Under the pieces are notes generated by a model that saw nothing but the letters and a program-made list of their open reading frames with translations, had not been told where the DNA came from and searched no databases. A stretch of 39,474 nucleotides of DNA. Origin: a virus. A program made the translations under genes and the position numbers. The stretch is from the IMG/VR virus record IMGVR_UViG_3300025131_000128, positions 1-39,474 of that record; one strand, given 5' to 3'. Of this stretch, positions 1-39,474 are shown piece after piece; within the stretch, counting starts at the first letter, position 1; every line of letters starts with the position of its first letter.

Positions 1-341
1 CCCCCGTTGCCAAGAAAAACATAATCCTCTGGCAAGTCAACTACCTGCTCCCACTCACTATCTTCTTTGCCCTGCAAAAACTCTTCAAACCTGCTCAAAT
101 CTAGATCGGGAATGAACTCGCGCCACTTGCGTTGGTGTAGAAAAGAACCAAAGCGCCTGATAATGCGATACAAGGATCTTCCTGCGTATCCACAATGCCA
201 GCATTGAAACTTGTCTTTTTCGATATTAATTGAAAGTTTGTTTTTGGAATGTTTGCAAGCTGGACAATGAAAAAGGCGTTCGGACCCCGTAACACGGAAG
301 TCCCCTAAGACGCTTCTGAGAATTCGGACTTTAGCTTCCAA
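1..341 (-). CDS. DNA primase, N-terminal zinc-finger part (runs off the left edge)
   Basis: This is an open minus-strand frame that continues past position 1, so only about 113 N-terminal residues are visible. They contain a zinc ribbon of the form C26-x2-C29-x17-C47-x2-C50, with the surrounding residues SKNKLSINI, FQCWHCGYAG and RSLYRIIRRFG. This is the layout of the template-binding zinc finger of phage and bacterial DnaG/gp61-type primases, which make RNA primers for lagging-strand synthesis. An in-frame TAA lies just upstream, and the first usable start is TTG at 341-339. An AGGG Shine-Dalgarno core lies 8 nt before that TTG. The gene therefore begins inside the 3' end of the RuvC-like gene, overlapping it by 37 nt. 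The catalytic TOPRIM domain would lie outside the window. Another zinc-ribbon nucleic-acid protein is possible, but primase fits best. Confidence 0.8.
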   Translation of the reverse strand, partial: MEAKVRILRSVLGDFRVTGSERLFHCPACKHSKNKLSINIEKDKFQCWHCGYAGRSLYRIIRRFGSFLHQRKWREFIPDLDLSRFEEFLQGKEDSEWEQVVDLPEDYVFLGNG

Positions 342-844
342 TCTTTACACCCTGCCTTCGCGAGAATCCAACTATCTGCCCGATCATAGACACCGGGCTT
401 TGGATTTCCATGTTTAGTATATTCTACCTCAAAAGTGGGGTCGTTGTCAAGAACAAATTGCAAAACAACTGGTTTTGCTTTCTGTCCTCGGGGAATTTTT
501 AATCCAACTAGCTTTCTGGCTTGACCAGCAGTGAGATACTGTGGTTCGTAAAAAAACTGTTCCAAACACAACCAACTGATAATACCATTAAATCGCTGAA
601 GGACTGCCATCGTCTTAGCTGAAGAGCCTCCCGAGTTAAAAAACATAAAAGGCTGTTCAATGTAAACTTGACAAATGGCAAACTGGATTCGCAGGTTCAG
701 CAATTCTGATTTTATCTTAGCTGCTTTCTCAAAGATGTTTTTGATTTTGCGTAAATCCCACGCTTCACAAAAAATGACATTACCGTCTTTATCGATAACA
801 GAGGCTCCAGTAATACTTGTAGAAATGTCGAGGGCTAAAATCAT
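305..844 (-). CDS. RuvC-like Holliday junction resolvase (RNase H fold)
   Basis: The protein has 179 residues, close to the usual length of RuvC (about 170). The N-terminus MILALDISTSITGASVID is the first RNase H-fold strand, with catalytic Asp6. Glu63 in VYIEQP and the pair Asp154/Asp157 in DRADSW complete a D-E-D-D metal-binding set in the right order. Such enzymes cut four-way junctions or branched DNA, and in a large phage that means resolving recombination and replication intermediates before packaging. T4 uses the unrelated endonuclease VII for this, so a RuvC-type enzyme would be a functional substitute. The start overlaps the stop of the upstream structural gene by 4 nt (ATGA), and the primase starts within its 3' end. 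It thus links the tail block to DNA metabolism. Exact substrate preference cannot be read from sequence. Confidence 0.82.
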   Translation of the reverse strand: MILALDISTSITGASVIDKDGNVIFCEAWDLRKIKNIFEKAAKIKSELLNLRIQFAICQVYIEQPFMFFNSGGSSAKTMAVLQRFNGIISWLCLEQFFYEPQYLTAGQARKLVGLKIPRGQKAKPVVLQFVLDNDPTFEVEYTKHGNPKPGVYDRADSWILAKAGCKDWKLKSEFSEAS

Positions 845-1953
845 ATGTCCATCGTTATTCTAAAAGTATACCCCACATCTTCGGTTTTTTTAACAGGATT
901 TGCCAGATTGGCAATCCCAAGAAGCTTTTGATTTTTATCGTAAATGCCAATTTTAGATATATATGTAACAGGGTGAAATGGCTCGTCATAATTTTCAAAA
1001 CTGCTCGTAACTATATTGTGAACAATATTTCCGCTATTTTCCACAAATTGAGTGCTGCTCACGATTGCGCCCTGTCTGGAAGATTGTGATAAAAATGTTG
1101 GATTGTTGGAAAAATTAAATTCGTTCTTTCCAGCCTCGGCAAACATAGTAAAAACGGGAATAGTATTTGTTCCTTTAAATTCTAAAACATAAGATGATGC
1201 CGATGGTACAAGGGTGGTGCCACCATAAGAACCCCAATTAAGCCATTCGGGGTTAACAGCGGGACTGTCATTTTCATATGTATCCACATTGTCAGTGTTT
1301 ATTTTATAACTTGCCGTCAATAAGAGAAACCCCTCGTTATAAAGAACGGTGCCCACAACAGAACCGGGTGAAGACCCCGTCGTTTCAATTAAAAGTCCAT
1401 TTTGCCGCGTGTCTGCCGCCTCTCCCATTAAAGAACCAGTAAAATAAAACTTGAGCTTAACAGAACCTCGTTTAATTCCTGCATCAAAAAAGATAGAAGG
1501 AATACTCACTAAAGTAACGTCTGTTGAGCCAGAATAATATGTATCAAAATCGAAATGCTGAGAGAGTTTCTTATAATAATTTAATGTATTTTTAAGCGCC
1601 CTCAACTGAGCGTCGGGGCTAGCCACACTTTGTACCACCTTTCTGCGCTCAATAGAAGAAGTAAGTGGATAAGTACCGTCTATTGTATCTCCGAAAAGAA
1701 GAGCCGAGTAAGCCGATGTGGAAGTAACAGTAAAGCTGTTTTTAGCACCGTCTTTAGTAATGAAAGGATAAATTTCATCGCCGTCGCCTCGATTTACATT
1801 CATTTCGTAAAGCGAAAGGTTTCCTGATTGAACTTGTTCTCCTTGGGAAACCCTATCGTTAATATAAAGGCTTCCACTATAAAGATCGAACTTCTGCCGT
1901 GGATGGGTTTTCAAAAAGTTCGTGAAAACTTGATTTTCCGTGAACTTTTTCAT
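841..1953 (-). CDS. Phage structural protein, paralogue of the neighbouring 386-aa protein
   Basis: 370 residues with no signal peptide or membrane segment; I recognise no named family. It is rich in Ser, Gly, Thr and aromatic residues with recurring YSGS/FTGS turns, as in beta-rich phage exterior proteins. The C-terminal third contains VTYISKIGIYDKNQKLLGI followed by ANPVKKTEDVGYTFRITMD. This matches VSYITTVGLYNETNNLMAV and SEPIKKTPDTELVLRVRLD of the gene just upstream. The middle segment IKRGSVKLKFYFTGS also matches IKKGSFKLDYYTSGS there. The two are therefore tandem paralogues with diverged N-termini. Three nucleotides separate it from the upstream gene and it overlaps the RuvC-like gene by 4 nt. 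It is probably a baseplate, fibre or decoration component; the precise role is unknown. Confidence 0.72.
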   Translation of the reverse strand: MKKFTENQVFTNFLKTHPRQKFDLYSGSLYINDRVSQGEQVQSGNLSLYEMNVNRGDGDEIYPFITKDGAKNSFTVTSTSAYSALLFGDTIDGTYPLTSSIERRKVVQSVASPDAQLRALKNTLNYYKKLSQHFDFDTYYSGSTDVTLVSIPSIFFDAGIKRGSVKLKFYFTGSLMGEAADTRQNGLLIETTGSSPGSVVGTVLYNEGFLLLTASYKINTDNVDTYENDSPAVNPEWLNWGSYGGTTLVPSASSYVLEFKGTNTIPVFTMFAEAGKNEFNFSNNPTFLSQSSRQGAIVSSTQFVENSGNIVHNIVTSSFENYDEPFHPVTYISKIGIYDKNQKLLGIANLANPVKKTEDVGYTFRITMDI

Positions 1954-1956
1954 TTT

Positions 1957-3117
1957 TTAATAATCTAAGCGGACCCTCAATACCAACTCGGTGTCTGGTG
2001 TTTTCTTGATAGGTTCGGATAACTTTGCCACAGCCATCAAATTGTTAGTTTCGTTATACAGACCAACCGTAGTAATATAAGAAACCGGAGTATCTGTATT
2101 ATCTTGTTTCACGCGGATTTTGCTGGAACTTAAATAGGATTTGTTGCTAGAATAGTTAAAATCATTATGATTAACACGACAAAAATGAACTGTGGAATTC
2201 AATTCTGTAGTGTTGTTAAACTGAATATTTTTCACTCTACGCCTGAAATTGTTAGCCCAATCCTCCACGGTCCCAGAAGAGATCAAATCCAATAAACTAC
2301 CAGAAAATAACGAGCCAGAATATATTCCTCGGGCGTTTAGACGCCATTTTTCTCCTATATTGCCAGAAGCAAACACGGCGTTTACATTCTCGGTTGATGA
2401 GCCGGTAATGGGAAGAGCTACAATTCCTGCTTGATAGAAAACAAGTCCTGCAAAGGCGCGACCGTTTGCGCCTGTCTCTGCAAACTGTACATTAAGCGGT
2501 GCCGCTGGTGCGCTTGTAATATCAGAACCATCCTGTTGAGTCACATATAAGATGCCAAATTCGCCTGCCGGGGAATTGATTTTATAATCATTAGCCGCTC
2601 CATAATCTTCAATTCTGATGCAGTTGCTTAACTCATGATATGAACCTGAAGTGTAATAATCCAATTTAAAAGAGCCTTTTTTAATTTCGTCTTTATACAA
2701 AAGTCTTGCAAAATTGATAAATAGAACACGATCATATTTGTTGCCGCCGCTTAAATCCCCATCCTCATCAAACTTTCTTAAAGTGGAATTTCCATCGAAA
2801 CCGGCTAATACTTGCGCCATAGAGTTATAAATATTGCGGCGCTTCTTTGCATTAGCCGTCGAACCAGAATAGGTGCCCGTATAGTCATTCGAGAAGCCAA
2901 CCGTAATATCAAAAATATGATTTGCCGAAGAACTTAAATAAGGATAATCGTAAACAGACTCAAACATACCATGAGTATAAGTTCGCACATTTGTATCACT
3001 AGGAAAAGTTCCATACGTTCCCGACATAAGAGTGCCCGTCATGGGCACCGATTCATGAAGAAGAGTTCGGGTGGTTGTCTTGTCGTTTGGTTGAAGTTTT
3101 TTGAAAGTTGTAGCCAT
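1957..3117 (-). CDS. Phage structural protein, paralogue of the 370-aa protein downstream
   Basis: 386 residues, beta-rich in composition, with repeated TYSGS, TSGS and FSGS turns. It shares the central IKKGSxKLxxY-type segment and the whole C-terminal block (GLYNETNNLMAVAKLSEP then a KKTPD segment) with the gene at 841-1953. I do not recognise it as a characterised family. The start codon is preceded by AAGGA at suitable spacing. It lies between the 333-aa motif protein and its own paralogue in a run of late structural genes, so a virion location is likely. Two adjacent similar genes suggest duplication followed by specialisation, for example two related subunits or two copies in one hetero-oligomer. 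No catalytic residues are apparent. Confidence 0.72.
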   Translation of the reverse strand: MATTFKKLQPNDKTTTRTLLHESVPMTGTLMSGTYGTFPSDTNVRTYTHGMFESVYDYPYLSSSANHIFDITVGFSNDYTGTYSGSTANAKKRRNIYNSMAQVLAGFDGNSTLRKFDEDGDLSGGNKYDRVLFINFARLLYKDEIKKGSFKLDYYTSGSYHELSNCIRIEDYGAANDYKINSPAGEFGILYVTQQDGSDITSAPAAPLNVQFAETGANGRAFAGLVFYQAGIVALPITGSSTENVNAVFASGNIGEKWRLNARGIYSGSLFSGSLLDLISSGTVEDWANNFRRRVKNIQFNNTTELNSTVHFCRVNHNDFNYSSNKSYLSSSKIRVKQDNTDTPVSYITTVGLYNETNNLMAVAKLSEPIKKTPDTELVLRVRLDY

Positions 3118-3132
3118 TATTTAATCCTTTTA

Positions 3133-4134
3133 TTAGTCCATGGTTATGATTTTTACAATTCGCACAGGAATGTCTATCCTATATCCGGTTGTCTGCCCCG
3201 TTATCGACACGTTGAGATCAATTGAATATACCGACCCATAATCACCGCCAGCAGTGACGCCTGCGGTAGCGGCTGTATCAGCAGTGTTGCCAAACGTCGT
3301 AAAATAATAATTAGAATACCTTAAATTCTCGGTTGCAATGAGACTAAATGACAATTGTAGTATTTGATATGGTCCCGCAATCACTGACGGGCTTACGTTG
3401 GGCGAGAGATTTTTAGCGTTAGTAGGTCCATCTTGCTTCGTAAAGAAACCAAGATTTTGAGTAGTAATCGCATAAGTTGCAATACTATCATCATCTATAA
3501 ACGCAGGCGACGCCGCATTGCCCTCAATATCACACAGTTTTACAAGGCGATCATCAACTTCAATTAAATATTTGTCTTCTGTCTGTTCAGATGAAAGTGC
3601 TGTGGAAAAAGGAATGTCTGTGGTGTCTAAGCCCTGCGCGACGGCAATGTAATTTCTTCCCGTGCCAGGAGCCGCTGTGGCATTAAAATTTCCGACTGCA
3701 AACTGTTTGTCGTTACCTTGAGCGGAATAACCATATATGCTATTTTCTTTACCGCTGCCGATGGCTGTGGGGTTGATAAGACCTATAAAATTTCCCAACG
3801 TACCCGTATTATAACCTTGGTTGGAAGGTTTGGTATTGAGCTTCAGTACCGGCAAATATAACAAATTTGTCGAAGAATAGGTCACCAATTTAGACTTTAA
3901 TGAAGACGCATTATTAGTGAATGCTTCTAAAATGGGGGTTTGCAAAATGTTGAGGTCATAATATGCGCTGCCAGACGAATTAGCTGAATCCCACTCACTA
4001 TAATCAATTTCGTCATCCCCTAGTGCATATTTTTCAATTCGAAAGGTGCCGTTGCTTAAAGACAATCGCCTTCTGCCCTCGTCTGTTAACACTGCATCAA
4101 GAATGATGTCGCCTGAATTATTAAGAAATGCCAT
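3133..4134 (-). CDS. Phage structural protein with the LTxEGR N-terminal motif
   Basis: 333 residues. The N-terminus (MAFLNNSGDIILDAVLTDEG, then RRRLS, NGTF and GDDEIDY) shares a pattern with the 303-aa protein at 10743-11654: M-x-F-x-N, D-x-I, LTxEGR, LS, GTF and DD-x-I. The rest is a Ser/Thr/Asn-rich, beta-type chain with no membrane segment, and is not similar to the 303-aa protein by eye. The N-terminal motif is probably a docking module that attaches different bodies to a common tail partner; that is inference. An AGGAG lies 7 nt upstream of the ATG. The gene follows the longest intergenic gap inside the structural run (97 nt), so separate transcription or processing there is possible. 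No enzymatic function is visible. Confidence 0.7.
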   Translation of the reverse strand: MAFLNNSGDIILDAVLTDEGRRRLSLSNGTFRIEKYALGDDEIDYSEWDSANSSGSAYYDLNILQTPILEAFTNNASSLKSKLVTYSSTNLLYLPVLKLNTKPSNQGYNTGTLGNFIGLINPTAIGSGKENSIYGYSAQGNDKQFAVGNFNATAAPGTGRNYIAVAQGLDTTDIPFSTALSSEQTEDKYLIEVDDRLVKLCDIEGNAASPAFIDDDSIATYAITTQNLGFFTKQDGPTNAKNLSPNVSPSVIAGPYQILQLSFSLIATENLRYSNYYFTTFGNTADTAATAGVTAGGDYGSVYSIDLNVSITGQTTGYRIDIPVRIVKIITMD

Positions 4135-4159
4135 TATTAAACTCCTATACCTTTTAAAT

Positions 4160-4180
4160 AGATTTTAAAAAATAAAATCT
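4160..4180. other. AT-only-stem perfect inverted repeat in the 97-nt gap
   Basis: An 8-bp perfect inverted repeat (AGATTTTA / TAAAATCT) with a 5-nt loop sits in the gap 4135-4231. The stem is almost entirely A/T and is not followed by a clean T-run on the minus strand, so it is a weak candidate terminator. An RNA-processing site or protein-binding palindrome are alternatives. The rest of the gap holds the AGGAG ribosome-binding site of the 333-aa gene and the short out-of-frame acidic extension noted for the 980-aa gene. Confidence 0.3.
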
Positions 4181-4231
4181 CCATTTTTTAACACTACTAC
4201 TCGTTATTCCGGTTCATCTTCTGCTTCTCCC

Positions 4232-7174
4232 TTAGTCTTCAAATGACGTGCTTGCAACTTCCAATTCAACCAACGTTGGATCATCAGGCAACTCGTCAAC
4301 CGACTTAATTTGGTTAATTGTAGTTGTAAAGGAAATATTAAGATCCACTTTCTTATTAGTCTTTAACGAAGTAATTCTCACTTTAAACTTTTTCCCGCCG
4401 CCGAGAGGATAAAAAAGCGGCTGTGTATCATTGCCTGTCGGGGTTCCGACTATAAACTCATCAAGTGCGCCAACGCCGAACACCGCGCCCTTTCGAATTT
4501 CTACTGCCATTTGGTCCTCGGCTGGTGCAATAGAAAGGATTTTCTTAAATTTCGGTGACGTGGTGACCAACTTGTTGACTTCTCGCGCCTCCATGTCATA
4601 AAAATCGATGATAGGATTTATAAATCCATCATCATTGTCCAGCCGAACGTGATAAATGGGACTTGGATTGGAAACATTACCAGTATAGTCCACCGCCCTT
4701 ATCATGTAATAATAATCGCGATTTGGAATAAGGTCATCAATAAAAGATTCGCCTATATGATCATACTGTAAGAGTAATTCTGGGTCTAATTTTTGTAGAG
4801 GATTTGCAAACCGCAAAATTCGCATCAATCGCGAGTCGGCAAAATCATCAAATTTGCGAGGAGCTTTATCTAATCTAAAGAGTTGGTAATATTTTACATC
4901 ATCCTGTTCAGATTTAAAATATAACTGTTCTTTAGAAAAATAATAATGTTGTCTGCCATAATTTTGTGACTTAAGGAAAGTTTTTTTGTCGTCGGTTAAG
5001 ATTGGAATATAATCTGCTGCAAATTGATCGAGGTCGGTATTAAACCAAAGATCAACTTTATTATCCACACCCTTAAAGGGATAAATAGTAAGTTCTGGTG
5101 CAACAGGTGCCGAATCGTAAATAACCACGTCGTTTTTAGAAAAATAAGGAACTTCAAGAAGAACCAACTCTGGCTCTGCCTTTACGTTAAATTCAAGATC
5201 TCCATATTTATTGGCACCGTATGGCGGTATTAACATCTCTTGTTTTTTAAGATCCTCAAGATCATTAATGTACGAACCCATAAGATCGCCTTTTTTGAAC
5301 AAAATAGTGATGTTGCCATCAGAATCCTTAAGGGCTTCTTTCGGGTCTACGGTGGTAAGCGGTGAGCCATTCTTCTGATATCCTTTTAGATAAATGTTAA
5401 TTCCATAATATAAAGGCACGCCGTCTTGACCATACTCGGGAGTAAAGTCTCCAATGTTTCTACCACTGATCGTCTGGTATTGATATTTAATTCCTACAAC
5501 CGCCTTAAGTGTAAACACCTCATATGTATAATCTTCCCCAGCATCAAAAGCAACACGGTTATCAAAAATTTTAATAATGTCTAATTCGGGAAAATTAGGC
5601 ACATACCAATTTTGAACAAACTTTGTTCGGCTGTCGGTTTTCTGAATTCGATAACAGATCGTCTCTTGATAACGAGGATTTTTAAATAAATCCTGATTGT
5701 CTTCTAATTGACCCGCCAATATTGGCTTAATTTTATTGGCAAACAAATTAAAGGAAAGTTTTTTCACAATATTGGCACATGAAGAAGCGTTAAACCCCTC
5801 CAAGCTTAAATTAAAAAAATCGGCGTCTTTTAAACCATCACCAATTGTAATAAATGGAGAATCATGAGAAGCGTACTTGCTACCGAACTGACCAAATAAA
5901 GAAATAGGTTCACTTTTAATCCACGGTTTTTTAAACCACTTGTCTGGCTTTTCATTTATCTCGATATACAAAGAAAGTAATTGATTGAAAAAAGGCTGAA
6001 TGGGCTTGGAAGTCAGATATTGCATCATACTATTAATATTAACTGCCGAATCGTTAGAAGAAAATAGTCTCTTCTCGGTAGAAAACTCTAATTCTGTGTA
6101 AAAGGGAACCACATCTTCTTCTCTTCTAAATTCGGTCCCCACGTTGTGCCCAATCGAGGGTCCACCGCCGCCCACCGCGCCACTCCAAAAATCGCCTTTG
6201 CCGACGAACGAGAACTCCGAGAAGGTCTTTGGCATTTCCATAAATGTATCAATAGCTGCCAATCTGCCTTGTGCCATTTGTTGACAACCATTCAAAAAAT
6301 ATTTATAAGAATCCAAATTAAAAAATGCCACACGCTCGTTTCCCTCGGCGATGCCCGTCCTTAACGACGCATTAACTTTTTTGTCCTTATCTTTTTCTAA
6401 TTCCTCTTGAAGATTCCGAGCTAAAATATGATAAAAAGAAAGTGCCTGCCCGTCCCAATTGGGGGAATTTTTATCAAACCGAGAGAATGGGTCAATAGAA
6501 CTATACTTCTTAAAAAAGGAACGAACTTTATACCACTGAGACATATCGGTGATTTGTCCAGCGGCGACCAGAGCTTGTTGTTGTTCCTTCGTCAGCTTGC
6601 CAGATAGTTTGAATGCCTGAGTAAGCGACTGTTCGAAACTCTCTGCATACGTCCCAACGCCCATACTAAATTGTTCCCCCAACAACTTCAGAAGAGAGCG
6701 ATCAGCAGGAAACCCAGACATAAACGCAACATCAAAAAACGTATCTTGTTCCGCAATGGGGGCGGCAAACATATAATTCACTGCCTCTTCAGCCGCCTTC
6801 GTCACCTTGGTCTTTATCATCCCGGTCAGGGGCCATTCATAAGCCGCTTTAAGCGTATGGTAGGCAGGAACTGACTTCATGGGGGGTTTAACATATTTAT
6901 TAAACTGGTCGTATATCGATGGATTTATTGTATAATCGTATACATAAACTCTATAAACCTTGCTGCCATCGTCATCAGGCTGTTCGTCTGCCGGTACTAG
7001 CTTCCAAGAATACCACTCGGTCCCCTGGAACCAAGTATCATATTTCTTTTTTTCCTTTGCTGAAATGGGATAAACAAGCCCCATACTTGTACGAACAACG
7101 TCCAACAAATTGTCTCCCACTAAATAATCAGGAATCACCGTTAATTCCATATCATAAATCATCGGGAACTTCAT
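4232..7174 (-). CDS. Large phage structural protein with an Fn3-like segment
   Basis: 980 residues, function not recognised. The first half is mixed alpha/beta, with a glycine-rich stretch near residue 335 (AVGGGGPSIGH). Residues about 755-845 include the strand pattern YYQLFRLD and then DLIPNRDYYYMIRAVDYTGN, resembling a fibronectin type III-like domain. Such domains are common in phage tail proteins that contact surface sugars or neighbouring subunits. It starts at the TAATG junction with the 1188-aa gene and is presumably co-translated with it. The product is most likely a peripheral baseplate or tail-fibre-network protein. The annotated stop is followed in the +1 frame by an acidic tail ending at 4204, which could mean a frameshifted C-terminus. 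Confidence 0.7.
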   Translation of the reverse strand: MKFPMIYDMELTVIPDYLVGDNLLDVVRTSMGLVYPISAKEKKKYDTWFQGTEWYSWKLVPADEQPDDDGSKVYRVYVYDYTINPSIYDQFNKYVKPPMKSVPAYHTLKAAYEWPLTGMIKTKVTKAAEEAVNYMFAAPIAEQDTFFDVAFMSGFPADRSLLKLLGEQFSMGVGTYAESFEQSLTQAFKLSGKLTKEQQQALVAAGQITDMSQWYKVRSFFKKYSSIDPFSRFDKNSPNWDGQALSFYHILARNLQEELEKDKDKKVNASLRTGIAEGNERVAFFNLDSYKYFLNGCQQMAQGRLAAIDTFMEMPKTFSEFSFVGKGDFWSGAVGGGGPSIGHNVGTEFRREEDVVPFYTELEFSTEKRLFSSNDSAVNINSMMQYLTSKPIQPFFNQLLSLYIEINEKPDKWFKKPWIKSEPISLFGQFGSKYASHDSPFITIGDGLKDADFFNLSLEGFNASSCANIVKKLSFNLFANKIKPILAGQLEDNQDLFKNPRYQETICYRIQKTDSRTKFVQNWYVPNFPELDIIKIFDNRVAFDAGEDYTYEVFTLKAVVGIKYQYQTISGRNIGDFTPEYGQDGVPLYYGINIYLKGYQKNGSPLTTVDPKEALKDSDGNITILFKKGDLMGSYINDLEDLKKQEMLIPPYGANKYGDLEFNVKAEPELVLLEVPYFSKNDVVIYDSAPVAPELTIYPFKGVDNKVDLWFNTDLDQFAADYIPILTDDKKTFLKSQNYGRQHYYFSKEQLYFKSEQDDVKYYQLFRLDKAPRKFDDFADSRLMRILRFANPLQKLDPELLLQYDHIGESFIDDLIPNRDYYYMIRAVDYTGNVSNPSPIYHVRLDNDDGFINPIIDFYDMEAREVNKLVTTSPKFKKILSIAPAEDQMAVEIRKGAVFGVGALDEFIVGTPTGNDTQPLFYPLGGGKKFKVRITSLKTNKKVDLNISFTTTINQIKSVDELPDDPTLVELEVASTSFED

Positions 7175-10100
7175 TAGTAGCCTCCCCCGACAGTGGTGCC
7201 GCCACCGCCACCAATGGCGAAAGGCACAGGAGCAGGAGCAGCGGTGGTCACGTCACCCTTGCCAGTGACCTTGGCAGCGCCGGTCGATTTAAAAGAAGAT
7301 AACACGTTGGGCATTGCCGACACAGCCACGACAGCAGGGACAATAGAAACGGTTTCGGTTATGTCCCACGATGGCATTTGTTCTCCCAAGCCACCTGTGA
7401 TAAGAAAATGCTCATTAAAAATTTTAAAGTCATCATTTATAACGGCAGCTTGTTGAATGTTTCCCGCAATCGCGATGACCTCCGATCCCTCCGATGTGGC
7501 GATGGCGATCGATACAGGAACCAGTCTACAAATTATCGACTGGGCGACGGAAGCCAACGCAGATATCTGTTGGCGGCTTATTCTGGTCCACTTTGGACGA
7601 TGGAGACCCCCCTCCTCGAAGCCTTCTAAATATTGAATCTCGTATACTTGCATCAACTTCGTTAAAAAAGCCAGTGGAGACTTTGTCAGCAAACCCAAAG
7701 CCGCATATGCGGTGCGCGTTTGAGGAGCAAAAAACCCCGGAAAATCGTTAACCATTTTTTTTGTTATGGCGGCAGGACCGGCATAGTCAACATCGGTATA
7801 TTTTTTTAATCTATCCAAATCCTCAATAAGAATCGCATTGGCGAAAGTATTGGTTGATAGTTCATCTTGCAATGTCTTGTTTTTCTTGACTTCCTCCGCA
7901 GATTTCGAATCGGCAGAAGCATACTTTTGAAGATTGGTCTTCTTGGCGGTTAACCCCGCTAATTTAGTTTTACTTGGAATCTCTTTAAAATCAAATACTT
8001 TTTCATTATCAACAACGGTCACACTCAAACCAGATAAAAGTTCTAAGGCTGGATTTTTTATTTGGGTCGTATTCAGTTCTGGCTGATTTTTTTCCAAATA
8101 AGCCCTTAATAAAACATCTTGTAATTTCTTTTCGGTTTTTTCCAGTGTAGTTTCCGTTACATCGTAACGCAGACCCTCAATGGAAAAAGACTGTACCGTT
8201 ACATAGGGGGCTATTTGATCGGCTTCGGTTGTTTGTTCCACGGCGGCATCAAAAAACTTAATAGTCGCAACTTCTGTGGGAAACCTCATGTTTAAAAGAA
8301 AGTCAGGAGTAACTTGATATACGTCGAAGCCGGGAGTTTGCGTCATAAAATCATAGTACACGCTATTCTTAGGATTGCCAAAATTCTTTTGAATGGTTCT
8401 CTTATAATTTATTATATTGCTATTGCCCTTGCTGCTTTTTTTTGTTCCAGGGGTGCTTGACCCGCCAAATTTGATTCCATTTCCAGCGGCGGCTATCTCG
8501 ACGGCGCGAGTAATCTTTATAAGTCCATCACGAAGTTCTTGAAGTGGTTTGATGTCCACAAACTTGGCCATCCACGACTCGCCGAGGAGTTCCATGCCAG
8601 AAGCACCATGAGCAATTGGGGTCTTCCCAGTAATAAATTCCGTTATTTTAATATAAGCATAGAGGTAACTGATAAATGCCGGTTGATCTTTCTCCACATA
8701 TTGTTTGCTCAATAAATAATCATCGGTAAAAACTCCTGTGAAAGGATCAATCACCTGAAGGTTGTCGTAGTTCGATGTAAGCTTGTGCAACAATTTGTCG
8801 CAATTAGATATCAAAGTGTACAAACTAGCCTGTTCGGCAGCACCGGTCTGTAACAATGCTGCAAAAATCTTAGAAAGCGGACTCAAAAATGTGGCTTCAA
8901 TCTCATATTCAAAATCAAGATCCTCAAGGTCGTCATCAAACCTAAATAATCGATAATAGGAAGGATCATTTAATCCTAATGTCACGCCCGTTAAAGCTTT
9001 AAGACTGTCTATCTTTTTGCGTGTTTTGTCTTTTTTGTAAAATTTGTATAACTCGACCGATTGAAGGATATTAAAATTCTGAACTATATTGATGTTATTG
9101 AATTGGGGATAAGGTAGAATTTTATCTAAAACTGCTTGGACATTGAAGTAAAATAAACCGGTTATTTTGTTATCTGGGCGATAAGAGATAAGAGGTTCAC
9201 TGACGAGCACGGGGCTTTTCAAAACAGATTTTAATGCCTTGTCGTCGGGAACAGGAAATTCTTCAAAGTCTTGTGTTTCATCATTCCAAGCCACTGTCTT
9301 GGTGCTCAACGCCTTTGTTACGCTATTCATGCCCTGTGACATAGCAGTAATAAAAGCTTGGAACGTATCACTGCCGTCCTTCTTTTTAGTTTGAACCACA
9401 AATTGGTTCTTACCCAATTGTAATTGATGAGGATCAACAGTGGGTGGCAGAGAAATGTTAACAGGAATCGCAGGCGGCTTTGGTCCCGCAAGCTCTGCTA
9501 GAATTGAAACGTCTTGCGCCGTTGGCGCAATTGTCAAGTGATGACCGTGCGGCGGCAGACCGGCGACGCCGTGCAGCTTTTTGCAATTAGGGTAACAATT
9601 GCTTGCCGCTTGTTGCACCACCCCATTTTTAATTTCGTGATTATGATGAATAGAATAGCCACCATCAGGGTGTAAGGAATAATTGGTTTTTCCATTGCCA
9701 GCACTATCATGTTTAAAAGAATGATTGTGAGCAGGAACACCGACAGCAACCCCCTCTGCCCCGGCAATATTAATAGAAGTTACGCCTTCCAAAATTTGTG
9801 GGGGGGTGGTTTTTTCTTCTGCTTCGGTTTGTGGCGGATTCTCTTTGAAATTTTCCAACAACTTGGTATAAAAATAATCTCTAACCGTAAAGATCAATTT
9901 TGTATCTTCTCGATATTCCACGTTTGGAACCATTACGAAATAGAGATTTTTCAGTTGGCTATCTTTATACTTAAGTGTGCTCAATTGAGACTCTTCAAAG
10001 AAATAGCCCTTTTCAGCGCTATATTTTGTTTTATCCGTAGACACATTGAAAGACCGCGTAGCGGTTAACACATGGTCTTCAAATTTGAAGTGTGATTTTT

Positions 10101-10740
10101 TATTATCCAACAACGCATCAATAAGCCGATCTTTTAAGGTAGGTTCCGGTTTTTTGTCATTGCCGCCGCCTTTGCCGCCGCCTTTACCGCCGTTCGGAGC
10201 GGGGTTATCCGGTGGGTCGTCGTTCGAGCCGGTGTCATCTGGGTCGGGCTTATCAGGCGCTGCTAGTTTTTTAATGCACTTCTTTGTTTCTGCGACCGCC
10301 GCGTCGAGGTCGTTTTTAGCGTTGGGGTTGGGAGAAACCTTCGTTAGCGTCTGTGGGGGGCACTTTAGCCCAGGAGTTCCTGTTATGCATTTAATTTTAG
10401 TATTAGTGTTTGTTCCCGAAGAAAAACCCGCGTAGAGGGAATTATAAGCGGTGATGACCTTTATCAGCGATTTGAACAACTTATAAACTTGTAAATCGTT
10501 GGTGAGAAAAAACTTAACATAATAAAAACCACTAGCCGCATTTGTAGCCTCTAAGATTTCTCCAAGGTTGAAAGTGTTATCAAGATATTTTTCGTCAACA
10601 TCAACAATATTATTATGAGCAATGCTTACCCCAAAACCCTCGTCGGCGTTCTTGCTCATCGCCCATACCCAAGCCGGATCGATCGTGGCAACCTTGATCT
10701 GTTTAATATCAATTTTTGGTAAAATATCTGTACAAGCCAT
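7174..10740 (-). CDS. Large phage structural protein with a His-rich HxH segment
   Basis: 1188 residues, no recognised family. Residues about 160-198 form a low-complexity Asp/Pro then Gly/Lys linker. Residues about 337-401 hold 11 histidines and two cysteines, including HNH, IHHNH and PHGHH clusters separated by short glycine-containing segments. The remainder is a long alpha/beta body, and the chain ends in a glycine-rich tail (GGGGG, then VGGGY). HxH motifs bind iron or zinc at intertwined tips of trimeric phage fibres such as T4 gp37 and gp12, so a metal-stabilised multimer is plausible here. The segment being mid-chain is unusual for a fibre tip. The gene is 2 nt from the upstream 303-aa gene and overlaps the downstream gene by 1 nt. 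A role in the baseplate or fibre complex is inferred from context only. Confidence 0.7.
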   Translation of the reverse strand: MACTDILPKIDIKQIKVATIDPAWVWAMSKNADEGFGVSIAHNNIVDVDEKYLDNTFNLGEILEATNAASGFYYVKFFLTNDLQVYKLFKSLIKVITAYNSLYAGFSSGTNTNTKIKCITGTPGLKCPPQTLTKVSPNPNAKNDLDAAVAETKKCIKKLAAPDKPDPDDTGSNDDPPDNPAPNGGKGGGKGGGNDKKPEPTLKDRLIDALLDNKKSHFKFEDHVLTATRSFNVSTDKTKYSAEKGYFFEESQLSTLKYKDSQLKNLYFVMVPNVEYREDTKLIFTVRDYFYTKLLENFKENPPQTEAEEKTTPPQILEGVTSINIAGAEGVAVGVPAHNHSFKHDSAGNGKTNYSLHPDGGYSIHHNHEIKNGVVQQAASNCYPNCKKLHGVAGLPPHGHHLTIAPTAQDVSILAELAGPKPPAIPVNISLPPTVDPHQLQLGKNQFVVQTKKKDGSDTFQAFITAMSQGMNSVTKALSTKTVAWNDETQDFEEFPVPDDKALKSVLKSPVLVSEPLISYRPDNKITGLFYFNVQAVLDKILPYPQFNNINIVQNFNILQSVELYKFYKKDKTRKKIDSLKALTGVTLGLNDPSYYRLFRFDDDLEDLDFEYEIEATFLSPLSKIFAALLQTGAAEQASLYTLISNCDKLLHKLTSNYDNLQVIDPFTGVFTDDYLLSKQYVEKDQPAFISYLYAYIKITEFITGKTPIAHGASGMELLGESWMAKFVDIKPLQELRDGLIKITRAVEIAAAGNGIKFGGSSTPGTKKSSKGNSNIINYKRTIQKNFGNPKNSVYYDFMTQTPGFDVYQVTPDFLLNMRFPTEVATIKFFDAAVEQTTEADQIAPYVTVQSFSIEGLRYDVTETTLEKTEKKLQDVLLRAYLEKNQPELNTTQIKNPALELLSGLSVTVVDNEKVFDFKEIPSKTKLAGLTAKKTNLQKYASADSKSAEEVKKNKTLQDELSTNTFANAILIEDLDRLKKYTDVDYAGPAAITKKMVNDFPGFFAPQTRTAYAALGLLTKSPLAFLTKLMQVYEIQYLEGFEEGGLHRPKWTRISRQQISALASVAQSIICRLVPVSIAIATSEGSEVIAIAGNIQQAAVINDDFKIFNEHFLITGGLGEQMPSWDITETVSIVPAVVAVSAMPNVLSSFKSTGAAKVTGKGDVTTAAPAPVPFAIGGGGGTTVGGGY
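9537..9732 (-). other. Histidine-rich putative metal-binding segment in the 1188-aa protein
   Basis: This segment encodes about 65 residues with 11 His and the pair C-x3-C. Three HxH motifs (HNH, HNH, HGH) are each followed by polar or glycine residues. It is too repetitive for a folded HNH nuclease domain and lacks a nuclease layout, so structural metal coordination in a multimer is the favoured reading. Confidence 0.5.
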
Positions 10741-10742
10741 TT

Positions 10743-11654
10743 TTAATCTTCACAATCCACTTTTGATTTTTGTGATGGATCAACCGAAGGAGCGTCGATT
10801 CCATCACCCTTAATTAGTTTTGAGTGTGAAATAAATTTAACTCCCAAATCGTTCTCATATATCTCATCGAACAAGACTACCACGCAGTCAGAGATAGAAT
10901 TGACAATTTTATCCTCAAGTTCTAATACTTCTAAAGTCTCTTTTAAATTGGCGGCGGGGGTCATCGGCTTTGTCTGATCGGGTAAAATAAACTTTTTTGG
11001 TTGGGAGAGCGTCTCGTAACTTGACCCCGTCATCTCGTAAACGCTTACTTCGAAATTATCCTTGAAGTTTTCCAATATTGTATTATGTTCTACAATAGAT
11101 AAAACCAGAGGATCATCATGTCTATAAGCCACATCTTGAATACCGGGACCGCTTTTATTTCTTAAATAATAATAGTCATAACTACACGTTACGTTAATCT
11201 GGGGTATTCGTTGACCAGCACCCGGCAAAGGTTGATATGAGGAAGTGGATAAAGCATACCTTTTGTTGTTCAAAACATTCAACTCTAAATAAGGAGCAAA
11301 CTGATTAATAGAATTAAAAGTGCCTAGAGGGTTGAAATAAACATTTCCGAATTCATATTGGTTCTTCTTGTCGTTCTCCAATACTTTTTTGCCAGCCTTA
11401 GTAAATTTTGTAGTCGATTGCATGGATGCCGAAACAAACCTAACATTACCCCGATTGGAAACGGTTTGTGACTTAATTCTCATTTCTGTTTCATTTTGAC
11501 CTTCTTCTCCAGAAGCATATGCGAGATCGTAAATAATATCATCATCATAAAACTCATAATAAACTGGTTGAAATGTTCCCTTAGATAGCTGAAGGCGACC
11601 TTCGGAGGTCAATTGAAAATCAATGACATCTTGCTTTTTATTAAAAAAGGTCAT
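10743..11654 (-). CDS. Phage structural protein with the LTxEGR N-terminal motif (second copy)
   Basis: 303 residues. The N-terminus MTFFNKKQDVIDFQLTSEGR, followed by LQLSKGTF and YDDDIIYD, is a clear counterpart of the N-terminus of the 333-aa protein at 3133-4134. Beyond about residue 50 the two differ. The body has aromatic-rich strands (for example SYDYYYLRN) and ends in an acidic, Asp/Ser-rich tail. There is no membrane segment and no enzymatic motif. It overlaps the 2914-aa gene by 4 nt (ATGA) and lies between two giant structural genes, so it is very likely a tail or baseplate component. Its shared N-terminus may be the part that docks to the common baseplate partner. Confidence 0.72.
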   Translation of the reverse strand: MTFFNKKQDVIDFQLTSEGRLQLSKGTFQPVYYEFYDDDIIYDLAYASGEEGQNETEMRIKSQTVSNRGNVRFVSASMQSTTKFTKAGKKVLENDKKNQYEFGNVYFNPLGTFNSINQFAPYLELNVLNNKRYALSTSSYQPLPGAGQRIPQINVTCSYDYYYLRNKSGPGIQDVAYRHDDPLVLSIVEHNTILENFKDNFEVSVYEMTGSSYETLSQPKKFILPDQTKPMTPAANLKETLEVLELEDKIVNSISDCVVVLFDEIYENDLGVKFISHSKLIKGDGIDAPSVDPSQKSKVDCED

Positions 11655-14600
11655 ACGGGCTTCACCACCTCTTTGGCAACCAACTCTACGTCATCGCCTA
11701 AAGTTATTTGTGCGTCAACCTTGGCTAATTCAATCAAAGAGAAAAAGTCATAAGGCCAATTATAACTATAAGACAACTTGAACTTACCATCCTTCTTAAT
11801 CGAGGGAATCTGTGTTAAGCCCTTCGCCTTGAAGTCAAAATTAAAACCGTCGTCGGTGGTGTCCTGAGTTATGTTCTTGTATTCGAACTCGCCACGTTGT
11901 TTTACCTTAAACACAAAAAACCGAAGCTCGGAGATTTGTATATCATCCAGCAGCTTTTGTCCATTCTTAAATAATTTAGTTTGTTGACCAAATGTTTTTG
12001 CGCCGCCTTGGAAGCCGGGGTCCACATTAACCACCTTTTCTTTAATTATTCTATCATTATTGATTAAGAGTGTGTTAATGTTGTTCTCGACAATCTTGTC
12101 CAAGGAAATATCCTCGTTTATCTCTGTGGTAAGATTAATGATAGATTCCTGCTTCCTCGCCTCCAAACCGGCTTGCGGCAACACTCCTTGCCAAATGTCG
12201 CCCAAATCTTGCTGAGATAGTTCGCGAGTAAATTCAAAAATATACATTATGGGGGTCTTAATGTCCGTGTTCTTCTTCGGACTAAACGTGACAAAATCCA
12301 GAACAGGGGGAAATACATATTCTTTCATAAGCCGTATTTGACGAACTAATTGATCCGCATCATCCTGCACGGTATTGTTGTTGGCTTTGGACCGAAGAGC
12401 CTTAACAGCCTCGTCAGACAAATTAAAGAAGTTCACCACATCACTAGTTTCTTCGTTAACCAGATACGGCACAACCACCAAGGCTTCTTTTAAGACCTTT
12501 CCTTCGGGCGATATCTTGCCAATGGCTTTTTTGGTTTGTTCCACCCCCATTACCTCTGCGAGTGAAGCAGTGAGGGCGGGATTAATCCGCTCCTTAAACG
12601 GTACATCCATAACTTCTAAAAAGATTCCCGAATTATTGTAATCGGGAATAACTCCATATTGATGCCACATTCCGCGTGATGAAGCTGTTGGCGAAGTTGC
12701 AAGAGGAACAGAGACAGCAACATCTTTAAAATCCATTACAGGGCATTCAAACTTGGGATGAATAACCCATTTTTTCTTAATGGTGTTTGTAGACTCCGCA
12801 ATTTGATCAACATTTGCGTCGGAATCCCAAGTCTTTGCCTTTTCCTCAATAATGCCCTTGATGGTCATTGATGATGACATTTGCATGAATGTTTGGTCAC
12901 CGCTACCCGTCGTGTTAAAATCGTAAGTTGGATCTTCTAATAAAATTCTTTGAGAGGCTTCATTCGCCCTGAAATAGTCAAAAGAAGCAGAGTTAAGAAT
13001 TTCCTCTACCGTATAAGACGATATCGACGCATTGGGCTTAAAAAGAACCCGTGTTCTGGCAAAGCCATCAAAATAAGGAGGAGTGTGAGTCGCATATGTT
13101 CCATAATAAACATCAATAGTGGGACCACCAAGCTTAGAAATAAATTTACTTCCAAAAGCAGACCCGCGATTATACATTTCGCAAATAGGGGTTGCCTTCG
13201 GCAAACCACCCTGAGATTCTAAGCTTTTAGAAAGAGTCTGCATCGGTGCCGCGACGCCGTCAGAATTCCGCACTAGCTTTGAATAATCATAAACGCTTTT
13301 AATATCACTATTCCTTAAAACAATATCCATAGCATAGACTTTAGCAGGATCAAGTTCAAATGAGGCTTTTGCCGAGGACTCAAACGATGTTAGAACTTCA
13401 TCTTGCAAAAAGAACTTTACCACTTCCGAATGGAAATTATTGGACATCAACGAAAAATTCAATTTTGGAGGTTTTTTGGGTATCACCATGCTGAGTAATA
13501 AACTTGGAGTTATCCCGTCATCACTCCACGTTGTTAAATAAGGTTCGGGATTTAAAATAGCATCAAACGGCAAACGGGTTGTTGTCGATGCAAGATTAGC
13601 ATCTACCGCTATACCATCAAACCCATACCAATTGAATGTCCATGCATAGCCCTTGTCACTGAGAGTTTTAGATCCGCCCTCGTAGGACTGGGGGGATGTT
13701 GCGCCATTGGCGAGGTAAACGGACAATTCATCTCCACCGGCAACGCTGGCGAGAAAGCTTCCAGACGGCACCTGTTTTGCAATCAAATCACAGGGAACCG
13801 GCATATCGTCGATGCCTGGAAAATTCTCATCATGACCTATACCCTCTACTCTTGAATAGGTTCCAATATTAAAAAGGGCTGTGAGTGGGAGAAAAGCGTC
13901 CACCGCCAGACCAGATTTTATAGTATTAAAAAGAATGCCGGGAGAAACAAAGGGTTTTAAAACTGTTCCAAATGTAGCATTTGCCTCCTCTAATGCAAAA
14001 CTATCTTTTAATGAGCTAGATAATTCTTGTGCCAATTGAACGGTTCTTTGTTGCGGATAAAACCCCTCATAGGGCAAAAGTTTTAACAAAGCAGATGCTC
14101 TAAGAGCGAAGCTGCTTATCCCTAAATTAGATTTACCCTTAACCACATCTAGAATTTCGCCCAGTTCTACCGAGGAGAGATTTTTAGCAATATTGGAATT
14201 AGATGATCCCGTCAATGAAAACAAATTTGATGTTCCGTCTGATGCTGTTAAATTTGCTTTAAAATTAAAACCATTAGATAAATAAGTGTTTATGTGATCA
14301 CTGATAATAAACTCTGGAACAATGGAATGATCTTTTCCCTGGAGCCTCAACTCTTCCGAGTAATTGTCATAAGAATTATAAAAAGGATTTTTGCCCGATT
14401 GCGAGCCAACCTCCCACACAGCTTCACCTACATTTAAAGTTCCGGTATTTGTTACACTATGAGAAAACTGGGTCCAGATCAGTCCTTTTGTATTGAATGC
14501 GTGTGACGACGTTGTTAAACTAATCGTTCTTCTGGCATACAGCGGACCATACTGAATATTGCTTGTGGGGGGAGGATAAGAATTGTTAAACCCACAATAG

Positions 14601-17600
14601 TGGTTTTGCAACTCACCCGAACCGACAGCCGGGTCGCTCGCAGACAGCGGTGGTATCACGGTTAAAGCATGAATATCCGCGTCCATTGAATAACGAGAAG
14701 TGGTGCCGTCGATGACCAACTCCATTGAATTCGCCACATTGGTTTGTTGCCTATCCACTCGCATGTCTCTCCACCAAGTGTTATCAAACACATCTCGGGT
14801 GCGCGTGTTATCAAGATAGGCTATTTCATCCTTTGGAAAAATCTGCGTTCTCATGCCAATCTTGGAAAAATTAGCATCAGGCTGCTCAAAAACTTTGTCA
14901 AATAACGTTGTGTTTTTCTTGATGGCTTGTTCAAAAATATTATTTTTTAGAATATCCGTTGGATTGGCAAATCCACGTTTCATATTTTCGTAAGAAGCCT
15001 TTAGCAACAACGAGGAACCATCCACCTTTGCATAAAATGGGATAGCCCGTGTAATGGGGGGTTCTATGACATTTTCAAAACCCTTCAAGAAAAGTGGACC
15101 GCCGCCGGGAGCAGCCCCCACTTGAGTTCCGACCACATACGAATAAGTGTTTGTTTGCCTGTGTGCTCGGGCTACGGGATGTTCACCACCTCTAATTTGT
15201 TTCCAAGATGGATAGCCATATGGACCGTTTCTGTTGAGGAGAATGGCATTTAAAACAGATGGTGTGCCGGGAAAGCTCGGGTTGAAGACCCCGTTATCAA
15301 CACCGTTCGGTGCGGCAAGCGAGGGATTAATGTAATATATTCTATCTGTGGCTCCACAACCAATGCAGAACGGGTTTCCAAACAAACCCAAGGGAAAGCC
15401 CAAATGATTTTGACTAGAAGTAACAGGGTCCACGACAACATTATTCAGTCCAACAAAATCCACTGGAAGAAACTCGACCATCGCGTCGGCGGGAGCGCTA
15501 TTTTTATCAACACCAAAATACCGGGCTTGCGTGTAGCCGTCGATCTCAAGATACCCCACAATATCGCTAGCACTAACAAACGTAATATTGCTTCCGGTCA
15601 TATTAATAACTGCACCAAAGTTCGGAGCAGAAATGTAAGAAGCATTAATCCACGCATACTGCAAATCGCTTTGTGGAATTGCGTGCTGAATAAACCAGTT
15701 GTCGTAAATCTTTCTTGTGCCGTATGTGGTGTAAGCGTTGAGCGTTCCTGCGGAATTGGAGGGGGGGTATGCTGAAACCCCTGCTGCGCCAAAACTTGTC
15801 ATCGTGCCATCGGCATATCCCAATTGGTTGGGAATGGTATAATTTTCTGCGGAGCCTTCCTTGTCGTCGCCCATTCGCCACCAGCCTACCAAGTAACCAT
15901 TGGGCGACACCGAATTTGCTTTTGCTGCCGGATGTTGTCGTAAATCAAATGGACCCTTGATCGCTGGATCGGCTGGTTCATAAATTTCCCACACTTCGTT
16001 AGCAGAAAGCTTCTTGTTCCAAATGCTCACCTCATCGATATAGCCTGCCCATGAACGCTGCGCGTCAGAGCGGTTGCCAATATTGGTTTCGCCGGAAATG
16101 GTGTAGACCGCGCCAACGGGGGTCAAGGTTGTTGTTGACGAAACCGCAATTCCATTAATATAAAAAATTGGCACGTTAGAAGCATTCGTCGCATCATAAG
16201 TGACTGCAACATGATGCCAAGAGCTTGACGCAATCCCAGAAGTGGTGATGAAGTTGCCATCAGTTACTGTCCAATCAACATCTAACCCAAGATAACCAGT
16301 TGAATGTTGTACAAAAAAACGATAACCGGTGCCGCCACCGGCATTGTCGCCAATTTCAATAATTCTCGGCCAGCCGCCTTCTCCAACGCCCGTTTTGTTA
16401 ATCCAGGCTGAAATAGTTACTTTATCAGTATTAAATACTTCATTATATGGTATAGAAACTCTATCGTTGGTGCCGTCAAAAAGAATCGAATAATTGCTAT
16501 AACTTGTTGTGCCCACAATAGAGGGCACCGTTCTCGGATTTCTATTAACCTTGTGATAGGATGCGGTAACGGAAGAACCAGATTTATAACCACCCCACGC
16601 TTGATGAGTGGTGTCCCACTCGTTCAAAAACCGTCGTACACCATAGTTTCTCCACGGCAGAGCATTATAAACCGAGTATTCTCTCGCCGAAGGATCTAAA
16701 AATCCCTGGGCGGTCTCTACGCCGCCGGGAGCATTAAATCTTTGAACAATGATGCTTTTCGTTTTATTTCTCGCCGGCCACAGATAATCAAATGTTCCCG
16801 ACACATAAGGAGAGGAAGTTTCTGTTCTGGGAAGCTGGCTAGCAATATATAGATTGTTGGCTTTTCTGCCTACCGTATTAAACACCTGATAATTGAAATC
16901 ATAGTTTCCAGCCGTCGCCGACAAGAAGTTGTAGGGTGCAACGGAGCCTATTCGATCGTCGGTGCCGGTTGTTGGAAGCTTATTTGTAATCGTAATTGGC
17001 TTTATTGTACCGCTTTTAAATGATTGTCCACCAAGCACTTGATAATTTTTTATATAATTTCCCGCCGATGCCGACGCAAAATCCCATGCTGCAACAGAGC
17101 CTATTCGATCATCGGTCGAACCGGTTGTTGGGAGTTTATTGGCAATATTTACAATAGGTCCAATAGAGCCCGTGGGATCAGATGCCTTGAATTCTAATGT
17201 AGGAAATTTATAAGCATATTTGCTTCGTTCAAGCACATGACTTTCAACAACATTTGTTTGTTGCCCCGCAAAATCTGCACTTGCCGGTATAAGGTTGTCT
17301 ATAATTGTATAAATAACCGAGTCTAGCCACTTAAAATAAGTTACAAATTTATCTAAGTCGGGATCATTGGCTACCCTATCGAAATAAAGATCCCGCAATC
17401 TTTCTAAACTCTTATAATTTTCTCGATATTTGTTGACCGGATTTCCTATCAACTCGTTAAAATCTACAAGACCAGCAAAAATATATAATATATCTTGACT
17501 AATCACATCATACATGCTTTTGGCAATAAATATCGATTCTTTACCGGGAGCCATGTTGGCTTCAAATGCAATATCACTATCTGTAGTTGCGACTACTTTA

Positions 17601-20395
17601 TTTGCCCCAAATGACTCTTCGGGCAACATAACCTTCGCTTTTGAAACAAACTCATTTTCATAAACTTTAATACCAGAAGCGAATCCATATCCCATACCAG
17701 CATAATTTTTTCCAAGGGCTGCTCCATAGTCGCCATAATCACTACTTAAATCCATTGCACCCGAAATAACATCACTTACCTCAAAAGTGCTTCCCGTGGT
17801 TGGACTAGTTACTTGCTCAAAATCCCATTCGAACAAGGTGCTTAAAAATTTAGGCACATAGTTTGTGTCATCGCGATTCGAACGATTGAAATTCTCAAAA
17901 GGTCTGTTGCGACCCTGCGTGTTTTTAAATCTAGCATGAAGCTCAACCTCCTCTGCTGCAAGGGAGTCTGCATAATATTTAAAATTACCAATACGACAAT
18001 CTGTATTATAAAGAACACTGCCTGTAAAATTCGTCCGTTCCGAACCCACAAACGACCGCTTATCTTCTGCTAATATGAGCGTAGCGGTTGCCGCCGCGAT
18101 GGACGATGAAATTGCAAAAGAATTTACTTTAAACCCAGAATCGATTTCATAGCCATAAAGCTTTGCATAATAATCTGAGGTAGTGGCGTCTTGAAGATTG
18201 GACAAATCCTTTTGTGGTTCAAAAACAAGAGCCAGCATCCAATTTCGTGCATCATAAAGCTCGAATAAATCACTAGATATGGCTTGAAAATATCCATTTG
18301 AAGATGACAAAGTAAATCTAGCCTGTTTGCTTGTTGCGCCGTTTCGGACGGCGTAGACAGCCATACCGGTATAATTATCACTTGTAAAAGTCGTATCTGT
18401 TGGTGTGCTGCTGTCCGCTGAATGGACTCCAAAAATAGAAGAGGACATTACATGAGGAACATAAAACTCATTGGCAAAATCAATATGTTTTGTAAAATAA
18501 ACATTGCTTTCTAGGGTGAACGATTCTCCCAAAGATGGAATGTAAGAGCGATAATTTGTATCAGTTGATGAAGTAAAGTTAAAAATGATCGCCTGATTTG
18601 GAAGAGCCTTACTGTCTACAAGATTCTTCAGTCCATAAAAATCAATCGTCTTGTCTTTAAATTGTTCTACTTTTTCATTATTTTCGATTGTAGCTACAGT
18701 GTTGTAAGAATATGTTCTCAGCCTAATAAGGTTTTCATCTACCCCATAACAATGCAACAAATTGCGAATTGAAGAATCTGTTCCCTTTGTCTTATAAATG
18801 TAAAGTAGATTATTGTAAACATTTCGATAAAGTTTTTGTTTAACGGTCTCAATAGAGCCGCTTGAAAGTAAACGAATGTCGTTTCTATCGAACAAATTTT
18901 CTGAAACAGTATTCTCTTCAAAAAGTTGTTCTGCATTAAATCCGTGGGACTCCAAAAGCTTATCGTAATAAGGAAATATTTTGTAATAACTGTTATAATC
19001 CCCATCCTTTACTTTGTTGTAGGTTTTTATTTGAGAAAACAATTCATCAAAATAAGCTCCAATAATATGAGAAAGCTTCTTTAATTCTCCCTTGTCCTCC
19101 GAGCGAACCCACTCTGGCATAAGTGCATAAAAACTAAACGGATTTCCGTTATCATAAACCTCACCTATGCGAACAGTGTCGGTTACCAAAGCAGCCACTC
19201 TTGAATTGTTTGAATAAATTATCGGATCTTTTTCTTCGATAAAACTTATACCATCAGAAGTTGTATACTCTTCAATCGCCGAACCCGTAGAACGACTTGT
19301 AGATTCATAACTAAGAAACGAAGCGCTTGCGAGCCTGCCAGAGTAATCCAAAATTACAGAATCCGTTGTTGCTGTCGTTGTAATTCCCTCATTAAATTTA
19401 AAATATAAAGAAAGAGGATGAAATGGAGCGTCACCAGAAGTGTCATTTGATCCTCCATGAACCGAGGAGTTCCAATTTAAGCCAATCTCTTTTGCATTGC
19501 GTGCCGACTTCCAATAGCGGAACTCATCAATAGAACCGCTATAATAATACTCGGAGCCAAGAGAAAGAAAACGCCCAATATTTCCAGACACTGTCGCAAG
19601 CGCCTCAGACATAGTATAAGTGCTTTCTATTTTCTTTTGCGTATACGCCCCATCAACATATAAAGTTCCCGTTAAATAAGAACCAGAGCCGAGCGATTCA
19701 AAAACAAGTGCATAGTGATGCCAAGACCCCGCCTTAGTAGCGAGTGTATCAAAGCTAAAGCTGGCTTCGAGGTCAGTGCGGAGAGATCCAACCTGCCACG
19801 TTATATCAGAACCACTCACATAGTGATAAACAAGAAAACTTCCAGTACCAGAATCCGATAATTGTAGAAGACCTCGCGATTCTGCGGTGCTGGCTGTTGC
19901 TATATTCGCCCAAAACTCAACCGTAACGCCTCGTTCTGAATCGAACGCCAGATTGTTTGTTTGTCTGGAAGATTCCTTATAAACATTATCTAAATTCGGT
20001 CCTGCCTTTGCTTCAATTCTTTGAGTTCTTTCTGTCCCCTCGTTTAAAGTCACATAACCCGTGGTTTTGGGATAGAGTTCTTTCCATATAAAATAATCAA
20101 AAGTATTGCTATTGTTGTGAAACTTTAATTTTTCAGCCGCAGTGCCGTCGTAAGGATAATCGTTGTAAATTCTAGAAATGCCATTTTCATAATATTGTTC
20201 AGCTAAACCATAATTAATGTAACTAGACAGACTCGCCGAGATGTCTACAAATCCGAAAATTTTCTTTCGAAAATCTGATTTTTGTTTTAAAAAATCAAAA
20301 GATTCAACAAAAAGACTAGAGCTTATATCTACTGGTCTTTTTGAAAACCTAGTGACATTTTGGTCATCTTTCTTAAAATATTTTTTAAGGCTCAT
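11651..20395 (-). CDS. Giant baseplate wedge protein: gpI/gp7-type domain plus three LamG-like modules
   Basis: 2914 residues. LamG/concanavalin-like modules are visible at about 153-308 (VTVEFWANI, then WHHYALVFE, YVDG and IDEFRYW) and 1295-1475 (VTISAWINK, WHHVAVTYD, FYINGIA, IDEVSIWNK). A more divergent one lies at about 620-820 (FTLESNVYF to CRIGNFKYY). Residues about 420-560 resemble P2 gpI/T4 gp7-type wedge proteins: LMPEWVR, an ig-x-FD-like helix, and IYKTKGTDSSIRNLL. The KGT motif is the hallmark of tail protein I. A 51-residue tandem repeat follows near 1080-1175. The gene lies one step after gp25 and gp6, where a gp7/gpI partner is expected. T4 gp7 has about 1030 residues, so this version is roughly three times as long. 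The LamG modules suggest glycan binding. It probably forms the wedge periphery and touches the receptor; only the LamG folds are firm. Confidence 0.72.
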   Translation of the reverse strand: MSLKKYFKKDDQNVTRFSKRPVDISSSLFVESFDFLKQKSDFRKKIFGFVDISASLSSYINYGLAEQYYENGISRIYNDYPYDGTAAEKLKFHNNSNTFDYFIWKELYPKTTGYVTLNEGTERTQRIEAKAGPNLDNVYKESSRQTNNLAFDSERGVTVEFWANIATASTAESRGLLQLSDSGTGSFLVYHYVSGSDITWQVGSLRTDLEASFSFDTLATKAGSWHHYALVFESLGSGSYLTGTLYVDGAYTQKKIESTYTMSEALATVSGNIGRFLSLGSEYYYSGSIDEFRYWKSARNAKEIGLNWNSSVHGGSNDTSGDAPFHPLSLYFKFNEGITTTATTDSVILDYSGRLASASFLSYESTSRSTGSAIEEYTTSDGISFIEEKDPIIYSNNSRVAALVTDTVRIGEVYDNGNPFSFYALMPEWVRSEDKGELKKLSHIIGAYFDELFSQIKTYNKVKDGDYNSYYKIFPYYDKLLESHGFNAEQLFEENTVSENLFDRNDIRLLSSGSIETVKQKLYRNVYNNLLYIYKTKGTDSSIRNLLHCYGVDENLIRLRTYSYNTVATIENNEKVEQFKDKTIDFYGLKNLVDSKALPNQAIIFNFTSSTDTNYRSYIPSLGESFTLESNVYFTKHIDFANEFYVPHVMSSSIFGVHSADSSTPTDTTFTSDNYTGMAVYAVRNGATSKQARFTLSSSNGYFQAISSDLFELYDARNWMLALVFEPQKDLSNLQDATTSDYYAKLYGYEIDSGFKVNSFAISSSIAAATATLILAEDKRSFVGSERTNFTGSVLYNTDCRIGNFKYYADSLAAEEVELHARFKNTQGRNRPFENFNRSNRDDTNYVPKFLSTLFEWDFEQVTSPTTGSTFEVSDVISGAMDLSSDYGDYGAALGKNYAGMGYGFASGIKVYENEFVSKAKVMLPEESFGANKVVATTDSDIAFEANMAPGKESIFIAKSMYDVISQDILYIFAGLVDFNELIGNPVNKYRENYKSLERLRDLYFDRVANDPDLDKFVTYFKWLDSVIYTIIDNLIPASADFAGQQTNVVESHVLERSKYAYKFPTLEFKASDPTGSIGPIVNIANKLPTTGSTDDRIGSVAAWDFASASAGNYIKNYQVLGGQSFKSGTIKPITITNKLPTTGTDDRIGSVAPYNFLSATAGNYDFNYQVFNTVGRKANNLYIASQLPRTETSSPYVSGTFDYLWPARNKTKSIIVQRFNAPGGVETAQGFLDPSAREYSVYNALPWRNYGVRRFLNEWDTTHQAWGGYKSGSSVTASYHKVNRNPRTVPSIVGTTSYSNYSILFDGTNDRVSIPYNEVFNTDKVTISAWINKTGVGEGGWPRIIEIGDNAGGGTGYRFFVQHSTGYLGLDVDWTVTDGNFITTSGIASSSWHHVAVTYDATNASNVPIFYINGIAVSSTTTLTPVGAVYTISGETNIGNRSDAQRSWAGYIDEVSIWNKKLSANEVWEIYEPADPAIKGPFDLRQHPAAKANSVSPNGYLVGWWRMGDDKEGSAENYTIPNQLGYADGTMTSFGAAGVSAYPPSNSAGTLNAYTTYGTRKIYDNWFIQHAIPQSDLQYAWINASYISAPNFGAVINMTGSNITFVSASDIVGYLEIDGYTQARYFGVDKNSAPADAMVEFLPVDFVGLNNVVVDPVTSSQNHLGFPLGLFGNPFCIGCGATDRIYYINPSLAAPNGVDNGVFNPSFPGTPSVLNAILLNRNGPYGYPSWKQIRGGEHPVARAHRQTNTYSYVVGTQVGAAPGGGPLFLKGFENVIEPPITRAIPFYAKVDGSSLLLKASYENMKRGFANPTDILKNNIFEQAIKKNTTLFDKVFEQPDANFSKIGMRTQIFPKDEIAYLDNTRTRDVFDNTWWRDMRVDRQQTNVANSMELVIDGTTSRYSMDADIHALTVIPPLSASDPAVGSGELQNHYCGFNNSYPPPTSNIQYGPLYARRTISLTTSSHAFNTKGLIWTQFSHSVTNTGTLNVGEAVWEVGSQSGKNPFYNSYDNYSEELRLQGKDHSIVPEFIISDHINTYLSNGFNFKANLTASDGTSNLFSLTGSSNSNIAKNLSSVELGEILDVVKGKSNLGISSFALRASALLKLLPYEGFYPQQRTVQLAQELSSSLKDSFALEEANATFGTVLKPFVSPGILFNTIKSGLAVDAFLPLTALFNIGTYSRVEGIGHDENFPGIDDMPVPCDLIAKQVPSGSFLASVAGGDELSVYLANGATSPQSYEGGSKTLSDKGYAWTFNWYGFDGIAVDANLASTTTRLPFDAILNPEPYLTTWSDDGITPSLLLSMVIPKKPPKLNFSLMSNNFHSEVVKFFLQDEVLTSFESSAKASFELDPAKVYAMDIVLRNSDIKSVYDYSKLVRNSDGVAAPMQTLSKSLESQGGLPKATPICEMYNRGSAFGSKFISKLGGPTIDVYYGTYATHTPPYFDGFARTRVLFKPNASISSYTVEEILNSASFDYFRANEASQRILLEDPTYDFNTTGSGDQTFMQMSSSMTIKGIIEEKAKTWDSDANVDQIAESTNTIKKKWVIHPKFECPVMDFKDVAVSVPLATSPTASSRGMWHQYGVIPDYNNSGIFLEVMDVPFKERINPALTASLAEVMGVEQTKKAIGKISPEGKVLKEALVVVPYLVNEETSDVVNFFNLSDEAVKALRSKANNNTVQDDADQLVRQIRLMKEYVFPPVLDFVTFSPKKNTDIKTPIMYIFEFTRELSQQDLGDIWQGVLPQAGLEARKQESIINLTTEINEDISLDKIVENNINTLLINNDRIIKEKVVNVDPGFQGGAKTFGQQTKLFKNGQKLLDDIQISELRFFVFKVKQRGEFEYKNITQDTTDDGFNFDFKAKGLTQIPSIKKDGKFKLSYSYNWPYDFFSLIELAKVDAQITLGDDVELVAKEVVKPV
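16868..17170 (-). repeat. 153-nt (51-codon) tandem repeat within the 2914-aa gene
   Basis: Two adjacent in-frame units share the sequence NKLPTTG, DDRIGSVA, SA-x-AGNY and NYQV. At the DNA level the anchor GAGCCTATTCGATC occurs at 16944 and again at 17097, exactly 153 nt apart. A third, decayed unit (ASQLPRTE) follows on the coding strand. Synonymous differences show that the copies are old and maintained as protein. Confidence 0.85.
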
Positions 20396-21885
20396 TAGTA
20401 TTTAACCCGAAACAAAAATTTCTCGCTCTGTTCAGCATATTTTCCGTTTTCATAAAAGATAAATGAAAGTTCATACTGATAATCGGATTCAAGATTGTCT
20501 GTTTCGAAATCAAAATAATTCCCATTTGAATCATAAGACAATTTTGTAGAGCCATCATCTCCGCTGCCAGTGCCATAGGCGACCACTATTAAATCATCCA
20601 CCGTTCTCCGAATTTGATAAAAAGCCTGCCTAACCGTTTTGGTTGATATAGTTTTGCTCGCAGTTGTATATATTGTTGGCGACCAATCTTTATCTCTAAC
20701 AAACAGCCTAAACCTCGCCGTTTCGTTTCCATAAGCGGCTCTCAAGTTTGTAACATTAATAACGTGTTGGGGATTGGGATTATAACTTGACTTTGATGCG
20801 CTTAAAGAGCTAACAGTTATAGCCGAGCCAGTAAAATATTCCACTGAGCCACTATGCCACACCGGATAAATATCGGTAATTGAAGAACTGACGAATGCCA
20901 ACGAAGCAGAATAAATTCCAGTAGTACCTACATAACCACCCGTCACATTGGTGTCTCCAACGCTAGCGACATCGCCACCGATTGGCAAAAACAACTTACT
21001 TCCCGATGGAGCAGTGTTGGCAGCGGAACCAGAATAAAGACTAACTAAAATGGGGCTGGTGCCAACATTGGGAAGATTCGCCAATTGACCGCGAACATAA
21101 TTATAAAAGTAAATTGTATTTAAATTATCTGCCGCAGACGCCCGAGAACTACTAACATAAAAATTAGCGCTATCATCTTTTATAGAATTATCCCAACGAA
21201 CTTCTAGACGTGGTTTCTTGAAATAATATTCTGTATCTCTGCCGAAGAACTTCTTAGTATAATATGAAGAAGAGGGGATTGTATTAGTTGCGCCGCTTTC
21301 TTGTGAGGAGGTTAGTTTAATTAAAAAACCATAATTCGATTTAGTACCTGCCAGCCACTGTTCAACTATGTCCGAAACATCAACTTCTAAATTTTCTGTT
21401 CCCGCGCCGAAGGTTTGAGTATACTCTGGCGATGTATGATAATCGGCTCCCTGTGCTGTCCACGCGGTATAAGTTGAGCCGTCAAACGACGCTGTTTTCC
21501 AATTGGAAACTCCTAAATCAAGATATTCATCCATATCCAAACCAATTCCCTCATCCCACGAACGAGAAAGAGCATTGATAGTTAGGGTAAAATTGGTCGC
21601 TTGTGTTGCCGACTGTGGGGAATTATATATCTGTAAATAAAACTTTGAACTCCCCGAAGCCGGAATTGTGCCCGCAGAGCGAGAGGCGGCAATTTGAGTA
21701 GTATCAAACTGCAAAAGAACTCTGGATTTTTCCAACGATGCGCTGGTAAAAGCCCCGTAAAGAGAATACACTTCCAAAATATCAGACATACCCATATTGG
21801 CGTCGGTGGCGCGAGTTGAACGCACACTGCCATAGCCATCCGTAATGGTGTTATCTTGTGTGGCATAAAATCGATATATAGCCAT
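20395..21885 (-). CDS. Baseplate-proximal structural protein with DNRLRE/CBM96-like N-terminal domain
   Basis: 496 residues. The N-terminal half fits the DNRLRE-type beta-sandwich, related to carbohydrate-binding module 96. It starts MAIYRFYATQDNTITDG, then has SRVLLQFDTTQIA, and ends with VDVSDIVEQWLAGTKSNYGF. This strand order (shared LLxFD, then DVxxxVxxWL and NYGxL) is typical of the family. The C-terminal half is Ser/Thr/Gly-rich beta structure with LYSGS, HSGS and FTGS turns. It sits between gp6 and the giant gp7-like gene, with TAATG junctions on both sides, so it is probably translated with them and part of the wedge or an attached adhesin. The related modules bind polysaccharides, which suggests a surface-contact role; this is inference. 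Confidence 0.7.
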   Translation of the reverse strand: MAIYRFYATQDNTITDGYGSVRSTRATDANMGMSDILEVYSLYGAFTSASLEKSRVLLQFDTTQIAASRSAGTIPASGSSKFYLQIYNSPQSATQATNFTLTINALSRSWDEGIGLDMDEYLDLGVSNWKTASFDGSTYTAWTAQGADYHTSPEYTQTFGAGTENLEVDVSDIVEQWLAGTKSNYGFLIKLTSSQESGATNTIPSSSYYTKKFFGRDTEYYFKKPRLEVRWDNSIKDDSANFYVSSSRASAADNLNTIYFYNYVRGQLANLPNVGTSPILVSLYSGSAANTAPSGSKLFLPIGGDVASVGDTNVTGGYVGTTGIYSASLAFVSSSITDIYPVWHSGSVEYFTGSAITVSSLSASKSSYNPNPQHVINVTNLRAAYGNETARFRLFVRDKDWSPTIYTTASKTISTKTVRQAFYQIRRTVDDLIVVAYGTGSGDDGSTKLSYDSNGNYFDFETDNLESDYQYELSFIFYENGKYAEQSEKFLFRVKY

Positions 21886-23687
21886 TAAACCGTCTCTCCA
21901 GCTATTGTTTCGTCATACCTTTTAATCTCAAAAACGTAATCGTCAGGTATCTTGATGTATCTTCCATCCGTAGTGGTGTTGGCAATAAAATTATAATCTA
22001 CGCTGGAGTAATTAACTCCGTTTTTAACTGTGAATGTCAGTTTCAATACATCATCAACCTGTTCTAAATCATTTATTCTTTTGGAAATTTCAGAAATATT
22101 AATACTTTCTCCAAAATTGTATTTTCTTCTGTTAAAATAATCGCGCAATGCCCCGTTAGCCGCGATAGTGGCGTCGATAGCATCGAAGGCGATATTGGAT
22201 AAAGCCGTAAATTTTATTTGAAAACTAATAATCTTGCCATCTAAAATATCAATAGAATCCGAAACAGACTTATATTGTTGTATCCATGTTTTTAAATTAT
22301 CCTTGATTGCTTGAGATGTATTAGCCAAATTGCCATTATTATCTTCTCCTAATACATAAAGGTTCATTGATCTACGCGGAGAAAAAAGGTCTCTTACCAC
22401 TTTTACACGCTTTACAACTCCAAACTGTGGTGGCATTCTATATGAAGCTGCCTCATAATCAGACATTGTTACAGCGCGATTCTGAGAAGAATATATTCCA
22501 GATGCTAACATGCGCATTTCATCATTAGTTAACTCGGAAAGGGTAGAATTGATAGGGTCATCATTTTCAACCTCTATAGAACCAGCAACGCGATTTTTAA
22601 CAATAGTATCAGTGGCATCAAGCCCAAAAGTAAAATCAAAATTAGATACCTGATTAATTTGATTTCTACCAGCAGAAATTAAATCACTAGTGTTTAGTCG
22701 ATAAACTATTGTTAATTGAGTATTTGAAGGACCAATTCCAAACTGATCGTTTGTATCAATTATGGTAGGGTCCAAAACAGTGGAAGAGATATAATCCTTT
22801 GCAAACTTTTGAAGAACCACCTTTGAAGGATCATTAATGCTCGCTAGCAACGAATTTGCGTCTTCTTTTCCATTACCAAAAATAAGTTTAGTTTTTCCAT
22901 CTCTAAAATCCACCTTAAACCGACGTGCGGCAACATAGGGAGTGAGAACCTTAAGGGACTTCGAAGACGTTTGCCCCTCATTGAGCAATCCCTTAAATAC
23001 TAAATTTTGAGTCAATGAATCCACTTGATAGTATGTATTTCCTTCAAGATCCTCAACCGAAATAATTTCTACAATATTATCATCTTCTAATTCTATTTCC
23101 AGAAATCCCGAATCAGATGACCGATCAAGAACATCCTTGCGGATTACAGCTTGTATTCCAGAAATCACTTTTGTTTTTTGTCGAGCCGCATAATATTCTG
23201 GAACACCAGTGGTCTCATTAATTGTAGTGACAATATATTCGGTTTTATCATCGGAAAAATCAACATCTTCAACCAAAGTGTAGACCGCTCCGTCTACAGA
23301 AGAAAATGTTGCGCCCTTTTTTAACACTGGTGCATAATCTGTCGCCGGTCCTACATTGCCCACGGTGCCAGGAACCTCAACATATACTGTAACAAACCCC
23401 GAAGCCGAAGGTGAAGCCGGGTCTTTCCAACCCATTTGACGAGCTACTTTAAAAATATTATCCCGGTTTATAGCCGTTTCCAGCATATTTTCGTTTACTT
23501 GATAATCCAATTGAAAAGACAAAGTGTCGCCAACATATGATATCGCGTCTAAAAGAAAAGAACCAAAAGAAGCTTCTGTAAAATCAGTATATTCATTGGG
23601 ATAAAATCGCTTTGCATATTCGACCAAAGTTGCCTTAATCGATTCAAAATCGCGAGAGTAATAATTAATTTGTGGTTTATTTGCCAT
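21885..23687 (-). CDS. 6: Baseplate wedge subunit gp6 (gpJ family)
   Basis: 600 residues; T4 gp6 has 660. The N-terminus (INYYSRDFESIKATLVEYAK, then FTEASFGSFLLDAISYVGD) is characteristic of gp6: a RDF motif, then the xGxxLLDxxSYVxD helix. The C-terminal half contains MTMSDYEAASYRMP-type and VKRVKVVRD-type segments (here RAVTMSDYEAASYR), which place the protein in the P2 gpJ/T4 gp6 superfamily. gp6 dimers form the ring of the baseplate wedge that opens when the tail sheath contracts. The gene follows gp25 at a TAATG junction, the conserved order in contractile-tail and injection systems. No defects are visible. Confidence 0.92.
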   Translation of the reverse strand: MANKPQINYYSRDFESIKATLVEYAKRFYPNEYTDFTEASFGSFLLDAISYVGDTLSFQLDYQVNENMLETAINRDNIFKVARQMGWKDPASPSASGFVTVYVEVPGTVGNVGPATDYAPVLKKGATFSSVDGAVYTLVEDVDFSDDKTEYIVTTINETTGVPEYYAARQKTKVISGIQAVIRKDVLDRSSDSGFLEIELEDDNIVEIISVEDLEGNTYYQVDSLTQNLVFKGLLNEGQTSSKSLKVLTPYVAARRFKVDFRDGKTKLIFGNGKEDANSLLASINDPSKVVLQKFAKDYISSTVLDPTIIDTNDQFGIGPSNTQLTIVYRLNTSDLISAGRNQINQVSNFDFTFGLDATDTIVKNRVAGSIEVENDDPINSTLSELTNDEMRMLASGIYSSQNRAVTMSDYEAASYRMPPQFGVVKRVKVVRDLFSPRRSMNLYVLGEDNNGNLANTSQAIKDNLKTWIQQYKSVSDSIDILDGKIISFQIKFTALSNIAFDAIDATIAANGALRDYFNRRKYNFGESINISEISKRINDLEQVDDVLKLTFTVKNGVNYSSVDYNFIANTTTDGRYIKIPDDYVFEIKRYDETIAGETV

Positions 23688-24064
23688 TATGCTGCTACCT
23701 CAAAAATATCTTCAATTGATGTGTTGGTTATTGGAATAGTGTAATTAAGAAGAACTGCAAGATACTGCCCCTCTGGATCAAATTTTGTTTTAATTTCATT
23801 TATTTTTACATACGAAGCATAAGTGCCAAGCTGTGTCCGAATATCGTCTTCTACTCTAAATCCCATATCCGAGTTTGGCTGTTCAAACAAATATTTTTTT
23901 AGCCCACATCCAAAATTAATATCAGAAAGCTTTTCACCTTTTTCAGTTAAAATAATCATCTTCACATTCTGCTTGGCATTTTCATTAAATGTTTTTGTTA
24001 ATACATAAGGACCGTCTATCGAGTTGACAGACAATGGAACTTTTATATTAAAACCTTTAGCCAT
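23687..24064 (-). CDS. 25: Baseplate wedge subunit gp25 (gpW/gp25 family)
   Basis: 125 residues, close to T4 gp25 (132 aa). The family signatures are a small N-terminal strand, KMIILTEKGEKLSDINFGCG with LKKYLFEQPN, and the helix RVEDDIRTQL before YVKINEI. gp25 sits at the core of the wedge, nucleates sheath assembly and binds gp6. It is the equivalent of P2 gpW and TssE of type VI secretion. The start ATG overlaps the stop of the 27-aa mini-ORF (TAATG), and its upstream sequence is a near copy of the end of the 646-aa gene. There is only a weak purine-rich site (AGCGGA) before the start, so translation probably depends on coupling. Confidence 0.92.
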   Translation of the reverse strand: MAKGFNIKVPLSVNSIDGPYVLTKTFNENAKQNVKMIILTEKGEKLSDINFGCGLKKYLFEQPNSDMGFRVEDDIRTQLGTYASYVKINEIKTKFDPEGQYLAVLLNYTIPITNTSIEDIFEVAA

Positions 24065-24101
24065 TATACAATTCCGCTCAAATCACCACAACCCCCAAAC
24101 G
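24062..24101 (-). repeat. Direct repeat, copy next to gp25
   Basis: This 40-nt segment matches 24145-24184 at 38 of 40 positions by eye and lies 83 nt from it. It covers the end of the mini-ORF and the gp25 start context, including the AGCGGAATTGTATAATG-type junction. The duplication therefore placed the same ribosome-binding context before both the mini-ORF and gp25. Confidence 0.9.
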
Positions 24102-24147
24102 AGAAGCTTCCAAATAAATAGTTCTTCAAGTCAAGAATCAAAGTCAT
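24064..24147 (-). CDS. 27-aa mini-ORF duplicating the C-terminus of the 646-aa protein
   Basis: This short ORF begins at an ATG overlapping the stop of the 646-aa gene (TAATG) and ends at a TAA overlapping the gp25 ATG (TAATG). Its last 23 residues (LDLKNYLFGSFSF then GGCGDLSGIV) mirror the end of the preceding protein (LDLQGYLTGFPF then EGCGDWSGIV). It may be a translated small peptide, a translational relay that carries ribosomes into gp25, or the relic of a tandem duplication. An uninterrupted frame with matching junctions at both ends favours active translation. No function can be assigned from sequence, and expression is not shown. Confidence 0.5.
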   Translation of the reverse strand: MTLILDLKNYLFGSFSFGGCGDLSGIV

Positions 24148-24184
24148 TATACAATTCCGCTCCAATCACCACAACCCTCAAACG
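24145..24184 (-). repeat. Direct repeat, copy at the end of the 646-aa gene
   Basis: This is the partner of 24062-24101, with two substitutions in 40 nt. It encodes the C-terminal GCGDWSGIV of the 646-aa protein plus the start of the mini-ORF. The 83-nt offset is not a multiple of three, so the two copies are read in different frames and each uses its own start codon. Confidence 0.9.
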
Positions 24185-26087
24185 GGAAACCAGTTAAATA
24201 ACCTTGTAAATCTAAAAAATAAGAATCTAAAATTTCATCAAGTCCTTTAAATATTCCCTGACTACGCATCATTTCACGCATCGCACTGCCAATCTCAATA
24301 CTGGGGATTAGTTGAATGGCGTTAAATACGGTTAGGGGGGCTAAAAGTGATTTAGTAAGGGCGTCAAATTCGGGAGTTGAAAGAAGATTTACAAATAATC
24401 TCTCGCCCAATGTCAAGCTCGATTCAGATTTATTGTTTGCAGCCCACATTAAATTTTCCATAGACCACCACGAATGCATAGTCTCTTTGATAAATGGCAC
24501 CGTAACTGCGCCAAGGGCACCCTTAAGATCCTCTAGATAGGAGCCGTATGAGGCACTAAGTGTTTTTATCACAGCTTGCTGTTGCTCGATGAGGGCAGGG
24601 ATTGACTGCCCTGTCTTTTGGGCCACTGCGAGATTAGCTTCGTTCGTGGTGACGGCATCCTTATATGATTGCAAGACCGATTTGATCGCGCCCTTCTCGC
24701 TGGCTTTGGCATGTTCTAAATCGTCCAACTGCTTCGCAAGCGCGTCCTTGGCGTTTGTAGTGGACTTTTTCCAATAATTCACGCTCGCCTGTGCGTCGGC
24801 GAGCGATTTTGTCAGTCCTTTAAGCTTCTCTATCGCTTGTGCCTGATAATATTGGGCGTCCACGACTTTCTTTGTTTCTTCTGCATTCAGCGCTCGCCCG
24901 AAAAGGTCATTGGCAGCATATTCTTTATCAACAGTTGCCACTTGAATTGTTTTGAAACCGGCTCCCTTGGAATCTTCATAATACAGCAGTTTATAAAAAT
25001 CTCTGGCGAAGCCTTCTGGGGTGGTTTGAGATTTGAGTTTAAAATTCGTCGCCTGTGTCAGTGCGCCGAGGTTGCTCGGCAGTGATGGCTGCTGTACTGT
25101 TGCTCGCATAGAAAGAGTGCCTTTCACAAAAATATAATCTAAAACTCGACTAAGATCAAATGAACCACCTTGAGCATCACCCTGACCCTTCAGAAAAGAA
25201 GTATAAACATCAAAAAGATGAAGTTTGTATTGGCTCTCCAAGTCTTGAGGGGAGCTAAACAACGTCTTACCATCGATATAATCCAAATTGGTGTTTTCCG
25301 AAATGGTGTCGGCGATGTTGCTCTTTTTAGCGTAGATGTAATCTCCAAAGTCTTGTGCTCCGGTGCCGGTTAGACCCTCCACTAAAAACGCAACACCATT
25401 TAAATATGTGTTAAGCACAGTCACATCATATTCCCCCACTAGCTCTTCTAAGCACTCAATAATATCCTTTTTGGACTTTAAAGTAAGGCTCACATACGGC
25501 TCTATCACGATAGCAGCACCAATTTTCTTCGTTTCAGAAGTCCACTTATTTGTAGTAACTCGGCGTACTGGTCCCAATTCTGCTTTGCTTTTGGTAAATT
25601 TCCCTTTTATAAAACTTAAAGCATCCCCCCTTTCAACTATCAAATATTTTTTCATCATCTCATTCAGAAAATTCTTTTGCGGCTCTCCAGACATCGCGGA
25701 TGTTGGCTGGAGGATGTTCCCGGCATCATCATATTGTGGCGAGAAGACCTTTCCGGCAGCGTGAACAGCTTGAGATACAAGTCGTTTAAGCGCAACTCCG
25801 CATAGCAAACTCACCTCAGTCTGCGTCAAAGATTCCAAATCTAAATCGCGAAATTGTTCTTCTAGAAGTGGCACCATCATATCACCATAATAATCCCTAT
25901 CAACGAGAATCGTTCGAACATATTGAAAAAGCAAATCCACTACTAACTCATCCTTAAAGTCCAAAAGTTTATATTCACTCGACCACAAAATAGGTAAAAT
26001 TGAAAAAATAATTTCTAAGACCATATTTGTAACTCTCAAATCGGCTCCATAACTTAGAAGTGCGGTCGCTAATGTTTTACTACTCAT
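24147..26087 (-). CDS. Baseplate-region coiled-coil protein of unknown function
   Basis: 646 residues. The N-terminal part is helical with a hydrophobic segment near residues 20-40 (NMVLEIIFSILPILW). Residues about 399-526 have strong coiled-coil character, with Lys/Ala/Gln/Glu heptads (for example AIEKLKGLTKSLADAQASV). The C-terminus ends in a compact GFPFEGCGDWSGIV motif that is duplicated in the next mini-ORF. I recognise no named family. Position between the giant SH3-bearing protein and gp25 suggests a hub-wedge connector or an assembly chaperone. It overlaps the upstream gene by 4 nt (ATGA). A gp53-like or tail-completion role is possible but unsupported by sequence. Confidence 0.7.
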   Translation of the reverse strand: MSSKTLATALLSYGADLRVTNMVLEIIFSILPILWSSEYKLLDFKDELVVDLLFQYVRTILVDRDYYGDMMVPLLEEQFRDLDLESLTQTEVSLLCGVALKRLVSQAVHAAGKVFSPQYDDAGNILQPTSAMSGEPQKNFLNEMMKKYLIVERGDALSFIKGKFTKSKAELGPVRRVTTNKWTSETKKIGAAIVIEPYVSLTLKSKKDIIECLEELVGEYDVTVLNTYLNGVAFLVEGLTGTGAQDFGDYIYAKKSNIADTISENTNLDYIDGKTLFSSPQDLESQYKLHLFDVYTSFLKGQGDAQGGSFDLSRVLDYIFVKGTLSMRATVQQPSLPSNLGALTQATNFKLKSQTTPEGFARDFYKLLYYEDSKGAGFKTIQVATVDKEYAANDLFGRALNAEETKKVVDAQYYQAQAIEKLKGLTKSLADAQASVNYWKKSTTNAKDALAKQLDDLEHAKASEKGAIKSVLQSYKDAVTTNEANLAVAQKTGQSIPALIEQQQAVIKTLSASYGSYLEDLKGALGAVTVPFIKETMHSWWSMENLMWAANNKSESSLTLGERLFVNLLSTPEFDALTKSLLAPLTVFNAIQLIPSIEIGSAMREMMRSQGIFKGLDEILDSYFLDLQGYLTGFPFEGCGDWSGIV

Positions 26088-29000
26088 TGTGTCACCTTCT
26101 TAATTGCCTTTAGGATTTTTTTCTGAGACGACTCGTCCAAGCTGATATTCGTAAGCCAGCGACCATTGGGAATAAGCTGATTTATTTCCCTTTCAGCCTC
26201 ATAATAAACCTTGTCGCTGGAAACGGAAATCTTTGTCCTCAAAGTAGCCGGATCATAAACTTTGCCTTCTTTGGCTGCTCTTACCATCTTTTTCATCCCG
26301 CCACTAAATTTATTCATTACCTTGTCTATGTCATCACCAATAGTGCCGGGGTACATAACCTGCGTCATAATATTGTTTGCGCCATTGGCTACCTTGAAAA
26401 ACTTTGCAACTGGTGGTGGAAAAAAGCCTTTGAGCGACTTCCCCAACTCGCGAAAAGCCGCTTTGTGTTCTTCTTTGAAGTCCTCGGCGTCGTCGGGCAT
26501 TTCAAGGCAGAAATTGCCGGTCTTGGATTTTTTGGCGTCCGGCAAGTGTTCGTCACATGGAATTGAACCCTTTTTCAGCCCAGCACATTTTTTCGCGAGA
26601 CCGGCAGCCACAATGAAAGGTGCAAGAAAAAAGTATGTGACGCTCTCCTTGTTATCTTTATAAGCATCATTTATTTCTTCTTTCATCGCATTAAAATATG
26701 CATCGAATACGGGACTTACAGTGGTTGCCAGAAAAACCGAATTGGAGGCCGGCATAATGTCATACTGGGTCATAGACCTTTCAACCAAAGAGAAAAATAT
26801 TTTACGTTGAGGCAGTTCTGACTTGTTAATCTTGGCTTCGTTATTAAAAAAAGTATATTTAGACAATAATTTTTCAACAGCACCAGAAGTTTTAACATAA
26901 AACGGTTCGGGCAAAGAAGGAAGGGAACGAGTATAAGTTTTCTGTCCGTCCATAATTTCAACTTCCATCCTATTGTCCGTGCCCATTTTAAAATCCATCA
27001 AAGATTCAAAGTGATCAGATCCGCCAGCGCCTGGAAGTTGGATCCCGTAACGAAACTGAAGACCTTCTGACGATTCTTCAATAATAAATTGATAATCTTC
27101 ATTTAGTTGTTTAACCTTATAAATTGGGTCTGGTACGGTTTCATACCATTTTTTGTTCTTTTTTGCAGTAGCTATCTCGTTTGCATTAGCAAGCGTGCCC
27201 GCAGCATTGGGGTATTCTGCTTCAACAAAAAACTTATATTTAGCGCCGAAGCGGCGAGGGTCTATGCCGGGAATAAGTTTGGCAGCAAGCTCTTCTAACC
27301 ATCCATAAAAATAATTTGGATTATTTGCCTTTTGACTAGCAGCAAACATAGCTTTGTCCATCGGAGTAAGGGGCTCTCCCTTTCCAGCCAGTTCTCCCTC
27401 AACCCATGGCCAAAAGAGCAAGCCGAAGGGCACCGCAAGTAAAGTTATAAAAACAACATCCTGAAGAAATTCCTTTTCGAAAGAATCGCTTGCGACAGGA
27501 TTGACAGCATATCTATCGCTCAAAAGGGGAACCTTAAAATTATAATTTTTTGTATACGGCTTTAAATTTCCATTCTTGTCAATGGCATCGGGATTTTTGT
27601 ACAAAAAGTAATTTGAATACACAATATTAAAAGCCAATGACATATCAGCAGTTAAAATATCTTTTTGAGTTGGATTGCCCCCAAACATATCTCCAGTAAA
27701 CAGATACCTTAATTGATAAAAATCATAATAAGCCTTGATTCTTAATTGTTGTACAATAAATTGGACGCCCATCGAGATGGCAAAGTCTGTAAACCCCGCA
27801 ATGATTGTTGCTGAATTGGTGATGGTATTTATAAGTGCCGTTACTCCTTCCAAGAGTTCACATAGCTTGCTGGCACGTTCTTCTATCTCCGCTTGTGCCG
27901 CCGCAACGGTTGCATTTGCCTCTTCATCGCTAAGACCCTGCTCCTCCTTTAATCTCCCTACGAACGCATCCTTCCATACAGACTGCGGTTCCCCACTCGA
28001 CCTGTTCACCGCGACTAATTCGGGTGGGCAATTTTCATCTGTTAAGACTGCGGACAAACCCATCGCGCTCGCGATGTCAAGACCTATAATAGCCGCAAGA
28101 GGTCCACCGGAAACAGAACCCATCGCCTGTAATACAATAAGCACTTCGTCGTTGGTAAGCTCGACGCCAGATGCCTTTATCAGGTTATTGATGACCAAAG
28201 CCGCCTGATTAAGATACCAAGTATTGGGAGTTCCGTCATATAAATTTTTCAATTGAGGAGTCGTGAATTGTTCCCCTAATGATTCACAAAATTGTTTAAG
28301 TATGGCAGCATTAACAGACCAGCGAGGAATAGCCGGTGCTATCCGTTGAGCAGCCTTGACCAACTCATGATCCGAAAAACCACAAGCCCCGATGGCTCCG
28401 CGCAACGATGAGTTTTGATCGAGATCGGACATTTCACACCCATCAAAATCAAGGGGACAAATGCCCAAAAGACTCAGAATGGCATTAATCAACAGCTTAA
28501 TCAATTCTACAATTAGCTTGTATATTAGTGCTTTTATTACAGATCTTATGCATGTATACCAATCCAAACTAGGCATCACGGGAACTTCGCGACCCAAAAT
28601 AAAATTGTAAACAGGCGCTGTTGGTGTTTTTTGCATTTCATAATCTAAAACTTCGGAAAAGTTTTCAATTACATCTATGGCTTTTAACCCCTTATCATAA
28701 GTGCCACAAACATCAAAATCTGCCAAACACTTAAGATTTTCGGCAGATGCCTGCCCAGAAAGCTTCACTAAATCGCACTTAAAGCGGTCGATGGCTTGGC
28801 AAATGAAAATTGGCCAACTAATTTTATTTGACGCTACATCGTATATGTCGTCAATTGTCTTTACCATTTTTAGAGCCTCTTCCACACAGCCAGTACCGGC
28901 AAAGACTTCTTCAGTAATATTATATTTATTGTGTTTTAACTTATTGACAATTTCTAATTTCTCGGCTCGCGTTAACGGATCGGTGAGGGCGAAAGTAACC

Positions 29001-31897
29001 GGACTATTTCGACGGGCTGCCTTTTCAGACATTTTTTTCTTTTCGGCTTCAGTAAATGGATATGCACCCTTCTTATAATACACCTTAGAAAGATACACCT
29101 TATCAAAAAAGTCTCGGTAAGTCTGAGCGAGGATTAATTTGGGGACATCATGAACTGCAAACAAATAAGAAAAATGAAAAATATTATAATCTTTAAAAGC
29201 TTCGTGAGTTTTCTGCTTAAACATTTTAGTTGTTAAAGCAGCCCAATTAAAATAGAAGGTTTTCCTATCATCCAACACTGTTATATACGAAAATTCTTTC
29301 AAGGCAATTGCGTAATTGGGTTTATAAGTAACCGCCTTGCCATTGAGTTCACCCAGATTATATTCCATAATGTTGCTAAAATCTGTGATATTAACAATTT
29401 TCTTAATGGCAAGGCTAGCGGGATCCGTGTCGTTGACTACTTTTTGTGTAGTGAGAATCTTAGTGTCGATGGTATTACCCATAACATCAAACAACGACTT
29501 TGACCATTCTATCGCCAACTCACTACTAAAAGGAAGCACCCCCTCTTTAAACGCCTTTGTCACCACAGTTGCCATAACCCAAAGAGTATATAACTTGACA
29601 GGATCTCCCGTTTTAAGGGTTAACAAAAATTCAGGAATTGATTTGTCTTCTGGTTTATCTTGTAAGATTTTCTGGAGAGCGGCGAACTCTTTGTCTATGG
29701 TTACTTGCGCCGTCACTTTGGCAAATAAATCCTTATCGACCAACGCCAATCTTCCCGTTGAAAGAACAACTGTTTCTTGTTTTCCCGTAGCTACATTTTG
29801 GTTAACCAACGCAGGAACTTTATAATTTAAACCACCATCTTGAGATACGGGAGAAGCCTCCACATATACTCCCACCATTTTCATATCTTTCCGAAGACCG
29901 TCCGGGTCACTCTTATATACCTCATCTTCAAACACAACGGTTAAAGTTAAATTATCTGTCTCCTTCAGAGCTTCGGATGTAACTACGGCGTCCGCAATGG
30001 TAGCTGCCTTAATCATTGTGGGAAACTGATTAAGAAACCGTTCTTGACTTTGACTTGTAGGAATGGCTTTAGCAGTTGCCTCAGAAGAACCGGCAAGAAT
30101 GCCAATTGTTGCTTTTTCCATCTTACGATCCCACAATTCTATTTCTTTTCCAAAGAATTCGAATTGCTCTTTTAAGTGTGGCATATCCGTTGTTAAATAC
30201 GAATACCCGGAAAAAATGCTTTGAGCTTGGGGTCTGTGCGGTTTGTAATTAGCAAAAAAGCTTTTGCCCATTAAGCCGTGAACAATATCTGCGCCGTATA
30301 TTATGCCATCGGCTGCATCTGTTAAAGCACGAATTCCATCGGAAGTGAACAAAACACGTTGTGTGTCTGTCTTCGGGTCGGCTTCGACATAATTTTCTGG
30401 TGCGGCTTCATTGAGCGGTCTATAATAAGAAATTTGTGATGCCCATTGAACAAATTTGGTCAAATCGAACCGCAAATAATAAGACAGCCAACGAGGTGGT
30501 CCACTGCTTGTGGTGGGCTTTAATTCCCAAGTTAAAAAGTCATTAGGTTTGGGCATTTGAATGACGGCATCGCCTGCACCCTTAAAAGGTATACCCTTTT
30601 TTCCAAGAAGTGTTAGCCACACCCGCTCCAAATATTCCGAAAACACAGAGGATTTGATGCCGAGATATTTTTCGGCTGTGTCTGCTAATAGTTTGCGAAT
30701 CGCCGGAGCCGATGACAGGAAAACCCAGCCAAAACGACTAGCAAACGTTGTAGTCTTATATATCTCAAAAGAATCCCACTCTGCCTGAAGATGAACGCCC
30801 ACGGGGGAGTCGAAATCATAGGCGATCATCTTCGCCATCTCGTCGTCCGCAGGTTTAGGAACCATTTTTTTCCACAACGCTGTACGGAGGGCAGATTCAA
30901 CAATAAAAGAGGGAGCATCGGCAAGGAGGGGGTCGGCGGTGTAGTAGTCCCTGTACTTAACCGAATCGGCACGATTCACAGATAACCATGGTAAAACAAA
31001 TGTCAAAGATTGACGATTCTTATCAAAATAAGCAAAAGTATTAGAAACTGGGTTGCTGGTCGCTTTACTATTCCCCCACAGTGCATTGGTCACATTTAAA
31101 ATCTGAGTGTCGTCTTTAAAATTAAGACCATCCATGCCCGAAAGTTCAGTTATTGCTTTGGCTGTTAAGTTTTCGCCAATTAAAGAAAAGCCCTTACTAA
31201 CGGGAACTTTGTATTCAGCCGGTGGTGAGTTTGGAGGGCTATCTTTTTCTGGTTTAATTTTTGGCTCTCTCAACCATTTGGCGTTGGACCAGCCTATTTT
31301 TCCAGCGAATTGACCTGTGATGACCTTGATTTTCCACCAACTTTTATTAGTTTTAGGCCCCTTAAGCTTTTGAACCAAAACGCCGTCGATGTTCTCTCCG
31401 ACAATGTTGCCCTTTAGTGAGCCTTTTTTGTCTCTCAGCGTTAACCATGGTTCATTATCGGTGTCTAGATATGTGTCAAAAACCTCATGTGTTGCCTCTG
31501 AAGACGACGCACCGGCTGGAACCGTAAAATTATCAACTGGGTCAGGAGGCTTTGTGTTTGGCTCTAGAGCCTCAATCCATATTGGCTTACCACCCCTATA
31601 GCCTTTTTGACCTTTTTTTCCGGGCGATGACGAAACCCAGCCCACTTTACCCTTGTCTGGACCGGTGATAACCTCGACAAACCACCGAGGAAGTTTCCCC
31701 TTGCTACGAGACTTTGCAACAAGCTGTGTGCCGTCTTTGAGCTTTGCGAGAGTTTTGTTTTTTTTAGTCGCCGTGTCGCGAAGCGAAAGCCACGGGAACT
31801 TGTCACCCTTGGTATTAATAACTTTGTGTGTGCCAACTATTTTGAATTGGACGACAATATCAGTTCCGTTAGTATATGCTAGTTTTTTCTTGCTCAT
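26084..31897 (-). CDS. Giant hub-adjacent protein with two N-terminal SH3-like repeats
   Basis: 1937 residues. Residues about 12-105 and 136-215 are two SH3-like repeats that share PWLSLRD/PWLTLRD, then a W-rich strand, ITG and GKVGW/GKIGW. Bacterial SH3 domains of this type bind cell-wall peptides or mediate protein contacts. The rest is unrecognised and mostly helical. Several very hydrophobic stretches occur: about 1112-1150 (VIKALIYKLIVELIKLL), 1256-1282, 1350-1385, 1479-1499 (VVFITLLAVPFGLLFWPW) and 1750-1770. Hydrophobic helices in a large tail protein suggest a tape-measure or ejected membrane-interacting component, but the SH3 repeats are atypical for tape measures. It lies between the spike-like gene and the 646-aa gene with 4-nt overlaps on both sides. 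Location in the hub or tail tube is inference. Confidence 0.68.
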   Translation of the reverse strand: MSKKKLAYTNGTDIVVQFKIVGTHKVINTKGDKFPWLSLRDTATKKNKTLAKLKDGTQLVAKSRSKGKLPRWFVEVITGPDKGKVGWVSSSPGKKGQKGYRGGKPIWIEALEPNTKPPDPVDNFTVPAGASSSEATHEVFDTYLDTDNEPWLTLRDKKGSLKGNIVGENIDGVLVQKLKGPKTNKSWWKIKVITGQFAGKIGWSNAKWLREPKIKPEKDSPPNSPPAEYKVPVSKGFSLIGENLTAKAITELSGMDGLNFKDDTQILNVTNALWGNSKATSNPVSNTFAYFDKNRQSLTFVLPWLSVNRADSVKYRDYYTADPLLADAPSFIVESALRTALWKKMVPKPADDEMAKMIAYDFDSPVGVHLQAEWDSFEIYKTTTFASRFGWVFLSSAPAIRKLLADTAEKYLGIKSSVFSEYLERVWLTLLGKKGIPFKGAGDAVIQMPKPNDFLTWELKPTTSSGPPRWLSYYLRFDLTKFVQWASQISYYRPLNEAAPENYVEADPKTDTQRVLFTSDGIRALTDAADGIIYGADIVHGLMGKSFFANYKPHRPQAQSIFSGYSYLTTDMPHLKEQFEFFGKEIELWDRKMEKATIGILAGSSEATAKAIPTSQSQERFLNQFPTMIKAATIADAVVTSEALKETDNLTLTVVFEDEVYKSDPDGLRKDMKMVGVYVEASPVSQDGGLNYKVPALVNQNVATGKQETVVLSTGRLALVDKDLFAKVTAQVTIDKEFAALQKILQDKPEDKSIPEFLLTLKTGDPVKLYTLWVMATVVTKAFKEGVLPFSSELAIEWSKSLFDVMGNTIDTKILTTQKVVNDTDPASLAIKKIVNITDFSNIMEYNLGELNGKAVTYKPNYAIALKEFSYITVLDDRKTFYFNWAALTTKMFKQKTHEAFKDYNIFHFSYLFAVHDVPKLILAQTYRDFFDKVYLSKVYYKKGAYPFTEAEKKKMSEKAARRNSPVTFALTDPLTRAEKLEIVNKLKHNKYNITEEVFAGTGCVEEALKMVKTIDDIYDVASNKISWPIFICQAIDRFKCDLVKLSGQASAENLKCLADFDVCGTYDKGLKAIDVIENFSEVLDYEMQKTPTAPVYNFILGREVPVMPSLDWYTCIRSVIKALIYKLIVELIKLLINAILSLLGICPLDFDGCEMSDLDQNSSLRGAIGACGFSDHELVKAAQRIAPAIPRWSVNAAILKQFCESLGEQFTTPQLKNLYDGTPNTWYLNQAALVINNLIKASGVELTNDEVLIVLQAMGSVSGGPLAAIIGLDIASAMGLSAVLTDENCPPELVAVNRSSGEPQSVWKDAFVGRLKEEQGLSDEEANATVAAAQAEIEERASKLCELLEGVTALINTITNSATIIAGFTDFAISMGVQFIVQQLRIKAYYDFYQLRYLFTGDMFGGNPTQKDILTADMSLAFNIVYSNYFLYKNPDAIDKNGNLKPYTKNYNFKVPLLSDRYAVNPVASDSFEKEFLQDVVFITLLAVPFGLLFWPWVEGELAGKGEPLTPMDKAMFAASQKANNPNYFYGWLEELAAKLIPGIDPRRFGAKYKFFVEAEYPNAAGTLANANEIATAKKNKKWYETVPDPIYKVKQLNEDYQFIIEESSEGLQFRYGIQLPGAGGSDHFESLMDFKMGTDNRMEVEIMDGQKTYTRSLPSLPEPFYVKTSGAVEKLLSKYTFFNNEAKINKSELPQRKIFFSLVERSMTQYDIMPASNSVFLATTVSPVFDAYFNAMKEEINDAYKDNKESVTYFFLAPFIVAAGLAKKCAGLKKGSIPCDEHLPDAKKSKTGNFCLEMPDDAEDFKEEHKAAFRELGKSLKGFFPPPVAKFFKVANGANNIMTQVMYPGTIGDDIDKVMNKFSGGMKKMVRAAKEGKVYDPATLRTKISVSSDKVYYEAEREINQLIPNGRWLTNISLDESSQKKILKAIKKVTQ

Positions 31898-32847
31898 GTT
31901 GTATTATTAAATTTGCTACATATATAGCTTTTAGCGCCCGGTTTGAGATAATTAGCCTCTAGGCTAACATGGTTATATTGTTTTAATCCTGTTTCGACTG
32001 AACTCATCATTGCGTCAATTGAGGTGCTTACACACATGGCTATGGCAAACGGATTAACATTTGGACTTGTTGGTCCCGCGCCGCCGAGATGTATGTGGGT
32101 GGAAAACGCCGAGACAATTTGTCCGAGAGCCTTATTGTGCATAGCGACGTGACTATCCAGATCTGAGATTGATTTTTGTAAAGCCATCAAACATCTTACC
32201 AAGTTCTTTCCCTTCACAAGCGGTTGTAAATCACTATTGGGAGTAGTGTTGATCAAACCCCCAATTAAATCGATTCCGTAGTTCGCAGTGGTTCTTTGGT
32301 TTTTAGAATTTAATTTATCGACCATTGTGATTATTTTAATGCCCTCGCGAGACATTAATCTTAAATTATCTGCCTTTATCGCAATAGCCGATTTATCTTT
32401 TACAGAACCATTAAAAGCAAGATTATTTGAAAATCCCTTGTTTTGATACCACGGCGTTAAATTAAAATTATCATCAACATCGGTGCGCTCACTAATATAA
32501 ATGCGGGCGGCGTCGAGCTTAGTAGAAGAATGAACTTGGGCATTAGGATATTCCGTTGCGATCAAAGAACCAACTGTTCCCAATCGACCCGTCACTAAAT
32601 CGATTGTTGCACAGTCTGTCTGCATACTTTTTCCGCTACGATAACCGGCAGGGCGATCTTTTCCCATAACGACATAAGCATTTCCAAGATGCAACATCTT
32701 TTCTTTGAAAGTTTTTGCAAATGTGGGGATCTTCTCACCCTCAAGCGGTCCCCCTCCCTCTAAGTCATCTATAAGCACCAAAGAGGGTTGCTCTACGACA
32801 TATTCCTTTTTTACATCATCAGGTAAATTTAATGCATCTCTCCCCAT
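31894..32847 (-). CDS. Baseplate spike-like protein with HxH motif
   Basis: 317 residues. The core has a repetitive strand pattern, KSAIAIKADNLRLMSREGIK at about 152-171, as in gp5/VgrG-type beta-helical spikes. Residues 251-253 are HIH within STHIHLGGAGPTSP. This is the HxH-plus-GPTSP context seen near the tip of many phage central spikes, where histidines hold an iron or zinc ion. After it come about 64 residues of mainly helical sequence, so the motif is not at the very end. A strong AAGGAG lies 5 nt before the ATG. The gene lies just after the amidase-bearing hub protein, as expected for a hub/spike pair. I cannot exclude a different baseplate role; no T4 gp5 lysozyme domain is present here. 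Confidence 0.65.
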   Translation of the reverse strand: MGRDALNLPDDVKKEYVVEQPSLVLIDDLEGGGPLEGEKIPTFAKTFKEKMLHLGNAYVVMGKDRPAGYRSGKSMQTDCATIDLVTGRLGTVGSLIATEYPNAQVHSSTKLDAARIYISERTDVDDNFNLTPWYQNKGFSNNLAFNGSVKDKSAIAIKADNLRLMSREGIKIITMVDKLNSKNQRTTANYGIDLIGGLINTTPNSDLQPLVKGKNLVRCLMALQKSISDLDSHVAMHNKALGQIVSAFSTHIHLGGAGPTSPNVNPFAIAMCVSTSIDAMMSSVETGLKQYNHVSLEANYLKPGAKSYICSKFNNTT

Positions 32848-32859
32848 AATAACTCCTTA

Positions 32860-34986
32860 TTATGCCCATTCCATCTTTTGAATATTGATCTTGGAGCTAG
32901 ACTTAAACCCATCTTTGGCGAACATTTGACATGCCGTTCGAGCTTTTTTATAAGCTTCTGTTGGGCTAAACCCGTCCCAGCGCAATAAGCAATACAATTC
33001 GGGGACTAAACCATCTTGGTGATCCGTCACCTTTTCTCGGCGGTGCGCCAACACCCCCTTCCCTGCGCCAGAAGTTAATTTTCCCAAAGTCCACACCCTA
33101 GCCCCTTTGCCGCCCAAATAAAATTTATTTTGTATTTTTATTCCACTTTTTTTTGCGGAAGCTTTTACAATTGTCCAAACCTGTTCAAAGTTTGCCACTG
33201 TTGGGAAAGATTCCAAATATTGACCATAAAAACGACGATGACCCTTCGGAATCTTCGCCCACTTGCTTCCTTTAGACGCGAGACCTGTGGCGCGGCAAGC
33301 GACGAATTCAACGCCGATTGACTTATTATTCAATGTATTCGCGTGAGCGCGACCACACTTTTCGTAAGGTAATGTTTGAAATGATTGCTTGGTGCCAACC
33401 ACAAAATGTAATGAAAAGCCTCTCCAATCAGCGCCTTGGGGGCACAATACTTTCCCCTTAGCATCTACCAAATTTGGAACTATGCCCTGTTTTATCTTTT
33501 CCAGCAATTGCTTATTATTATAAAGACATTTTCCCCGAGCAAAATTTATAAGCTTTGCCGCGTTGCCGCTGGAAGCCGCTGGCTCATGAAGAACCACACA
33601 CGTTTTTTTACTACATGATTTTCTGGGGCGCATGGATATTTGCAAAGCTGGAACACTTGGCAAAATAGCCCCGTACCCACTTATTTCTCCACCCGACACG
33701 TCACCACAAGCTGCGGGCTGCACACTCTGTAGTGGCACGCCAGGAGGCGGTGCCAATTTTTTAGTATCTTGGAGAACCTTTTGGTTAAGTTTGGAAAAAA
33801 ACATTCTTAACCTTTGAGTAGTCATCCTAACGGCTCCCGCTGTGTCGTCCTCAGTGAACTTAAAGTAAAGCTTCGTTACGGTTTCGCCGCTTTCCGCTAA
33901 CTCTGCCGTGGCGGCGGTAGACAAAGCGACCGGATCGGATGATACCACGATGTTATAACCCTGAGTATATTCCTTAAATTTAGAAATGAGTGGACCAATT
34001 TTCGTGGCGTGCTGGACAACAACTTCTACTCTGGAATCCGTAACAAGTTCGGGCGAGTAAACGAGAGTTGCATTAGAAGAGAGAATACCCGCTCGATTAA
34101 CCCAACCAGTGGCAGCACTCTTTGCGGTGGCGGCAGCGGAGGCTGCCTCTTTGTTATACTTTGTAGCACCCGTGATTAGTTCCCCAATTTGTCGCACCAG
34201 CGACATTCCCAACGAGCCGACCTCGGTGTTGGGTAGGAGAACATTGGGAAATGGATATTTGATACTGGCAATACTCACATAAGCAGAGCCGGGTTGGCGA
34301 ACTGCCCACAAAGCCAAGGCATATGTCAACTGAACATATCCTACATTCTCTAAAACTTCATAACTCGGCTTAGAAGCCGGGGATGGGATAACTGGCTTGG
34401 CGGAAGGCACATTGCAAAGGGCTGCGAGTTGCATCCCTTTCATTTGGCTCACAAGATTCTGCATCCGCAGATTTTTATTGTCAATAATTTGCACAAAGTG
34501 TGCCTCGCTATGATCGCTATCGGTAAACTGGATTTGGACTGTTTTCCCTTGTGAGAAAGAATCGTCTTGCCCAGCTTTTACTTTAGTTAATAAGTTTTTA
34601 TAAGTATTGTCGTTTATTAGACCGGCTGCATATTCAGGATAATGTAGAAGAGGTATAAAAACATAAAAAACAGTAGTAGCTGGGGCTGGTGGCTCTACCA
34701 GACCCGTAATTGACGCCGCCTTTTGCGCCATGGCGATAGCCTTGTCCCCAATACCAGCACGATTATGTTCGGGGACTCCCCATATCTTCCCGATCGCACT
34801 AAAAATTTGGCTCGTTGTCTTTTGCTGTAGACTTTGCACGCTAGATTGGACCGCTAACGGACCATCACGCCATGAATAATTTGTAGATACGTCATAGGCT
34901 TGGGAAATTCGGGGATTTAAAGAGCACGGTTTCAAAGGTTCAGCCTCAAGAGTTTTAACGGGTGCAGAGGCTCCTTGAGTGGTCAT
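32860..34986 (-). CDS. Tail-associated N-acetylmuramoyl-L-alanine amidase fused to a baseplate domain
   Basis: 708 residues. The C-terminal part from about residue 455 fits the Amidase_2/PGRP fold. Zinc-ligand candidates are the His in CVVLHEP (about 462) and the His and Asp in LAHRREKVTDHQDG (about 646-660). The substrate-side strands are HFVVG and GRAHANTLNNKSIGVEFV. Such enzymes cut the MurNAc-L-Ala bond of peptidoglycan, which lets the tail cross the periplasm. The first 430 residues look structural, including an OB-like stretch KTVQIQFTDSDHSEAHFVQI, so the protein may be a hub-lysin fusion like T4 gp5 but with an amidase in place of the lysozyme. The gene overlaps the 95-aa gene by 4 nt and precedes the spike-like gene. 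The amidase part is firm; the hub role is inferred. Confidence 0.82.
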   Translation of the reverse strand: MTTQGASAPVKTLEAEPLKPCSLNPRISQAYDVSTNYSWRDGPLAVQSSVQSLQQKTTSQIFSAIGKIWGVPEHNRAGIGDKAIAMAQKAASITGLVEPPAPATTVFYVFIPLLHYPEYAAGLINDNTYKNLLTKVKAGQDDSFSQGKTVQIQFTDSDHSEAHFVQIIDNKNLRMQNLVSQMKGMQLAALCNVPSAKPVIPSPASKPSYEVLENVGYVQLTYALALWAVRQPGSAYVSIASIKYPFPNVLLPNTEVGSLGMSLVRQIGELITGATKYNKEAASAAATAKSAATGWVNRAGILSSNATLVYSPELVTDSRVEVVVQHATKIGPLISKFKEYTQGYNIVVSSDPVALSTAATAELAESGETVTKLYFKFTEDDTAGAVRMTTQRLRMFFSKLNQKVLQDTKKLAPPPGVPLQSVQPAACGDVSGGEISGYGAILPSVPALQISMRPRKSCSKKTCVVLHEPAASSGNAAKLINFARGKCLYNNKQLLEKIKQGIVPNLVDAKGKVLCPQGADWRGFSLHFVVGTKQSFQTLPYEKCGRAHANTLNNKSIGVEFVACRATGLASKGSKWAKIPKGHRRFYGQYLESFPTVANFEQVWTIVKASAKKSGIKIQNKFYLGGKGARVWTLGKLTSGAGKGVLAHRREKVTDHQDGLVPELYCLLRWDGFSPTEAYKKARTACQMFAKDGFKSSSKINIQKMEWA

Positions 34987-35270
34987 GGAGATTCCTCCCC
35001 TAAGTTGTCATAAATGTGATCAATATCCACAGATGAAAGTGCATCGCTGTGCTTTTCTTTTTTTGCAAGGAGAGACGCAATTTTTACCAATTGTTCATTT
35101 GAGCGCTGAAGGGTTTCCAGATATTTAGCCATTACGACGCCGCTTTGATGATGAGTTGTTTTTCCTTGATGAATATCTTGAACTATCTCCTCTAAGGCGG
35201 CGTTTGCCGAATCGCGGTCTATGCGTATATTTGTCGTGGCTTCTTCTAAGAGTTTATCAAATTTCGCCAT
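34983..35270 (-). CDS. Small helical protein of unknown function downstream of the late sigma factor
   Basis: 95 residues, predicted mostly helical, with an acidic C-terminus (DIDHIYDNLGEESP). No recognised domain, signal or membrane segment. Its ATG lies 14 nt inside the end of the sigma-factor gene and its stop overlaps the amidase gene by 4 nt, so it is translated with both. By position it could be a late-transcription partner such as a T4 gp33-like co-activator, whose acidic C-terminus touches the sliding clamp, but no sequence similarity supports that. An assembly chaperone for the amidase-hub protein is equally possible. Confidence 0.65.
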   Translation of the reverse strand: MAKFDKLLEEATTNIRIDRDSANAALEEIVQDIHQGKTTHHQSGVVMAKYLETLQRSNEQLVKIASLLAKKEKHSDALSSVDIDHIYDNLGEESP

Positions 35271-35943
35271 TATCCCAATCCTCTTTAAACCCCCGATATC
35301 TTAAACGCAGCTTGGATAGCGAAGACGCTATTTGCTTAGTATTAAGATCGGTAATTTCTCTCATATATAGATAAATAGCTTTTTTATTGAAAATTTCAAT
35401 ATCTGTGCTGTGTTCAAAAAGAGTTTTAATTGCCTTCAAAACTTTGATGTCATTAGGCTTATCGGCTTCATCAAGCCAGCCATCCAGATTTTCCAACAAA
35501 TACTCAAAAAATTCCTTATGTTGTCTATCGGAAGCATAAGTGTTATAAGTAACCAATCGTTCTTCGACTATCATCATATTATCAATGACAATTTCTGTTC
35601 TTAAGCGCTTTGAGGTCTTTTTTACTTTGTGAATAAACCAATTTTTGGTAATTACAGAAAAATAAGAAAAAGCCTTTGATCCTTTGTTCGGATCATACTT
35701 GTCCAAAATTGTAACAAGCCATGCTTTACACTCTTCTCGTAGAAAATCAATATTTGGTAAAGTGTTAAATTTGTAAGTAAAAACAATTTTATCTACCAAC
35801 TCATCAAAAGCTGGATGGATATAATTAACATAAAGCTGAGATTTTACATACCGATCTGTAGTAGCGCAGTACTCAATAATCGCTTTTTCGTGGACTTCGG
35901 TAAAATATAATCTTTTAGTTTTCTTGCGTCTCTTTTTCGTCAT
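35257..35943 (-). CDS. 55: RNA polymerase sigma factor for late transcription (gp55-like)
   Basis: 228 residues from the ATG at 35943, following a GTG at 35952 that is also in frame but has no ribosome-binding site. The Lys/Arg-rich start is followed by YFTEVHEKAIIEYC. Residues about 90-115 (YDPNKGSKAFSYFSVITKNW then FIHKVKK) match the region-2-like core of T4-family gp55, in which an FDPxKG-type loop precedes AYF-x-xI-x-NxFI. gp55 replaces host sigma on RNA polymerase and reads the simple late promoter TATAAATA, coupled to replication through the clamp. The gene lies directly upstream of the tail operon it would activate. It overlaps the 101-aa gene by 29 nt. T4 gp55 has 185 residues, so this one is somewhat longer. 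Confidence 0.8.
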   Translation of the reverse strand: MTKKRRKKTKRLYFTEVHEKAIIEYCATTDRYVKSQLYVNYIHPAFDELVDKIVFTYKFNTLPNIDFLREECKAWLVTILDKYDPNKGSKAFSYFSVITKNWFIHKVKKTSKRLRTEIVIDNMMIVEERLVTYNTYASDRQHKEFFEYLLENLDGWLDEADKPNDIKVLKAIKTLFEHSTDIEIFNKKAIYLYMREITDLNTKQIASSLSKLRLRYRGFKEDWDNGEI

Positions 35944-36220
35944 CTTCTTCACCCAAAAGTTGTCGCTCTATATCCGATATTAGTGCAAGCCGAGAAGATA
36001 AACTGTTAGATACCCCTACAAGCTCTTGAATTATCGGATCGCCATAATATGTTTCTGATTTATTAACAGTTTCGACCAAATCCTTGTGCTGAGTCGCAAC
36101 CTCTTGAACATCGAATATCATTGTTTCAATATTTCGAATTGTTAAAAGCAAATTTCGAACATACATAACCAATACAACAACGAAACCACTCAAAACACCA
36201 ATTGTAATCCATTCAATCAT
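35915..36220 (-). CDS. Single-pass membrane protein of unknown function
   Basis: 101 residues. One strong membrane segment lies at about residues 5-27 (ITIGVLSGFVVVLVMYV). It is followed by a basic/polar region and an amphipathic helix with coiled-coil character, and the C-terminus is strongly acidic (GEEDDEKETQEN). No signal-peptidase site is evident, so it is probably an N-terminally anchored inner-membrane protein. No family is recognised. It overlaps the FmdB-like gene by 8 nt and the sigma gene by about 29 nt, in a block of small genes that may modify host functions during infection. Holin and spanin identities were considered but lack further support. Confidence 0.65.
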   Translation of the reverse strand: MIEWITIGVLSGFVVVLVMYVRNLLLTIRNIETMIFDVQEVATQHKDLVETVNKSETYYGDPIIQELVGVSNSLSSRLALISDIERQLLGEEDDEKETQEN

Positions 36221-36479
36221 CAGGTATATACTCCGTTGTTTTTAAATCCCCCCTCATATTTTTCAGATCTTCGCGAGCGGCTTCAATATATTCTTTTGTT
36301 ACTTCGCCCACTTTTTTATCTTTCTCTCTCGCCTCTTTAGCAATCTTGATAAAAGTCGATGGCACCTTATCGATAGTTTTTCCTTCGCAATATTTACATC
36401 GAGGCGGGATAAAACCCATCGGTTGACGCTCATTCCATGTTTCACAACATGAATGGCAAAAGTAAGTATAGCGAGGCAT
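36213..36479 (-). CDS. FmdB-like small zinc-ribbon protein
   Basis: 88 residues. The N-terminus MPRYTYFCHSCCETWN is typical of the FmdB/CxxC zinc-ribbon family. The ribbon is C8-x2-C11 with C28-x2-C31, and the intervening sequence MGFIPPRCKYC fits the usual knuckle. The rest is a Lys/Glu-rich helix. FmdB-like proteins are common in marine T4-like phages; their function is not known, though regulatory nucleic-acid or protein binding is assumed. The gene starts 1 nt after the 63-aa gene's stop codon. No promoter or operator is visible nearby. Confidence 0.78.
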   Translation of the reverse strand: MPRYTYFCHSCCETWNERQPMGFIPPRCKYCEGKTIDKVPSTFIKIAKEAREKDKKVGEVTKEYIEAAREDLKNMRGDLKTTEYIPDD

Positions 36480-36480
36480 A

Positions 36481-36672
36481 TTAATTTTCTTCAGTAAAAG
36501 TCGCGTCCGGCACCTTAAATGTTGGCGGATTTGTTACGACTAATTGACTATGATTGTCGCCATCTACCACAAAATTGAATTCTCGTAAATGTGACACAAT
36601 ATCACTTTGTTCTGCTAGTGCTTTTTGTAAAGCCATCATAAGCGCTCCGAGCGCTTGATCTGATAATTTCAT
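36481..36672 (-). CDS. Small phage protein of unknown function
   Basis: 63 residues; the N-terminus (MKLSDQALGALMMALQKALA) is helical, followed by a beta-like segment with FVVDGDNHSQLVV and a NPPTF turn. I recognise no defined domain. The gene lies between the cupin and the FmdB-like gene, with 1-nt gaps on both sides, so it belongs to the same transcript. Compact size with a mixed fold and no signal or membrane segment suggests a soluble regulatory or accessory protein. No function is claimed. Confidence 0.65.
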   Translation of the reverse strand: MKLSDQALGALMMALQKALAEQSDIVSHLREFNFVVDGDNHSQLVVTNPPTFKVPDATFTEEN

Positions 36673-36673
36673 T

Positions 36674-37015
36674 TTAATCTCCTTTTAATATCCTATAACT
36701 GTCTTCGTCAAAATGTTGAGTAGAGAACTCAAATAGTTCTGTGTCTTCCAGGGCAACCATTTGATGTCGCAAGCCTCGGCGAACGTGAAAGTTGTCGCCC
36801 TTGGTGAGAATAACCTCATTTGAAAGATTAAGATTATCCTCATCGGAAAATTTTACTAAAAGCCTGCCCGATTGAACATAGAAAACTTCGTCCTTTAATT
36901 TGTGATAGTGCCACGAACACCTCTTCCCCTTTACAAAATAAAGAAGCTTCCCACAGTATTCCTCGCAATTAACGATCCACTTTTCAAAGCCCCAGCCTTT
37001 AGAAACAAATTTCAT
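36674..37015 (-). CDS. Small cupin, possible sugar-phosphate or nucleotide-sugar isomerase/epimerase
   Basis: 113 residues, a single cupin barrel. Motif 1 is H36-x-H38-x4-E43 (SWHYHKLKDEVFYVQSG). Motif 2 includes HVRRGLRHQM and the strand FEFSTQHFDE. These metal-binding residues are intact. Small cupins of this type occur in sugar clusters as phosphomannose-isomerase-type or ketoisomerase-type enzymes, but the family is broad and the substrate cannot be read. The gene overlaps the adenylyltransferase by 4 nt (ATGA), so it probably works in the same pathway, perhaps on the heptose or on a 4-keto sugar made upstream. Confidence 0.75.
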   Translation of the reverse strand: MKFVSKGWGFEKWIVNCEEYCGKLLYFVKGKRCSWHYHKLKDEVFYVQSGRLLVKFSDEDNLNLSNEVILTKGDNFHVRRGLRHQMVALEDTELFEFSTQHFDEDSYRILKGD

Positions 37016-37401
37016 AATATGACCTCTTGAAGAATTTTTGTTGTTGAATAACCTTCTAAATAATTAAAAATTTCTACTGAGGTAAGATCCGAACCAACAA
37101 CTTCCTCTTTTTTATAATCACCACCCTTTACGATCACATCGGGATGTAATCTCTTTATTAAATTATAGGGGGTGTCCTCTTCAAAAACAAAAACTTGGTC
37201 TACACATCTCAAAGCCTTCAATAGCTCCTTTCGATCCTCTTGTTTATTAATGGGACGATTTTGTCCCTTCAACCTTTTAACGCTTTTATCACTATTAATC
37301 CCCACTACTACCACATCTCCCAAGCTTTTACAAAATCGTAAAAGCTCAAGATGTCCCCTGTGTAAAACATCAAAGCAACCATTAGTAAAAACTTTTTTCA
37401 T
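37012..37401 (-). CDS. HldE-type nucleotidyltransferase (D-beta-D-heptose 1-phosphate adenylyltransferase-like)
   Basis: 129 residues from the ATG at 37401, which overlaps the kinase stop by 4 nt (ATGA) and has a GAGGGGAG site upstream. The signature motifs are intact: TNGCFDVLHRGHLELLRF with HxGH, NSDKSVKRLKGQNRPIN, FEEDTPYNLI, HPDVIVKGGDYKKEE and the final STTKIL. These follow the C-terminal domain of E. coli HldE (RfaE), which attaches AMP to D-glycero-beta-D-manno-heptose 1-phosphate in the pathway to the LPS core sugar ADP-heptose. Related enzymes use CTP with glycerol-3-phosphate, but the NRPIN, KGGDYKKEE and STTKI segments favour the heptose branch. Together with the kinase it equals a split HldE. 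Confidence 0.82.
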   Translation of the reverse strand: MKKVFTNGCFDVLHRGHLELLRFCKSLGDVVVVGINSDKSVKRLKGQNRPINKQEDRKELLKALRCVDQVFVFEEDTPYNLIKRLHPDVIVKGGDYKKEEVVGSDLTSVEIFNYLEGYSTTKILQEVIL

Positions 37402-38129
37402 ATTACACTTACTCCCCTCTTCTGTACAACAGTTGTGGCGCAATCATTGGCAAATTTTATTGACTCTTCTATATCGTTTGTTAGCAAAAATTTGTAACAT
37501 AATCCAGAAAGAAACGTATCGCCAGCACCCGAAACGTCTTTAACCTCTACCTCTTTTACTGAGTAGGTGACTCCACAATGCAAACACCCCTTTGGACCCA
37601 TCGTAACAATAAGTTTGTTTTTGATAGCTTCTGAAAGTGTGTGTCGGGTTGCCTCAAATTCGCTAGAATTGATCTTAATAAATTTTGCCTGCGTACACCA
37701 AGTGCCCAATATTTTTTTAGTATCTAAGAAAGTCGCAGGGTGCTGTTGGCAAATAAATTTAATGTCATCAGTGTTTAAAAACCCCTTATCATAATCCGAT
37801 ATAACCACACCATCATACTTTTTAAAATTGATTTTTTTCACAGCGCATCTTCCATATGAAGCGTCATTACAATCAAGTCTCATAAACATATGATTAGACT
37901 TTAAATCAATAAAGCGAGTTTTAGTAATATTTTGCCAGTTCTTGTTAGTGTGAATATTAACGTGTGCCCCAAGAGACTCTAAATTGCTCTTAACATTCAT
38001 CGCCATGCCAACGTTATTATTAGTTTTGATCAAATTAAAAACCGGGACCGGCGCTTCAGGACACAACCGGATGCTCTCTCCATAACTAAAAATATCTGAG
38101 CAGCTTTCGCCCAAAACAAGAATATTCAC
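37398..38129 (-). CDS. PfkB-family kinase, HldE kinase-domain-like (heptose 7-phosphate kinase-like), short
   Basis: 243 residues from a GTG at 38129 that overlaps the TGA of the dehydratase gene (GTGA) and follows an AAGGGG site; a start further upstream is possible but less likely. The N-terminus (LGESCSDIFSYGESIRLCPE then APVPVFN) and NVGMAMNVKSNLESLGA are the HldE kinase signature. ITKTRFIDL, MRLD and ISDYDKGFL follow, and the catalytic loop is DVSGAGDTFLSG. HldE phosphorylates heptose 7-phosphate at C1. Typical kinases of this family have about 310 residues; this one is about 70 shorter, with loss visible after LGAHVNI, where a lid/dimer segment normally sits. The catalytic Asp is kept, so activity remains plausible. 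Confidence 0.8.
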   Translation of the reverse strand: MNILVLGESCSDIFSYGESIRLCPEAPVPVFNLIKTNNNVGMAMNVKSNLESLGAHVNIHTNKNWQNITKTRFIDLKSNHMFMRLDCNDASYGRCAVKKINFKKYDGVVISDYDKGFLNTDDIKFICQQHPATFLDTKKILGTWCTQAKFIKINSSEFEATRHTLSEAIKNKLIVTMGPKGCLHCGVTYSVKEVEVKDVSGAGDTFLSGLCYKFLLTNDIEESIKFANDCATTVVQKRGVSVI

Positions 38130-39292
38130 TTTCGCCCCTTCACAACGTCGCAAATAAAATCAACATCTTCATTGTTCATTTCAGGGTAATTTGGCAAAAA
38201 GAATCCAGTTTCGTGGATTTTATCGCTCATCTCGTCTTGGAACGCTCCATATTCTTTAACCCAAAAGGGGTGGCGACCGAGGTTGCCCGCACTATAAATG
38301 CGAGTTTCAATTCCATTATTTACAAGGCGAGTAACAATTTCCTTTCGATGATCTGTGGAATTTGCCAAAGCTCCAAATGAAATGGATACCGGAACGTTTT
38401 CACCCCAATCTTGAAACTCAACATATCCCTCTAAATTTTTTGCATAACGCAAGTGGTTTTTATTCCTTCTCTCGACAACCCAATCTGCTTTTTCAATTTG
38501 CCGCAAGCCAATAAAAGCTTGCAAATCAGTAGCACGCAAATTAAAACCGGGAATGAAAAAGGTAAAAGGTTGATGAAAATCATCAACTCCATTGTCAGTC
38601 ATTAACTGGTCATAAGCTTCTTTATCTAGGTCTTTGCCCCAGCCATGTGACCGAAGCATTAACAGAAGCTCGTACAACTCTTTGTCATCGGTGTTCACCA
38701 TACCGCCCTCGATGGTCGATAGCTGGTGTCCAAAATAAAACGAGAAGGAAGACATGTCTCCAATTGTTCCGACCTTGCTACCGTCCGCATAGGCGGCACC
38801 AAGGGCAGCGCAGGCGTCCTCCAAGAGACAAAATCCATACTTCTCCTTCAACTGTAACAGTCTCTCTTTATAATGGGGAACTCCCAAAACTTGAACAAAG
38901 ATAACAGCGTCTGGTTTATCTGTCTCACAAATCTTTTCTAACTCATCTAAATCCATACCATATGTTTTCGGATCAGTGCCCACCATTATTGGCTTTAAGC
39001 CGAACTGCATAGCGGGGGCGATGGTGGTTACCCAGCCAACGGCTGGGACAGCAATTTTCTTATTTTTAATTCTTCCTGCTGCAATAGCAGCATAGATCAT
39101 CAATAGATTAGCCGAAGAGCCTGAGTTGTTAAAAACTGCGTGTTTCGTGTCAATAAATTCTGCCCACTTCTCTTCTACCCTCCAAGTAAGCTCCCCCTTC
39201 GTTAACCGAGGATAACTTTGTAGCCATTCACACAGAGCATCGATGTCTGCTTCGTTGATTGTTTCTTTGGCTAGCGGGTAAATAACGTTCAT
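38126..39292 (-). CDS. DegT-fold 3-dehydratase, ColD-like, with active-site His in place of the PLP lysine
   Basis: 388 residues, the same length as ColD. The PLP site has the family NSGSSANLLM phosphate loop, LLEDACAALGA with Asp159, and FYFGHQLSTIEGGMV. The residue six before EGG, which is Lys in the aminotransferases, is His189. This Lys-to-His change marks PLP-dependent 3-dehydratases such as ColD (GDP-4-keto-6-deoxymannose 3-dehydratase) and E1, which remove the C3 hydroxyl en route to 3,6-dideoxy sugars. Further ColD-like segments are SHGWGKDL, FFIPGFNLRATDLQAFIGL and PLA at the start. A strong AAGGAG lies 5 nt before the ATG. Substrate is uncertain: the neighbouring HldE-type genes suggest heptose chemistry, while ColD acts on a GDP-hexose. 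The product is probably a deoxy sugar nucleotide. Confidence 0.85.
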   Translation of the reverse strand: MNVIYPLAKETINEADIDALCEWLQSYPRLTKGELTWRVEEKWAEFIDTKHAVFNNSGSSANLLMIYAAIAAGRIKNKKIAVPAVGWVTTIAPAMQFGLKPIMVGTDPKTYGMDLDELEKICETDKPDAVIFVQVLGVPHYKERLLQLKEKYGFCLLEDACAALGAAYADGSKVGTIGDMSSFSFYFGHQLSTIEGGMVNTDDKELYELLLMLRSHGWGKDLDKEAYDQLMTDNGVDDFHQPFTFFIPGFNLRATDLQAFIGLRQIEKADWVVERRNKNHLRYAKNLEGYVEFQDWGENVPVSISFGALANSTDHRKEIVTRLVNNGIETRIYSAGNLGRHPFWVKEYGAFQDEMSDKIHETGFFLPNYPEMNNEDVDFICDVVKGRK

Positions 39293-39297
39293 CTCTT

Positions 39298-39303
39298 CTC
39301 CTT
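39298..39303 (-). promoter_or_regulatory. Strong ribosome-binding site of the dehydratase gene
   Basis: AAGGAG on the minus strand lies 5 nt before the ATG at 39292. The 51-nt gap 39293-39343 contains this site and an A/T-rich stretch but no obvious promoter, so the gene is probably read from an upstream transcript. Confidence 0.75.
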
Positions 39304-39343
39304 GTTTTATAAAATTTCTTTCATATTATTAGCACTCCAAACA

Positions 39344-39474
39344 TTATAATATGATGTCTTTAAATAAGGTGCCATTTTGATCTCTTTCGGACAAAATGGG
39401 ATTTTGAACTGCCCACTCAAAATTTAAATCAGGATCATCCCAAGCGACAGTTACTTGCTTTTCCGGTCCCTGAT
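39344..39474 (-). CDS. RmlC-like dTDP-4-keto-sugar 3,5-epimerase, C-terminal fragment (runs off the right edge)
   Basis: The visible 42 residues end at a TAA at 39344-39346. They contain QVTVAWDDPDLNFEW and NPILSERDQ, followed by LFKDIIL. This matches the C-terminal end of RmlC-type epimerases, which carry W-x-DP-x-L-x-I-x-W and LS-x-(K/R)D. Those enzymes invert C3 and C5 of dTDP-4-keto-6-deoxyglucose or related sugars. The main catalytic His and the beta-roll lie outside the window. It stands 51 nt upstream of the ColD-like gene on the same strand, which extends the sugar-nucleotide cassette to the right. Substrate nucleotide is unknown. Confidence 0.75.
   Translation of the reverse strand, partial: QGPEKQVTVAWDDPDLNFEWAVQNPILSERDQNGTLFKDIIL

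Follow-up and report, generated by a model that had tools for sequence, protein, structure and literature searches.

A 2914-residue putative third baseplate wedge protein with LamG modules in an environmental virus contig

Results

Genes surrounding the giant protein

The stretch of DNA analysed here, referred to as the window, is the IMG/VR record IMGVR_UViG_3300025131_000128. It is 39,474 bp long and classed as linear, and is therefore probably a fragment. As reported in the first-pass annotation, positions 11651–20395 contain a frame that encodes 2914 amino acids without interruptions. It lies on the minus strand of the window. The frame is a true coding sequence, because residues 1–1085 of its product are about 30% identical to those encoded by more than 20 independent environmental contigs. 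The neighbouring genes encode, in order, proteins of 708 (with a weak amidase match), 317, 1937, and 646 aa, gp25, gp6, a 496-aa protein, the giant protein itself, and proteins of 303, 1188, and 980 aa. The genes and the parts of the giant protein discussed below are:

23687–24064, minus strand: gp25 (BW1), 125 aa; PF04965 E 2.6e-9, phrog_261 E 5.7e-17
21885–23687, minus strand: gp6 (BW2), 600 aa; phrog_219 E 2.7e-20, full-length homologues in immuto, Mel-JY01, and LR756508
20395–21885, minus strand: 496-aa gene between gp6 and the putative BW3; position occupied by a homologue in 111 of 121 loci
11651–20395, minus strand: putative BW3-type (gpI/gp7-like) giant wedge protein, 2914 aa; frame, KGT-core profile, and clade alignment
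20060–20308, minus strand: conserved helical N-terminal region, residues 30–112; mean identity between pairs of clade members about 47%
19268–20059, minus strand: LamG/pentraxin-fold module 1, residues 113–376; PF13385, VIA fold, and clade scan
18671–19204, minus strand: first half of the putative BW3 core, residues 398–575; MPEWVxxED (from 425), KTKGT helix (535–539), and beta1
17930–18598, minus strand: predicted jelly-roll module in the beta1–beta2 loop, residues 600–822; AF2 model and gap distribution, LamG-like in topology only
17210–17533, minus strand: second half of the putative BW3 core, residues 955–1062; beta2, helices, PAS motif at 1037, and beta3 VVESHVLER
16502–17008, minus strand: conserved block B1, residues 1130–1298; separate downstream gene in relative L101
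15716–16501, minus strand: inserted LamG, residues 1299–1560; PF13385 (1307–1468) and junction sequences
14726–15715, minus strand: conserved block B2, residues 1561–1890; end of the first gene in the three relatives with a split
11654–14620, minus strand: conserved blocks B3 and B4, residues 1926–2914, ending YSYNWPYDFFSL; separate gene in L103, L107, and L123

The assignments of gp25 and gp6 are secured by the profile matches. The first-pass annotation placed the giant protein directly after them. Both genes indeed lie upstream, but the 496-aa gene intervenes, and this arrangement is general: among 121 related loci containing gp6 and the giant gene, the giant gene is downstream of gp6 in all, adjoins it in none, and is separated from it by a recognisable homologue of the 496-aa gene in 111. 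The 496-aa protein belongs to no named family and has only a weak match to TGFb_propeptide (E 0.018). Its N-terminus looks like a beta domain of the CBM96/DNRLRE type.

A cluster of sugar-nucleotide genes occupies positions 36674–39292 on the minus strand of the window. It encodes a DegT/DnrJ/EryC1 aminotransferase (E 2.4e-67), a PfkB kinase (RfaE1-like), a cytidylyltransferase (RfaE2-like), and a cupin. A phage with a heptose- or aminosugar-type pathway beside its tail genes could modify surface or virion glycans. A second contig of 22 kb, L002 (IMGVR_UViG_3300002514_000300), encodes giant and gp6 proteins that are 100% identical to those of the window, and the same phage has therefore been assembled at least twice.

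The giant protein belongs to a large environmental family

A tblastn search with the whole giant protein against 50,697 phage records gave no match. With gp6 as a bridge query, full-length homologues were identified in Flavobacterium phage immuto, Microcystis phage Mel-JY01, and the uncultured phage LR756508. Two or three genes downstream of gp6, each of these phages encodes a protein of 1265–1400 aa that matches residues 396–562 and 955–1059 of the giant protein. Scans of IMG/VR with single proteins recovered no more than one contig, whose copies of these proteins are identical, and alignments were needed to find further relatives. The alignment of the immuto, Mel-JY01, and LR756508 proteins led to at least 573 related stretches in IMG/VR, and a gp6 alignment used as the query added the closer clade of the window protein. 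The profile of the KGT core matches 129 open reading frames. The protein of the window, implied in the first-pass annotation to be a single exceptional one, is therefore a member of a large family.

Members of the closer clade have residues 1–1085 in common with the window protein, at about 30% identity, and their complete frames range from 1190 to 4735 aa. The number of LamG modules is not related to length, as the proteins of 4178 and 4735 aa carry one LamG each. In the short-form relative L120, the 1190-aa BW3 is followed by genes for proteins of 801 and 697 aa. The latter (L120:19658–21748) contains LDL-receptor class B/SGL propeller repeats (E 6.3e-18), and a different adhesin-like domain is thus located outside BW3 in this relative.

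When genome contigs were searched for a host, the full-length matches were limited to MAG contigs that are short or could be mis-binned and to one MAG ‘chromosome’. The latter relative, L305 (CP070664.1, 583567–596968), is in an assembly labelled candidate division WOR-3 and is either part of a prophage-like element or a mis-assembly.

The core resembles gpI/gp7-type wedge proteins

Residues 398–575 and 955–1062 of the giant protein most likely represent the third wedge protein, BW3, of the type of P2 gpI, T4 gp7, and TssG. Profile searches of the whole giant protein against Pfam, PHROGs, and PDB detected only LamG and nothing on the core. In the related records, Tail_P2_I (PF09684) matches below the cut-off in four of 12 (E 0.0014, 0.007, 0.008, and 0.024). 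All of these matches are on the KGT helix of the giant protein, e.g. EERTKEVWRRILNNLPYIYKTKGTARGIRALLAAYGIPKTLLSIRE, and there are none elsewhere in those records. The comparison with gpI/gp7 profiles proposed in the first-pass annotation thus yielded sub-cut-off matches in relatives but no significant one for the window protein, which has no PF09684 match and is not filed as a member of that family. The NCBIfam phage tail protein domain TIGR02242 matches two of 68 members weakly.

The order of motifs within the core can be followed by eye. In P2 gpI and Mu gp48, a long helix (with HKGT in P2) is followed by a strand, a loop, a strand, a helix with KPAS or KPAH at its end, and a further strand. 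The counterparts in the window protein, in the same order, are YKTKGT, IRLRTYSY, LIPASADF, and VVESHVLER. The KGT motif that had been noticed between residues 420 and 560 is the KTKGT at 535–539. Alignments of the core by hhalign with T4 gp7 (28 sequences) and P2 gpI are at the noise level. Those with T4 gp7, P2 gpI, and the cyanophage giants described below are weak, partly misaligned, and were used only as leads to motifs. Similarity to T4 gp7 in sequence is confined to a motif pair (MPDSY... and FYSTKGIEASYKFLF). A scan with P2 gpI recovered only near-identical sequences, from which no diverse gpI profile could be built.

The fold of the core was modelled from 68 sequences for a 374-aa core of a LamG-free relative that also lacks the middle module (mean pLDDT 71.7). 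The ten best PDB rows of a VIA search with this model are all contractile-tail baseplate chains. The best is 8kea_c of cyanophage A-1(L), with a Z-score of 6.9 and rmsd of 4.8 over 119 residues. The other top chains include 9gtp_A, 9rku_Ai, 8fqc_J1, 9vzk_k, 7yfz_C, 9ndy_M, and one from phi812; apart from A-1(L), the top rows come from a Streptomyces CIS, Agrobacterium phages 7-7-1 and Milano, P1, Pam3, Bas63, and phi812. The five top PDB rows of a Foldseek search with the same model are also baseplates, with E values of 0.12 or worse. Chain 8fqc_J1 of Milano is 285 residues long, compared to 286 for Milano gp30; gp30 is BW3, the orthologue of T4 gp7 and pyocin PA0619 (PMC10811340). T4 gp7 is absent among the fold matches, which was not counted against membership. 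The folds of BW2 and BW3 are related, and therefore fold alone cannot separate the two; gp6 (BW2) is present separately in the window. Single scores are weak, and it is the uniform top rows together with the motif matches and the operon that make the gpI/gp7 type the most likely assignment of the core.

In ten related records of about 126–484 kb, the core was found once per record, and PF09684 nowhere else. These include the complete-genome records of immuto and Mel-JY01, in which no second gpI/gp7 was detected. The single-copy count rests on the records of the relatives, the window being a 39-kb fragment. The kinship to gpI/gp7 proposed in the first-pass annotation for residues 400–600 is thus supported by the fold matches, the sub-cut-off PF09684 matches, and the motif order, and no separate gp7 or gpI gene was detected in the relatives’ records. 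Neither of the two observations named there as refuting the idea was thus made.

LamG and jelly-roll modules before, within, and after the core

LamG module 1 precedes the core. PF13385 matches residues 145–304 with 56.4 bits, compared to a cut-off of 27.6, and the fold of residues 110–376 is similar to that of the SAP-like pentraxin 3flp (VIA Z-score of 20.7). Every full-length protein of the window's clade contains the module, which is split by inserts in L117.

A second LamG, at residues 1299–1560, is a clean insertion between conserved blocks. Six relatives have an empty site, at which ...NRN(T/R)... continues directly to ...YDN(W/G/Y)...H.IP...Y(A/S)WI, whereas the window protein has approximately 260 residues of LamG there. 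LamG copies beyond module 1 occur in eight of 25 proteins, at differing positions and with up to six in one protein.

The middle module, residues 600–822, is located between strand 1 (557–563) and strand 2 (953–959) of the gpI-like domain. It has no match to Pfam LamG or to PDB sequences, but hhalign relates it to the middle module of Mel-JY01 (6.9e-6). The KGT core and the second half of the core are separated by 46–81 residues in seven relatives without a middle module, about 280–445 residues in those with one, and 505–705 in three relatives with a further insert. The difference between the first two ranges identifies the middle module as an insert. In L121, the extra sequence between the core halves is a LamG (G017). 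A common origin of LamG module 1 and the middle module is not claimed, as hhalign finds no similarity between them (Prob 2.8).

The claim that LamG modules lie within the polypeptide of a wedge protein holds in that the modules are on the same chain as the gpI-like core. They had been described as several, flanking and following the KGT segment. LamG profiles match before and after that segment, but not directly after it, where the middle module lies. Two LamG modules (about 113–376 and 1299–1560) are certain, and a third jelly-roll at 600–822, predicted by the structure model, is a possible one.

The mean identity of LamG module 1 is 0.39, compared to 0.45 for the core. In close pairs of relatives, identity is lower in the jelly-roll regions than in the core, e.g. 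0.56 versus 0.77 and 0.92. This divergence fits exposure at the surface and also a relaxed constraint.

The C-terminal extension is a separate gene in some relatives

Beyond residue 1085, conserved blocks span residues 1130–1298, 1561–1890, 1926–2170, and 2274–2914, the last of which ends with YSYNWPYD(F/Y)FSL. The protein is not a fixed unit: the part after about residue 1900 is a separate gene in three relatives. In L103, L107, and L123, a second gene starts within a few bases of the first, in another reading frame, and encodes the rest of the protein. The sister pairs L104/L123 and L098/L107 differ in being fused or split, both with 100/100 support, and fusion or fission has therefore happened more than once. 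The split in relatives indicates that the window protein is a composite of BW3, at least one neighbouring baseplate protein, and jelly-roll modules.

Comparison with known baseplate proteins

The BW3 proteins P2 gpI, Mu gp48, R2 pyocin PA0619, Milano gp30, T4 gp7, and TssG of the T6SS are, like the giant protein, encoded downstream of gp25 and gp6 in the wedge operon. The resemblance extends to the succession of KGT-type helix, strand, strand, PA-motif helix, and strand, to the fold matches, and to the single copy per genome, as judged from the relatives. In contrast, members of the window's clade are 1190–4735 aa long, whereas gpI types have 176–286 aa and T4 gp7 has 1032. The putative BW3 of the window further differs from known ones in the LamGs before and after the core, the jelly-roll inside the gpI-like domain, and the long and sometimes split extension, and its locus differs in the extra gene between gp6 and BW3.

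Giant proteins in the gp7 slot are also present in T4-like cyanophages, where proteins of 3032–7351 aa are encoded directly after gp6 (L292, L293, L294, L295, L296, and L008). Examples are those of Syn1 (3274 aa), S-WAM2 (3446 aa), S-CREM1 (L296, 5422 aa), and P-TIM40 (L294, record 65082–87137, 7351 aa). The Syn1 protein resembles that of the window in the motif pair LPEFI...FYRAKGTDRSIKFIF at its N-terminus, where it has a KGT motif, and it too carries an inserted domain, YHYH. Unlike in the window protein, the core motifs of the cyanophage giants are at the extreme N-terminus, gp6 directly adjoins, and there is no significant overall similarity.

Carbohydrate-binding modules inserted in a core baseplate protein are a feature of the evolved Dit and BppU of siphophages, which differ from the giant protein in belonging to non-contractile tails and in their unrelated core proteins. 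Closer in position is Gp119 of the Bacillus myophage Vp4, named ‘baseplate wedge 3’, which has CBMs absent from its homologues and decorates host cells (PMC11406892). Similar to the putative BW3 of the window with its lectin-type modules, it is a protein of the wedge periphery with carbohydrate-binding modules. However, Gp119 is a homologue of the A511 connector gp105 and not of gp7/gp104, has 831 aa, and carries modules of the CBM16/CBM22 type, not LamG. LamG domains have been described on virion components of jumbo phages (PMC7824862), and a search of the literature recovered no description of LamG inside a wedge protein.

Discussion

The giant protein is probably the BW3 of a contractile tail that has grown to 2914 aa, with lectin-type modules added at exposed joints, for which contact with glycans is predicted. 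By analogy with T4, pyocin, and the T6SS, the wedge heterotrimer would consist of this protein and two molecules of the gp6 product. The added modules, which are the LamG before the core, the putative jelly-roll in the beta1–beta2 loop, and the LamG in the C-terminal extension, would then belong to every wedge, and six wedges would display the LamG modules around the periphery of the baseplate. There, the modules could provide additional contacts of low affinity with cell-surface glycans beside those of separate fibres and spikes. Such contacts, passed on or stabilised, may contribute to the orientation of the tail and to the trigger of contraction. BW3 is the site of attachment for receptor-binding proteins in T4, A511, pyocin, and P2 (PMC10811340), and the Mu fibre docks on a loop of gp48 formed by residues 133–155 (PMC11915804). 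Because separate fibre and spike genes are annotated downstream in immuto, the need for BW3 to bind hosts is weakened, and the LamG modules could instead be auxiliary or structural.

The LamG fold serves protein contacts as well as sugars. It is possible, if rather unlikely, that the giant protein is BW3 but that its jelly-rolls are structural spacers or docking sites for proteins, such as fibres or, in contacts that build a large double-layer baseplate, neighbouring wedges, and have no part in glycan binding. The presence of module 1 throughout the clade is what would be expected of a fixed structural part, its identity is only somewhat lower than that of the core, and the separate fibres and spikes of immuto point in the same direction. 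However, the extra LamGs have been gained or lost at several positions, the faster divergence of the jelly-rolls in close pairs is more like that of surface recognition, and the CBM-bearing protein at the wedge periphery of Vp4 does bind cells (PMC11406892). Glycan contact by an enlarged BW3 is the preferred reading. A bolder extension of it, which we consider improbable, is that the wedge core itself is the sensor: the jelly-roll inside the gpI-like domain and the mobile LamGs would couple glycan contact to splaying of the wedges and contraction of the sheath, and hosts would be tracked by the gain, loss, and movement of LamGs and not by swaps of fibre tips.

Two other readings of the protein differ widely in their prospects. 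That the giant protein is a fibre or adhesin sharing merely a KGT-like helix, with the true BW3 encoded elsewhere in the genome, is very improbable. The window is a fragment and its protein has no significant sequence match to gpI/gp7, as such a reading would allow, but a single copy of the core and no further PF09684 match were found in the complete immuto and Mel-JY01 records and the long contigs, wedge proteins lead the fold matches, and the gene is downstream of gp6 in every scored locus. There is an even chance that the protein is a fusion of BW3 (about residues 1–1890) with a periphery or connector protein (about 1920–2914) equivalent to gp8/gp10 or A511 gp105, with the LamGs acquired secondarily. 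The separate adjacent gene for B3/B4 in L103, L107, and L123 and the well-supported sister pairs speak for it, whereas fission would also fit these pairs, and whole-protein profile searches found only LamG and no family match for B3/B4. A fusion is compatible with the assignment as BW3 and does not exclude it.

Several elements of this system are already known: BW3 itself, LamG on virion parts of jumbo phages, baseplate proteins with CBMs, and the cyanophage giants after gp6. What appears to be new is a BW3 decorated with lectin modules, a module inside the gpI-like domain, mobile LamGs, and the fusion or fission of the extension.

The wedge proteins of contractile tails are usually viewed as a fixed chassis that carries exchangeable fibres. 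A fibre-bearing wedge protein that has an approximately four-fold range of lengths, carries LamGs at several joints, and is sometimes encoded by two genes implies that the chassis itself is evolvable. The family provides annotators with a name for many ‘uncharacterized’ proteins of 1000–5000 aa. It also reveals the sites at which such a wedge protein can accommodate extra domains, a point relevant to the origin of target recognition in contractile injection systems. With lectin-like modules in its baseplate, the injection machine may itself be able to make contact with the cell surface.
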